Of a stretch of DNA of 48,138 nt, positions 1 to 48,138 are shown one piece after another. A program made the translations under genes and the position numbers. The notes below the pieces were generated by a model. That model was not told the origin of the DNA. It was given only the letters and a program-made list of their open reading frames with translations, and ran no database searches. The DNA lies in the IMG/VR virus record IMGVR_UViG_3300010885_041302, positions 1 to 48,138 of that record; one strand, written 5' to 3'. How positions within the stretch are numbered: position 1 is the first letter of the stretch; every line of letters begins with the position of its first letter. The stretch comes from a virus.

Positions 1-6
1 ATAAGG

Positions 7-34
7 AAGAGCTCTGTGATGGGCTCTTTTTTTT
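7..34 (+). terminator. Rho-independent terminator
   Basis: An 8-bp stem (7-14 with 21-28, one G-T pair) closes a six-base loop and runs into eight T residues (27-34). It would end transcription of a plus-strand gene lying left of the window. No coding sequence for that gene is visible here. Confidence 0.8.
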
Positions 35-50
35 CGTTATATCGGTGGCT

Positions 51-112
51 CTGTCTGGCTGTCTCTGGCTGTCTCTGGCTGTCTCTGGCTGTCTCTGGCT
101 GGCTGTCTCTGG
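51..112. repeat. 10-bp tandem repeat, GTCTCTGGCT units
   Basis: Four exact tandem copies of GTCTCTGGCT occupy 61-100. They are flanked by partial or shifted units at 51-60 and 101-112. The array lies between the terminator at 7-34 and the first promoter at 245. No spacer-repeat organisation and no convincing reading frame is seen. Further right, the 12-mer ATGGCTTATCGG occurs at 119-130 and again at 190-201. The role is unknown; slippage-generated repeat or a protein-binding array are both possible. Confidence 0.9.
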
Positions 113-244
113 TGCCATATGGCTTATCGGTGGTTGTTAATGTAAAAACTATTTTTCAGCTATAGCAAGATTTATTCTCCAGTGATATCAATGGCTTATC
201 GGACACGACCGAAATTCCTCAATGATATCAAGGGAAGATTTCCC

Positions 245-273
245 TTGACTTTATAACAAATCCCCGCTATACT
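245..273 (+). promoter_or_regulatory. Sigma70-type early promoter P1
   Basis: TTGACT (245-250), a 17-bp spacer and TATACT (268-273) form a near-consensus housekeeping promoter. The expected start of transcription is near 280, inside the ATGATGATG leader. A 7-bp hairpin, AAGGGAA (230-236) with TTCCCTT (240-246), overlaps the first bases of the -35 box. The upstream block with GAAATTCCTCAATGAT recurs before other promoters in this region. Confidence 0.88.
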
Positions 274-303
274 GATAATATGATGATGAATAAGGAAACG
301 AAA

Positions 304-528
304 ATGACCATGTTGACTATGTCCCAAGCGTTGGCTCTGCTCGCCAAAGCCGACTTCAAACCATTCACCCGAAACGATTGGTATGCGTTCTCTGGTTGTG
401 ATTCCGCCGACCCCATGATTTACTATGATGAGGTCGCAGGATTGACTATTATCCATGATGGTGAAGCAATTGACTTTATAGATGATGATGGTGAATCTAG
501 AGGTCAACTTAATTTAACAACTAACTAA
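304..528 (+). CDS. Small hypothetical early protein (74 aa)
   Basis: I do not recognise this protein. It is 74 residues, acidic toward the C-terminus (a run of Asp near residues 60-66), with no signal peptide, membrane segment or known motif. The start at 304 is chosen because AAGGAA at 292-297 sits seven bases upstream. An in-frame ATG triplet at 280 falls at the predicted transcription start, so an extended form is possible but has no ribosome site. It is the first gene of the P1 cassette, and the next gene follows after 10 bases. Confidence 0.7.
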   Translation: MTMLTMSQALALLAKADFKPFTRNDWYAFSGCDSADPMIYYDEVAGLTIIHDGEAIDFIDDDGESRGQLNLTTN

Positions 529-538
529 GGATTGTACA

Positions 539-907
539 ATGTCTACAAGATCAATGGTCGCCTTCGATAATACATCTGAAGTATTAGCTATGCGAGTACA
601 CTTCGATGGATATCTGACAGGTGTCGGACATACTTTGCTCCATTACTATACTACTATCGATAAAGTAGAAGATCTGATTGAGTGCGGATATATATCTTCT
701 TTGGAAACAGAGATACAGTATATTCCAAATAACCCAAGTGAACGTCCAGTAGTTCATAATAACGTGGAAGAACTGATTGCAGAGTTCAAAGATTCTGATG
801 CTGAGTATCTATATCTATTCAATGGATATGGATGGGAATACATGACTAGGGATATGGCTCGACTTTTGTTGCTTGTTCCCTCTGATGTGGATCGGTATAA
901 AAAATAA
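539..907 (+). CDS. Conserved phage protein, MSTRS family (122 aa)
   Basis: The protein begins MSTRSMVAF and carries HFDGYLTGVG, then HYYTT, DKVEDLIECG and ISSLE. This layout matches a small family common in large phages, whose members typically start MSTRSTIA, have an HWDGY motif and an SSL motif. No biochemical function is known to me. An AAGGA at 527-531 sits seven bases before the ATG. It is co-transcribed with the preceding gene from P1. The C-terminal half has LYLFNGYGWEYM, which also fits the family. The family assignment is from memory of the pattern, not from a search. Confidence 0.75.
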   Translation: MSTRSMVAFDNTSEVLAMRVHFDGYLTGVGHTLLHYYTTIDKVEDLIECGYISSLETEIQYIPNNPSERPVVHNNVEELIAEFKDSDAEYLYLFNGYGWEYMTRDMARLLLLVPSDVDRYKK

Positions 908-975
908 TTTCAGCTATAGCAATTTTTATTACCTAATCATTTCAAACACTTAATTGGTCGAAGCGAAATTCCTCA

Positions 976-996
976 ACGATTTCAATCGTCTTTTTT
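976..996 (+). terminator. Weak terminator-like hairpin upstream of P2
   Basis: ACGAT (976-980), loop TTCA, ATCGT (985-989), then C and six T residues (991-996). The stem is only 5 bp, so efficiency is uncertain. It lies directly upstream of the -35 box at 999, so it could end the P1 transcript just before P2 begins. Near-copies occur before P3 and P6. Confidence 0.4.
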
Positions 997-998
997 GC

Positions 999-1027
999 TT
1001 GACTTTTTGAAAATTTTAGGTTATTAT
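999..1027 (+). promoter_or_regulatory. Sigma70-type early promoter P2
   Basis: TTGACT (999-1004), 17-bp spacer and TATTAT (1022-1027). The spacer differs from the P1/P4/P6 spacer, but the region after the -10 (GATAATATGATG) and the upstream GAAATTCCTCAACGATTTCA block are shared. It drives the exported-protein gene at 1058. Confidence 0.8.
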
Positions 1028-1057
1028 GATAATATGATGTTTGATAAGGAAACAAAA

Positions 1058-1396
1058 ATGTTTAAGACTCTAATCGCCGCTACTCTCGCGCTCTCGGTAA
1101 CCGTCTCTGCCGCCCACGCCGAGGGTGGTGAACGCTATCACCATCGCCAGTTTAATGGCGGTCAGAGCGATAATGGAGGTGCGCTGATCGGTGGTTTAAT
1201 CGGCGGCATGATTCTCGGCGGTATGCTTAATCAGCAACGCCAGTATCCACAGCGCCAGTATATGCCAGCGCCGATGTATAACGACCCGATGTATGATGAA
1301 GATCAATACGTTACGCGATGCCGCTGGGTGCTCATTCAGGACGTCTATGGTCGTGAATATTCCCGCAAAGTCTGCCGGAACGAATTTGGTCAATGA
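1058..1396 (+). CDS. Exported glycine-zipper protein
   Basis: The 112-residue product has a textbook Sec signal peptide: MFKTL, a hydrophobic core ALSVTVS, and an AHA cleavage site at residues 19-21. After it come a His/Gln-rich stretch and a glycine zipper, GALIGGLIGGMILGGM (residues 41-56). A Tyr/Met/Pro-rich linker and a C-terminal domain with two cysteines (in TRCRW and KVCR) follow. Proteins of this layout in Gram-negative bacteria sit in the periplasm or outer membrane; the glycine zipper could insert in membrane. Codon use is more GC-rich than in late genes, suggesting acquisition from a host. A role in altering the host envelope is inference. Start at 1058 is set by AAGGA at 1047-1051. 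Confidence 0.75.
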   Translation: MFKTLIAATLALSVTVSAAHAEGGERYHHRQFNGGQSDNGGALIGGLIGGMILGGMLNQQRQYPQRQYMPAPMYNDPMYDEDQYVTRCRWVLIQDVYGREYSRKVCRNEFGQ

Positions 1397-1413
1397 TTTC
1401 AATCGTCTTTTTT
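1393..1413 (+). terminator. Weak terminator-like hairpin upstream of P3
   Basis: ATGAT (1393-1397), loop TTCA, ATCGT (1402-1406), C and six T residues (1408-1413). The 5-bp stem includes one T-G pair. The stop codon of the preceding gene (1394-1396) lies inside it. It abuts the P3 -35 box. Confidence 0.4.
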
Positions 1414-1415
1414 CC

Positions 1416-1444
1416 TTGACTTTATAACAAAAGTCAGGTATGAT
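1416..1444 (+). promoter_or_regulatory. Sigma70-type early promoter P3
   Basis: TTGACT (1416-1421), 17-bp spacer, TATGAT (1439-1444). The first ten spacer bases, TTATAACAAA, are shared with P1, P4 and P6. The leader ATGATGTTTGATAAGGAAAC is nearly identical to that of P2. Confidence 0.85.
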
Positions 1445-1474
1445 GATAATATGATGTTTGATAAGGAAACAAAA

Positions 1475-1606
1475 ATGTTAGATACGGTTACTCGCCTCGG
1501 TCACGGTCTTGATGTCGTGTTCTTTGTATATGCTCCCTGGATTGAGGTGGGCTTCGGCGTACTCGCTATGTGCGCCATATTGGAATTTGTAATGGAGAAG
1601 AAATAA
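1475..1606 (+). CDS. Small hydrophobic protein, probable single membrane helix (43 aa)
   Basis: ATG at 1475 lies behind AAGGAAA (1463-1469) and gives a 43-residue product ending EKK. Residues about 12-39 are hydrophobic, including VVFFVYAPWIEVGFGVLAM, consistent with one membrane span, with a charged C-terminus. It is missed by length-filtered gene calls but has the same promoter, leader and ribosome site as its neighbours. Its TAA overlaps the ATG of the next gene (TAATG), so translation is probably coupled. Function unknown; an inner-membrane effector is one possibility. Confidence 0.65.
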   Translation: MLDTVTRLGHGLDVVFFVYAPWIEVGFGVLAMCAILEFVMEKK

Positions 1607-1887
1607 TGCGTGGTATGGATCTTATTATAACAGATGCGATGGGCATCTACATCCCGAAGATCTTCGCTGATGGATACGAGTGGGAGGGCATCTCAGAAGA
1701 GGATCGTACGATTCTTAGGAGTGGTCCCGATCACGAGCACTACTGGGAAGCTTGGGATGATGTGATCTCGACTGCTCGTTACACAGATCAGCACGGTCAT
1801 GTGTGGCAGTTATATCAGGATGGCGATCTGTTCGCTGCCTGTTGGGAATTAATTGATGAAGCTCGTGAGGAGAAGTTCTATGATTGA
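1606..1887 (+). CDS. Hypothetical acidic protein (93 aa)
   Basis: Not recognised. The product begins MRGMDLIITDAMG, is rich in Asp, Glu, Trp and His, and has no membrane segment or signal peptide. The start at 1606 overlaps the preceding stop by one base and has GGAG at 1594-1597 eight bases upstream. Upstream in-frame codons are coding in another frame and are not needed. The C-terminus overlaps the next gene by eight bases. The overlapping arrangement suggests a three-gene unit driven by P3. Confidence 0.7.
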   Translation: MRGMDLIITDAMGIYIPKIFADGYEWEGISEEDRTILRSGPDHEHYWEAWDDVISTARYTDQHGHVWQLYQDGDLFAACWELIDEAREEKFYD

Positions 1888-2314
1888 TACAGTTACGCTT
1901 CCTGCTGGTAAATATCTCATTGGTGATCTCTGCTATCGCGATGGTGAAGTCTGGGAACAGATGATTGACAATATCGATGGCAAGGTTCATACACTTCGCT
2001 CTGGACGTCAGTATGTCATCTTGGACACTGCCTATGGTGATGGTACGTATTACGATTTCGACAACAATTCATATTGGGTCGACTCTGGTACTATCGGTAT
2101 CATGAAGTGGGATGGTCCAGATATGCAAGAAGCAATGGGTCGCACGTTTGATTTCAATTCAGATTTCGCTGTCTTCGAAGATGGTGGCGATCTTCACTTC
2201 GGTGCAATAGTAATCGAAACGGATCATCAGGATGAGGAAACGGATATGGACGATGGCTATGATCATGGTCCGACCGAGTATCAGGAGTGGCACGATTACG
2301 ATGCCGACTGCTAA
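1880..2314 (+). CDS. Conserved phage protein with LPAGKYLIGDLCY motif (144 aa)
   Basis: The N-terminus contains LPAGKYLIGDLCY, followed by TAYGDGTY and YWVDSGTIGI. This order of motifs recurs in a family of small phage and bacterial proteins of unknown function that I recognise by pattern. The C-terminal 30 residues are strongly acidic (DHQDEETDMDDGYD). Start at 1880 is chosen because GAGGAGAAG (1867-1875) precedes it and the ATG overlaps the preceding stop. It is the last gene of the P3 cassette. No catalytic residues can be assigned. Confidence 0.72.
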   Translation: MIDTVTLPAGKYLIGDLCYRDGEVWEQMIDNIDGKVHTLRSGRQYVILDTAYGDGTYYDFDNNSYWVDSGTIGIMKWDGPDMQEAMGRTFDFNSDFAVFEDGGDLHFGAIVIETDHQDEETDMDDGYDHGPTEYQEWHDYDADC

Positions 2315-2391
2315 CCCATTGATGAAACTTTGTTCTTCAATCATTTCAAGGACTTAGGAAATTCCTCAACGATTTCAACGGAAGATTCTCC

Positions 2392-2420
2392 TTGACTTTA
2401 TAACAAATGTGGGCTATACT
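2392..2420 (+). promoter_or_regulatory. Sigma70-type early promoter P4
   Basis: TTGACT (2392-2397), 17-bp spacer, TATACT (2415-2420). The spacer is base-for-base the same as that of P6 at 3881-3897. The upstream block GAAATTCCTCAACGATTTCA is shared with P2. The leader ATGATGATGAATAAGGAA matches P1. Confidence 0.88.
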
Positions 2421-2450
2421 GATAATATGATGATGAATAAGGAACTACGA

Positions 2451-2654
2451 ATGACCGATTTGAAATTTGATGCCGCCATCGGCAACATCTTGAATGCCGA
2501 CCCTGTGCTCTATACCAGCTTTCGGCTCGGTACATTAAAACAGGCTAGGGACGAGCTCTTGGAGAGTGCCTATATGCATTCGGAGCTCGCTCGCATCGAC
2601 GACGAGATTAAATTTCTCGAGCACTTAATTACTCTACTGAAGAAAGATAACTGA
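2451..2654 (+). CDS. Hypothetical helical protein (67 aa)
   Basis: Not recognised. The sequence is mostly helix-forming, with heptad-like spacing in the C-terminal half (RIDDEIKFLEHLITLLKK). The start at 2451 has AAGGA at 2439-2443. It is first in the P4 cassette and is followed with no gap by a second small helical protein (TGA then ATG). The two could interact, but that is inference from adjacency only. Confidence 0.7.
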   Translation: MTDLKFDAAIGNILNADPVLYTSFRLGTLKQARDELLESAYMHSELARIDDEIKFLEHLITLLKKDN

Positions 2655-2858
2655 ATGACAAATTTAGAATACGATGCTGTCCTCGCCACTATCGAGGAAA
2701 TGCAGTACGTACTCGAGCGGAAGGTAGAATGGTCGTTGACCGACGATGCCTTGACGCCCTACGAGAAGGTAAAAGAAAAAGTCGGAGCTGCACAGGTAGC
2801 TTTGAACGATCTATATGTTTATGTTATGAACGCACAATGGGAAAATGCAAATGACTGA
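2655..2858 (+). CDS. Hypothetical helical protein (67 aa)
   Basis: Not recognised. The product is a 67-residue soluble, mostly helical acidic protein starting MTNLEYDAVLATIEEM. Its ATG follows the preceding TGA directly, so translation is probably coupled; no separate strong ribosome site is seen. Its size and N-terminal pattern (MT-L-x-D/Y-A) resemble the gene before it, so an old duplication is possible but the similarity is too weak to claim. Confidence 0.68.
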   Translation: MTNLEYDAVLATIEEMQYVLERKVEWSLTDDALTPYEKVKEKVGAAQVALNDLYVYVMNAQWENAND

Positions 2859-3162
2859 TATTCACTCCACCCTTAAATTCGTTTCGCTCGATGCTACTCA
2901 TGATGATATTAATCGTGTTATCGCAGCCATTAAGTATCGGCGTGCAGAGCTAGCTCGCAAAGCCAAGCGTGCTCTTGATGTCGGACAGAACGTGAAGTTC
3001 TCCTCGCGAGGTGTCACCTATCAGGGTGTCATCAAGTCCATGAAGGTAAAGAAAGCTGTCGTGGAATGCAACGTTCCAGGTGTTGCATATGACTCCAAGA
3101 TGCGTCGAGTTCCCAACACAATCTCCTACAACGTCCCACTCGATATGTTGGAAGCTGCATAA
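2851..3162 (+). CDS. Conserved small phage protein with KVKFSSRG-type domain (103 aa)
   Basis: The N-terminal half is a basic helix (IKYRRAELARKAKRAL) and the C-terminal half has GQNVKFSSRGVTYQGVI, KKAVVE and NVPLDMLE. The second half looks like a small beta-barrel of the sort found in many T4-like and marine phages, often annotated hypothetical; nucleic-acid binding is plausible from the basic charge. ATG 2851 is preferred to ATG 2845 because GGGA at 2839-2842 is at correct spacing only for 2851. It overlaps the preceding gene by eight bases. Confidence 0.72.
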   Translation: MTDIHSTLKFVSLDATHDDINRVIAAIKYRRAELARKAKRALDVGQNVKFSSRGVTYQGVIKSMKVKKAVVECNVPGVAYDSKMRRVPNTISYNVPLDMLEAA

Positions 3163-3170
3163 GATTGTGC

Positions 3171-3199
3171 TTGACTTACAACAGCATCTACGTTATAAT
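3171..3199 (+). promoter_or_regulatory. Sigma70-type promoter P5
   Basis: TTGACT (3171-3176), 17-bp spacer, TATAAT (3194-3199), which is a consensus -10. Its spacer and leader differ from the repeated module of P1-P4 and P6, so it is an independent promoter. It lies nine bases after the stop of the preceding gene. Confidence 0.88.
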
Positions 3200-3229
3200 C
3201 ATATTGTGAACAGGAAAAGGAATACGGAA

Positions 3230-3691
3230 ATGGTTACACAAGCTTGGGGCTCGAAGAAAGCACACATCCTTTCTATCATGAAAGCCAATGAAGGTAAGCC
3301 CGATATTGAAGTCTGCCAGCTGATTGCTGAAGGATTAGGATACACACTGGCTCGTGCGAAGCGTTCGTTCAAGCACTATGGAATGCCAGAACATGCCAAG
3401 GATCGTGGTGTGAAGGTAGCCAAGACAAAAGAAGTCAAAGGCAAGACACAGATCGAGAAGCTATTGGCTGGCACCGAGAAGCTGACAAAGCGTGGTAACG
3501 ATGCCATCAAGGAAAAGAATCTCAACCTAATGAAATTCGTTGGTGGCAATCTAGGTAAGCCGAAGCATGATGCATCTACTGCAGACATGAAGCGTCTTAA
3601 AGAAATGGCAGACTTCGAGGCTGCACTGGAAGCTGAGGACGCACGGTCGTTTGTGCCGAAGTTCCTCCACAAAGAGTTGGGGCTCGTCTAA
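3230..3691 (+). CDS. Hypothetical basic protein, possible N-terminal helix-turn-helix (153 aa)
   Basis: Not recognised. The first ~55 residues (KKAHILSIMKANEG, VCQLIAEGLGYTLARAKRSF) have the spacing of a helix-turn-helix-like domain: helix, turn around LGY, then a basic helix. The middle is Lys-rich and helical, and the C-terminus is acidic-helical. DNA binding and regulation would fit, but no family match is claimed. AAGGAA at 3217-3222 supports ATG 3230. The stop overlaps the next start (TAATG). Confidence 0.68.
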   Translation: MVTQAWGSKKAHILSIMKANEGKPDIEVCQLIAEGLGYTLARAKRSFKHYGMPEHAKDRGVKVAKTKEVKGKTQIEKLLAGTEKLTKRGNDAIKEKNLNLMKFVGGNLGKPKHDASTADMKRLKEMADFEAALEAEDARSFVPKFLHKELGLV

Positions 3692-3855
3692 TGGAGCTCC
3701 TTCCACTCGTGTCAGCCTATTGTCGGGCGAAGAATCTGGACTACAGACTGTATCTGTCTGGACTATTCCACAACGTGACCGAGAAGAATATTCCGGTCAA
3801 TTTCATCGCGAATCTAACTCGACATCACAGAATTCTGCTAGAAAAAACTCAATGA
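3691..3855 (+). CDS. Hypothetical small protein (54 aa)
   Basis: An uninterrupted 54-codon frame starts at 3691, overlapping the preceding TAA, and ends at TGA 3853-3855. The product begins MELLPLVSAYCRAKNLDYRL and ends RILLEKTQ. The coding frame fills the space up to the next terminator/promoter, which supports it as a real, translationally coupled gene. No strong ribosome site of its own is present. No motif is recognised. Confidence 0.55.
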   Translation: MELLPLVSAYCRAKNLDYRLYLSGLFHNVTEKNIPVNFIANLTRHHRILLEKTQ

Positions 3856-3872
3856 TTTCAATCGTCTTTTTT
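3852..3872 (+). terminator. Weak terminator-like hairpin upstream of P6
   Basis: ATGAT (3852-3856), loop TTCA, ATCGT (3861-3865), C, six T residues (3867-3872). This matches the element before P3 over the whole hairpin. The preceding stop codon lies within it. Confidence 0.4.
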
Positions 3873-3874
3873 CC

Positions 3875-3903
3875 TTGACTTTATAACAAATGTGGGCTAT
3901 ACT
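3875..3903 (+). promoter_or_regulatory. Sigma70-type early promoter P6
   Basis: TTGACT (3875-3880), 17-bp spacer identical to P4, TATACT (3898-3903). It continues into the common GATAATATGATGAT leader. It drives the gene at 3937. Confidence 0.88.
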
Positions 3904-3936
3904 GATAATATGATGATTAACGAAAAAGGAAACGAT

Positions 3937-4152
3937 ATGAACTACCTCGCCGCTCTCCCCACCGCCGACCTCGTGTCCGATCTCTCTGAGGCTCTTCGCG
4001 ACGTTTCGTACTACACCAACGTCTTCCCACACCACGATGCCGCTCGCCGTGCCGCCTACCTCGCCCGAGACATCGAGGCTGAACTCGCGACTCGTGAGCA
4101 GGATCCGTGGACCACTGATGCGGATCGGCGTTATTTCGAAGGAGCCAATTGA
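3937..4152 (+). CDS. Hypothetical small protein (71 aa)
   Basis: Not recognised. The product starts MNYLAALPTADLVSDLSEAL and is rich in Ala, Asp and Arg, with GC-rich codons unlike the late genes. No membrane segment is seen. The start at 3937 follows AAAAAGGAAAC (ribosome site AAGGA at 3926-3930). An upstream in-frame ATGATG at 3910 lies at the predicted transcription start. First gene of the P6 cassette. Confidence 0.68.
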   Translation: MNYLAALPTADLVSDLSEALRDVSYYTNVFPHHDAARRAAYLARDIEAELATREQDPWTTDADRRYFEGAN

Positions 4153-4153
4153 T

Positions 4154-4276
4154 ATGACTACATGGGAATGGAATACCATCGTCCAGTTTGATATTAAAAC
4201 TGGTAAAATTTACATCGAAGGCATTGAGGTCTATTATGACCGTGCCAACGAAATTTATCGTCCACTGGGGAAATGA
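4154..4276 (+). CDS. Hypothetical small protein (40 aa)
   Basis: A 40-codon frame from ATG 4154, with AAGGAG at 4138-4144 upstream and one base after the preceding stop. The product (MTTWEWNTIVQFDIKTGKIY...) is predicted to be mostly beta-strand, with alternating hydrophobic residues. It ends at TGA 4274-4276, three bases before the next start. Function unknown. Confidence 0.6.
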   Translation: MTTWEWNTIVQFDIKTGKIYIEGIEVYYDRANEIYRPLGK

Positions 4277-4279
4277 GAT

Positions 4280-4561
4280 ATGATTAAGATTGACAACTAC
4301 GATTTTGAACGCACTGCCAAAGCAGTATATGCCATGAACCCATGCATGCATGATATGTTCGATGATTGGCAAGGTCTCCGTTCTTGGATGGAGTCATTGG
4401 CATATAAGATGGAAGATACGATCAGCCTCTCGACTGGTGGGTTCCAGCTGACAGCATTCCCTACTACCGAAGGTCGTATGGTTCGTGCTAGTGTTTCAGC
4501 CTATACAGCATTGAGGTATGTTGAGTCGGTACAGGCTATGGATTTGAAGGAGGCTGCATAA
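4280..4561 (+). CDS. Hypothetical protein (93 aa)
   Basis: Not recognised. The protein starts MIKIDNYDFERTAKAVYAMN and has no signal peptide or transmembrane span. GGGGAAATGAG just upstream can serve as the ribosome site. Its TAA overlaps the following ATG. It belongs to the P6 cassette, in which four genes are packed end to end. Confidence 0.68.
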   Translation: MIKIDNYDFERTAKAVYAMNPCMHDMFDDWQGLRSWMESLAYKMEDTISLSTGGFQLTAFPTTEGRMVRASVSAYTALRYVESVQAMDLKEAA

Positions 4562-4782
4562 TGTTTAATCAGGTAAATATCGATGATTTGTTGGAAGCAT
4601 TGGAAGATCGGGATGATATCGTTAGCATTGCTGCTGTGGTGGCAATTAAGGAAATGGCTTCCATGTTGAAGGAGATCGTTTCACAGTGCGATCAGGGTGG
4701 TGAGAATGGTAAGATATTTTCACGTGATTCGTGCATTGAGCGTGCTCGTACATTGCCATTTGTACATAAAAAAACAATTTGA
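4561..4782 (+). CDS. Hypothetical acidic helical protein (73 aa)
   Basis: Not recognised. The first 40 residues form an acidic amphipathic helix (IDDLLEALEDRDDIVSIAAV). GAAGGAGG at 4548-4555 supports the start. The last eight codons and the stop lie inside the 66-bp direct repeat at 4755-4820, and the stop TGA is part of the -35 box of P7. The C-terminus may therefore have been replaced when the repeat arose. Confidence 0.68.
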   Translation: MFNQVNIDDLLEALEDRDDIVSIAAVVAIKEMASMLKEIVSQCDQGGENGKIFSRDSCIERARTLPFVHKKTI

Positions 4783-4820
4783 CTTAATGTCAAAACAGAC
4801 GTAATATAATAATATGATGA
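4755..4820 (+). repeat. 66-bp direct repeat, left copy (promoter-containing)
   Basis: Positions 4755-4820 are identical base-for-base to 5082-5147, at an offset of 327 bp. The repeat contains the promoter (TTGACT at 4779), an operator-like inverted repeat TTTGAC/GTCAAA (4778-4783 and 4789-4794), and the ATGATGA leader. The identity stops abruptly at both ends. The two copies bracket the ArfA-like gene and the 52-residue gene. Confidence 0.95.
4779..4807 (+). promoter_or_regulatory. Sigma70-type promoter P7 with operator-like palindrome
   Basis: TTGACT (4779-4784), 17-bp spacer, TAATAT (4802-4807). TATAAT at 4805-4810 is an alternative -10 but with a 20-bp spacer. The -35 box is half of an inverted repeat, TTTGAC-TTAAT-GTCAAA. 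The predicted start near 4814 coincides with the ATGATG of the next gene. Confidence 0.75.
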
Positions 4821-4963
4821 AAATTGTTCACAAATCTGCATCCGCAAAAGCACTGGCTGATCGTAAATATCACCAGCGTATCGTGTTGTCTAAAAAGGGT
4901 CGCGGTTCCTATAACCGTAAACGTATGGAGAACTACAATGATCACTGCAAAAACAATGGTTGA
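4817..4963 (+). CDS. arfA: ArfA-like ribosome-rescue factor
   Basis: The 48-residue basic product contains DRKYHQRIVLSKKGRGSYNRK. This aligns with the conserved core of bacterial ArfA (E. coli: [21 protein letters not shown]), including Gln-Arg, Lys-Lys-Gly, Gly-Ser-Tyr and Arg-Lys in register. ArfA enters the empty mRNA channel of ribosomes stalled on broken mRNA and recruits RF2 for release. The start could be 4814 or 4817. No ribosome site lies upstream, and P7 would begin the mRNA at about the ATG, so it may be leaderless. Unlike E. coli arfA, the frame has a normal stop. Its end overlaps the next gene by 26 bases. The identification is by motif only. Confidence 0.6.
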   Translation: MKIVHKSASAKALADRKYHQRIVLSKKGRGSYNRKRMENYNDHCKNNG

Positions 4964-5096
4964 TCTCAAAAAGAAAATATACAAGCGCGAAGGATGGACA
5001 CGCACTTCCGGTGAAAGCGAAGCCAAACGCATCAAAAGCGCATATATAATCACAATGGACGTTAAAAAAAATCACTGGAAAGCCATTTGTACATAA
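4938..5096 (+). CDS. Hypothetical basic protein (52 aa)
   Basis: ATG 4938 has GGAG at 4927-4930, seven bases upstream, and overlaps the end of the ArfA-like gene. The product contains YKREGWTRTSGESEAKRIKS and ends HWKAICT. It is basic and lacks membrane segments. Its last codons and stop lie in the right copy of the 66-bp repeat. The shared transcript with the ArfA-like gene suggests expression at the same time, but the function is not recognised. Confidence 0.65.
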   Translation: MITAKTMVDLKKKIYKREGWTRTSGESEAKRIKSAYIITMDVKKNHWKAICT

Positions 5097-5147
5097 AAAA
5101 ACAATTTGACTTAATGTCAAAACAGACGTAATATAATAATATGATGA
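5082..5147 (+). repeat. 66-bp direct repeat, right copy (promoter-containing)
   Basis: This copy is identical to 4755-4820. Here the repeat is followed by a normal leader with AGGAG rather than directly by a coding ATG. Recombination between copies would delete or amplify the 327-bp unit holding the ArfA-like and 52-residue genes, leaving one promoter in place. Confidence 0.95.
5106..5134 (+). promoter_or_regulatory. Sigma70-type promoter P8 with operator-like palindrome
   Basis: Identical to P7: TTGACT (5106-5111), 17-bp spacer, TAATAT (5129-5134), with the TTTGAC/GTCAAA inverted repeat across the -35. It drives the DUF932 gene. Confidence 0.75.
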
Positions 5148-5168
5148 TTTGCCAAACAGGAGAAAATG

Positions 5169-6128
5169 ATGGCTCACAATATTGAAATGCTTAATGGTGT
5201 CGCACAGATGGCTTATGCAGGGGATGTTCCTTGGCATGGTCTCGGTACTCGAGTTCCTAATGATTTGACTCCAGCCCAGATGTTGGAAACTGCAGGACTT
5301 GATTGGACGGTCGATAAGATCCCAGCATTCGCCACAGTAGCTGGTGAACAGGTCGCTATTGGCCAGAGTGCATTGGTGCGTTCTCGTGATAATGCGATCT
5401 TGGATGTCGTGTCCGATGATTGGAATCCTGTACAGAATCAGGAAGCATTCGAGTTCTTTAACGACTTCGTAGCAGCTGGTGATATGGAAATGCATACCGC
5501 TGGTTCACTGCAGGACGGTAAGATCGTATGGGGATTGGCCAAGGTGAAGGAATCATTCGAGCTCTTCAAGGGTGACAAGGTTGATGCCTACTTGCTGTTC
5601 TCGAACTTCCATAAGTATGGTTATTCCACAGACGTTCGGTTCACTCCGATTCGTACCGTGTGCAATAACACGTTGACATTGGCTCTTAGTTCCAAGGTAG
5701 ATCGTATGGCGAAGATCTCTCACCGTAAGGTCTTCAATGGCGATAACGTCAAGGAGATGTTGGGTGTTGCGAAGGACAAGCTGGCAACCTATAAGGAAAT
5801 GGCACAGTTCCTCGGTTCGAAGCGTTACAATGATGAAAACATTGTTGACTATTTCTGCCGTGTATTCCCTGTTACGGGTTCAAATGAGAACAAGAAAAAG
5901 ACTGTGTCCAAAAATGCAGGTCTTGCAATGGAGGCTCTTTATGCACAGCCTGGAACTGAGTACGCTCCTGGAACGTGGTGGCAAGCATTTAACTCGGTCA
6001 CTTATGTAACGGATCATCTCATGGGTCGTAATGCTGATAATCGGCTTTCCTCTGCATGGTATGGTTTCCATAAGAGTCTAAAGACGAAGGCATTGGAAAC
6101 TGCTATTGAAATGGCGGAGGCAGCGTGA
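5169..6128 (+). CDS. DUF932 / phage-plasmid-like protein (319 aa)
   Basis: The sequence begins with AHNIEM and continues with DVPWHGLGTRV, LDWTVDK, PVQNQEAFEFF, GKIVWGLAKV and PIRTVCNNTLTLAL. These motifs characterise the DUF932 family (also TIGR03299), found on phages and plasmids and often highly transcribed. The family has no established activity. At 319 residues it is of normal length. ATG 5169 is preferred over 5166 because AGGAG at 5158-5162 is at better spacing. The gene has its own promoter P8, followed by a run of overlapping small genes. Its stop overlaps the next start. Confidence 0.88.
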   Translation: MAHNIEMLNGVAQMAYAGDVPWHGLGTRVPNDLTPAQMLETAGLDWTVDKIPAFATVAGEQVAIGQSALVRSRDNAILDVVSDDWNPVQNQEAFEFFNDFVAAGDMEMHTAGSLQDGKIVWGLAKVKESFELFKGDKVDAYLLFSNFHKYGYSTDVRFTPIRTVCNNTLTLALSSKVDRMAKISHRKVFNGDNVKEMLGVAKDKLATYKEMAQFLGSKRYNDENIVDYFCRVFPVTGSNENKKKTVSKNAGLAMEALYAQPGTEYAPGTWWQAFNSVTYVTDHLMGRNADNRLSSAWYGFHKSLKTKALETAIEMAEAA

Positions 6129-6604
6129 TGGACACGGAAATTGAAAACGCTCGCCGAGTAGTGCATTGGATCGATATGGCGAAAGATGATCAGACGTTCA
6201 CACGTAAGGATATCTTTAATTCATTAAACGCCATCTCGAGACACCCTGCTGTTCCGATGTCGGTCATTGACGATGTACTAGATCAACAGGTTCTTTCCGG
6301 TAAGATAAAATTAGATTATGACATGTCTAACTTGAAGCGTACGGTATTGAGGAAGGTCAAGAAAGTAAACGATGTTGAGAAGCGTCTGAGCGATCTCGAG
6401 ATTAAGTACAAGTGGCTCGAGAGCGTAGTCGCAAAAGCACACGTACCAGAAAAACAGCGTCTGTGGAGTGCCGACGAACCGATCCCTCGCGAAGTTGAGT
6501 ATATTGATGTCATGTACACTGATGGTCGGATCGTCGAGAACTTCTATATCGGCACTATGCCTCTGATAGGCAGTGACATTCTTGCATGGCGAAAGACTGC
6601 GTGA
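6128..6604 (+). CDS. Hypothetical protein with coiled-coil segment (158 aa)
   Basis: Not recognised. Residues ~20-65 could be a small winged-helix-like domain (FTRKDIFNSLNAIS, VIDDVLDQQVLSGKI), followed by a Lys-rich heptad region (LRKVKKVNDVEKRLSDLEIK) and a C-terminal domain. GGAG at 6116-6119 lies eight bases upstream of ATG 6128, which overlaps the DUF932 stop. The wing-helix reading is tentative. Confidence 0.68.
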   Translation: MDTEIENARRVVHWIDMAKDDQTFTRKDIFNSLNAISRHPAVPMSVIDDVLDQQVLSGKIKLDYDMSNLKRTVLRKVKKVNDVEKRLSDLEIKYKWLESVVAKAHVPEKQRLWSADEPIPREVEYIDVMYTDGRIVENFYIGTMPLIGSDILAWRKTA

Positions 6605-6732
6605 TGGATACTAATATGAGAATGCTCATCAGGTATTATTATAGAGACAATGATGTCTGGGCAATATGGGAAAACATGGATGGTTCTCGGTGGCGTGAGC
6701 ATATCGTTGTAGATGGGGTGGTGCAGTGGTGA
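6604..6732 (+). CDS. Hypothetical small protein (42 aa)
   Basis: A 42-codon frame starts at 6604, overlapping the preceding TGA, and ends at TGA 6730-6732, which overlaps the next ATG. The product is rich in Trp, Tyr, Arg and Asp (MRMLIRYYYRDNDVWAIW). The chain of one-base overlaps on both sides argues for a real coupled gene. Function unknown. Confidence 0.58.
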   Translation: MDTNMRMLIRYYYRDNDVWAIWENMDGSRWREHIVVDGVVQW

Positions 6733-6839
6733 TGGATGATTTTATGAGTCCATTTAAAATTATGTTTGGTGCAGTTATTGGCTTGGGCTTGGGTGTCATA
6801 TGCGTAATTTTGATAGCCAAGATCGTTTTCTGTTTTTGA
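6732..6839 (+). CDS. Single-pass small membrane protein (35 aa)
   Basis: A 35-codon frame starting at 6732 within a TGATG overlap. After MDDFMSPFK comes a continuous hydrophobic span, IMFGAVIGLGLGVICVILIA, then KIVFCF. This is one membrane helix with a short acidic N-terminus. GTGGTG upstream is a weak ribosome site; coupling to the previous gene is likely. It could be an inner-membrane effector, but nothing identifies it. Confidence 0.6.
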   Translation: MDDFMSPFKIMFGAVIGLGLGVICVILIAKIVFCF

Positions 6840-6849
6840 GGAGTGAGTG

Positions 6850-7164
6850 ATGGAAGGAAGTGAAGAACATCGCATCTATATGCATGTGTGCGATGCCCTT
6901 AAAAATAATCCGCACTTGTTAATGTGGGTTTTAAAGGGAGCAACGGACGGCATGCATTCAGCCGTAGATCAAGCAAAACGGGACCAAGTGGATTGGGAAG
7001 TAATTGCAAATATGGCGATGAATAAACGGCTGATGGACGGAAATGAACTTTTCCTTGCTGATAAAATTGATGCACTGAAACCTCGTGCTGCTATGAATTG
7101 GGGATGGTATGTAGATAAATTACGGGGAATTGTAGCTAAGAAGCAAGAGAAGGATAGTGAGTGA
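6850..7164 (+). CDS. Hypothetical helical protein (104 aa)
   Basis: Not recognised. The product begins MEGSEEHRIYMHVCDALKNN, is helical and charged, and has no membrane segment. GAGGAG at 6839-6844 gives a strong ribosome site for ATG 6850, rather than the in-frame GTG at 6847. The stop overlaps the next ATG. Confidence 0.68.
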   Translation: MEGSEEHRIYMHVCDALKNNPHLLMWVLKGATDGMHSAVDQAKRDQVDWEVIANMAMNKRLMDGNELFLADKIDALKPRAAMNWGWYVDKLRGIVAKKQEKDSE

Positions 7165-7442
7165 TGGATATCGTAGATCGGTTACATGAGTCGCCTTGCA
7201 GTGGTGACATTGGATGCGCTCATAAGTTGTGCGTAGAAGCCGCCAATGAGATTGAACGGCTGCGTAAAGACTGTGACCGTATGGCATCATTAGCCATAGA
7301 CAACGCCAAAGATACTGAACGAGCAATGCGGTATCGTAATGCGTTGAATGAAATTAACGAGCGTGCTTCAGGTGACGATAGTTGGTTAAGCAAAAGCATT
7401 GACATTAAAATTATGGCTCTTAATGCATTGGATGGTTTTTAA
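7164..7442 (+). CDS. Small phage protein, MDIVDRL type (92 aa)
   Basis: The N-terminus MDIVDRLHESP, followed by a Cys/His cluster (CSGDIGCAHKLC) and an AANEIERLRKD helix, resembles a recurrent phage protein type annotated as hypothetical. Cys and His in the cluster could bind metal. The rest is a charged helix. It overlaps both neighbours by one base. Confidence 0.65.
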   Translation: MDIVDRLHESPCSGDIGCAHKLCVEAANEIERLRKDCDRMASLAIDNAKDTERAMRYRNALNEINERASGDDSWLSKSIDIKIMALNALDGF

Positions 7443-7609
7443 TGATTTTACAACATGTTCCTCGTATTGAAATGATACTGTATATGGAAGAAGTCCTAGA
7501 AGAGCTATGGGAATTATCTCTACAGCTTGGTGATTTGTCCATACAAACTAAGATCCGCGAACTATCAAAAGAATTAGATACATTAAAGGATGCTGCTTGC
7601 GATGAATGA
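7442..7609 (+). CDS. Hypothetical helical protein (55 aa)
   Basis: A 55-codon frame from ATG 7442, overlapping the preceding TAA, to TGA 7607-7609. The product is strongly amphipathic-helical (EMILYMEEVLEELWELSLQ), with further Leu heptads. It overlaps the next gene by eight bases. Function unknown; self-association is plausible. Confidence 0.6.
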   Translation: MILQHVPRIEMILYMEEVLEELWELSLQLGDLSIQTKIRELSKELDTLKDAACDE

Positions 7610-8150
7610 AATGATCAAGCCACTTGATTTTACGAAATTAATTAAAACAAAAACTGATTGGCAACCACTAGTTGATGCTGTGGGTCGTGCCAATAAACGG
7701 TACACTGATCTGGTAGAACAATATGGTGCTCATGGTGTCTATCAAATCATACATAAAAATAACTTGACTAATAATCTAATAGACGCTAATATAGGTTATA
7801 TTGGTAAGAGCACTAATATCTTTGATCGTGTTTATTCAATCAAAATCGGTAAACATAATTGTTGTAATTACATGAGGCATAACAATTACGGTCGTGAGGA
7901 TGTTTGTGTACGTTATCTGTTTACTGAGATTGGTAGTGAAGGCACTCTAGAAGATGCTATTCATGCCGAGATGACTAAACAGTTTGGCTATCGTTTCGCA
8001 TGGCGAGAAGCTTCGGCTGGTAATGATGGGGCTATGCTCCGTATATACGAGGCTATTGATAAGATCGAGAATCTAGAAGATTTAAAGAATCTTTCTAAAC
8101 ATATCGATGATAAAGCTATACTACTTTTTATGGATACCTGGAAAGGGTAA
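7602..8150 (+). CDS. GIY-YIG-like nuclease domain protein (182 aa)
   Basis: Residues 45-47 read GVY and residues 65-70 read GYIGKS, giving the two-part GIY-YIG signature at the usual distance. An Arg follows at residue 76 (FDRV), and a candidate catalytic Glu lies at 123 (AIHAEM). This fits the GIY-YIG fold, which cuts DNA using the Tyr, Arg and Glu. No DNA-binding helix-turn-helix module is evident after it, so it may be a stand-alone nuclease or a free-standing homing endonuclease. Start 7602 is chosen from AAAGGA at 7585-7590; ATG 7590 and 7611 are alternatives. Confidence 0.6.
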   Translation: MNEMIKPLDFTKLIKTKTDWQPLVDAVGRANKRYTDLVEQYGAHGVYQIIHKNNLTNNLIDANIGYIGKSTNIFDRVYSIKIGKHNCCNYMRHNNYGREDVCVRYLFTEIGSEGTLEDAIHAEMTKQFGYRFAWREASAGNDGAMLRIYEAIDKIENLEDLKNLSKHIDDKAILLFMDTWKG

Positions 8151-8153
8151 AGA

Positions 8154-9272
8154 ATGGCACAGCGACCAAAGTTGATTAAGCGTAGCAAACCAAAGCCTGT
8201 TCGTAAAACTCGCAGCGAACAGTACCTTGTGAATGTGAAGTATCTTGGTGATGAACCTACAGCTACGCAGATCGGAAAGTCCACGATTCGATCGATCAAC
8301 TGGTACAATGCCATGTGCAGCAAGGAGGAGGCTCGCGAGTATATGGCTTCTTACCTTGCTGCACACAATCGTTTAGAGGACTTGCAGAGGCTCAAGAAGG
8401 TTTCGGATACATGGCTACCGCTCACCGCTTGCTGGCTCTCTAGGATGTCCTCTATCGCTCCTCTCGCCGCTCAGTCCTTCGGCTGGGACTCTCAGATAAA
8501 CGAGTTTTTGACAGAATCATTTACTCATGTGGAGGTAGAGAAAAAGGTATCGGCTACCGCCGAGAAGCCATCGATTCAAGATCGTATTAAAGAAAGAGGA
8601 TATGATATTATCGGTGATATCGAAGAGATGCTGGATAAGGATGAAGAGTTTTCTTTATATGATTGGTTAAAGAAAAAAGAGATTCCTGCTATGTACGCTG
8701 CTAAGATCCTAGAATATTATACTCCTGTTCTGATGGAGTTAGTTCATGCTTTTGAAGGTAAAGACGAGCAGCTTCTAGAAGGTTATAAGCACTACGGTAA
8801 GAAAGGTCTTAAGAGCCGTATAGAGCTCCTTGGTAAGATGCTAGAGGATGCTCATCGTTATAATGGCAACACTAAGAAAGCACGAGCTCCACGTAAGACC
8901 AAAGCACCTTCTGTAGAAAAGATCTTGAAAAATTTCAAATATCAGAAAGAAAGCAATGAACACAAACTTACCTCCATCAATCCAGAATCAATCCTCGGAG
9001 CCCAAACAGTCTGGACTTTTAACACCAAATACAATCTTCTCAGCGTTTTTGTTGCTGATGGTAGGAATGGTATTAACGTCCGTGGTACTAGTTTGGTGTC
9101 TTATAATAGCGATAATTCTAAATCCATAAAGATCGGTCGTAAAACATCTGAGAAATTACAGGCTGTATTAACTGGTGGTAAAATCGTTCTACGTAAGATG
9201 ATTGAAGAGATGACTGGTGAAGCTAATGGTCGTATAAATGAAAACACTATTATTCTAAAGGTGATTAAATGA
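8154..9272 (+). CDS. Hypothetical phage protein (372 aa)
   Basis: Not securely recognised, though the C-terminal half (TSINPESILGAQTVWTFN, LLSVFVADG) is reminiscent of long hypothetical proteins in other T4-like phages. The N-terminus is highly basic (KLIKRSKPKPVRKTRSEQ), and a second basic Ala/Pro stretch (KKARAPRKTKAP) separates a helical N-terminal half from a beta-rich C-terminal domain. Nucleic-acid binding is plausible. The start follows AAAGGGTAAAG. It is the largest gene of the early region, and its stop overlaps the next start (ATGA). Confidence 0.65.
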   Translation: MAQRPKLIKRSKPKPVRKTRSEQYLVNVKYLGDEPTATQIGKSTIRSINWYNAMCSKEEAREYMASYLAAHNRLEDLQRLKKVSDTWLPLTACWLSRMSSIAPLAAQSFGWDSQINEFLTESFTHVEVEKKVSATAEKPSIQDRIKERGYDIIGDIEEMLDKDEEFSLYDWLKKKEIPAMYAAKILEYYTPVLMELVHAFEGKDEQLLEGYKHYGKKGLKSRIELLGKMLEDAHRYNGNTKKARAPRKTKAPSVEKILKNFKYQKESNEHKLTSINPESILGAQTVWTFNTKYNLLSVFVADGRNGINVRGTSLVSYNSDNSKSIKIGRKTSEKLQAVLTGGKIVLRKMIEEMTGEANGRINENTIILKVIK

Positions 9273-9496
9273 CTAGGAAAAGCTCAGACATTATCGAAGA
9301 TCTCGTTAACTCCCTAGAGAAACTTATCGACACTCTAGATGATGAGTGGCACCATAATGATGAAGGTGAGTGGAGACAGGCGGATAATATCCGTGCTAAT
9401 ATTTTACCACTAGCCAAAGAAAAGTTTAAGATGCATTTAGATGAATATATCGATCGTCGTATTGAAACATTTACAAAGGTGAAAGATGCAAACTGA
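9269..9496 (+). CDS. Hypothetical charged helical protein (75 aa)
   Basis: Not recognised. It is an acidic, helical protein (SSDIIEDLVNSLEKLIDTL) with a central WHHNDEGEWRQAD segment. It overlaps the preceding gene by four bases (ATGA) and the next by eleven. No membrane or signal sequence is present. Confidence 0.65.
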   Translation: MTRKSSDIIEDLVNSLEKLIDTLDDEWHHNDEGEWRQADNIRANILPLAKEKFKMHLDEYIDRRIETFTKVKDAN

Positions 9497-9848
9497 AAAA
9501 GAAACAATCGATTCTTGGTTAGAATATCTTCCTATTAATGAGAGAAAACTTCATCGTGCTAATAGTCGTATCGATCAGCTTGAATCAGGTCCAGGTGGGA
9601 TTATGGAGATGAAGCAGACGATTGCTGATAAAGAAGCTGAGATTGAAGAATTAAAAAGACTGAATGTCAACGCCAATAAATTTAGTGAAACTATTGCGGC
9701 TAGTGTTTTAAATAAATTAATTTATGAAAATAAAATTGAGAAGTTGCAAGAAGCGTTGCGATTGATTATTGGCAATTCTAAATTATCACAAGTTTCAAAA
9801 GAATATCTAGCAAAGATAGCAATCGCTGCACTAGAGGAAAGTAAGTGA
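9486..9848 (+). CDS. Hypothetical coiled-coil protein (120 aa)
   Basis: Not recognised. Residues 15-55 and 80-105 contain Leu/Ile heptads with many Lys and Glu (ADKEAEIEELKRLNVN), predicting a coiled coil. The start at 9486 has AAGGTGAAAG upstream. Its stop overlaps the next ATG by one base. A structural or adaptor role is possible but unsupported. Confidence 0.65.
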   Translation: MQTEKETIDSWLEYLPINERKLHRANSRIDQLESGPGGIMEMKQTIADKEAEIEELKRLNVNANKFSETIAASVLNKLIYENKIEKLQEALRLIIGNSKLSQVSKEYLAKIAIAALEESK

Positions 9849-10324
9849 TGAATAAGCGTAAGTTAGTTACTGATAGAAATAGTTTGACTGTCGATACTAA
9901 ATGTTCTTTTCTTACTGAGGAAAAAATCAAAAATATCGAAAAACATTACAAGGCTATCTATGTACTAGAAACTTGTGCTAAGGATCGTAATGGTGGTTGG
10001 GCTAACTTTCCAGCAGCTATCTTCTATACGGAAACTGCACATCCAGAAGGTTCAAATTATTTCGCTCTTTATATTGATGACACCAATCAGTTTATGATCG
10101 CTAATGGTTTATCAGCTGTTGATGGTGTAGTGTTCAAAGGTTTAGAGACTGAAGGTACTGTTACCTATTCTCGTTATCGTCATGATTATCGCGATGCTGG
10201 TAATGGTGCTTTCGTTGATGGCGGCAGAGATTATTTTCGATATGGTGGTGATCAGTTTGATGATTACAATATTGTAAATTTTATTGTTGTTGATGGTAAA
10301 GTGGAGATTAAAAATGTTAATTGA
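9848..10324 (+). CDS. Hypothetical protein (158 aa)
   Basis: Not recognised. It looks like a soluble globular alpha/beta protein with many aromatics (GGWANFPAAIFYTE, NYFALYID, RDYFRYGG). ATG 9848 is preferred over the in-frame GTG at 9845; GGAAAGTAAG precedes it. It overlaps the following gene by eleven bases. Confidence 0.66.
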   Translation: MNKRKLVTDRNSLTVDTKCSFLTEEKIKNIEKHYKAIYVLETCAKDRNGGWANFPAAIFYTETAHPEGSNYFALYIDDTNQFMIANGLSAVDGVVFKGLETEGTVTYSRYRHDYRDAGNGAFVDGGRDYFRYGGDQFDDYNIVNFIVVDGKVEIKNVN

Positions 10325-10541
10325 TATTGATGTTGAAACGATTGATAAAATTTTCCAAGCTACTTTGATTCAAGATTATCGTGGACTGTTACAACAAAAA
10401 CAACAGCTTACTGAAAAACTAAACAAAGAACCACTAGCCCAATATGAACTCGAAGATCTAAATGATACTGATCATTGGATTAAAGGTATAGAGATCATGA
10501 TGGAATATTACATTGGTCATAACTGGAAAGAAAAGACTTGA
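10314..10541 (+). CDS. Small conserved-type phage protein (75 aa)
   Basis: ATG 10314 has GGAG at 10303-10306, seven bases upstream, giving MLIDIDVETIDKIFQATL. The pattern DYRGLLQQKQQL, DLNDTDHWIKGIEIMMEYY is typical of a short helical protein seen in several T4-like phages near structural or DNA genes; no function is known to me. The last codon (Thr) and the stop of this gene fall inside the TTGACT of the tmRNA promoter. Confidence 0.65.
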   Translation: MLIDIDVETIDKIFQATLIQDYRGLLQQKQQLTEKLNKEPLAQYELEDLNDTDHWIKGIEIMMEYYIGHNWKEKT

Positions 10542-10568
10542 CTAATGATCTAATATACGGTATAAATA
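10538..10568 (+). promoter_or_regulatory. tmRNA promoter with overlapping T4 late motif
   Basis: TTGACT (10538-10543), 17-bp spacer, TATAAA (10561-10566). The -10 is also the start of TATAAATA (10561-10568), the T4 late-promoter element read with gp55/gp33. The site could therefore be read early by host sigma70 and late by the phage sigma. Predicted start near 10573. Confidence 0.78.
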
Positions 10569-10572
10569 GAAT

Positions 10573-10875
10573 ATGCTGATGTTGATGACATCATGTGGAA
10601 TAGACACTGAGGACGTGGGGGCAGTACCCACCGCCTCCACCACGGATACACTGGATAAGACCGCTGAGTCGTTCTTAACTGCTAGAGCCAATTAATTTGG
10701 GGCGTCGTAAGGACGGTGTATCTTTGATGGGGGCGAAATAGGATCGACTGGTGTAATAAAGACAAGATCGAGACAATAGCATAAATAAATTATCTGCAAA
10801 CGATAATTCACTTCTTGAGATGCGCCTAGCGGCTTAATCTCTTGGGTATGAGTTCCACCTCGAAACAGAACGGGC
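10573..10875 (+). ncRNA. ssrA: Permuted two-piece tmRNA, alphaproteobacterial type
   Basis: The acceptor piece comes first. It has a T-arm GTGGG/CCCAC, then GCCTCC (10633-10638), discriminator A and encoded CCA (10640-10642). The coding piece starts with GGGGGC at 10729, which pairs with GCCTCC to form the acceptor stem. The intervening segment is closed by GATACAC (10645-10651) with GTGTATC (10716-10722). P2 is GTGGAA (10595-10600) with TTCCAC (10853-10858). The tag frame starts at GCA 10796 and reads ANDNSLLEMRLAA, then TAA at 10835-10837, inside a GAGAT/ATCTC hairpin. The LAA end is a ClpXP-type degron. tmRNA frees stalled ribosomes and tags the peptide. The mature ends are estimates. Confidence 0.9.
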
Positions 10876-10916
10876 TCACTTTATAACACACAAAACACAC
10901 ACAAAGGAGACTACAA

Positions 10917-11129
10917 ATGAGTACACCATACGATTTAAGATTTAATCTTGTTCATTTCGCAAGAGATCAACTTAACACTGAATATCAGGCTGCTCTGGAA
11001 AAGATTATATTATCATATCCAGAAGCTTCCGAAGAAAAAACAAAATTAATTTCTGCTCTTAAATATCCAACAAAATCGGATATTATTAATCTTGCTGAAG
11101 AAATTAAAAAGTTTGTCGACAATAAGTAA
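10917..11129 (+). CDS. Small conserved T4-like phage protein, SPYDLRF type (70 aa)
   Basis: The N-terminus STPYDLRFNLVHFARDQL matches a short protein widely seen in marine and other T4-like phages (PYDLRF then an ARD-L helix), of unknown function. The rest is helical and ends EEIKKFVDNK. AAAGGAG at 10902-10908 gives a strong ribosome site. It lies between the tmRNA and the tRNAs, so it may be transcribed with them. Confidence 0.75.
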   Translation: MSTPYDLRFNLVHFARDQLNTEYQAALEKIILSYPEASEEKTKLISALKYPTKSDIINLAEEIKKFVDNK

Positions 11130-11131
11130 TA

Positions 11132-11191
11132 TAATTGGTCACCTAGCGGCTTGATCGGAGTTCGGGAGGCACTTGGCAACAGAAGCCTCCC
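11132..11191 (+). repeat. tRNA-Arg 5' fragment duplication plus hairpin
   Basis: The 16 bases TAATTGGTCACCTAGC (11132-11147) recur exactly at 11201-11216, where they form the start of tRNA-Arg. After the first copy the sequence diverges and no full tRNA can be folded. It contains a 7-bp perfect hairpin, GGGAGGC (11164-11170) with GCCTCCC (11185-11191), with a 14-base loop and no T-run. This may be a decayed tRNA or a processing signal. Confidence 0.7.
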
Positions 11192-11205
11192 ACCTAATTC
11201 TAATT

Positions 11206-11281
11206 GGTCACCTAGCTCAACTGGAAGAGCAAGAGATTTCTACTCTCTAGGTTAGGGGTTCGAGTCCCTTGGTGATCGCCA
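11206..11281 (+). tRNA. tRNA-Arg (UCU)
   Basis: A 76-nt cloverleaf. The acceptor stem is GGTCACC with GGTGATC, the discriminator is G and CCA is encoded (11279-11281). The D arm is GCTC/GAGC. The anticodon stem is AGAGA/TCTCT with loop TTTCTAC, giving anticodon TCT at 11239-11241. The T arm has loop TTCGAGT. It reads AGA, the Arg codon that dominates the AT-rich late genes but is uncommon in the left early genes. Confidence 0.93.
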
Positions 11282-11287
11282 ATTTTC

Positions 11288-11363
11288 GGACTGATAGCTT
11301 AATGGTTAGAGCCATCCGCTCATAACGGATTGGTTGCAGGTTCGAGTCCTGCTCGGTCCACCA
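11288..11363 (+). tRNA. tRNA-CAU (elongator Met or Ile2)
   Basis: A 76-nt cloverleaf. The acceptor stem is GGACTGA with TCGGTCC, the discriminator is A and CCA is encoded (11361-11363). The anticodon stem is ATCCG/CGGAT with loop CTCATAA, giving CAT at 11321-11323. The paired G1-C72 rules against an initiator tRNA. The variable/T-arm boundary (TTGGTTGC) looks more like tRNA-Ile2, which would read AUA after lysidine modification, but elongator Met is not excluded. Confidence 0.9.
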
Positions 11364-11386
11364 TTTTCTCAAACATAGGATATATT

Positions 11387-11611
11387 ATGAAATTCGTTTT
11401 TGATTCTAATACGTTTAATTCTGAAATTGAAAAGATACATAATAACGATGTAGATTATATTGATGCTATTACGACATGGTGTGAAAAAAATAATCTCGAT
11501 ATTGAAGTTATTGCTAACATCATTAAAAAAGATCCTGTAATTAAATCTAAGCTACAAGCTGATGCAGAGAATTTAAATTATTTGAAGGGTGGCGCCAAGC
11601 TACCGTTTTGA
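11387..11611 (+). CDS. 33: Late-transcription co-activator, gp33-like
   Basis: The 74-residue product has VDYIDAITTWCEKNNLDIEV, KDPVIKSKLQADAENLN and ends GGAKLPF. This matches the gp33 pattern of marine and alphaproteobacterial T4-like phages. In T4, gp33 bridges RNA polymerase, gp55 sigma and the gp45 sliding clamp at late promoters. Start 11387 follows AGGA at 11377-11380, just after the CAU tRNA. It precedes gp59 and gp32, the same gene order as in T4 (33-59-32), which strengthens the call. The TATAAATA motifs elsewhere in the window fit its presence. Confidence 0.82.
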   Translation: MKFVFDSNTFNSEIEKIHNNDVDYIDAITTWCEKNNLDIEVIANIIKKDPVIKSKLQADAENLNYLKGGAKLPF

Positions 11612-11621
11612 GGAGTTTGTT

Positions 11622-11657
11622 ATGCCATATTTAAATACAGATGTATATGTGAGATGA
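11622..11657 (+). CDS. Micro-ORF upstream of gp59 (11 aa)
   Basis: MPYLNTDVYVR is encoded behind a strong GAGGAG site (11610-11615). Its stop TGA (11655-11657) overlaps ATG 11654, one of the two possible gp59 starts. gp59 itself has no strong ribosome site, so this frame may serve to deliver ribosomes to gp59 by coupling. Alternatively it is the leftover 5' end of a lost gene; the start MPYL followed by acidic residues resembles short T4-like proteins. Confidence 0.45.
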   Translation: MPYLNTDVYVR

Positions 11658-12232
11658 TGTCAGCATTTGATTGTTATAAAGAATACCTTGCACTGAAAAA
11701 TCATTTTACTAAACCATCATATGATTATTTTAAATACAATGGTAAAAGCAAACTGTCATACGATAAGTTTGATACTCGTTCTGATAAATTATTTTTCCAA
11801 AAAATAGCCAAACATCCAGATCCTAAAAACTTTCTTATTGCCAATCTAATCAAAAACGAAAAAGCATGGATTAGAGATATTGCTTATAGCGAAGAAGCAA
11901 ATAAAGTTTATCAGGAATGGTCTAAACGTATTCAGTCTTTAACTTATGTTGTAAAAAATGATTTGGGTCATCTTCTTACTGATTTTAATAGTAACTTTAT
12001 TGCCACCACTGGCTCGCATCCTCATATTATTAAGTTGTATCTTAGTAATACTATATGCCTCGAAACTCTTATTGTTCTTTCTGATCTTGTCAATTGTTTA
12101 AGTTATTGGGATAAAAATATGGAGTACGATCCATTGTGGGAACAGCTTTCAAATAAGATAAAGAAATACAAGCCATTTATTAACTATGATAAAGCAAAGA
12201 TGTCTAAAACAGTGCTTGACTTTTATGCTTGA
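11657..12232 (+). CDS. 59: gp59-like helicase loader
   Basis: The product (191 residues from ATG 11657; T4 gp59 is 217) has FDCYKEYLALKNHF, YDYFKYNGK, SDKLFFQKIAK and FLIANLIKNEKAWIRDI. The order and spacing match T4 gp59 (YKLYLMIKQH, YDVIKYN, DKYFFQKLSEK, ISNLVANQDAWIGDI). gp59 loads the gp41 helicase on forked DNA coated by gp32. ATG 11654 or 11657 are both possible. It is directly upstream of gene 32, as in T4. Confidence 0.88.
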   Translation: MSAFDCYKEYLALKNHFTKPSYDYFKYNGKSKLSYDKFDTRSDKLFFQKIAKHPDPKNFLIANLIKNEKAWIRDIAYSEEANKVYQEWSKRIQSLTYVVKNDLGHLLTDFNSNFIATTGSHPHIIKLYLSNTICLETLIVLSDLVNCLSYWDKNMEYDPLWEQLSNKIKKYKPFINYDKAKMSKTVLDFYA

Positions 12233-12249
12233 TTATAGTAATATAAATA
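12216..12249 (+). promoter_or_regulatory. Gene 32 promoters: sigma70-type plus late motif
   Basis: TTGACT (12216-12221), 17-bp spacer, TAATAT (12239-12244), overlapping TATAAATA (12242-12249). The same pairing of a TTGACT box and a TATAAATA motif is seen before the tmRNA. The -35 lies inside the 3' end of gene 59. Transcripts would start around 12251-12256. Confidence 0.65.
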
Positions 12250-12250
12250 A

Positions 12251-12275
12251 AGTTGAGCGATTATACAGCTCAACT
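12251..12275 (+). promoter_or_regulatory. Gene 32 5'-leader hairpin
   Basis: AGTTGAGC (12251-12258) pairs perfectly with GCTCAACT (12268-12275) across a 9-base loop, giving an 8-bp stem at or near the 5' end of the gene 32 mRNA. T4 gene 32 mRNA carries a 5' structure used for autogenous control and stability; this hairpin could play the same part. No T-run follows, so it is unlikely to be a terminator. Confidence 0.6.
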
Positions 12276-12318
12276 AATACTACAAATACAATCAATATTA
12301 ACAATACGGAGAATACAT

Positions 12319-13251
12319 ATGAACTTCAATGAACTCAAGAAGAACTCAGGTCGTGCAGCACTCGATAAGCTCAATGCTGAATTGACAAAGCTCTCAACTA
12401 ACCAAGGTAGCGATAAGAAGAACGACGATCGCTTTTGGTATCCTAACGTGGATAAGGCTGGCAATGGCTATGCTGTTATCCGTTTCCTCCCAGCACCGAC
12501 TGGTGAAGATGTTCCTTTCATTCGCATGTTTGAACACGGTTTCAAAGGTCCAACTGGCTCTTGGTATATCGAGAACTCATTGACTACTATCGGTAAGGTA
12601 GATCCTGTCGGTGAATTAAATACACAACTTTGGAACTCTGGTCTTGAATCAGATAAGGAAGTTGCTCGTACCCAAAAGCGTAAGCTGAACTTTATCTCTA
12701 ATGTCTACGTTATTACGGATCAACAAAATCCTGAAAACGAAGGTAAGGTATTCTTGTTCCGTTATGGCAAGAAGATCTGGGATAAGCTCAATGATCTTAT
12801 GAACCCACAGTTCCCAGGAGAAAAGCCAACCAACCCATTCGATCTTTGGGAAGGTGCTAATCTTAAGGTGAAGATTCGTAACGTCGATGGTTATCGCAAC
12901 TATGACCGTTCTGAGTTTTCGGCATCTGGTCCACTGTTTGATGATGATTCGGAAATGGAAGCAGTTTGGAAGAAAGAGCATTCGCTTCAAGACTTCCTTG
13001 CACCTTCTAACTTCAAGTCTTATGATGAACTGAAGGCGAAGCTGAACAAGGTTCTTGGTCTTGATAATTCTACACTCGGTAAGACTCCAGCCGCTGCACG
13101 TGCTACTGCTGTTTCTGTCGATGAGGATGATGCACCTTGGAACGAGACTCCTGCTCCTACAATCAAGTCAAAGCCAGCACCAGTTATGGCTGCTGACGAT
13201 GACGATGATGATAGCTTGGAGTTTTTCAATAAGTTAGCTGCACGTGCTTAA
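12319..13251 (+). CDS. 32: gp32-like single-stranded DNA-binding protein
   Basis: The 310-residue protein aligns with T4 gp32 (301 residues). Shared blocks are WYPNVDKAGNGYAVIRFLP, HGFKGPTGSWYIEN, NEGKVFLFRYGKKIWDKL, DLWEGANLKVKI, and an acidic tail (ADDDDDD, residues ~290-300). gp32 coats ssDNA in replication and recombination. The T4 zinc site (His64, Cys77, Cys87, Cys90) is not conserved: the His is at 73, but the protein has no cysteine at all. ATG 12319 has CGGAG at 12308-12312. It ends immediately beside the convergent minus-strand gene. Confidence 0.95.
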   Translation: MNFNELKKNSGRAALDKLNAELTKLSTNQGSDKKNDDRFWYPNVDKAGNGYAVIRFLPAPTGEDVPFIRMFEHGFKGPTGSWYIENSLTTIGKVDPVGELNTQLWNSGLESDKEVARTQKRKLNFISNVYVITDQQNPENEGKVFLFRYGKKIWDKLNDLMNPQFPGEKPTNPFDLWEGANLKVKIRNVDGYRNYDRSEFSASGPLFDDDSEMEAVWKKEHSLQDFLAPSNFKSYDELKAKLNKVLGLDNSTLGKTPAAARATAVSVDEDDAPWNETPAPTIKSKPAPVMAADDDDDDSLEFFNKLAARA

Positions 13252-16200
13252 TTAAGCAGCAAAAGCATGTTTAAATAGTTCTTTAAGATCAGCTTCAGGA
13301 GCTCCTACCTTACCTGCATCTTTCGTACTGTTTAACTTGCTATTATCTGCAACTGGTCCTCCGCTAGTATTAGTTCCACCTCCGCCTTGGGATGTACTTG
13401 ATCCTGATGGTTTCGCTGGAGCCGATACTGCCGGAGGATTTGTTGCAACTGAAGCATTATTTAATGCAGCTGCATCTTTTGAAGGCGAGGCATCAGCCAT
13501 CATTGCTGGAGGAGCTCCACCACCACCTGCTCCAGTATCGATAGTATCATTTTTAGCAGTAGCGTCTTTTTTATTTCCGCCACCGCTATCACCGCCAGTA
13601 GCTGCACTTCCTTGAACTTCTCCTGGAGCAACAGACCCTAAAGAGCCACGTGCGACATCAAAAGAACCTTGTTCGCCTTTAGCTGCAGAAAAATGCATAG
13701 GATCTTTTACAGATTTCCAATTCATTCCCCAACCAAGACCGTTTTTCGCTGCTAATGCTCCAGTTTCTGGAGGCAAATCGGTTTTTGTAGATTTATTTGG
13801 ATTAGATCCTGGATTAATGTCAATAGCTGCTCCCATAGCATGGTAGCTTTTAACTTTTGGGTTATTAACATTCGCTCTATCGGCATATCCACCGATACTA
13901 TTAATCTTATAACCTGTAGCTTCTAAATCATCGATAAATCCTTGGAAGTTTTTGGCATATGGTGCCGCAACTTGAGCTGATTTACCACTTTTTGTTTTAA
14001 TACTTGCAAGTTGTGGTTTATCTACAGGAGAAAGCCCACCTTCTTTTTTATCAGAACCTGCTTTAGATGGTCTTGGTGTAAATCCTCCACCACCTCCTGG
14101 AGCAGAAGTTTCTGTTTTAACTTTTTCTTTTGCTTGAGATAATGCAGTTTGTGCTCTTTCAGCTTGTTGTAACGAAGAAGCACCTGCATTTTCAGCAGTA
14201 ACTTTTGGCATTTGTGGAAGCACTGCAGGAGGAGGAGCTCCAATTTCAGGAGCAGCTCCTGCAGCAGAGGGAGCAGCTTCTGCTTGTTGACGAGCAGCTG
14301 CAGTTCCAGGAGCAGCTGTTACTTTTTTCTTTTCTGGTCCAAGGAGAGGAGATATAGATGACTCGAACTCGTTTAATAATTCGTCTTCGTATCCAAGTTG
14401 TTCAGCAGCAGCTTTTATAGCTTCTTCATTACTCAAACCAGCAGCTACGTATTTTCTAGCTAATGCAAGACCTTCTTGAATGTCATCATTATCAAGCATC
14501 TGATTATCATTTACAGCTTCTGGTGGTTGTGTTGCACTTGCTGCTGGTTTAGATATTGGAGTTGCTTGTTTTATTTTATCAGGTTCTTTAGCTACTGGTG
14601 CTGCATTTGTAGCATCTGGTGTTGTTGCTGGTTCTTTAGATACAGGTGCTGCATCTTGTTGCGTAGATGTGGTGTCTTTTTTTAGTTCTTGTAAACTTTT
14701 AACTGGTTCTAGTTTACCTTCACCAAATTGTTTTCTCATCGATGATACAGAAGAGACATTCCCTGTCTCTTTTTTACCACTCAATTTTGAAGTTATAATG
14801 TCTTTATAGTTTGCTTCTAGAGAAGCTGCGTCTCCCGTAATTTTTTCATATGATTTTAAACTATAACTTCCATCTTTACCAACTTGTATATTCGATGAAC
14901 CGCCAACTTCTATACCGATTTTTTTAAGATCATCGACGGTATATCCATTATTAAGTAAGTAATTTACTTTATCAATCTGCGCATTTTTAAGTGGATCTCG
15001 TTTATCACCAAAATCATCTTTTTCTACTGGTCCGACACCGATAGCCGATCTTTGAGCTTCATCTTTTAATTTATCAATTTTTGTTTCTGAATTGCCAACT
15101 TTGTTTTGAAGCTCCTGGGACTGTTTTTCTAATTCAGGGTTTTTATATCTTGTTCTTTCTGAAAGAGCTGCGTCTTCATATGTTTCAGTCTCAGCACCAG
15201 CTTTCTTTTGTTCTTCTTCAAAAGCTTTAAAAGCTGCGTCGGCTTCTTCTTTTCTTTTCTGTTCGTCAGCGTAGTCTTTTTTAATTTCATCTAGTGATCT
15301 ATTGCCTTTCACCGATGGTGTAGCTGGTTCTTTAGATACTGGTGCTGCGCTCTGTTGATCTTTTTTATCTTTTAATTCTTTAGCTATTTTTAGCGCACCG
15401 CTTAGACGTTTTTTTTCTTCTGATCCACCAAAAAAAGAACCTATTGAGGAAGTTATAGAACCTAAAAATGATGTTTCTTTTTGTTCTGGTGCGGGTATTT
15501 TTTCTGCTTGTTGACGAGCTGATGCGCTACCTTCACCTTTAACTTCATTATATGCTTTTTCTAAAGCATCAGCCATATTATTATGAGCACTATTATATTC
15601 TTCCTCTGACATTTTTACGCCAGCAGGTATCCATGAGCTCATAATAATGTCAGACCATTGCGAACCTGAAAAATTAACTATTGCATCATTAACTTCTTTG
15701 AATTTTAAATTCGAATTTTTCTTTAATTGACTTCTAACTTGAGATTTATACCAATCAATAGCTTTCTTTTGAGTTTCATTTAATGTTTTATTAATACCAC
15801 TGGTTGGTTTATCTGTTAATTTTTTAGTTGAATCTTTTATAGCAGCTGCTTTGTCAGTTTCTGGTTTTTTATTTCCAAAAAAACTTTTATACGCTTGTAC
15901 GCCAAGTTCTGCACCACCAGCCGAACCAGCTGTTTCTCCAACAAAAGCTCCAACTGGTCCACCAACCAACCCACCGCCGAAAGCACCAGCAGTTCTACCT
16001 ACTAAAGAACCAGCACCAGCAGCAAGTCCTTGGCCAATACTTCCAGAATTATATCCTTCAATTCCACCTATTGCTATATCACCGAGGAATGGTATAGCTC
16101 TGGCTGCACCTAATGCATATTTACCAGCAGTTTTTAAAATACCTTTTTCAGCGGCATTTCCAGCCGCTGAAGGTCCTGTTTTTGGAAGATTTAATTTTTC

Positions 16201-16845
16201 TTGTTCAGCATTAGATAGCCATTGGCCACCACCGCGACCTTTTTCAGTATCGCGCCATCTATTAGCTTTTTCGTCATATTTGTATCGTTCTTCGCTTACT
16301 TTAGGTTTTTCACCACCTTTAAATTCTTCACCGTTTGGTTTACTGCCGCCTTTTTTGAACCATGATGATGGATCAAACAGATTAAATCCGCCTCCGCCGC
16401 CACCGCCACCACCAAAATCTTTATCGTTAATTTTTTTTAATATTTTTGTTATTTCAATAAGTTCGCGAAGACTCTTGTTACCAGTATCTCTCATTTCAGA
16501 GAGTAACTGATTAGATGCATCTATTTTCGTAACTTGATCTTCAATATTAGCATTAACTTCTGCTAAATCATTTTTATTTTCTAATACAATTTTTTGAAGT
16601 TTTTCATTATTTTCTTTTATAACTTTTTCTAAAAACGGCGATAGTCCTTTAATAATGCCACTACTTATTTCAGAAGCTAACTGTTTGTTAGTTTTTTCTT
16701 GTTTAGTCGAATCTTCATTTTTTGATTTTTTAATTTCTGACAAAGCTTCTGCTGCTACTTTTGCTGCTTCAGAAGCTCTTTTACCACCTTCATTTTTTTC
16801 TATAATTGTTTTTAATATATCTGAATTATCTTTATCTTTAGCCAT
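13252..16845 (-). CDS. Tape-measure-like protein with C-terminal M15 peptidase domain (1197 aa)
   Basis: Residues ~1-145 are charged coiled coil, then a poly-Gly linker. A Gly/Ala-rich hydrophobic region (about 235-320; e.g. AIPFLGDIAIGG, FGGGLVGGPVGAF) precedes long Lys/Glu/Ala-rich helices. The C-terminal part (~950-1060) has the M15 D-Ala-D-Ala peptidase zinc signature: HAMGAAID with His1002 and Asp1009, then DPMHFS with His1051. Long helical region plus membrane-like segments fits a tape measure or hub protein that cuts peptidoglycan during entry. The position after gp26 and gp51 fits (T4: 51-27-28-29). A plain structural lysin is an alternative. It overlaps the holin-like gene by one base. 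Confidence 0.65.
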   Translation of the reverse strand: MAKDKDNSDILKTIIEKNEGGKRASEAAKVAAEALSEIKKSKNEDSTKQEKTNKQLASEISSGIIKGLSPFLEKVIKENNEKLQKIVLENKNDLAEVNANIEDQVTKIDASNQLLSEMRDTGNKSLRELIEITKILKKINDKDFGGGGGGGGGFNLFDPSSWFKKGGSKPNGEEFKGGEKPKVSEERYKYDEKANRWRDTEKGRGGGQWLSNAEQEKLNLPKTGPSAAGNAAEKGILKTAGKYALGAARAIPFLGDIAIGGIEGYNSGSIGQGLAAGAGSLVGRTAGAFGGGLVGGPVGAFVGETAGSAGGAELGVQAYKSFFGNKKPETDKAAAIKDSTKKLTDKPTSGINKTLNETQKKAIDWYKSQVRSQLKKNSNLKFKEVNDAIVNFSGSQWSDIIMSSWIPAGVKMSEEEYNSAHNNMADALEKAYNEVKGEGSASARQQAEKIPAPEQKETSFLGSITSSIGSFFGGSEEKKRLSGALKIAKELKDKKDQQSAAPVSKEPATPSVKGNRSLDEIKKDYADEQKRKEEADAAFKAFEEEQKKAGAETETYEDAALSERTRYKNPELEKQSQELQNKVGNSETKIDKLKDEAQRSAIGVGPVEKDDFGDKRDPLKNAQIDKVNYLLNNGYTVDDLKKIGIEVGGSSNIQVGKDGSYSLKSYEKITGDAASLEANYKDIITSKLSGKKETGNVSSVSSMRKQFGEGKLEPVKSLQELKKDTTSTQQDAAPVSKEPATTPDATNAAPVAKEPDKIKQATPISKPAASATQPPEAVNDNQMLDNDDIQEGLALARKYVAAGLSNEEAIKAAAEQLGYEDELLNEFESSISPLLGPEKKKVTAAPGTAAARQQAEAAPSAAGAAPEIGAPPPAVLPQMPKVTAENAGASSLQQAERAQTALSQAKEKVKTETSAPGGGGGFTPRPSKAGSDKKEGGLSPVDKPQLASIKTKSGKSAQVAAPYAKNFQGFIDDLEATGYKINSIGGYADRANVNNPKVKSYHAMGAAIDINPGSNPNKSTKTDLPPETGALAAKNGLGWGMNWKSVKDPMHFSAAKGEQGSFDVARGSLGSVAPGEVQGSAATGGDSGGGNKKDATAKNDTIDTGAGGGGAPPAMMADASPSKDAAALNNASVATNPPAVSAPAKPSGSSTSQGGGGTNTSGGPVADNSKLNSTKDAGKVGAPEADLKELFKHAFAA

Positions 16846-17357
16846 CAGTTGCTACCTACTTTTGCTAATTTTTCTTGTCCTCTTGTCCATGCCGAAACGC
16901 CAAGAATACCACCAAATGCAAGATGAATGAGACCGCCATTGGATAATGTTAAAGATACCCATGGCGTATATGTAAATTGAACTCCCAATCCTTTATAAAT
17001 TACTGGAAGAAATATTGTTAACATTGGAAATCCAACGAAATCCATAAAACAAATAATCATATAGAGCCAGCCCATTGCTGGTCTCCAATATGCCTTTACC
17101 CAATGCTCTTCTTCTTGTTTTAACTGTTCTTCGATAATTTGTTTATCAATAGAAGTTTGCGCAAGACCGACAGAAGCCTGTGCTTGAGCTTGTGCAGTGG
17201 CTAACTGCATCGTTTGTACATTTTGTGAATTATTATTGTTTGTTGAATTATTGTTATTGTCTATAATAACGACAGAAGGTTGTGCAACAGGTGTAGGTAT
17301 TTGTGCTACTGGATCAGGAGCATTATCGTCAGTTGTTGTATTACTAAATTTAGCCAT
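16845..17357 (-). CDS. Holin-like 3TM-family membrane protein (170 aa)
   Basis: Residues 1-80 are low-complexity (Asn-run at 34-43, Gln/Ala-rich) and helical. Then follow WRPAMGW (91-97), hydrophobic segments ~95-120 and 140-156, and GVSAWTRGQEK (153-163). The WRP motif, the GGL-x-H-x-AFGGILG segment and the AWTRGQEK end resemble the 3TM holin family first noted in gene-transfer agents (PF11351). Holins make the membrane lesions that trigger lysis. Its location inside a tail operon is unusual for a lysis gene, so a structural membrane role is possible. It overlaps gene 51 by eight bases and the large downstream gene by one. Confidence 0.65.
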   Translation of the reverse strand: MAKFSNTTTDDNAPDPVAQIPTPVAQPSVVIIDNNNNSTNNNNSQNVQTMQLATAQAQAQASVGLAQTSIDKQIIEEQLKQEEEHWVKAYWRPAMGWLYMIICFMDFVGFPMLTIFLPVIYKGLGVQFTYTPWVSLTLSNGGLIHLAFGGILGVSAWTRGQEKLAKVGSN

Positions 17358-17526
17358 CCTGTTGTCTCATTTTTTCTTCTCTATCTCTAAGATAGTTCAT
17401 TAATAATTCATAATAAGTATCTCTTTCAAAAGGTATTAAATTTTCTAATTCTGATATAGAATATTTATGGTGTTGAGCCATTGAAAAAATCATAGTATAA
17501 TAATTTACTAGATTATTATGACTCAT
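17350..17526 (-). CDS. 51: gp51-like baseplate hub assembly protein (58 aa)
   Basis: A 58-codon frame begins at ATG 17526 (complement) and ends at TAA 17350. The core YSISELENLIPFERDTYY followed by ELLMNYL matches the short gp51-type sequence of T4-like phages (pattern SELENL-PFER-x-Y-x-LLMNYL). In T4, gp51 acts catalytically in hub assembly and is not retained in the virion. It overlaps the gp26-like stop by four bases (ATGA) and the next start by eight, so it is firmly built into the operon. Its small size makes it easy to miss. Confidence 0.8.
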   Translation of the reverse strand: MSHNNLVNYYTMIFSMAQHHKYSISELENLIPFERDTYYELLMNYLRDREEKMRQQDG

Positions 17527-18230
17527 CGTAAAGTAAAAAAATCAGATAACGAATTTAATTCAACAGTTCTTTTATTTTTAAGACTGTTAGTATATTCTAT
17601 TTTGTAATTTAATTTTGGTTGATTTTCCAGAAAATTTCTGATACTAACGAAAGTTTTTACATCAAGATTATCAAAAAATTCTAATAATTCTTCTTTTTTA
17701 TAATTTTTACAATCATACATTTCTTCGCCATCATAAATTTTATCCATACAACTTGTTGCAAGATTAAAAAAAGCATCATCCCCAGAGTTTAAAAATTCTT
17801 TGTCGTCATACAATGAAGCAGTTGGATACCCCATCAATATTCCACTTGTATCGCCAATTTTAATATTGTTTTCTACTTTTTCTGGAAAAATAACTTTAAC
17901 ATCATTTAAATTAATTTCAAAATTGTATTGTTGTTTGTCTTCGTTATCGATATATGAAACTTTAACAGTATCATCAACCGACACAGCTCTAATTTGAATA
18001 AAAAGATATTCTAAATCAAAAATAGTAATTTTATCAACATCAAATGTTTCATCAAGGCAACAGTTGTTTACGATCTGTTTAATAGAAGATAAGATATCTT
18101 CATCTTTTTCACTCATTTTAGCCATTAAAAGAATTTTTTCTTCTTTAACGAGAAAAGGTCTAAATTTTAATTTTAATTTAGTTGATGGTACTTCAAAATT
18201 AAAAATAGGAAATTTTATTTTAGGTAACAT
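17523..18230 (-). CDS. 26: gp26-like baseplate hub protein
   Basis: The 235-residue protein begins MLPKIKFPIFNFEVPST, followed by KLKFRPFLVKEEKILLMAK and IFDLEYLFIQIRAVSV. This matches the T4 gp26/base-plate family (PF12322; T4 gp26 is 208 residues), with the RPF-x-VKEEK and FDxEYLFIQIR signatures. It is required for assembly of the central hub. The start at 18230 is preferred over 18242 because GGAG (18240-18237, complement) lies six bases upstream. Gene 51 follows with a four-base overlap, as in related phages. Confidence 0.85.
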   Translation of the reverse strand: MLPKIKFPIFNFEVPSTKLKLKFRPFLVKEEKILLMAKMSEKDEDILSSIKQIVNNCCLDETFDVDKITIFDLEYLFIQIRAVSVDDTVKVSYIDNEDKQQYNFEINLNDVKVIFPEKVENNIKIGDTSGILMGYPTASLYDDKEFLNSGDDAFFNLATSCMDKIYDGEEMYDCKNYKKEELLEFFDNLDVKTFVSIRNFLENQPKLNYKIEYTNSLKNKRTVELNSLSDFFTLR

Positions 18231-18259
18231 TATATACTCCAATAGTTATAACAAAAATT

Positions 18260-18937
18260 TTAGTTGAAAGTTGTAGTTTTAGGATTAGTTGCATTTTGAT
18301 TGATGGTTTGAGAAAGAGATGGTGTTGCACTAGGTTTTTTTCTTTTACTTACGCCATCAATTTTCCAATCTGTAAATGCGAATCTAACATTAAATTTCAT
18401 TAACGTATTTTGATTGCTCCAATCTAATGGTGTTTCGCCAATTGAAGTTGGAAATGCTTCTCTTAAAGTATAAAGAGTAACAGAATCTCCTACACTATCA
18501 AAAACTTCAATATTAATATCGCTAGTATAATCATCTTTATAACCTAAGTCATAAGAAGGTGTATTATCTGTAAAATCAAAAATATAATTTAACCAAGCAT
18601 AAAAATATCGATAAATGTCTCCTTGTGCATCAGAAATAAAACTAACACTTATTTCTGAAAATAGTGCATTAAAAGCCATTTTTTGAACTGGACCGACGCC
18701 AAATCTAGAAATGTCTTCGGTTTGTATTTGAACTCCAGGAGTAGTAACTGATTCGGCTCTAAATTGAACAGTTCTTTCTGTTTCACCAGTAAAAAGAGAA
18801 TCTCCTGTTGCATTAACTACAGACTGTAACACTTTTTGGGGCGTAGGTATATAAATAGTAAATTTATTACTTTGTATAATTCCATATTTGTCTATATTCG
18901 ATAAAAAATTAGAAATATTAAATGAATTTACTGCCAT
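18260..18937 (-). CDS. Tail-tube-family protein, gp54/gp19-like
   Basis: The 225-residue protein has NKFTIYIPTP, RAESVTTPGVQIQTE, FNALFSEISVSFISDAQG, then LREAFPTSIGETPLDWS and LMKFNVRFAFTDWKID. This is the tail-tube fold pattern shared by gp19 and the tube initiator gp54. Its location in the hub cluster, next to gp26 and opposite gp48, favours gp54, the protein that nucleates tube assembly on the baseplate; T4 gp54 is longer (320). A major tube protein is not excluded. The ribosome site is weak, so coupling with the upstream gene is probable. Confidence 0.72.
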   Translation of the reverse strand: MAVNSFNISNFLSNIDKYGIIQSNKFTIYIPTPQKVLQSVVNATGDSLFTGETERTVQFRAESVTTPGVQIQTEDISRFGVGPVQKMAFNALFSEISVSFISDAQGDIYRYFYAWLNYIFDFTDNTPSYDLGYKDDYTSDINIEVFDSVGDSVTLYTLREAFPTSIGETPLDWSNQNTLMKFNVRFAFTDWKIDGVSKRKKPSATPSLSQTINQNATNPKTTTFN

Positions 18938-18940
18938 TTA

Positions 18941-19537
18941 TCATATAGCCTTTGCTGACTCTTTAAATACTTTTTGATTAGAAGCCTTTTCGAATCTTTC
19001 AGTTGGTAGTAATAATGCAGTATCCCAATATTTTGGTTCTACATATAAATATTGCCCACCAACGACATGATTCCAAAGATATCTTTTTACACAAGGTTTA
19101 AAATAACTGAATTGAGACGCACTATTCAAAATATTATATGAAATTTTAAGTTTAGTACTATCATCATATTTAGTGTTATTTGTAGTATCGTATAATTTAT
19201 TCATCAAACTCGAACGAAAATTTGGCGAAAGATAATGAAGATTAATTCCTAAAAAACCACCTTCATTGAATCCAATTGGAAACACTAAAGGAAAGGTATC
19301 GTAATATGGCAATTGTTTTTTTAATTTCGGATCATAAAAAAACATATACATCTTTCCAATTGACTTGATATCAAGTTTATCAACAACATTTTGTTTATCA
19401 TTCATTAATCTTTTTTTATTTACGGTCGATATAGATTGAGCAGCATTACGATACCAATTACGTGCGTTTTGAGTTTTATTTGGCGTTATACCTTCTGAAA
19501 CTCCTAAGTCTGCTATTGTTTGAAAAATGTATGCCAT
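18941..19537 (-). CDS. T4-like structural protein, possibly gp2-like (198 aa)
   Basis: The central block MYMFFYDPKLKKQLPYYDTF, then FPLVFPIGF and GGFLGINLHYLSP, is one I associate with a conserved protein of T4-like phages that sits beside the gp4 gene. In T4, gene 2 (DNA-end protector) is next to gene 4, which makes a gp2-like role plausible but not proven. The gene overlaps the gp4 stop by one base and precedes the tail-tube-family gene. No catalytic motif is seen. Confidence 0.6.
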   Translation of the reverse strand: MAYIFQTIADLGVSEGITPNKTQNARNWYRNAAQSISTVNKKRLMNDKQNVVDKLDIKSIGKMYMFFYDPKLKKQLPYYDTFPLVFPIGFNEGGFLGINLHYLSPNFRSSLMNKLYDTTNNTKYDDSTKLKISYNILNSASQFSYFKPCVKRYLWNHVVGGQYLYVEPKYWDTALLLPTERFEKASNQKVFKESAKAI

Positions 19538-19977
19538 TAAAAGTTAAGTCCTAATTCTTTTTCTGTTAATACGTGGAAAGTCCATTTACGATCGGAACAG
19601 TATGAAGCTGCAGCTTTCCATTTTGCATCATTTTTTCCCCAAGTAGCTACTTCATTAAGATATCTTCTTGTTATATTACTTTGTTTCTCTGGTGGTTTAG
19701 TTTGCGAATATGGTTTAATCTCAATCATTTTTGTTTCAACTAAACCTTGTTTATTTTTTATCTTTACAATAAAATCAGGAAAATAACGATGAATTTTGCC
19801 ATCAATAGGTGAACGATACGGAACAATAACTTCTTCCGATGACCATTTAATTACGTTTGGATCATCATCAAAACGCATCATACATACTAATTCCCATCTA
19901 GATCGATAAATAATTTTAGATGGGTTTCCGTCATATTTATTTGGGTTTTTGGGACGAAATGTTCCTTTGTAAGCCAT
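19537..19977 (-). CDS. 4: gp4-like head completion nuclease
   Basis: The 146-residue protein starts AYKGTFRPKNPNKYDGNP, followed by YRSRWEL (24-30), KWSSEEVIVPY, RYFPDFIV (Asp68) and EIKPYSQTKPP (Glu86, Lys88). It matches T4 gp4 almost block for block (YKPKNPQKY, YRSSWE, KWSSEEVIVPY, EIKP). The Asp and Glu-x-Lys form a PD-(D/E)xK-type core, and the family fold is TnsA-like. gp4/gp50 finishes packaged heads before tail joining. The ATG at 19977 is chosen over the in-frame GTG at 19989; GTGAG lies upstream. It is the first gene of the minus-strand operon. Confidence 0.92.
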   Translation of the reverse strand: MAYKGTFRPKNPNKYDGNPSKIIYRSRWELVCMMRFDDDPNVIKWSSEEVIVPYRSPIDGKIHRYFPDFIVKIKNKQGLVETKMIEIKPYSQTKPPEKQSNITRRYLNEVATWGKNDAKWKAAASYCSDRKWTFHVLTEKELGLNF

Positions 19978-20007
19978 ACAAATTCTCACTAAATAATAAT
20001 AATAAAG

Positions 20008-20015
20008 TATTTATA
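20008..20015 (-). promoter_or_regulatory. T4-type late promoter, minus strand
   Basis: The complement reads TATAAATA at 20015-20008, an exact T4 late-promoter -10. Transcription would start near 20000 and enter the gp4-gp2-tube-26-51-holin-tape operon. The same 37-bp gap must also supply plus-strand transcription of gp48. CTAAATA at 19989-19995 is a weaker plus-strand candidate. Confidence 0.7.
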
Positions 20016-20026
20016 AGGAAATAAAA

Positions 20027-21067
20027 ATGGCACTTCCTAATCGTTTTGTAAAAGCAGCTAAGGTGGCTGCTTCGGTAGTTGCAACGGGTGCTTCTGTAGC
20101 AGCTGTTTCGTCTGGTGTTGCTGGTGCTATTGTTAATAGTGCTGAAAATTTAATTAAAAATTTAACTTCTCAAGATCCGAATGCAAGTGCAAAAATTGAT
20201 AAATTTAGAGGACAACTTTGTTTTCCTTATGATCTAATCAATGATAACAGAAATTATTATATGAATATTCAATTTGTAGATTATCAACGTAGATCTATAT
20301 TTGATAATCCAACTTTTCCTAGAAATGGAACAGGAATACAGCTTCCTTTACCTTCAAATTTAGTAGATTCGACTAATGTTGATTGGTCGCAGTCCTCTGA
20401 AGCAGGAGCAGCTGTTGGTGCTGGTATCGAAAATGGAATACAGAAAAAAAATGGTTCTGGAATGAATCCTGCGAAAATTGCAGACATTATTGGCGGTGCC
20501 GGAGCAGTGGCAATAGAAAAAGGAATTTCCAAGGCTATTGATTCTTTAGGTGGGGCTACTGCTTCTGCCCAAGCTCTTCAACTAGCTGGTTTATCTCAAA
20601 ATCCATTTATGACTATGTTATTTAAATCGCCTCAATTTAAAGATCATCAGTTTAGTTGGAAATTATCACCTAAAAATGCAGAGGAATCGAATCGTTTAAT
20701 TAATATTATAAATGCATTAAAAGCAAATATGTTACCTTCTATGAATCCAGGATCTGGCGGTACATTTTTAACTTATCCGAGTATGTTATATATTTCGTTA
20801 AATCCGAGTGATGTTTTTTTATATCAATTTAAACCATGCGTAATAAAAACTTTGAGTGTTAATTTTGCACCTACCGGAACACCTTCCTTTTTTAAAGGAA
20901 CTAATGGCGCTCCAACTTCTGTTAGTATATCTTTAGGTTTAATTGAAATTGAATACTGGTTAAGAGAGGATATTGCTGACCCAACTGGAGTATTAGGTTT
21001 ACGTCAAGCAGCGGCATTCCAAGCAGAAACGCCAACCGCTACAAATCCTCAATCTGGAGGACGATAA
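20027..21067 (+). CDS. 48: gp48-like tail tube cap / baseplate protein
   Basis: The 346-residue protein has NYYMNIQFVDYQRRS, SWKLSPKNAEESN, LTYPSMLYISL, YQFKPCVIKTLSVNFAP, GTPSFFKG and LIEIEYWLREDI. These are the signature blocks of gp48, which sits at the top of the hub and primes tube assembly with gp54. An Ala-rich N-terminal helix (residues 8-40) and Gly/Ala insertions occur at 120-190. AAGGAA at 20015-20020 precedes ATG 20027. The stop overlaps the gp53 start. T4 gp48 is 364 residues, so length is normal. Confidence 0.9.
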   Translation: MALPNRFVKAAKVAASVVATGASVAAVSSGVAGAIVNSAENLIKNLTSQDPNASAKIDKFRGQLCFPYDLINDNRNYYMNIQFVDYQRRSIFDNPTFPRNGTGIQLPLPSNLVDSTNVDWSQSSEAGAAVGAGIENGIQKKNGSGMNPAKIADIIGGAGAVAIEKGISKAIDSLGGATASAQALQLAGLSQNPFMTMLFKSPQFKDHQFSWKLSPKNAEESNRLINIINALKANMLPSMNPGSGGTFLTYPSMLYISLNPSDVFLYQFKPCVIKTLSVNFAPTGTPSFFKGTNGAPTSVSISLGLIEIEYWLREDIADPTGVLGLRQAAAFQAETPTATNPQSGGR

Positions 21068-21969
21068 TGGCTGAAAGATATTTTTCTAAATTTCCTCTTA
21101 TAAATTACGCTAATAATTTAGCAGTTAATATTACTGAAAGAGCAATCGTATATAATACTCCTGGAAATAATAATCCATCTTTATATTATTCTTATGATAT
21201 ACCACAAGGTCAAAGAGCGGACCAATTAGCTAATAAATATTATGCCGATCAATATATTAGTTGGATTTTATATGTTACAAATAATATTATTGATCCATAT
21301 TACGAGTGGTATCTTTCTGAAGCAGATTTCAATAGCTATATAAAATCAAAATATAACAAATCTATTGCTGTATTACAAAACACTATTCAATTTTATAGAA
21401 ATAATTGGTATACAAACACAAATATTATTAGTGTTTCTGCTTACAATTCACTAAATCCGAGTTTATATAAATTTTATCAACAGAATTATGATAATTCGGG
21501 TAACATTATTGGTTATACAAGAACACCAGTAGATTGGACAATTAATACAAATTCTATTATAAATTATAGTGCAAATGGAGTTTATGCAAACGGCTCGCCC
21601 AATTTTATCGAAGGAGAAATTGTAACAATATATTTTGATTCTAATGATATTGGTAAAGGACAGGTTGTTACTTCAAATAGTACTAACATATTAATTAATA
21701 ATGTATCTGGAACATTGTATTCGAATAGCACAGTTATAATTACAAGTAATAGTTATATATTTGGTAATACAAGTTTAACAAAAGTTCCATTTACAGCTGT
21801 TGCTTCTGTTGCGAATAATATTCCATCAATTGAAACAACATATTGGGATCCAGTAACAATTTATGATTATGAAAATGAACTGAACGAAGCAAACAAAACT
21901 ATCAAAGTTATTAATAAAGGTATTGCTCTTCCTCTTTCTAAACAATTTACAAAGATATTGAATGTCTGA
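21067..21969 (+). CDS. 53: gp53-like baseplate wedge protein
   Basis: The N-terminal 110 residues carry the gp53 pattern: YFSKFPLINYANN, AVNITERAIVYN, RADQLANKYYADQYISWILY and NIIDPYYEWYLSEADF. gp53 joins wedges to the hub. The protein is 300 residues, about 100 longer than T4 gp53. The extra part is an Asn/Ser/Thr-rich beta region (~150-245) inserted before a C-terminal WDPVTIYDYENELNEANK segment. The start overlaps the gp48 stop by one base, and the end overlaps gp27 by eight. Confidence 0.9.
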   Translation: MAERYFSKFPLINYANNLAVNITERAIVYNTPGNNNPSLYYSYDIPQGQRADQLANKYYADQYISWILYVTNNIIDPYYEWYLSEADFNSYIKSKYNKSIAVLQNTIQFYRNNWYTNTNIISVSAYNSLNPSLYKFYQQNYDNSGNIIGYTRTPVDWTINTNSIINYSANGVYANGSPNFIEGEIVTIYFDSNDIGKGQVVTSNSTNILINNVSGTLYSNSTVIITSNSYIFGNTSLTKVPFTAVASVANNIPSIETTYWDPVTIYDYENELNEANKTIKVINKGIALPLSKQFTKILNV

Positions 21970-23197
21970 TAATTTTACTCCAGGTGATATTAGTGTTAAT
22001 AATTTTAAGATGACTTCTCCTAGAGGTTCATTAGATTTAACACATTCATTCGTTTCTGCTTCAATATTTGAAAGTATATTTCAGCCTGGAATTATCGCAC
22101 ATATTGTTGTTTTAGATACCGATGATCAACTTGGAAATCTTAAAATGGTTGGTGATGAAACTATTGATATTGAAATAGACATGCCAGATGGAACTTCAAC
22201 TACGTATAATTTCGCGATGCATAAATTAGAAAATGCAAATATGACTATAAAATCTTTAAATTCAAAAACATATACTTTAAAGTGTGTTTCGGAAGAAGCT
22301 CTACACGCTAAAACAAATTATGTCCAAAAAAGTTTTAACGGGTTGTTATCAGATGCTGTTAAAGATATTCATAAAAATTATTTAATGAGTACAAAACCAA
22401 TAACAGTTGAAGATACAAAAGGTAAACAAAATATTGTTATTCCTCATTACGATCCATTTAAAGCAATTGATGTTATTAGAAAAAGATCAATATCAGATCA
22501 AAATAAATCATCAACTTATCTTTATTTCGAAACTAGAGATGGTGGAAAACAAAGTTTTTCGTATGTGACACTTGAAAAATTATTTAAAGGTTCTTCTGTA
22601 AAAACTTTAAATCAAGTTGACTCTATTAACAGTAGTGTTTCCAACAAAGCTGAAAATAACATATTAGCTTTAGAGATTCCACAAAATTTTAATACAGTAG
22701 ATCGTATTAATCTTGGAGGAAAAAGACGTGTTACTCAGTTTGAATATAGAACACATAGTTATGTGTCAAATGATATAACTACAGATTCTACAAAATATTC
22801 TACTGGCGGATCGGGTTCATATAATTCTCCGGAATTTACTAAAAAATATTTAACACCAAAAATTCCACCACAATCACTTATTCCAGCTGACGTTTCACAA
22901 AGAGCAAACACTCATATTCCCGATAATACTGCAGATTTACAAGCGTTTGTTTCTACTCTACTACAAAATAGTTTAAAAATGAGAGTTTATGGCGATTTTA
23001 AACTTCTTCCTGGATCAGTTGTAAATATTAATGTTCCAAATAAAGTAAGCACTACTAACGCCAGAGATAACGATCCTTTATTATCAGGTAATTTTGTTAT
23101 AACAAGAATACATCATGATATTGGTTTGGCTGGAGAAAGTCCTAGATATACTTGCTCTATCGAATGTGTAAAAGGTAATATGGAGTCTGGCGTATGA
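21962..23197 (+). CDS. 27: gp27-like baseplate hub protein
   Basis: The 411-residue protein begins with MSDNFTPGDISV. It has a first beta domain (LDLTHSFVSASIFESIFQPG), then IDIEIDMPDGT, TLKCVSEEALHA, IPHYDPFKAIDVIRKRS, and a C-terminal GDFKLLPGSVVNINVP and GNFVITRIHHD. This is the hub arrangement of gp27/gpD family proteins, length close to T4 gp27 (391). It forms the trimeric hub on which the gp5 spike sits, which fits the following gene. It overlaps the flanking genes by eight and four bases. Confidence 0.88.
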   Translation: MSDNFTPGDISVNNFKMTSPRGSLDLTHSFVSASIFESIFQPGIIAHIVVLDTDDQLGNLKMVGDETIDIEIDMPDGTSTTYNFAMHKLENANMTIKSLNSKTYTLKCVSEEALHAKTNYVQKSFNGLLSDAVKDIHKNYLMSTKPITVEDTKGKQNIVIPHYDPFKAIDVIRKRSISDQNKSSTYLYFETRDGGKQSFSYVTLEKLFKGSSVKTLNQVDSINSSVSNKAENNILALEIPQNFNTVDRINLGGKRRVTQFEYRTHSYVSNDITTDSTKYSTGGSGSYNSPEFTKKYLTPKIPPQSLIPADVSQRANTHIPDNTADLQAFVSTLLQNSLKMRVYGDFKLLPGSVVNINVPNKVSTTNARDNDPLLSGNFVITRIHHDIGLAGESPRYTCSIECVKGNMESGV

Positions 23198-24750
23198 CCG
23201 AAAGAGATCTTGGTCAATCATTTTCTTGGTTCATTGCTACAGTAGTAAATGTATACGACCCTGATCAATCTGGTCGTGTTCAAATTCGCGTATTTGGGCG
23301 TCATGATGACGTAAGTAATATTCCAGATACAGATTTACCGTGGGCTATGCCAATGCAGCCAGTTACATCTGCTGCTTATGGTAAAATTGGAAGTACACCA
23401 TTAGGTTTAGTAAAAGGATCTAAAGTCGCAGGATTTTGGGCTGATTCCGATCACCAATATCCAATTATACTCGGTTCGTTCGGTAAAGCTGGCGATTTCG
23501 TTGAAGGTTCTACTACAGACGGAATTCCTAAAATTGATACTACTACAGGTAGTGCTCCTGCTCCATCACAAAATCAAAGTCCTCCTCCATTTATTAATCC
23601 GTTCAGTATTTTAAATAAAGAGAGATTATCTATTACTGATATTAATACTGGTAAAGCTGACCCATCTAAACTTACGAATAAAGATGGCGTTGAAATACGT
23701 AAAGAATTAGATAAAACTTTTAAACAGCCAAAAACGCCAACTATCGGAGCAACAGCTCCAGGTGGTCATATTCTTGATATGATAAAAACAGTAGATCCTA
23801 ATGGTCGAAGTTCATCATTACCGAATATGGTATCTAATTATTCTAATATTAAAAACATCATTAATATAACTAGCCCGTTGGGGCAAACAAATTTATTCGG
23901 AGCTTCTATCGGAGGAATGTTAGGAAATCTTGGAGCTTTATTTGGAGTTAACAAAACACTTAGTATTATTGGTGGAGCTTTATTAGGTGGTGCTCTTAAT
24001 AATTTAGATCCTATTTCTTCAGCTGCATTATCTGCTGGATTGTTTTCTTTTTTAAAAACTGCAAGATCAAATGGCGGTAGAACAAATGCATATGTTCCGC
24101 CTAGATCTAATAGAATTGGAAAAAATACGCCAATACCTCCATTAAACCTTATTGTTGCTGTTGCTTATAATCTTTACATACAACAATATTATACTATAGA
24201 CAATGACCCATATCCTGGATATATTGAATGGCAAGGACCAAATAAAGATTATATTTACACATTAAGAAATGATGAACCGAATTATTCTTCTGCGCAAGAT
24301 CACGTACAAGGAAATTCTATTTTAAATTTAACATCTTCATTTTTACCACATATGAACTCTGGTTCTTTATCGGCAGCTGCATTAACTGGTTTGATGGTTG
24401 GTGGACTATCAGTTATGAATGCTGATGGATTGACAAAAGTTCTTGGTTTTGGGGTTAATTTAAATTCTATAACTGGTTTAGCAAATGGGTTATTAGGTCA
24501 GGGGTTGGGTGGAGCAATCGGCGGATTTAGTAAAAATATATCAGGTGGAGTTCTTGGCGGTTCTATGGAAAATACATTGGGTTCTTATACTAGAGGTCAG
24601 GCACTATTACAACAAAAGAAAAATAATATGATGTCCGCTCTTGCAATGAATACACCGAGTCTTGGATCGTTAAATCCGAGTCAGCTTATTGATTTGTCCA
24701 GTATTGGTTTAGAAGCTGGATTATCTATACTTGATTCATTAGGAGGATAA
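23194..24750 (+). CDS. 5: gp5-like hub protein: OB-fold domain, no lysozyme
   Basis: Residues 10-105 form the gp5/VgrG OB-fold (FIATVVNVYDPDQSGRVQI, LPWAMPMQPVTS, GSKVAGFWADSDHQYPIIL). The remaining ~400 residues do not show the T4 lysozyme domain. Instead there is a Pro/Ser linker, Gly/Ala hydrophobic segments (250-290, 395-450) and a central module with YIQQYYTIDNDPYPGYIEW. The OB domain binds the gp27 trimer. The beta-helix expected at the C-terminus is on the next gene. The peptidoglycan-cutting domain is probably supplied elsewhere, such as the M15 protein. It overlaps gp27 by four bases. Confidence 0.85.
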   Translation: MTERDLGQSFSWFIATVVNVYDPDQSGRVQIRVFGRHDDVSNIPDTDLPWAMPMQPVTSAAYGKIGSTPLGLVKGSKVAGFWADSDHQYPIILGSFGKAGDFVEGSTTDGIPKIDTTTGSAPAPSQNQSPPPFINPFSILNKERLSITDINTGKADPSKLTNKDGVEIRKELDKTFKQPKTPTIGATAPGGHILDMIKTVDPNGRSSSLPNMVSNYSNIKNIINITSPLGQTNLFGASIGGMLGNLGALFGVNKTLSIIGGALLGGALNNLDPISSAALSAGLFSFLKTARSNGGRTNAYVPPRSNRIGKNTPIPPLNLIVAVAYNLYIQQYYTIDNDPYPGYIEWQGPNKDYIYTLRNDEPNYSSAQDHVQGNSILNLTSSFLPHMNSGSLSAAALTGLMVGGLSVMNADGLTKVLGFGVNLNSITGLANGLLGQGLGGAIGGFSKNISGGVLGGSMENTLGSYTRGQALLQQKKNNMMSALAMNTPSLGSLNPSQLIDLSSIGLEAGLSILDSLGG

Positions 24751-24751
24751 T

Positions 24752-25564
24752 ATGGCTTTTCAAGATCCAAATGCAGCTGCTTTAGCAGCAGGTGCAAAAC
24801 CAGGACAATCTGTTACTATTGGTGGAAATACATTTATTGTTAAAGCTCCAACTCCTGTTCCTACAGAATATAATCTTAAACACCCAAAAATTAATTTTGA
24901 TGGTGAATATCCATATTTGCATGTGACACAGGATGGTGGTGGTGGGCAAATAATAAACAATATTACTCCTGGAAAAGAATCGTTTTTTCATATTCAACCT
25001 TCAGGATCTTATCATGGTCATTCGGCTGATGGATCTAAAGTAGAAGCTACTGCAAATGGTACTTGGGCGTATAGTGGCAATGGTCACGTTACAACTGTTG
25101 ATGGAAATCATGACGTAAAAGTTAGTGGAGGTTCTAGACAAAATCATGATAGTGGCGTAAGTAAAGAAGTAAATGGAGATCATTATCAAGGTGGTTCCGG
25201 TCATCAAATAGATGGTACTTCTGACACAAAATATCATCATTCTAGTGGTGATATTTTTAATACGGTTGAAGGCGATTATGTATCAGATCGTGTCGGTAGC
25301 GTTCATGATAACGTAACAGGTGATCATGTTATTCATATTACAGGAAATAAAACTGAAATAGTAAGTAGTGGTGATAGTGGTATAAATATTCAAAATGGAA
25401 ATATGGATATACAAATCGATAGCGGTAAAGCTAGGTTATATTCTTTAAATGATATGCTTATACAAAGTGTTACCTCAATAACATTAAAAGTTGGCAGTAG
25501 TATTATTGTAATGTCTCCTAATGGTATTACAATTCATGGCACTACTGTTAAAATTAATGAATAA
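24752..25564 (+). CDS. Separate gp5 C-terminal-like beta-helix spike protein (270 aa)
   Basis: From residue ~50 the protein is a regular array of short beta repeats rich in Gly, Asp, Asn, His and Ser (GNHDVKVSGG, EGDYVSDRVG, TGDHVIHITGNKTEI). It ends in the VgrG/gp5-type close SSIIVMSPNGITIHG and TTVKINE. This is the triple beta-helix needle of the membrane-piercing spike. It starts two bases after the previous gene with GGAGGA upstream, and it is followed by the PAAR tip. In T4 the needle is the C-terminus of gp5; here it is a separate gene. Confidence 0.85.
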   Translation: MAFQDPNAAALAAGAKPGQSVTIGGNTFIVKAPTPVPTEYNLKHPKINFDGEYPYLHVTQDGGGGQIINNITPGKESFFHIQPSGSYHGHSADGSKVEATANGTWAYSGNGHVTTVDGNHDVKVSGGSRQNHDSGVSKEVNGDHYQGGSGHQIDGTSDTKYHHSSGDIFNTVEGDYVSDRVGSVHDNVTGDHVIHITGNKTEIVSSGDSGINIQNGNMDIQIDSGKARLYSLNDMLIQSVTSITLKVGSSIIVMSPNGITIHGTTVKINE

Positions 25565-25572
25565 GGATTAAT

Positions 25573-25896
25573 ATGTCTAATGTAGTAAGACTCGGAGATA
25601 TAAGCGATCACGGTGGTGTAGTAATATCATCCGCAGCAACAACATACGTAGACGGTATTCTTGTAGCACGTGCTGGAGATCTCCATAGTTGCCCAATTCC
25701 AGGACATGGCGTTACTCCTATTATTAATGGCTCTGGAAATTTTTACTGTGAAGATTCTGTTACTGCAGTTACAGGTAGTATATGTTATTGTGGTGCTATA
25801 ATAATAACAGGTAGTGCCGACACTCTAGCTCCACTAGAATCACCAAGTAATGCAATTACTCTTGGTTCTGGGACTGTTGGAGGAATTATAGGCTAA
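25573..25896 (+). CDS. PAAR-domain spike tip (gp5.4-like)
   Basis: The 107-residue protein has the PAAR layout: RLGDISDHGG, then GILVARAGDLHSCPIPGHG, IINGSGNFY and a C-terminal CYCG. Candidate metal ligands are His13, His38, Cys40 and His45, with Cys59, Cys71 and Cys73 available. PAAR proteins form the pointed, metal-bearing cap of the needle. T4 gp5.4 is 97 residues. It has AAGGA upstream and overlaps the next gene by one base. Confidence 0.92.
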   Translation: MSNVVRLGDISDHGGVVISSAATTYVDGILVARAGDLHSCPIPGHGVTPIINGSGNFYCEDSVTAVTGSICYCGAIIITGSADTLAPLESPSNAITLGSGTVGGIIG

Positions 25897-28800
25897 TGGC
25901 AAATTTACATATATTCATCCAAGGACAAACACTTACAGCTAATGATCTAAACAGTAACTTCGCAATAGTTGCTAATGGCGGTGGTGGAGGTAGTGTAAAC
26001 ACATCACAACAATATACCTTTACAAATGTCATTACGTTTGCTTCTAATCTTATTGTTAATTCTTATTTCCTTGACTCAAGTAATTCAGCTGGTACTAATG
26101 GTCAAGTTCTATCAACGAATGGAAGCGCAGTAATATGGCAATCATTAGGTGCTGTTGGCGTAAATACTTCCGCACAGTATATTTGGTCGAATACCCAAAC
26201 ATTTACTAACACAATTACATTTAATTCAACGATTAATGGTACTGCTAATAATTCATTATATATTGGTGGTCTACCAGCTGCTAACGTAGTAAGTAATGCA
26301 CAGTTAATTGCTAATCTTGCCAATTACGTTACTGCTACAAATTTAACTAACAATTTAGCTAACTATCAAACTACTGCTGGTTTATCTGCTAACGTAGCTA
26401 CACTAACTTCAAATAATACATCTTTCGTTGGTTCTGTATCTGCAGCTAATGTCGTATCGAATGCTCAATTAGTTGCTAATCTTGCCAACTATCAAACTAC
26501 TGCTGGGTTATCTGCTAACGTAGCTACATTGACTTCCAATAATTCAAATTATCTTGGTGGCGTTGCTGCGGCTTCATATGTCCAAAATACTGATAGCAGA
26601 ACTTTATCTGGAAACTTAGTAATTTCTGGTACTTCATTTAATCCAGCAAGCAATACTGTTCTTCTTGGTAATTCTTCTGCATTATGGGTAATATCAGCAA
26701 ATTCTCTTACTGCCAATTCAGTAGTTTCAAATACTTTATACACCAATGGTATGATTGCCAACGCTACTGGTTTGTATCCTATTTCAAATACAGCGGGTCA
26801 AGCATTTGGTAGCACTACTGCTAGATGGAGTATTCTAGCAAATACTATAGCTGCTACTGGTCTAATTACAGCCGCTGCAGGTCTTACGATTTCTGCAGGC
26901 GCATTTACTTTTTCTTCAACAGGTGCAAATTTTACCGCAAATAGCCAAACTACAGGCGTTATAACAATTGGTGGTCCATTGCAAACTGGTCAAATTTCTA
27001 TTGGCACTTCGACAGCCAACCAAGTAGTAAATATTGCTACAGGTGCAACTACTTCTGGAAATGTTAAAACTTTAAATATCGGCACATCTGGTGCAGCTGG
27101 TTCCCAAACTAATATTACTATCGGTACTAATTTAGCAAACTCCGCTGTTGTTGTTTATTCAAATTCTGTATTTTTTAGCAATGATACTATTGTAATCAGC
27201 CAAGGCAATTCCACAATCAATACTACTATCAACTCAACATCATTTAGTGGTACTGCCAATAATACATTATTTGTTGGTACTGTAAGTGCTGCTAACGTAG
27301 TATCTAATGCGCAGTTATCTTCTAATTTGACAAACTACCAAACGAGTGCAGGATTATCTGCTAACGTACTTACATTAACTGCTAATAATACGAATTTTGT
27401 TGGTTCTGTATCTGCAGCTAACGTAGTTTCTAATGGTCAACTGTCTTCTAACCTCACAAATTATGCAGCTCTTACTGGAGCAACATTTACAGGCAATGTC
27501 ACAGCAAATAATATACAAACAACATATGATCTTAATGTTGGAAGAAACGTAACTATTTCTGGAAATTTAAATGTTTATGGTACAACTGTAACTGTTAATG
27601 CAGCTAATTTTACAACAACAGACAATATGTTGTATCTTAATGAACCTGCTACTGCAAATGTTACTAATGCTTCTGGTAACGGTTCTGTTATTACATATAC
27701 GGCACTTAACAATTTTAGCAATTTAGGTGTTGTTTCAGTATCAGGAATTACTCCTTCTGGTTTTAATACTGCAACTTACGTTCCTGTATTATTCGCAAAC
27801 GCTTCTGCATTCCAAGTATCAAATACTTTCACAGGAACATTTACATCAAATGGTACTGCATCTTATAAATCAGGAATAAATCCAGATCTTGGTATCGTTG
27901 GTGGTTATAATGATGGATCTTATCGCCATTCTGGTATAATGAGAGATTATGCGGACGGTTACTGGAAAGTATTTGATAATTATACTCCAGAACCAGACCA
28001 AGCTGTAAATATTGTAACAACAGATCCTTCTTTTCATATCGCAAATTTTTGGGCTAATACCATAAGCATTGGTAATACTTCTGTTTATGCTACAATTAAC
28101 ACCACGAATTATAGTCAAACATCAAATAATACATCTTTCGTTGGAACTGTATCTGCAGCTAACGTAGTTTCTAATGCGCAGTTATCATCTAATCTTAGTA
28201 ATTATGCATTACTCTCTGGAGCAACATTTACAAGTAATATTGCTGTTACTTTTGGTAGCAATACATTAAGCATAAACTCAAGTGCGATTACTCTTAAACA
28301 AATTATCGCAAACGGTGCATTTGGTGCTAATGGTACAGTACTAGCTTCTAATGGTACTGGCGTTTACTGGGCTAGTGATTCTGCTGTAGGTAATGTTGTT
28401 GCAAATTCTATTACTACGAATAGTTTATCGGCTAACCATGTATCTGTAAATAATGATATATCTGTTGGTAATAGTAGCGTAAACTCGGCTATGTACTCAG
28501 ATCATATATTTACTGGTAATGCAACTCTTAATATATCTATTTCTCCAAATCTTCTTGGCGGAGGTGGCGGTACTACTCAATATGGACCTGCTATTACAAT
28601 TGGAGGTCCTCTTAATAATGGTCCTGGAGGTTATCCAGTTTATGCTCCTCAAGGTGCTGCGTTTGCTACTACTGCTAATCTTTTATATGTAAATACTTCA
28701 CTAATTCAACTTGGTAATAGTATAGCATACGCTAATATTTCTTCTTCTAATATTTTCATTGGTAATACATCAGTTAGTGTAGTAATTAATTCTACAGCAT

Positions 28801-29105
28801 TTAGTGGTACTGCGAATAATACATCTTTCGTTGGGTCTGTTACAGCAGCTAACGTAGTTTCTAATGCGCAGTTATCATCTAATCTTAGTAATTATGCAAC
28901 CACAGGTTCTGTTACTTCTAATGCAACAACTGCTTATTCTAATGCTGTAAGTGCATATACTTCTAATAGCACAACTTATACTGGAAATAATACATTTGGT
29001 GGAACCAATACAATATTCAATTCAAACGTAACATATGCAGCTGCTCTTTATACTGCAAATCTTATATTTACTTCGCCAATTAATTTAGACGGTGGAACTT
29101 TCTAA
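25896..29105 (+). CDS. Repeat-rich tail fibre protein (1069 aa)
   Basis: The N-terminus is MANLHIFIQGQTLTANDLNS, a phage fibre attachment-type start. Most of the protein consists of Asn/Ser/Thr-rich beta repeats. The unit with SFVGSVSAANVVSNAQL then a SNLSNY-type segment occurs about six times, spread along the length. A Gly-rich GGGGGTTQYGP patch lies near residue 890. A central section (IVGGYNDGSYRHSGIMRDYA, ~670-690) breaks the repeat pattern. It is the first of four fibre/adhesin genes placed between the spike tip and gp25. No chaperone domain is seen at the C-terminus. Strong AT bias. Receptor specificity cannot be read. Confidence 0.78.
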   Translation: MANLHIFIQGQTLTANDLNSNFAIVANGGGGGSVNTSQQYTFTNVITFASNLIVNSYFLDSSNSAGTNGQVLSTNGSAVIWQSLGAVGVNTSAQYIWSNTQTFTNTITFNSTINGTANNSLYIGGLPAANVVSNAQLIANLANYVTATNLTNNLANYQTTAGLSANVATLTSNNTSFVGSVSAANVVSNAQLVANLANYQTTAGLSANVATLTSNNSNYLGGVAAASYVQNTDSRTLSGNLVISGTSFNPASNTVLLGNSSALWVISANSLTANSVVSNTLYTNGMIANATGLYPISNTAGQAFGSTTARWSILANTIAATGLITAAAGLTISAGAFTFSSTGANFTANSQTTGVITIGGPLQTGQISIGTSTANQVVNIATGATTSGNVKTLNIGTSGAAGSQTNITIGTNLANSAVVVYSNSVFFSNDTIVISQGNSTINTTINSTSFSGTANNTLFVGTVSAANVVSNAQLSSNLTNYQTSAGLSANVLTLTANNTNFVGSVSAANVVSNGQLSSNLTNYAALTGATFTGNVTANNIQTTYDLNVGRNVTISGNLNVYGTTVTVNAANFTTTDNMLYLNEPATANVTNASGNGSVITYTALNNFSNLGVVSVSGITPSGFNTATYVPVLFANASAFQVSNTFTGTFTSNGTASYKSGINPDLGIVGGYNDGSYRHSGIMRDYADGYWKVFDNYTPEPDQAVNIVTTDPSFHIANFWANTISIGNTSVYATINTTNYSQTSNNTSFVGTVSAANVVSNAQLSSNLSNYALLSGATFTSNIAVTFGSNTLSINSSAITLKQIIANGAFGANGTVLASNGTGVYWASDSAVGNVVANSITTNSLSANHVSVNNDISVGNSSVNSAMYSDHIFTGNATLNISISPNLLGGGGGTTQYGPAITIGGPLNNGPGGYPVYAPQGAAFATTANLLYVNTSLIQLGNSIAYANISSSNIFIGNTSVSVVINSTAFSGTANNTSFVGSVTAANVVSNAQLSSNLSNYATTGSVTSNATTAYSNAVSAYTSNSTTYTGNNTFGGTNTIFNSNVTYAAALYTANLIFTSPINLDGGTF

Positions 29106-29139
29106 TAAATACATTAAATTGATACCTCGGTATATACCG
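29104..29139 (+). promoter_or_regulatory. Late-promoter-like motif and palindrome
   Basis: AATAAATA (29104-29111) differs from TATAAATA in one position. It is followed at 29128-29139 by the perfect 12-bp palindrome CGGTATATACCG. Together they fill the 50-bp gap before the 1867-residue fibre gene. The palindrome could be an operator or an RNA stem in the leader. Confidence 0.45.
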
Positions 29140-29155
29140 TTAAAGAGGATGCCAT

Positions 29156-32100
29156 ATGGCTAATACAATATTACAAATTAAAAGAACTACGGTAGCTGGT
29201 AGACAACCAAACACCACAAGTTCTAGTAATGGACAATATATAAATCCAGGTGAGTTAGCAATTAACTTAACCGATGGAATTTTGTACTCTTCGAATGGTA
29301 GTGCTCTTATTGCTATTGGTGCATCTCAATCTTCATTAACTGCTTGTACTATAACGGCAACTTCTTTAAATGCAACTAATGTAACGATTGACCAAGGTAT
29401 CAGCGTCGGTAATAGCAGCGTTAATAGCTCTATTAATGCTATTGGTTTGTTCGCTGGTAATAGCAGTATAAATTCTGTTATAAATTCTATATTTATTTCT
29501 GTAAGTAATTCGGTTAGCAATTCTCAGATGTCACCGAAAATTATTTTCAGTGGTAATAGTATCGCTAATGCGCAGTTTAATCTTAATGCTTTTTCGCAAT
29601 CATTAACAGTTAGTACTTATTCGTATGATGGTTCTAATTTAACAATTTATACGACAACGAATACTAATTTCGTTGCGCCAACAAAAGGTCAGTATGTAAC
29701 ATTATCGAGTTTACCTGGAGCTGCGGCAAAATTTAATAATACTTATGAAGTTTCGGGTATAGTAGCGGCTAACGGTTTTACAATTTATACTCCTTTTGCT
29801 GCTAATATTGCCTCTGTTCAAAGAACATCTGGTGTAGCTACTATTATTACAACAAGTCCTCATGGATTTAATACATCAGATCCAATAGCTGTTTCTGGTA
29901 TTCCTGTTGATCCAAATTATGCACCTTTAACATATAATGGTTCTTATACAGTAACTTCTACTCCTAATAGTAACACTTTAACTTATGCTAATTTTCCATC
30001 GATTACGAATACTATTTCTTCATATTGGACTACTGGTGGCGCAAGTAATTTACATTTTAACACAACGACCGTTCATGGTCTATCTAATGGTATGTATGTA
30101 AATATACCTTCATTTACAGATACAGCAAGTATATCTGTAACGGGTATGTCGTTTGATCCATTTTCTGGTTCTCCAAATGCATATTTTTCTTTATCGAGTC
30201 CTTATCTTTTTACTGGCGCACAAGCTGTAACTTTATCTTCATCTTCAACTAATGTTTATTCTGCTTCAGTATCATCATTTAAATCTATTGGTACTGCGCC
30301 AACAGCTCTTTCTGCAACTCTTACAGTAGCAATGCCAACGGCACATAATCTTGATGTTGGTTCTTATATTCAATTTAATGGCGTTACTTCTGGGGCGATT
30401 AATACTACGGCATTTTCGTTTGGCGGTACTATTTCCGGAACGGTTCTTACAGTAAATTCTGTCCCTACAGGAGTTACATTTGCGGCTGGTCAAGTTATAA
30501 GTGGAAGTGGTGTTACTTCCGGAACTTATATTACTGGAGCAGGATCATCTCCTAATACTTATAATCTTAGTGCATCATCAACTGTTGCAGTCGGTGGTAC
30601 ATTTACTGCATCTATCGCAACTACTGGTATTATGACGGTTACGGGTTCGCCAACTGGTATTGCTGTTGGACAATATCTTTCTGGAACGAACGTACCACAG
30701 GGAACATACATCGCTTCATTAGGAACTGGCAGTGGTGGTGCTGGTACATACAACGTATTACCAAAACCTGGATCGGCTGTCGGATCTACAACAATTACTA
30801 GATACACTCCAATAACTATGAGCAGTGTTTCGTTAGTTTATTTGTTGAATAATAAAATTTTTAGTATTGCATCAGTTCCTACATCGACACCAAACTCTTT
30901 TAATATTACACTTCCAACTACTGGCGGTTATTCATATTATACAACTGCTGCTGTAACAGGAACTGGTGCAAATGCTTACGTACAATTAGCAGCAAATTTA
31001 AGTTTAGGTACAGCATCATTACCGACAGCTGGAAGTAGTTCAGATTTTAGTGGACAAAGACAATTTCCTTATACTGGAGCATCTGCTTCTAGTAATACTT
31101 TTGTTTTATTTAATTTAAATTCTGTAGTTGGTACACCTTATACTTCAGCAGCATTAACTACAGCCGCAGGTACGATTTCTCTACCAAGATGGAAATATCT
31201 TTTTCAGGGAACTTCTTTCGTTAGCGGCACAAGTACAATATATGGTTCAACTTGGGCATTAACAACTTCTTCGTTTACTGCTTCTATTTCCGGAACCGCT
31301 CTTACAGTTACTGGAAGTCCAACAGGCACGATTGCGATCGGTCAATATCTTACTGGTTCAAACGTATTAAACGGTACTTATATTGTAAGTGGTAGTGGAA
31401 ATAACTGGGTCGTTAACCAATCCCAGACTGTTAGCTCAACGACAATTACTGGAAATGCATTTGTAATATCGGCACAATATCATCCATTTACGACAGGACA
31501 ATGGGTGTTTTTAAAAGCAGAACCTGGAATTTATACTACTACAGGAACGAATATTCCAGCAGGATCTATAGGAAGTTCACTGGGTGGTTGGGTAATAATT
31601 ACTAATACTTCGGGCACTGGAGCATCTGCTACATTTACTGTCGGCAACAGTCTTAATAATTTAGGATCAAATTTATCTGGAATAATTTCTGGATATGTTG
31701 CTTTTGCTGGCTCTGTTTCAGGAATGACTTTAAATACAACAATAACAAGAGGACCATATACTGGTACTTTAGTTAGTAATGCAGTTCCAACTGCTAATAC
31801 TTTTGATATTGCTCCAAGTAGTACTGATATAGCTTTTACTTTAGCAGCTGGATCATTGGGTTCGCCTAAATCAGTTTCAAGTTCAGTGTCTTGGGTTACC
31901 GATAGACCTATCAGTTATCCTACATCTTCTGTTGTAAAATATTCGATAGCTTCAACTACTGCAACTTCTGGTACAGTTTCAGCTTATAATTCTATTTACA
32001 TGGAAGTTGCTAATTCTTCAACAGCTGTTAGGGTAACACCTTCTACGATTTATACTGGTAACAGTACTGCTAATATGTTTGCTAACTCTTCATCATTAGC

Positions 32101-34759
32101 AATTTCTGGATTAACGAGTGCTCTACAATTACAGCCAAGTCAAATTACAGTCGGCACTTCAGTTAATGGATTAATAGATCCAACACAAAATGCATTTTTT
32201 GTTAATAGTTCAGTTTTTAGATTAGGTGGCGGTACTTCAAAATATACTTTAATGCAAGCTGGGCAGGTTACTGTTTACGGTTCTAATCTTGTTATTGGTA
32301 CTGAAATTGCAAACATCAGTATGAACCAAAGTAATCTTGTTATTTCTTCTAATAGTATCGTCACAACAATTAATTCTAATAATGCTACTTTTGGCGGTGA
32401 CGTTACTGTAACTGGCGGTTTAATTGCAAATGGTTCGTATGGTGATAGTGGAAGTATATTAATCAGTACTGGAACAAATACTTATTGGGGAAATGTTCCT
32501 GGATTAGACACAACACAAAATTATAGTTTTACTGGAGGTTTGTCATTTTATTCAACGACAAACGTATACAGCAATTCTATTAATTTTATTGATAATATTG
32601 GAAATTACCAATCAGCAGCTGCTAACGGAATATCATTAGCAGATACTAATGGATTTAATTCATTACTTACTGCAAATACTTTTACATTATCAGACAACAA
32701 TACAATTGTTAACTCTACGACAATTACTCCAACTTTAATTTCGATTGGTAATTCTACTGTTAATACGCAAACTAATTCTACTGTTTTCTTTACTGGTAAT
32801 AGCAGTTTTTATAGTTACATTAATGTTTCATCTCAAGGTGTTGTTAATACGTCAGGAAATGTTACTTTAACACCAACCTCTATTTCATTCAGTAATACTA
32901 CATCATCTAACTTTTTTGTTGCGAATGATTCTGGTACTTTTGTTAAAAATATAATTACTGGTACATCTGTTTATGTAAATTCTACAAATAAAATTGCAGC
33001 ATTACAAGTCGGTATGAATGATTCGACTGGCGGAGGCACTGCATGGGATAAAACTTATGCTGTATTCGGACCACCAACTCTTACAACAACAACACCAGCT
33101 CTTGGTATAGGTTGGAACAGTGCTGGTGGTTATGGAGAAATTATTTCAGTAACTCCTGGAACTGGCTGGAACAATTTAAGATTAAAAGGTAATCTTGTAC
33201 AATTATATTATACAGCTTCTGGCGGTAGTGCTGAAACAGAAGGTTTTAGATTAGATGCCGCATCCGGTAACGTAGGTATTGGAAATACTGCTCCAGGAGA
33301 CAAATTATCAATTAACGGAACAACATATCTAGGTGGCAATTTAAAAATTTCTACTGGTATTTCTATTATTGATTCTACTGGTTCACAAGGAACAGTTGGA
33401 CAGGTTCTTACATCAAATGGCGTTAGTAACGTATACTGGTCGACTATAAGTGCAGCAGCTTCCGTTAATACTGCTGCCCAGTATGCTTGGACTAATACTC
33501 AATCGTTCAGCAACGTAGTTACTTTTAACGGTAACGTAGTTATGAGTGCTGCTAATAACGTAATAAATGCTACATCTTATACTGTAGGTACTGCATTTGT
33601 TGCCAATGCTACTGGCGTCTACACTACTGGTACCGTAAACGCTGCATCATTTACAACGACTGGTAATGCTAATGCTGCTAATCATTATGCAGGTGCTAAT
33701 GCGGTATTCAATTCTACTAATCTTTTATGGACTGGTAATACGAGTACTTCACCAACAATTACACTAGCGAATACTGGCGCATTTAGTATTGGTAATAGTA
33801 GCACTACTCAAACTACTGGTTCTATAACAGTAGCTAACTCTGCTGGTAACGTACAGATAACTGCTGGAGCAACAAGTATACTTGCGACTGGCATCGTTAA
33901 TGCTTCTGCGTTTACAACGACTGGTAATGCTAATGCTGCTAATCATTATGCAGGTGCTAATGCGGTATTCAATTCTACTAATCTTTTATGGACTGGTAAT
34001 ACGAGTACTTCACCAACAATTACACTTTCAAACACTGGTGCGTTTACTATCGGTAATAGTAGCACTACTCAAACTACTGGAACCATTTCAGTAGCAAACT
34101 CTGCAGGCAACGTAACAATAACTGCAGTTTCTGTTGCAGTTGGTAGTGCAGAAACGATTAATGCTACTGGTATCTATACTACTGGTACAGTTAATGCTTT
34201 GGCAATTAATTCTACTTCATATACAATCGGTAGTTCGTTTATTGCAAACACTTCAGGTGTTTATACTACTGGTACTGTAAATGCGGCTTCATATACAATC
34301 GGTGCTATAGTAACTGCTAACAATAATGGTATTTTTACAACCAACGTAGTAAGTTCGATATCTCATCTTACAACTGGTGGTACATTTGTTGCTAACAATA
34401 CTGCTCTTTATGTTAACTCTGCAATTTTTCTTGCAGGTTCGAACGGTACTGTAGGACAAGTTCTTACTTCTAACGGAACAAGTAATGCATACTGGGCATC
34501 TGTAACAGCAACAATTAATACTGCTGCTCAATATAGCTGGACGAATACTCAAACATTTTCTGCTAACCAAACATTATTTACTAGCACCAACGCTTCTCCT
34601 AATGCTATCGCTGGTGCTATTATTTCATATGGTGGTATAGCTGCAAACGGTAACGTGTATACTGCAGGTCGTATCGGTTATGCTAACTCAGCTGGTGCCA
34701 ATCAGGCGTATACATATTATAATGCATCAACTGGTAGTCTCGATACGGTATTTGGATAA
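29156..34759 (+). CDS. Large repeat-rich tail fibre protein (1867 aa)
   Basis: The N-terminus (LQIKRTTVAGRQPNT, NPGELAINLTDGILYSSNG) is a known fibre-type start with a PGELAxN-x-DG-x-LY motif. Middle repeats use motifs such as TVTGSPTGIAVGQYLSGTNV, repeated as VTGSPTGTIAIGQYLTGSNV, and a second family of FVANATGVYTTGTVNAAS. A 116-bp exact DNA repeat (33650-33765 and 33911-34026) duplicates a module containing NHYAGANAVFNSTNLLW. Between them lies GWNNLRLKGNLVQLYY (~1340), typical of fibre tail domains. A GAGGA site lies before ATG 29156. The stop overlaps the next start. Confidence 0.78.
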   Translation: MANTILQIKRTTVAGRQPNTTSSSNGQYINPGELAINLTDGILYSSNGSALIAIGASQSSLTACTITATSLNATNVTIDQGISVGNSSVNSSINAIGLFAGNSSINSVINSIFISVSNSVSNSQMSPKIIFSGNSIANAQFNLNAFSQSLTVSTYSYDGSNLTIYTTTNTNFVAPTKGQYVTLSSLPGAAAKFNNTYEVSGIVAANGFTIYTPFAANIASVQRTSGVATIITTSPHGFNTSDPIAVSGIPVDPNYAPLTYNGSYTVTSTPNSNTLTYANFPSITNTISSYWTTGGASNLHFNTTTVHGLSNGMYVNIPSFTDTASISVTGMSFDPFSGSPNAYFSLSSPYLFTGAQAVTLSSSSTNVYSASVSSFKSIGTAPTALSATLTVAMPTAHNLDVGSYIQFNGVTSGAINTTAFSFGGTISGTVLTVNSVPTGVTFAAGQVISGSGVTSGTYITGAGSSPNTYNLSASSTVAVGGTFTASIATTGIMTVTGSPTGIAVGQYLSGTNVPQGTYIASLGTGSGGAGTYNVLPKPGSAVGSTTITRYTPITMSSVSLVYLLNNKIFSIASVPTSTPNSFNITLPTTGGYSYYTTAAVTGTGANAYVQLAANLSLGTASLPTAGSSSDFSGQRQFPYTGASASSNTFVLFNLNSVVGTPYTSAALTTAAGTISLPRWKYLFQGTSFVSGTSTIYGSTWALTTSSFTASISGTALTVTGSPTGTIAIGQYLTGSNVLNGTYIVSGSGNNWVVNQSQTVSSTTITGNAFVISAQYHPFTTGQWVFLKAEPGIYTTTGTNIPAGSIGSSLGGWVIITNTSGTGASATFTVGNSLNNLGSNLSGIISGYVAFAGSVSGMTLNTTITRGPYTGTLVSNAVPTANTFDIAPSSTDIAFTLAAGSLGSPKSVSSSVSWVTDRPISYPTSSVVKYSIASTTATSGTVSAYNSIYMEVANSSTAVRVTPSTIYTGNSTANMFANSSSLAISGLTSALQLQPSQITVGTSVNGLIDPTQNAFFVNSSVFRLGGGTSKYTLMQAGQVTVYGSNLVIGTEIANISMNQSNLVISSNSIVTTINSNNATFGGDVTVTGGLIANGSYGDSGSILISTGTNTYWGNVPGLDTTQNYSFTGGLSFYSTTNVYSNSINFIDNIGNYQSAAANGISLADTNGFNSLLTANTFTLSDNNTIVNSTTITPTLISIGNSTVNTQTNSTVFFTGNSSFYSYINVSSQGVVNTSGNVTLTPTSISFSNTTSSNFFVANDSGTFVKNIITGTSVYVNSTNKIAALQVGMNDSTGGGTAWDKTYAVFGPPTLTTTTPALGIGWNSAGGYGEIISVTPGTGWNNLRLKGNLVQLYYTASGGSAETEGFRLDAASGNVGIGNTAPGDKLSINGTTYLGGNLKISTGISIIDSTGSQGTVGQVLTSNGVSNVYWSTISAAASVNTAAQYAWTNTQSFSNVVTFNGNVVMSAANNVINATSYTVGTAFVANATGVYTTGTVNAASFTTTGNANAANHYAGANAVFNSTNLLWTGNTSTSPTITLANTGAFSIGNSSTTQTTGSITVANSAGNVQITAGATSILATGIVNASAFTTTGNANAANHYAGANAVFNSTNLLWTGNTSTSPTITLSNTGAFTIGNSSTTQTTGTISVANSAGNVTITAVSVAVGSAETINATGIYTTGTVNALAINSTSYTIGSSFIANTSGVYTTGTVNAASYTIGAIVTANNNGIFTTNVVSSISHLTTGGTFVANNTALYVNSAIFLAGSNGTVGQVLTSNGTSNAYWASVTATINTAAQYSWTNTQTFSANQTLFTSTNASPNAIAGAIISYGGIAANGNVYTAGRIGYANSAGANQAYTYYNASTGSLDTVFG
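33650..33765 (+). repeat. 116-bp exact repeat in fibre gene, copy 1
   Basis: Identical to 33911-34026 at an offset of 261 bp (87 codons, in frame). The surrounding sequence is similar but diverged, so the exact part has been recently copied or homogenised within the fibre gene. Confidence 0.95.
33911..34026 (+). repeat. 116-bp exact repeat in fibre gene, copy 2
   Basis: Identical to 33650-33765. Downstream sequence encoding the IGNSSTTQTTG motif continues with lower similarity and recurs in the 288-residue protein gene near 36330. Confidence 0.95.
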
Positions 34760-36147
34760 TGGCAACTAAAGTTATAATTCTTACTACTGCTAGTGGATCA
34801 ACATGGACTGTTCCTTCTGATTTTTCATCTAGTAATAATACTATTGAAGCCATCGGTGGTGGCGGTGGATCGGGTTCTGGTTGGCCAGCTGGTGGTGCAG
34901 GTGGTGGCGGTGGTGCATATACTAAATTAAGTAATTTTTCTTTAACTCCAGGACAAGTAGTTAATATTAGTGTTGGTACGGGTGCTGCAACCCCTACAGC
35001 TAATGGCGGCGATACTTGGTTTAATACAGCAGCTGCTTCTGCACCATCATCTTCTGCAACTGGATTACTTGCAAAAGGTGGTTCTTTTAGTTCTAATACT
35101 ACAGGTGGTTTAGGTGGACAAGCATCTGCTTCTATTCCTTCAGCTGCTGCTTTTAGTGGCGGTAACGGAGGCACTGGCGGTGTAAATGGCGGTGGCGGTG
35201 GCGGTGGTGGTGCTGCAGGACCAAATGGAGCTGGTGGTACTGGTGGTCCATCAAATAACGGTACTGGTGGCGGTGGCGGTGGCGGTAATGGTGGTACTAA
35301 TGGTAGTTCTAGCGTAGGTGGTACAGGAGGCGGAACACCGACTGGTTCTGCTGGTAGTGGTTTTAATTCGCCACGAGGTACAGGAGCAGGTGGCGGTGGC
35401 GGTGGCGGCGGAGCAGGTGGAGGAAACTATAGAGGCGGAGAAGGTGGCGTAGGTGTTTACTGGACTGCAACCAGCACTACTTCCCAAACTGTTACTATTA
35501 GTATTGCTAATCCAGGCGTATTTACTGTTACTACTGCTCCTCAATCTGGAACACCTGTTGTATTTTCTACTACTGGTGCACTTCCAACAGGTATTACAGC
35601 TGGTACAACTTATTACGTTCTTGCTATTTTTTCTGGAGGCGTTACCTCTACTACCACATTTAATATAGCCGCTACTCTTAACGGAACAGCTATTAATACA
35701 ACTGGCACACAATCTGGTACACATACTGCAACATTTACTGCAGTTGCAGGTCCAGGAGGTGGTTCTGGTGCGGGTACTTCTACTAATGGTCCTAATACAA
35801 CAACAGGTTCTGGCGGTAGATATGGTGGCGGTCAAGGAAACCAGAATGGTGATACTAGTGGCGCTGCTGGTGCAGGTATCATTGTTATTACCTACACACC
35901 ACCAACATACGTAACAAGATTAAATTCATCTGGTAATTTTTATACTGTTGGAACATTTGATGAAGTAACTGGTTTAACGGGTGTAGCTACTAGAACGTAT
36001 AGTAATGGTACATTTTTAATTGCCAATACAGGAATATTTGATGAAGTTGCAATAAATCCAATTACTGCTGGGTTAGCCCAGAAACTTTTTGCAAATGGAA
36101 CTTTACAAATTTCTGGCATATTTGATGAAGTTACAAAACCAACATAA
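34759..36147 (+). CDS. Glycine-rich adhesin-like protein (462 aa)
   Basis: The N-terminus is beta-rich (KVIILTTASGSTWTVPSDF) with IEAIGGGGGSG. Residues ~30-235 are dominated by Gly runs (GGGGGGGG, GGTGG, GAGG) resembling polyglycine-II adhesin tips of T-even-type fibres. A folded module follows (~236-330; VTTAPQSGTPVVFSTTGALP), a fibre insert seen in other phages. The last 80 residues repeat the motif FDEV three times (GTFDEVTG, GIFDEVAI, GIFDEVTK). Its position after the long fibre suggests a receptor-binding tip or adhesin. It overlaps the previous stop by one base. Confidence 0.72.
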   Translation: MATKVIILTTASGSTWTVPSDFSSSNNTIEAIGGGGGSGSGWPAGGAGGGGGAYTKLSNFSLTPGQVVNISVGTGAATPTANGGDTWFNTAAASAPSSSATGLLAKGGSFSSNTTGGLGGQASASIPSAAAFSGGNGGTGGVNGGGGGGGGAAGPNGAGGTGGPSNNGTGGGGGGGNGGTNGSSSVGGTGGGTPTGSAGSGFNSPRGTGAGGGGGGGGAGGGNYRGGEGGVGVYWTATSTTSQTVTISIANPGVFTVTTAPQSGTPVVFSTTGALPTGITAGTTYYVLAIFSGGVTSTTTFNIAATLNGTAINTTGTQSGTHTATFTAVAGPGGGSGAGTSTNGPNTTTGSGGRYGGGQGNQNGDTSGAAGAGIIVITYTPPTYVTRLNSSGNFYTVGTFDEVTGLTGVATRTYSNGTFLIANTGIFDEVAINPITAGLAQKLFANGTLQISGIFDEVTKPT

Positions 36148-36150
36148 ATA
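36143..36150 (+). promoter_or_regulatory. T4-type late promoter motif
   Basis: CATAAATA at 36143-36150 overlaps the stop codon of the adhesin-like gene, 23 bases before the next start. It has seven of eight positions of TATAAATA. Confidence 0.5.
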
Positions 36151-36172
36151 ACTATTAATTAGGAAAATTTAT

Positions 36173-37039
36173 ATGGCAAATTTACAAAGTGGTACGAGAA
36201 TTTATGGAACAGCGAACGTTGATACACAAATCAACTTGAGCACCAATTTAACAATAAATACTATTTCTTTTTCGTATATTGGTAACACAACCACTTCTCC
36301 AACTATAGCTATTGCAAATACTGGCTCTTTAACTATTGGAAATAGCAGTACTACGCAGACCGCATCGATCATAACTTTAGCTAACTCTGCAGGTAACGTA
36401 CAGATAACTCCTGGAACAGTTAGTATTAATGCGACTGGTTCTATCAATGCTGCTTCGCACACAGTCGGAACTACGTTTATTGCTAACTCTACCCAGCTTA
36501 CAATTACAACACCATTTTCTGCCAATGCTTCAGTTGGCACAGCTGGTCAAGTTTTAGTTTCGAACGGTGCTACTGGTTCGCCTTTTTGGAGTTCTGCTGT
36601 TAGGTCTGGTACATCAGTCGCAACTACATCTGGAACATCAGTTGATTATCTTAGTATTCCATCATATGTAAAACGTATTACAGTAATGTATAATGGGTTT
36701 TCGACGAGCAGCACCAGTAATTATTTAATTCAATTAATTACTGGTGCATCTACTGTAGTATCTACTGGTTATGTTTCTTCTTGCAGAAGTGCCACCAGCA
36801 CTGCAGGTTTTTTAACAGTTGATGGTCCAACAGCTGCAAGTTTGACATCTGGTTCAATTACTATATCTAATCTTAGTGGTAATATATGGGTATCATCTGG
36901 CAATCTTCAGATATCTGGCGGTGTTGTATATTATTCTGCAGGTATAATATCACTTGCTGCAGCATTAACTGGAGTTAGAATAACTTCTGTGACGCCAGAT
37001 ACTTTAGACGCTGGTTCCGTCAACATACTTTACGAATGA
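36173..37039 (+). CDS. Tail fibre protein sharing modules with the 1867-aa fibre (288 aa)
   Basis: The first ~120 residues reuse fibre modules found in the 1867-residue protein: NTGSLTIGNSSTTQT, ANSAGNVQITPG, HTVGTTFIANS and GTAGQVLVSNGA. The C-terminal half (~150-288) is a separate globular beta domain (VDYLSIPSYVKRITVMYNGF) and likely a receptor-binding or capping part. AGGA precedes ATG 36173. It could be a short tail fibre or a tip attached to the long one. Confidence 0.68.
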   Translation: MANLQSGTRIYGTANVDTQINLSTNLTINTISFSYIGNTTTSPTIAIANTGSLTIGNSSTTQTASIITLANSAGNVQITPGTVSINATGSINAASHTVGTTFIANSTQLTITTPFSANASVGTAGQVLVSNGATGSPFWSSAVRSGTSVATTSGTSVDYLSIPSYVKRITVMYNGFSTSSTSNYLIQLITGASTVVSTGYVSSCRSATSTAGFLTVDGPTAASLTSGSITISNLSGNIWVSSGNLQISGGVVYYSAGIISLAAALTGVRITSVTPDTLDAGSVNILYE

Positions 37040-37046
37040 GGAAAAT

Positions 37047-37172
37047 ATGTCAATTATTCAAGTAGATGTTCAAACAGGTATTGTAACTATTATCGAAGAT
37101 GATGGAAGTATTACTGTTGTTACAGATCCAAATCTGCCAGATACTTCTAATACATCAACATCAAATACTTAA
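37047..37172 (+). CDS. Hypothetical acidic small protein (41 aa)
   Basis: ATG 37047 with GAGGA at 37038-37042 begins MSIIQVDVQTGIVTIIEDDG and ends at TAA 37170-37172. It is acidic with two beta-hairpin-like halves (VDVQTGIVTII, GSITVVT) and a Thr/Ser/Asn tail. The strong ribosome site and tight fit after the fibre gene support it. It could be a fibre accessory protein; no homology is recognised. Confidence 0.6.
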   Translation: MSIIQVDVQTGIVTIIEDDGSITVVTDPNLPDTSNTSTSNT

Positions 37173-37198
37173 CTAAATATCCATAAAAGGATTTAAAA

Positions 37199-37627
37199 AT
37201 GGTTGGGACTACGAGAGCAGATAAATTTACCCAAACACAGAATAAACAGATTCTGTTCTCGGATTTTCTTGATAATTTTAATATTACTCCATTTAATAAT
37301 CAATTAGCAAAAGTAACTAACGAAAATTCTGTACGCCAGTCAATTACAAATTTAGTATTGACAAATTATGGCGAAAGATTATTTCAGCCGAACGTTGGCG
37401 GTAATGTAGGAGATTCATTATTTGAATTTGCTGATTCTGTAACTGCTCAAAATTTAACATATGACATTACAAATACAATTAAAGATTTCGAGCCAAGAGC
37501 AAATGTTATAAGTGTTGTTGTTTACCCATCGCCTGATCAAAACACTTTTATCGTAAATATCGTATTTTCTATTATAAATAGCACAACACAAATACAAATT
37601 CAATTAACAGTAGCGAGAGTTAGATAA
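37199..37627 (+). CDS. 25: gp25-like baseplate wedge protein
   Basis: The 142-residue protein has NFNITPFNNQLAKVTNENSV, then ITNLVLTNYGERLFQPNVG and GDSLFEFADSV. This is the GPW/gp25 family signature (NLLLT-x-GER-x-xxPxxG). T4 gp25 is 132 residues. It joins the wedge to the sheath. AAAGGA precedes ATG 37199. gp6 follows with no gap. Confidence 0.95.
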   Translation: MVGTTRADKFTQTQNKQILFSDFLDNFNITPFNNQLAKVTNENSVRQSITNLVLTNYGERLFQPNVGGNVGDSLFEFADSVTAQNLTYDITNTIKDFEPRANVISVVVYPSPDQNTFIVNIVFSIINSTTQIQIQLTVARVR

Positions 37628-39406
37628 ATGGCTAATAGTTCTGTAAACCTAACTTCTTTAGATTTTGATACAATTAAATCTACTTTACAGCAATATCTTA
37701 AATCTCAATCTACTTTCCAAGATTATGATTTTACTGGGTCGAATATGAATGTCCTTTTGGACGTTTTATCATATAATACATATTTAAATTCATTTTATCT
37801 TAATATGGTAACAGCCGAAAGTTTTTTAGACAGTGCTCAGTTAAGAGATAGTGTTGTTTCTCATGCTAAAGAATTAAATTATATTCCATCATCCGCTACT
37901 TCTTCAGAAGCAGTTATTAATTTAAATTTTATTACTACTGGTATTACAACTGGTGCATTTGTTATTCCAAAAGGAACTGCATTTTCTGGAACAAATTCTA
38001 ACGGTTCGTTTACATTTTCAACTAATACAAACATAACAGCAATATCTTCATCAAATACATTTGCATTTAGTAATGTATCAATCTATGAAGGCACATATAT
38101 TAACGAATCATTTATCGTTGATTATACTCAACCAGCACAAAGATTTATTCTTTCTAATGCAACTATCGATACTGGAAGTATCGCTGTTACTGTTTCCGAA
38201 AACAACGGAAGCAATAATATAATTTACACACAGGCGACTAGTTTATTTGGTGTTAACTCCAATTCAGCAGTATATTTTTTACAGGCTGCTCAAAACGGTA
38301 AATATGAAATTGTATTTGGCGATGGTGTGTTTGGCGACTATCCTTTAAATAATTCTGTTATCATCGTTACATACAGAATTACACAAGGATCGGCAGGTGG
38401 AGGAATTTCAACATTTTATTTAAATCAAGATCTCGGTTCGTATAATGGCGGTACTGCTATATCTACTGTTACTACTGTTTCAAATAGCTCAAATGGTTCA
38501 GATCCAGAAACTATCGAATCGATTCGTTTTAGAGCACCTCGTTCATATCAAGTTCAGGATAGAGCTGTAACAACTAGTGATTATAGAACATTAATTCTTG
38601 ATAACTTCAACGATATTGAAGACGTAAACGTATTCGGAGGAGAAACTCTACCTAATCCAGAATATGGCGTAGTTTATATTTCACCTTCGACGTACAGTGG
38701 AGCACCACTTGCCAATCAAAGAAAAGCTGATATATTATCATATCTTTTAACAAAAAAAATAATTAATATTACAAATAAAATTATAGATCCTAATTACATT
38801 TACATAGTTCCAACTGTTATTATAAATGTTAATTTTACAAATACTTCATTAACGCCAGTCGACTTCCAAACAGCCGTTTTAAATAGTATTTTTAATTTTA
38901 ATTTTACATATCTTCAAAAATTTAATACTACGTTTAGATATTCTAAATTGCTAGAGGCTATCGATAATACGAATTCTAGTATAAATGGTAATTTAACATC
39001 AATACAAATTTATAAATTATTAGAACCAACTTTAAATGTTGTTTCTTCGTTATCAACTTCTTTTGGTAATGAACTTAATATGGGAAGTATTACAAGTAGT
39101 AGCTTTATTTTAACTGATGGTAATACATATCAGATTACCGATGTTAATCCGAACGCTGTTGGAATTACTGGAATTTTATACTTAAAACAAATTACAACGA
39201 ATAACACTCAAAATTATATAAATGTAGGAACAATAGATTATATGAGTGGAACTTTAAGTATTAAAAATATTACGGTTTATAGTTTTATGGGTGCTGCTGG
39301 TATAAAAATATTAGCAACTTCGATGTATAACGATATTATCGGAAATTCAAATAATATCGTAGAAATTGATTTAGGGTCTACTACTGTAACGGTAAATGCT
39401 ACATAA
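37628..39406 (+). CDS. 6: gp6-like baseplate wedge protein
   Basis: The 592-residue protein (T4 gp6: 660) starts with LDFDTIKSTLQQYLKSQSTF and SNMNVLLDVLSYNTYLNSFY. It then has QLRDSVVSHAKELNYIPSS and the conserved GSDPETIESIRFRAPRSYQV, RAVTTSDYRTLI and GVVYISPS. These are hallmark blocks of gp6, which forms the ring that links wedges (BaseplateJ-like core). Its gene follows gp25 without a gap, as in other T4-like phages, and overlaps the next start by one base. Confidence 0.95.
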   Translation: MANSSVNLTSLDFDTIKSTLQQYLKSQSTFQDYDFTGSNMNVLLDVLSYNTYLNSFYLNMVTAESFLDSAQLRDSVVSHAKELNYIPSSATSSEAVINLNFITTGITTGAFVIPKGTAFSGTNSNGSFTFSTNTNITAISSSNTFAFSNVSIYEGTYINESFIVDYTQPAQRFILSNATIDTGSIAVTVSENNGSNNIIYTQATSLFGVNSNSAVYFLQAAQNGKYEIVFGDGVFGDYPLNNSVIIVTYRITQGSAGGGISTFYLNQDLGSYNGGTAISTVTTVSNSSNGSDPETIESIRFRAPRSYQVQDRAVTTSDYRTLILDNFNDIEDVNVFGGETLPNPEYGVVYISPSTYSGAPLANQRKADILSYLLTKKIINITNKIIDPNYIYIVPTVIINVNFTNTSLTPVDFQTAVLNSIFNFNFTYLQKFNTTFRYSKLLEAIDNTNSSINGNLTSIQIYKLLEPTLNVVSSLSTSFGNELNMGSITSSSFILTDGNTYQITDVNPNAVGITGILYLKQITTNNTQNYINVGTIDYMSGTLSIKNITVYSFMGAAGIKILATSMYNDIIGNSNNIVEIDLGSTTVTVNAT

Positions 39407-41448
39407 TGCAAATTACAAAAATAATATCTCCATTAATTGCTTCTCAGTTTCCAGCGTTTTATAAAACACAGGGACCAAATTTCATTGCATTCATGGAAGC
39501 ATATTATCAATGGCTCGAGCAATTAGGTCAAGTTACTTTCGAAACTAGATCAATTTTAGAGTATACTGATATCGATACAACTTTACCACAGTTTATTCAA
39601 TACTTCAAAGACAAGTATATTCAATCACTCCCAATATCTATTATAGCGGATCCTAAACTTTTAGTCAAGCATATTATTGACTTATATAGATCAAAAGGTA
39701 CAGATAACTCATACAGACTTCTATTTCGTATGTTGTTCAATGAAGATATTGACATTTATGTTCCTGGAAATTATCTTTTTAAATCATCAGATGCAGTTTG
39801 GAATATCCCAAAATATATCGAAGTAACAAATTTTTCAAATTTACAACAATTAGTTGGTTATGAAATTTATAGTAGTTCTGGCGCAACAGCTGTCGTCGAA
39901 AGTTATTTTAAAAAAACAGCTAATCAAAAAACAGTAAATATTTTATTCCTATCGAATATCGATGGTACATTTAAATACGACGATCAAATATTTTCACGCC
40001 AGTTTCCTAATATTACTGTTAGTAATGCACCAATTATAATTGGTTCTCTTTCCGCTATTGCTATAACAGGCGGTGGAGCAAATTATAAAACTGGTGATTT
40101 ATTGACAGTTCAGGGTAGTGGTACTGGCGGCGTCGCGCAGGTTGTTGCAACTCAGGTTGATAATGGTAAAGTTTCGTTTACTCTTACAAATGGCGGATAT
40201 GGTTACGGCACAGATGCTGTTGTTACAGTAACAGGCGGTTATGGTGCTGGTGCTACGTTTAAAGTTGGCGGCATCACAAATATTCAAATTTTTAACTATA
40301 ATACTGATATTATATACAACGTATATAATACTGTACTTGATATTAGTACTGAAGGTTTTTCAATTAATACTGTATCTTCTACAGGAGCTTTTACAAATAA
40401 CGAATTGGTAACTGCATCCGCAAATGTCAAACATCTAGATGTTTCATATATTTCTGGATCTATATCAAACGGCGAATCAATATCAAATACATCACTTGGC
40501 ATTTCAGGATTAACAGTTTATAATTCTGACGGATCTATGTTATACATTACAGGTACTGATACAAATTTAAACAACGCTAATGTTGTTTCAGGAACTTATT
40601 TGATAAGTAATACAACAGGATCCGTTGTGAAAGTAAATGCAACATTTCCTAAAGTTACAGTTACTGGTAATGGTGTTGTAAATGCTGTAGTATCTAATAC
40701 GACATTAGTAACAGTGTTTAATTCTACCAATACTATTGGTTATTTTATTCCAGGAAGTACTCTTACGGGACAAAGCTCTGGAAAAACTGCAGTTGTTTCT
40801 GCTGTTAATAGATTAACAGATTGGAATTATTTTCCAGCAAATCCATCAGCTAGTAATCTAGATACAAAAATATTCAATGCATTAAATATTATTTCAAAAC
40901 AAATTGGTCAGATAACTTATATTAATGGCGTGAATCCAGGAGTTGGTTATTCCGCAAATCCTACTGTTACAATAGTAGAACCATATGTTGCCGATGTTGG
41001 TATATCTGATGGGTTTGGCGGTGTTTGGGGAAAAAATGCTACTGTTACTGCAGTAGCAGGTATTTCGTCTGGCGTTGTTTCTGCTGTAAAAATAGTTGAC
41101 TCTGGATTCGGTTATAACCCAGAAGAATATATAAATTTAGTAAGCACAAATAATGTTTCATCAATAACAGGTTTTGCTATAGTTGATAAAGATGGCGCTG
41201 GGCAAGGTTTTTATGAAAATAATAGTGGTTTTACTAGCGATACTATATATCTTCAGGATGACGAATTTTATCAAGTTTATTCGTATCAAATTATCGCAAC
41301 AAGAATGATTGATACATATGAAAAATTCGTAAGAGATTTAGTTCATCCATCAGGTGTTGCTCTTTACGGAAAATTTTCTGTTGTTAGTAATATAACAAAT
41401 CAAGAATCGGCACCAGTATTTTTCTCACTTGTCCAAACAACATCATAA
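39406..41448 (+). CDS. 7: gp7-like baseplate wedge protein (680 aa)
   Basis: The N-terminus has ITKIISPLIASQFPAFYKTQ, PNFIAFMEAYYQWLEQ and DLYRSKGTDNSYRLLFRMLF. This N-terminal block is typical of the protein encoded between gp6 and gp8 in T4-like phages, called gp7. The middle contains several beta modules with GGGANYKTGD and GGYGYGTDA motifs, and the C-terminus has YSYQIIATRMIDTYEKFVRD. At 680 residues it is shorter than T4 gp7 (1032). The gp7 name follows position and N-terminal pattern, not full-length identity. Confidence 0.75.
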   Translation: MQITKIISPLIASQFPAFYKTQGPNFIAFMEAYYQWLEQLGQVTFETRSILEYTDIDTTLPQFIQYFKDKYIQSLPISIIADPKLLVKHIIDLYRSKGTDNSYRLLFRMLFNEDIDIYVPGNYLFKSSDAVWNIPKYIEVTNFSNLQQLVGYEIYSSSGATAVVESYFKKTANQKTVNILFLSNIDGTFKYDDQIFSRQFPNITVSNAPIIIGSLSAIAITGGGANYKTGDLLTVQGSGTGGVAQVVATQVDNGKVSFTLTNGGYGYGTDAVVTVTGGYGAGATFKVGGITNIQIFNYNTDIIYNVYNTVLDISTEGFSINTVSSTGAFTNNELVTASANVKHLDVSYISGSISNGESISNTSLGISGLTVYNSDGSMLYITGTDTNLNNANVVSGTYLISNTTGSVVKVNATFPKVTVTGNGVVNAVVSNTTLVTVFNSTNTIGYFIPGSTLTGQSSGKTAVVSAVNRLTDWNYFPANPSASNLDTKIFNALNIISKQIGQITYINGVNPGVGYSANPTVTIVEPYVADVGISDGFGGVWGKNATVTAVAGISSGVVSAVKIVDSGFGYNPEEYINLVSTNNVSSITGFAIVDKDGAGQGFYENNSGFTSDTIYLQDDEFYQVYSYQIIATRMIDTYEKFVRDLVHPSGVALYGKFSVVSNITNQESAPVFFSLVQTTS

Positions 41449-41451
41449 ATA
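41444..41451 (+). promoter_or_regulatory. T4-type late promoter motif
   Basis: CATAAATA at 41444-41451 overlaps the stop of the gp7-like gene and lies 28 bases before the gp8-like start. It matches seven of eight positions of TATAAATA. Confidence 0.5.
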
Positions 41452-41478
41452 TAACAATAAACAACCGTTGGAATTAAA

Positions 41479-44400
41479 ATGGCAGTACTAACTATTCACC
41501 AATACCTTGATGCTGTAAATTCGTTTATTAAAAACATAACGAATTCTAGAAAAGCATATTTTATGTATTTTGGCAAACCAACACCGTGGACGGATGCGAA
41601 TGGTCAAATTAATGATTCGAATGTTCTTGTAGCAAATGCTTCGGTTTCTCAACACGAATCGGTAATTTATGATGACCTTACTTTTGGTTTGAGAATCAGT
41701 AACAATAATATCATTCAGATGATTCCTAGATATGACTGGGCTAATAATACATATTTTGATAGATATGATCAAAATGATGGTAATATGTATTCTAAAAAGT
41801 TTTTCGTTGTTACGGATAATTACGAAGTTTATAAAGTAATCGATAATAATAATGGTGCTAACTCAACAGTAAAACCATCTCTAACAACTCCATATGGTAC
41901 ATTTAATACATCTGATGGGTATACGTGGAAATATATGTATAGCATCAGTACAAATGCTAATACTAATTTCACATCAAACACATATATTCCAGTAACGACA
42001 AATGCAAACGTAACTTCAAATGCCGTCGGTGGAACTATCGATGTTATTCGTGTTACTGCTGGTGGTAATAATTATCAAACGTATTATTCTGGGTATTTAA
42101 CATCATCTATCAATAATCACACTGTTGGTATCGACAGTGGAGCTTCTCCGTATAATGATTATTATACTGGTTCATCGATGTATTTAAATGCTGGTTTCGG
42201 TGCGGGACAAGTTAGTAAAATTACAAAATACGATGGACTTAATAAATTAGTTACTGTAACACCTTCATTCAACACTTATGCCGTATTCAATTTATCAGCA
42301 CAAACTGGTTCTATTTCTGTTGGAAATATTTTAACTCAAAATATCGACAGTATTGTTTATTATTATCCTCAAGGTATTTTTCAAGTTGGTGATACAGTTA
42401 TACAAACAGATACTGGTGCGAATGGTACAATTATAACTGCCAATTCAACAGTTCTTAAAATTGTTCGTAACAGCGGCGCAAACGTATTTTCTCTTAATAC
42501 TCCTATCTATGATACTACTCAAGGCGGATCGATACAATCAGGTACTGCTACTGTCCAGCCATTTCAAGTATTAAATATAACTTCGAATACTGGCGCATTT
42601 ACAGTTGGCGAAACAATTTATCAAAGTAATGGTTCTGCCAATACAGCAAATGGTATTGTTTTTAGTTCGAATAGTTCTACAATTTATGTTGGCAAATCAA
42701 CTGGTTCTTGGTCAAATTCTTATCAAGCTAAAGGTGTTAGTTCTAGTTCGAATGCTGTTATTAATACTGTATCGACAAGCAATAATGGTTTAAGTTATGT
42801 TTACATTTCAACTGGTACAGCGAATACTATATTTTCTGTGAATAATTATATTCGTGTTGGTTCTAATGCAAATACTAATATGCGAAGAATTACAGCTGTT
42901 AATACTACAGTTGTAACTACAGCAACTGCATTTTCAAATACTCTTGTTGCTAATTCATATTATTTAATGCCTTATGCAGCCGACATATTATCAACCACAT
43001 TAACTTCTGCAAATGCTTATATTTCGAATACGAATCTTGATGGTATTAATTTAACTTATAATAACGTAGCTACTATCGGTCAAAGTTTTATCATCGGTGA
43101 AAAAATAGACCAAGTAGATATTAACAATATCTATCAAGGTGCAAATGCTATTATATCATATGCTAATTCATCGACACTTATCCTTAGCAATGTAAATGGA
43201 ACAATTACTCCTGGACTTTTTGTAAGAGGCGAATCGTCATTACAAAAAGCATCTATTGTTTCTCAAATTAGTTATCCTAATATAACAACTACTGCTCCTA
43301 CTGGAACTTTTGTTCTTGGGCAAACTCTTACTGCTAGAGATTCATCAACTTATGCTTCTCTTGGAACTGCTAATTTAATTTCATATTACACGATTCCAAA
43401 TGCTCTTACTCAATATATAATTTCACCGACAGTAACCGTTACTGGAGATGGATCGAATGCATCAGCATATACAGTTGTTAATACTGCAACGAATTCTACA
43501 AATAACATTCAGCAAATTGTAGTAATTAATCCTGGATCTAATTACTCTAATGCTACAATTGCAATCTCAGCTAATTCGAATTATGGTAGTGGTGCAAAAG
43601 CTGCTCCTACTATTTCGCCAGCAACTGGTCATGGCTCAAATACATATTCTGAACTTGGCGCATCGTATGTTGGCATAACTGTTAATATCGCTAATGGTTC
43701 AACTCAAGGATATACTTTCCCAGTATATGGCAAATATCGTAAAGTTGGTATTTTAGAAGATCCGTTGTATAATGACATTACAGTAAATCTTAATAATTTT
43801 AATAGAGTAAAGTTGCAACTTACAAATGTTTCTGGCGTGTTTTCTAATAACGAAAGCGTGTTGCAATTAGGTAATATGGAAATGAATGGATTAAATATCT
43901 CTTCTAATACAGGTCCATTTACCATTAAAGAAATAGTATATCAAAGTAATGGTTCTGCAAATACTGCATACGGAATCGTTTTTTCAGCAAATACTACTCA
44001 AATTGTTGTTAATCCTACAAATGGATATTTTGATACGGCTCGCCAACTTAAAGGTGTTACTTCAGGATCAAATGCTGTAGTAAATACTATTTCTACAGTA
44101 TTTTCAAATCAACAAACCGTTGGTGTTGGTATGGTTCTTTCATACACAGCTAATGTTTCTAATTCTACTCAAGGAACTCTTGTTCTTTATAATGCTCAAG
44201 GAACTTTTGCCGCAAATATGATGTTTGCTAACGGTGTTCTGTCAAACGATAATATTATCGGTATAAATTCTGGTTCTACAGCCAACGTAGCTGCTCAAAA
44301 TACGGTATATTTTAGTTTAATTTCTAATGTTGAAATTGTTACTGAAAACACTTCATTATCTACTGCTCAAATTGTCGCATTGAATACTAACACTCAAATC

Positions 44401-45090
44401 GCTTTATCGAATGTTGAAGGTACTTTTACTTCTAACAGTTATATCACTGATTTTCTTACTGGTGCTCAGGCTAATGTAACTTCACTTTATAGTTCTAATA
44501 ATACGATTGAAGTTACAAATATATTCGGTCAATATTTTAATCAAACATTAAGAATGCCATTAACTTCGAATACTTTACCATTTCAACAATTTGAAGTACT
44601 AACTCAAACTAGTACAAATGCTTATGGTACTATTATTTCAACAAATAATGATGTAGATATTGTATATACTGGAGCAAATGGTACATTTGTTGTCGGTGAT
44701 ATTATCTCGAGTCAAAATGCAAGTTCAAATGGAACAGGTATTGTTACATTCGCAAACAATACATATTTGAGAGTGACAGCAAAGAATAAATCATTTGCGA
44801 ATGGAGACATTTTTAAAAATATACTAAATATAGGTGCAACTATAGCTAATGTTTATACTGTTTTAGTATTAAATAATATCGGCGGACCAAATAAATTCCA
44901 GAGTGGAATATTATCTGCTAGTATGGTTGGTTCTAATTCTGGGGCAATAGGATTAAATACAGTTAATAATAGTATCGTTTATCCTGATCTTGTAAGACTC
45001 TCTGGTGACGTTATCTATCTTGAAAATTTTGCACCCGTTACTTTATCAAATACTTCTACTGAAGTTGTTAAAATAGTTATTCAGTTCTAA
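41479..45090 (+). CDS. 8: gp8-like baseplate wedge protein, greatly extended (1203 aa)
   Basis: The first ~160 residues have the gp8 pattern: AYFMYFGKPTPW, SVIYDDLTFGLRIS, MIPRYDWANNTYFDRYDQND, VYKVID and SDGYTWKYMYSI. T4 gp8 has FGRSEPW, VIPRRDWG and DGYVWEYLFEI in the same order. T4 gp8 is 334 residues, so ~870 residues are added. The addition consists of beta modules with FTVGETIYQSNGSANTANGI near 375 and a second copy, FTIKEIVYQSNGSANTAYGI, near 815. These may decorate the wedge or hold fibres. The start is weakly served by GTTGGA. Confidence 0.82.
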   Translation: MAVLTIHQYLDAVNSFIKNITNSRKAYFMYFGKPTPWTDANGQINDSNVLVANASVSQHESVIYDDLTFGLRISNNNIIQMIPRYDWANNTYFDRYDQNDGNMYSKKFFVVTDNYEVYKVIDNNNGANSTVKPSLTTPYGTFNTSDGYTWKYMYSISTNANTNFTSNTYIPVTTNANVTSNAVGGTIDVIRVTAGGNNYQTYYSGYLTSSINNHTVGIDSGASPYNDYYTGSSMYLNAGFGAGQVSKITKYDGLNKLVTVTPSFNTYAVFNLSAQTGSISVGNILTQNIDSIVYYYPQGIFQVGDTVIQTDTGANGTIITANSTVLKIVRNSGANVFSLNTPIYDTTQGGSIQSGTATVQPFQVLNITSNTGAFTVGETIYQSNGSANTANGIVFSSNSSTIYVGKSTGSWSNSYQAKGVSSSSNAVINTVSTSNNGLSYVYISTGTANTIFSVNNYIRVGSNANTNMRRITAVNTTVVTTATAFSNTLVANSYYLMPYAADILSTTLTSANAYISNTNLDGINLTYNNVATIGQSFIIGEKIDQVDINNIYQGANAIISYANSSTLILSNVNGTITPGLFVRGESSLQKASIVSQISYPNITTTAPTGTFVLGQTLTARDSSTYASLGTANLISYYTIPNALTQYIISPTVTVTGDGSNASAYTVVNTATNSTNNIQQIVVINPGSNYSNATIAISANSNYGSGAKAAPTISPATGHGSNTYSELGASYVGITVNIANGSTQGYTFPVYGKYRKVGILEDPLYNDITVNLNNFNRVKLQLTNVSGVFSNNESVLQLGNMEMNGLNISSNTGPFTIKEIVYQSNGSANTAYGIVFSANTTQIVVNPTNGYFDTARQLKGVTSGSNAVVNTISTVFSNQQTVGVGMVLSYTANVSNSTQGTLVLYNAQGTFAANMMFANGVLSNDNIIGINSGSTANVAAQNTVYFSLISNVEIVTENTSLSTAQIVALNTNTQIALSNVEGTFTSNSYITDFLTGAQANVTSLYSSNNTIEVTNIFGQYFNQTLRMPLTSNTLPFQQFEVLTQTSTNAYGTIISTNNDVDIVYTGANGTFVVGDIISSQNASSNGTGIVTFANNTYLRVTAKNKSFANGDIFKNILNIGATIANVYTVLVLNNIGGPNKFQSGILSASMVGSNSGAIGLNTVNNSIVYPDLVRLSGDVIYLENFAPVTLSNTSTEVVKIVIQF

Positions 45091-45103
45091 TACAGAGGAA
45101 AAT

Positions 45104-48100
45104 ATGACTCTACAAATTGATCTATCTCAGTCACCTTATTTTGACGATTTTAATGCTAATTCGAATTATTATCAAATTTTATATCGTCCAGGCGTTGCTG
45201 TTCAGACAAGAGAACTTAATGCTATGCAATCGATCTTACAAGATCAGATTAGCAAATTTGGTAGAAATTTAATTAAAGATGGATCAGTAACTGAAGGTTG
45301 CGCATTTACATTCGATAACAATTATAAGTTCGTAAAAATTAATGATAATTATGCAAACGGTACAGCATTTACCATTAGCAATTTTATCGGTAATATTATC
45401 TATAACACAAACGGTCTAACAGCCAGTATTGTTAATGCAGTTCAAGGTTTTCAATCACAAGATCCATATCTTAACACTCTTTACGTTAAGTATATTAATA
45501 CTGCAGTTTATTCGAACGGTTCACCACAATCAACATTTGATACAAACGATACTCTTGTAATCGCAACTACAGCTAATGTTGCTGTTGGTAATGTTACAGT
45601 TGCTACTTCGGCTAATGGTGTTACTGGAGTAGGTTACGCATTTACAACGACAAGTGGTACTATTTTTAAAGATGGTTACTTCATTAACGTATTGCCACAA
45701 ACTATTGTTATTAGTGCATTTAATAATGCTCCTGATAATATTTCAGTTGGTTTTGAAGCAGTCGAGAATATTATTACACCACAAGCAAATTCTGCTCTTT
45801 ATGATAATGCTTCAGGCTCGCCAAATTATCTTGCTCCAGGAGCACACAGACTTCAGCTTATTCCAACACTTGTTACTCGTCAAACAAATGCTATTTCGAA
45901 TACTATTTCGTTTTTCTCACTTTGTGATTTCGTCGCAGGTTATCCAGTTTCAATTAAAAATAATACCCAATATGCTGTTATTGAAGATGAAATGGCTCGT
46001 CGTACATATGAAACAAATGGTAATTTTATCGTATCGCCTTTCATCCTTTCGACCACTCCAAGAACCGAAACTAATACTACGAGTAACAGCACATATTCGA
46101 ATACAACTTACCTTAACTTAGTTTCGTCGGCTGGCGAAGGATTCGTTAAAGGATATGATGTAAATTTTCTTAATAATAATGTTATTCCATTAAGAAAAGC
46201 AACTGACCTTGCGCCATCAACCAGCGCTGTTGTTACAACAAATTATGGTTATTATGTTACAGTTCAAGAATATGTAGGCGACTTTCAAACAAATACATTA
46301 CAACAAGTTGAACTCCATAGTGTGGCAAAACGTGCTATTTCTTCTGGATCATTTCTTGGTGTTGGTTATTCTGCGACAACAAAAATTGGAACTGCTTATA
46401 TTAGAGGCGTAGAAATTAATTCTGGTACTGCTGGTACTCCATCAGGGCAATATTTAATTTACCTTTTTAATGTTCAAATGAATCCAGGACAAAATTTTAG
46501 CAGTGTAAAAAGTATTATTAATTATAATTCTGGTTCACTTAATGGTGTTGCTGATATTTTATTGTTGTCAATTAATGGAAATACAGCAGTTATTGAACAA
46601 TCAAATTATAACTCAATGATTTTTCCATTCGGTCAAAAAGCTCTATCGACGAGTGGATTTAATAATCAACAATATGTTTATCGCCGTGCTAATACATCTT
46701 CATTTAGCACTTCTGGTATTATGACTATTTCTGTCGGAACTCCAAAAGGCTCGGCGACTGAAATATTTCAAGTTGAAGGAACCGAAACAGGAATTTCAAC
46801 ATCTACGTTTATTATTATTCCAACTACTAATGGAACTACTGCAAACAAAAATGGCAACGTATCTATAACATCTGGTCAATCAAATGTTGTTGCAGTCGGA
46901 TCAACTGCATTTTTAACTGATTATTCGGTCGGTGACTTTATTAGTATTAACGGTCAAATTAAACAAATTAATGTCATTTCAAATAATACTTTAATGACAA
47001 TTTCTAATACTTTTTCCATAACAAACACAAATAGTAACCATTTTAAAATATTTCCAGCTGGTGTGCCTTTAGATTTTACTAAAATGGTTGGAGCAAATAC
47101 AAGATCTATTGTTTCGACAGCCACTACTGCAACATTTACTCTTGGCGAAACTTTGACTGGAACTATGGGTGCGAATGTTTATTATGATATTCTTAGAGAA
47201 GCTACTGTTCCTGTTAAAAAAGTTTTAAACTCTCGTGTTTATGTTGCGATTAATTGTGCGAGTCATTCGGCTGGTTCGTCGGGACCATGGTCTTTAGGTC
47301 TTGCTGACGTTTATAGCATTAACGGTATCTATGTTAATAGCGGTACATTTAGTAATACTGTTTCTAATAGTATCGGATTATTTAATTTTGATAATGGCCA
47401 AAGAGATAACTATTATGGTCTTGCGCAGATATCTGCACTTGGAAATAGTTTAACTTCAAATTCTAGAATTCTTGTTGATCTTAACGTATTTACGTATAAT
47501 CAATCTCAAGGTGTTGGATTCTTTAATGCTAATTCTTACCCTATTGATGACGTTAATATTTCAAATACGTCGGCTATTCAAACTCAATATATTCCAAGAT
47601 ATAAATCAACTTCTGGAACAATATACGATTTAAGAGATAGTATTGATTTTCGTCCATGGGCGAATAATACTGCAAATACATTAGCTAATTCAACAAACTG
47701 GTCAACAGTAGCAACAGTAAATCCTTCTGCTGTATTAACATATTATATCGATACTTCTTATGGTTCATTTGTTCCAACGCCAGATACTAATTACCAAGCA
47801 AATATACAATCATATTATGCACGTAATGATCTTGCTGTTATTACTACAGATGGTAAATTTAAAGTAGTTGAAGGTAAACCTTCAGTTATTCCAAATCCTC
47901 CACAAGAACCTAATTCTACTATGACTCTTGGTATCGTTTATATTCCACCATATCCTTCATTATCTACACCAGAAGCAAAAGCCTCTAATAGATATGATTA
48001 TTCTATTACTACTCAAATAACTCAGCAAAAGCGTTATACTATGAAAGATATTGGAGGGCTTGCGAATCAAATCAACAATCTTCAATATTATACTTCATTA

Positions 48101-48138
48101 TCATTACTTGAACAATCAGCAACTAATCTTCTTGTTCG
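45104..48138 (+). CDS. DUF4815 baseplate/virion protein, 3'-truncated by window
   Basis: An open frame from ATG 45104 (GAGGAA upstream) runs to the window end without a stop, giving at least 1011 residues. The N-terminus has SQSPYFDDFNANSNYYQILY, PGVAVQTRELNAMQSILQDQ and KFGRNLIKDGS, and further on DEMARRTYETNGNFIVSPF. This is the DUF4815 pattern of large structural proteins in marine and other T4-like phages. These genes follow gp6-gp8 where T4 has gp9-gp12. Its position suggests a baseplate periphery or fibre-attachment role. Confidence 0.85.
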   Translation, partial: MTLQIDLSQSPYFDDFNANSNYYQILYRPGVAVQTRELNAMQSILQDQISKFGRNLIKDGSVTEGCAFTFDNNYKFVKINDNYANGTAFTISNFIGNIIYNTNGLTASIVNAVQGFQSQDPYLNTLYVKYINTAVYSNGSPQSTFDTNDTLVIATTANVAVGNVTVATSANGVTGVGYAFTTTSGTIFKDGYFINVLPQTIVISAFNNAPDNISVGFEAVENIITPQANSALYDNASGSPNYLAPGAHRLQLIPTLVTRQTNAISNTISFFSLCDFVAGYPVSIKNNTQYAVIEDEMARRTYETNGNFIVSPFILSTTPRTETNTTSNSTYSNTTYLNLVSSAGEGFVKGYDVNFLNNNVIPLRKATDLAPSTSAVVTTNYGYYVTVQEYVGDFQTNTLQQVELHSVAKRAISSGSFLGVGYSATTKIGTAYIRGVEINSGTAGTPSGQYLIYLFNVQMNPGQNFSSVKSIINYNSGSLNGVADILLLSINGNTAVIEQSNYNSMIFPFGQKALSTSGFNNQQYVYRRANTSSFSTSGIMTISVGTPKGSATEIFQVEGTETGISTSTFIIIPTTNGTTANKNGNVSITSGQSNVVAVGSTAFLTDYSVGDFISINGQIKQINVISNNTLMTISNTFSITNTNSNHFKIFPAGVPLDFTKMVGANTRSIVSTATTATFTLGETLTGTMGANVYYDILREATVPVKKVLNSRVYVAINCASHSAGSSGPWSLGLADVYSINGIYVNSGTFSNTVSNSIGLFNFDNGQRDNYYGLAQISALGNSLTSNSRILVDLNVFTYNQSQGVGFFNANSYPIDDVNISNTSAIQTQYIPRYKSTSGTIYDLRDSIDFRPWANNTANTLANSTNWSTVATVNPSAVLTYYIDTSYGSFVPTPDTNYQANIQSYYARNDLAVITTDGKFKVVEGKPSVIPNPPQEPNSTMTLGIVYIPPYPSLSTPEAKASNRYDYSITTQITQQKRYTMKDIGGLANQINNLQYYTSLSLLEQSATNLLV

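Follow-up and report, generated by a model that had tools for sequence, protein, structure and literature searches.

The window analysed here, a stretch of 48,138 nucleotides making up IMG/VR virus record IMGVR_UViG_3300010885_041302, is a T4-like phage contig which carries a tmRNA gene of the permuted, two-piece kind typical of alphaproteobacteria. Compensatory changes among related phages conserve the structure of this RNA, and a scar of recombination lies behind its gene. We consider it highly probable that the phage tmRNA, a mosaic gene with its own promoter, rescues ribosomes during infection by way of host processing, host alanyl-tRNA synthetase, host SmpB and tagging with a peptide ending in LAA.

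A permuted two-piece tmRNA gene in a T4-like phage

The covariance model of alphaproteobacterial tmRNA (RF01849, gathering cut-off 50 bits) matched the window along its whole length at 10534-10880 on the plus strand, with 111.3 bits (E=1.2e-29). That of permuted tmRNA (RF04321, cut-off 47 bits) matched at 10580-10837 with 93.2 bits (E=7.6e-17). A first-pass annotation made from the sequence had called a phage-encoded permuted two-piece tmRNA here and proposed a search with RF01849. Both matches lie above their cut-offs and the RF01849 match is highly significant, confirming the call, as does the phage context: the contig encodes gp32, a gp59-like loader, a gp33-like coactivator, a tail tube and baseplate wedge and hub proteins. 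ARAGORN did not find the tmRNA in the window, reporting only a tRNA-Arg (TCT) and a tRNA-Met. The parts of the gene are as follows.

10538..10566 (+): sigma-70-like promoter, TTGACT-N17-TATAAA, read from the sequence; stops 6 nt before the acceptor piece
10573-10880 (+): whole tmRNA gene, circularly permuted, two-piece, alphaproteobacterial type
10573..10642 (+): tmRNA acceptor piece, ending in an encoded CCA (RF01849 and RF04321 alignments, covariation)
10615-10631 (+): T arm of the acceptor piece (RF01849/RF04321 alignments)
10632-10642 (+): acceptor 3' strand CGCCTCC plus CCA (RF01849/RF04321 alignments)
10643..10728 (+): intervening spacer, 86 nt, closed by the stem GGATACAC (10644-10651) / GTGTATCT (10716-10723)
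10729..10880 (+), 3' end approximate: tmRNA coding piece (RF01849, covariation)
10796..10837 (+): tag frame from resume codon GCA to TAA, ANDNSLLEMRLAA (resume region per RF01849 alignment)
10850..10877 (+): tail hairpin GAGTTC/GGGCTC around CACCTCGAAACAGAAC, in the coding piece

Coordinates and alignments agree with the earlier placement of a CCA-bearing acceptor piece upstream of the coding piece. The annotated span of 10573-10875 was right at its start, the 3' end lying instead near 10880. Its GGGGGC/GCCTCC pairing is also correct and lengthens to the seven pairs of the acceptor stem, GGGGGCG/CGCCTCC, with a G3-U70 wobble at the third pair. G3-U70 is the alanine identity pair. The coding piece runs from the acceptor 5' strand GGGGGCG through a D-arm-like region and strands pairing with the acceptor piece to the tag and tail. 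Its reading frame, GCA...GCGGCTTAA, gives (A)ANDNSLLEMRLAA with the stop codon at 10835-10837, and part of the messenger domain of RF01849 is deleted in the alignment. The tail-loop motif AACAGAA is common to many related tails and to alphaproteobacterial tails.

Conservation and covariation among related phages

Relatives were gathered via the neighbouring gp59-like protein and a 70-aa protein encoded behind the tmRNA; the RNA was used in neither search. RF01849 matched 20 of the 27 related contigs, exceeding the cut-off in 18, and several of the others are short fragments. At least 18 related viral contigs have the tmRNA at the same genomic position. With the two pieces joined, 14 distinct phage tmRNAs gave a consensus of 28 pairs in which 97.2% of cells were paired. 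Changes on both sides were found at 10 pairs (33 cells), compared with 10.7 cells in shuffles (0/500). Alignment versions that were slid collapsed, leaving at most 4 double-change cells. As the consensus structure was derived from the same sequences, this slid control is favourable to the structure, and more weight belongs to the double changes.

The acceptor stem, including G3-U70, was invariant in all 14 phage tmRNAs, and in this set the T stem covaries, as do the helices that link the two pieces. The spacer closure proposed in the first-pass annotation, GATACAC/GTGTATC, was borne out: each of the 19 distinct spacers examined retains an uninterrupted stem of 6-9 pairs, with compensatory changes. 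A further proposed helix, GTGGAA (10595-10600) with TTCCAC (10853-10858), did not hold: the strands are complementary in 5 of 25 tmRNAs, all with identical local sequence, 40% of shuffled tails also contain a six-base match to the acceptor piece, and the GU of this stretch covaries instead with an AC of the coding piece (alignment columns 24-25 with 114-115). The covariation indicates that such phage tmRNA genes are kept under structural selection.

Sequence outside the RNA itself was also conserved. A promoter-like TTGACx, followed after 16-18 nt by a TATAAA/T-like element, precedes the acceptor piece in 20 of 25 related tmRNAs, with differing spacer sequences. The window site is missing from a generic promoter scan because that scan demands T at the last -10 position. 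Tags of the relatives are mostly of the form ANDN...LAA with a variable middle, one group having AKKAHNDNINYSAMKIAA. The conservation of the LAA tag and the structure across related phages fits a working gene, as had been supposed earlier from the LAA ending of the tag.

A relic of a displaced tmRNA allele

A second RF01849 match, at 11055-11194 (33.1 bits, E=1.3e-9), lies behind the tmRNA gene in the following arrangement.

10917..11129 (+): 70-aa orphan protein, of a family adjoining phage tmRNAs (sequence search of viral contigs)
11132..11147 (+): 5' stub of a tRNA-Arg, TAATTGGTCACCTAGC, a 16-nt identity with the start and leader of the complete downstream tRNA-Arg
11148..11194 (+): tmRNA relic with the last tag codons (...LAA-TGA) and tail hairpin GGGAGGC/GCCTCCC (second RF01849 match)
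11206..11281 (+): tRNA-Arg (TCT) (ARAGORN, RF00005)
11288..11363 (+): tRNA with anticodon CAT (ARAGORN, RF00005)

The relic core (11148-11194) reads GGCTTGA-TCGGAGTTCGGGAGGCACTTGGCAACAGAAGCCTCCCACC and joins the tRNA-Arg stub at the shared letters CCTAGC. In the related contig L077 a complete tmRNA, with the tag ANDNNAYGLRLAA-TGA, ends in this sequence, and the tRNA-Arg follows directly. Two further relatives (L003 and L005) have the same tmRNA as the window (~96% identity over 681 nt), again with the tRNA-Arg directly behind, and lack both the 70-aa gene and the relic. The block is shared at high identity by L019-L022 and by L023-L025, with differing spacers or flanks. On the simplest reading of these sequences, one exchange would have brought the tag, tail, 70-aa gene and tRNA-Arg start into a phage with an L077-like tmRNA, displacing its tag. 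The present tmRNA is a mosaic whose tag and tail, together with the 70-aa gene, took the place of their counterparts in an older allele, leaving a stump of it at 11148-11194.

The relic might also be a hairpin kept for its own sake, for instance to mark where an RNA ends or is processed downstream of the 70-aa gene, a reading we regard as rather unlikely. It is favoured by a predicted folding energy of -21.7 kcal/mol for 11131-11200 and by L064 and L067, in which the 70-aa gene likewise has a second tail after it, at a different junction. The stem is moreover intact both in the window and in L023-L025 despite different sequence: GGTGGGA/TCCCACC in the latter differs from GGGAGGC/GCCTCCC by three pairs changed on both sides, while loop and flanks are identical. 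Both stem versions, however, occur in intact tmRNA alleles (L077 for one; L066, L068 and L069 for the other), so exchange explains the relic stems without selection on the relic. The L023-L025 stem may reflect a later exchange or may be kept for function. A prophage attachment site was considered and rejected in favour of allele replacement: the sequence abuts a tRNA-Arg stub and corresponds to the phage allele of L077, and a PHROG scan of 28 window proteins found no integrase. With its scar and swapped tag modules, the locus shows that these phages replace the tag-and-tail part of their tmRNA by recombination.

A separate tRNA scar was seen in L003 (2605-2720), behind the CAT-anticodon tRNA, where a 3' half lies that is identical to the end of the CAT-anticodon tRNA of the window. 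Its sequence suggests the same kind of allele replacement.

Homing endonucleases in related tmRNA genes

Homing endonucleases can drive allele replacement in T4-like phages. A likeness to this was found in four relatives (L019-L022), whose tmRNA acceptor piece is interrupted just before CCA by a GIY-YIG gene (L019:1699-2250). The product matched Pfam PF19835 and PF01541 (GIY-YIG, SegE) over cut-off and a PHROG homing endonuclease family at E=3e-35. Behind the gene, a foreign second tRNA-like part restores a complete tmRNA (RF04321, 82.2 bits), which is fused to a window-type tag. The window locus differs in having the exchange scar only, without an endonuclease. In titles and abstracts of the openly accessible literature we found no report of a GIY-YIG homing endonuclease with a phage tmRNA. 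A reverse-strand ORF after the tail in L010 and L017 looks GIY-YIG-like by eye only, without a Pfam or PHROG match.

A 70-aa protein adjoining phage tmRNAs

AlphaFold predicted three helices for the 70-aa protein encoded behind the tmRNA (mean pLDDT 89.6). No significant match was found in Pfam, PHROG or PDB (best PDB E 4.9), and fold relatives were uncharacterised viral proteins only; a weak Pfam EF-G-binding match (E=0.052) was taken as chance. The family is present in 68 viral contigs. Among the 50 contigs with the protein that were searched, 31 had a permuted tmRNA over cut-off and 19, many of them fragments, did not. RF00023 gave nothing over cut-off in the 22 contigs searched with it. 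In 19 of the 31 contigs the tag stop is followed 76-107 nt later by the start of the protein; in four the protein lies just upstream of the tmRNA (three gaps of ~10-20 nt and one of ~160 nt), and in eight it is further away. Most of these contigs are T4-like with gp33-gp59-gp32 neighbours, which the upstream cases do not have in the stretch read. Shared gene order thus explains much of the link between protein and tmRNA.

An obligate partnership is weakened by Roseobacter phage CRP-9, whose complete genome encodes a homologue and has no permuted tmRNA, and by the 19 contigs in which none was found. It is possible that the protein is a tmRNA partner of some kind. We think it unlikely that the family is a dedicated partner of phage tmRNA, such as an RNA-binding protein or adaptor, within a mobile cassette that exchanges tag, tail and partner with the help of homing endonucleases. 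The tmRNA-linked protein is nevertheless a definite candidate that can be tested as a phage partner in trans-translation.

Proposed mode of action and alternatives

In trans-translation, tmRNA is processed by RNases, charged by alanyl-tRNA synthetase and delivered to ribosomes by SmpB, after which the nascent protein is tagged and proteolysed. What we propose here on how the RNA is transcribed, processed, charged and used for tagging, and on what the phage gains from it, is inferred from sequence and from this established biology. The gene would be transcribed from its own sigma-70-like promoter, and host tRNA-processing enzymes would excise the spacer while base pairing holds the two pieces together. 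Host alanyl-tRNA synthetase would recognise G3-U70 and charge the acceptor end with alanine, and host SmpB would deliver the charged RNA to stalled ribosomes. Translation would resume at GCA, appending (A)ANDNSLLEMRLAA, and the LAA end would direct the product to a ClpXP-type protease. Ribosome turnover could in this way be sustained during infection while transcripts are cut. A search for SmpB (PF01668), positive in 10 of 14 control genomes, found none in nine related phage records, which include several fragments as well as Melnitz and Mosig, the phage itself being represented by a 48-kb contig. Host SmpB thus probably serves the phage tmRNA.

The first-pass annotation had further suggested that proteins could receive a phage-chosen sequence. 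Compared with host ssrA tags, the phage tag is indeed unlike in the middle; its ANDN...LAA form is the usual one and gives no sign of a new fate. A tag that differs mid-sequence but keeps the degron form favours an ordinary rescue function.

A captured tmRNA could instead act as a decoy or competitor which binds host SmpB or stalled ribosomes and alters, rather than supports, host trans-translation. Phage tmRNAs do diverge more than chromosomal ones, and the TLD-only tmRNA of mycobacteriophage DS6A lends this idea a precedent, and similar molecules inhibit tmRNA (PMC4131195, PMC11915505). A decoy would however need no tag, whereas the relatives keep, along with the covarying helices, an entire tag that ends in LAA and a stop codon, and we judge this role highly improbable. 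Still less credence can be given to a decaying fragment of a host gene, carried passively with no function for the phage. Elements that integrate into ssrA commonly leave truncated tmRNA pieces there, and one tmRNA relic is present in the window at 11148-11194. Yet position, promoter, compensatory changes and tag ends of the gene are conserved in many phages, and the covariation already contradicts decay. Ribosome rescue by a phage tmRNA is the reading we prefer.

Comparison with known tmRNAs

Phage-borne two-piece tmRNA is not new, as a permuted tmRNA has been published for Methylophilales phage Melnitz along with 53 two-piece candidates in phage genomes (PMC9004378). The window adds a well-supported case to the few phages described with their own two-piece tmRNA. 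Less expected are the scar left by allele replacement, the small protein linked to the tmRNA and, in relatives, an endonuclease gene lying within the tmRNA gene. Melnitz (MZ577097.1) was the nearest isolate found. Like the window, it is T4-like and has a permuted tmRNA of alphaproteobacterial type upstream of a gp33-like coactivator, a gp59-like helicase loader and gp32; as in the other related records, no SmpB was found. DNA similarity to the window is limited to a short stretch, and no 70-aa gene is annotated between the tmRNA and the gp33-like gene of Melnitz. A glutamine riboswitch (RF01739, 52.8 bits, L060:3854-3902) lies immediately behind the Melnitz tmRNA, confirming the published report, whereas none was found in the window.

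The tmRNAs of Bacillus phage G and mycobacteriophages resemble the window gene in being phage-borne; the standard one-piece form is expected for these, whereas the window gene is permuted. Their presence in both has been described (PMC4131195), and 79 bacteriophage tmRNA sequences have been counted (PMC11915505).

Chromosomal ssrA of alphaproteobacteria is alike in gene order, ANDN...AA tag form and tail motif. The window score of 111 bits is well below the 143-313 bits of the sampled full-length main chromosomal RF01849 matches, indicating that some of the messenger domain is reduced. Its spacer, at 86 nt, compares with 10-57 nt in 14 parsed host genes. Parsed host tags were of the ANDN type and ended in ALAA, RLAA or AVAA, and none of 385 alphaproteobacterial genomes contained the ANDNSLLEMR coding pattern. 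An exact tail-type match was found in one genome only, that of Nitratireductor arenosus, and does not identify the host.

Three minor observations were made. N. arenosus (L080; G040 contig C2:31183-31497) has a second permuted tmRNA, perhaps on a mobile element, which scores 131.5 bits beside 304.5 bits for the main one. The tmRNA spacers of L121 and L126 contain a similar small basic ORF (MKKKRVGKRGR...), a possible gene inside a tmRNA intervening sequence. Near the contig start, at 50-115, the window has short direct repeats of GTCTCTGGCT.
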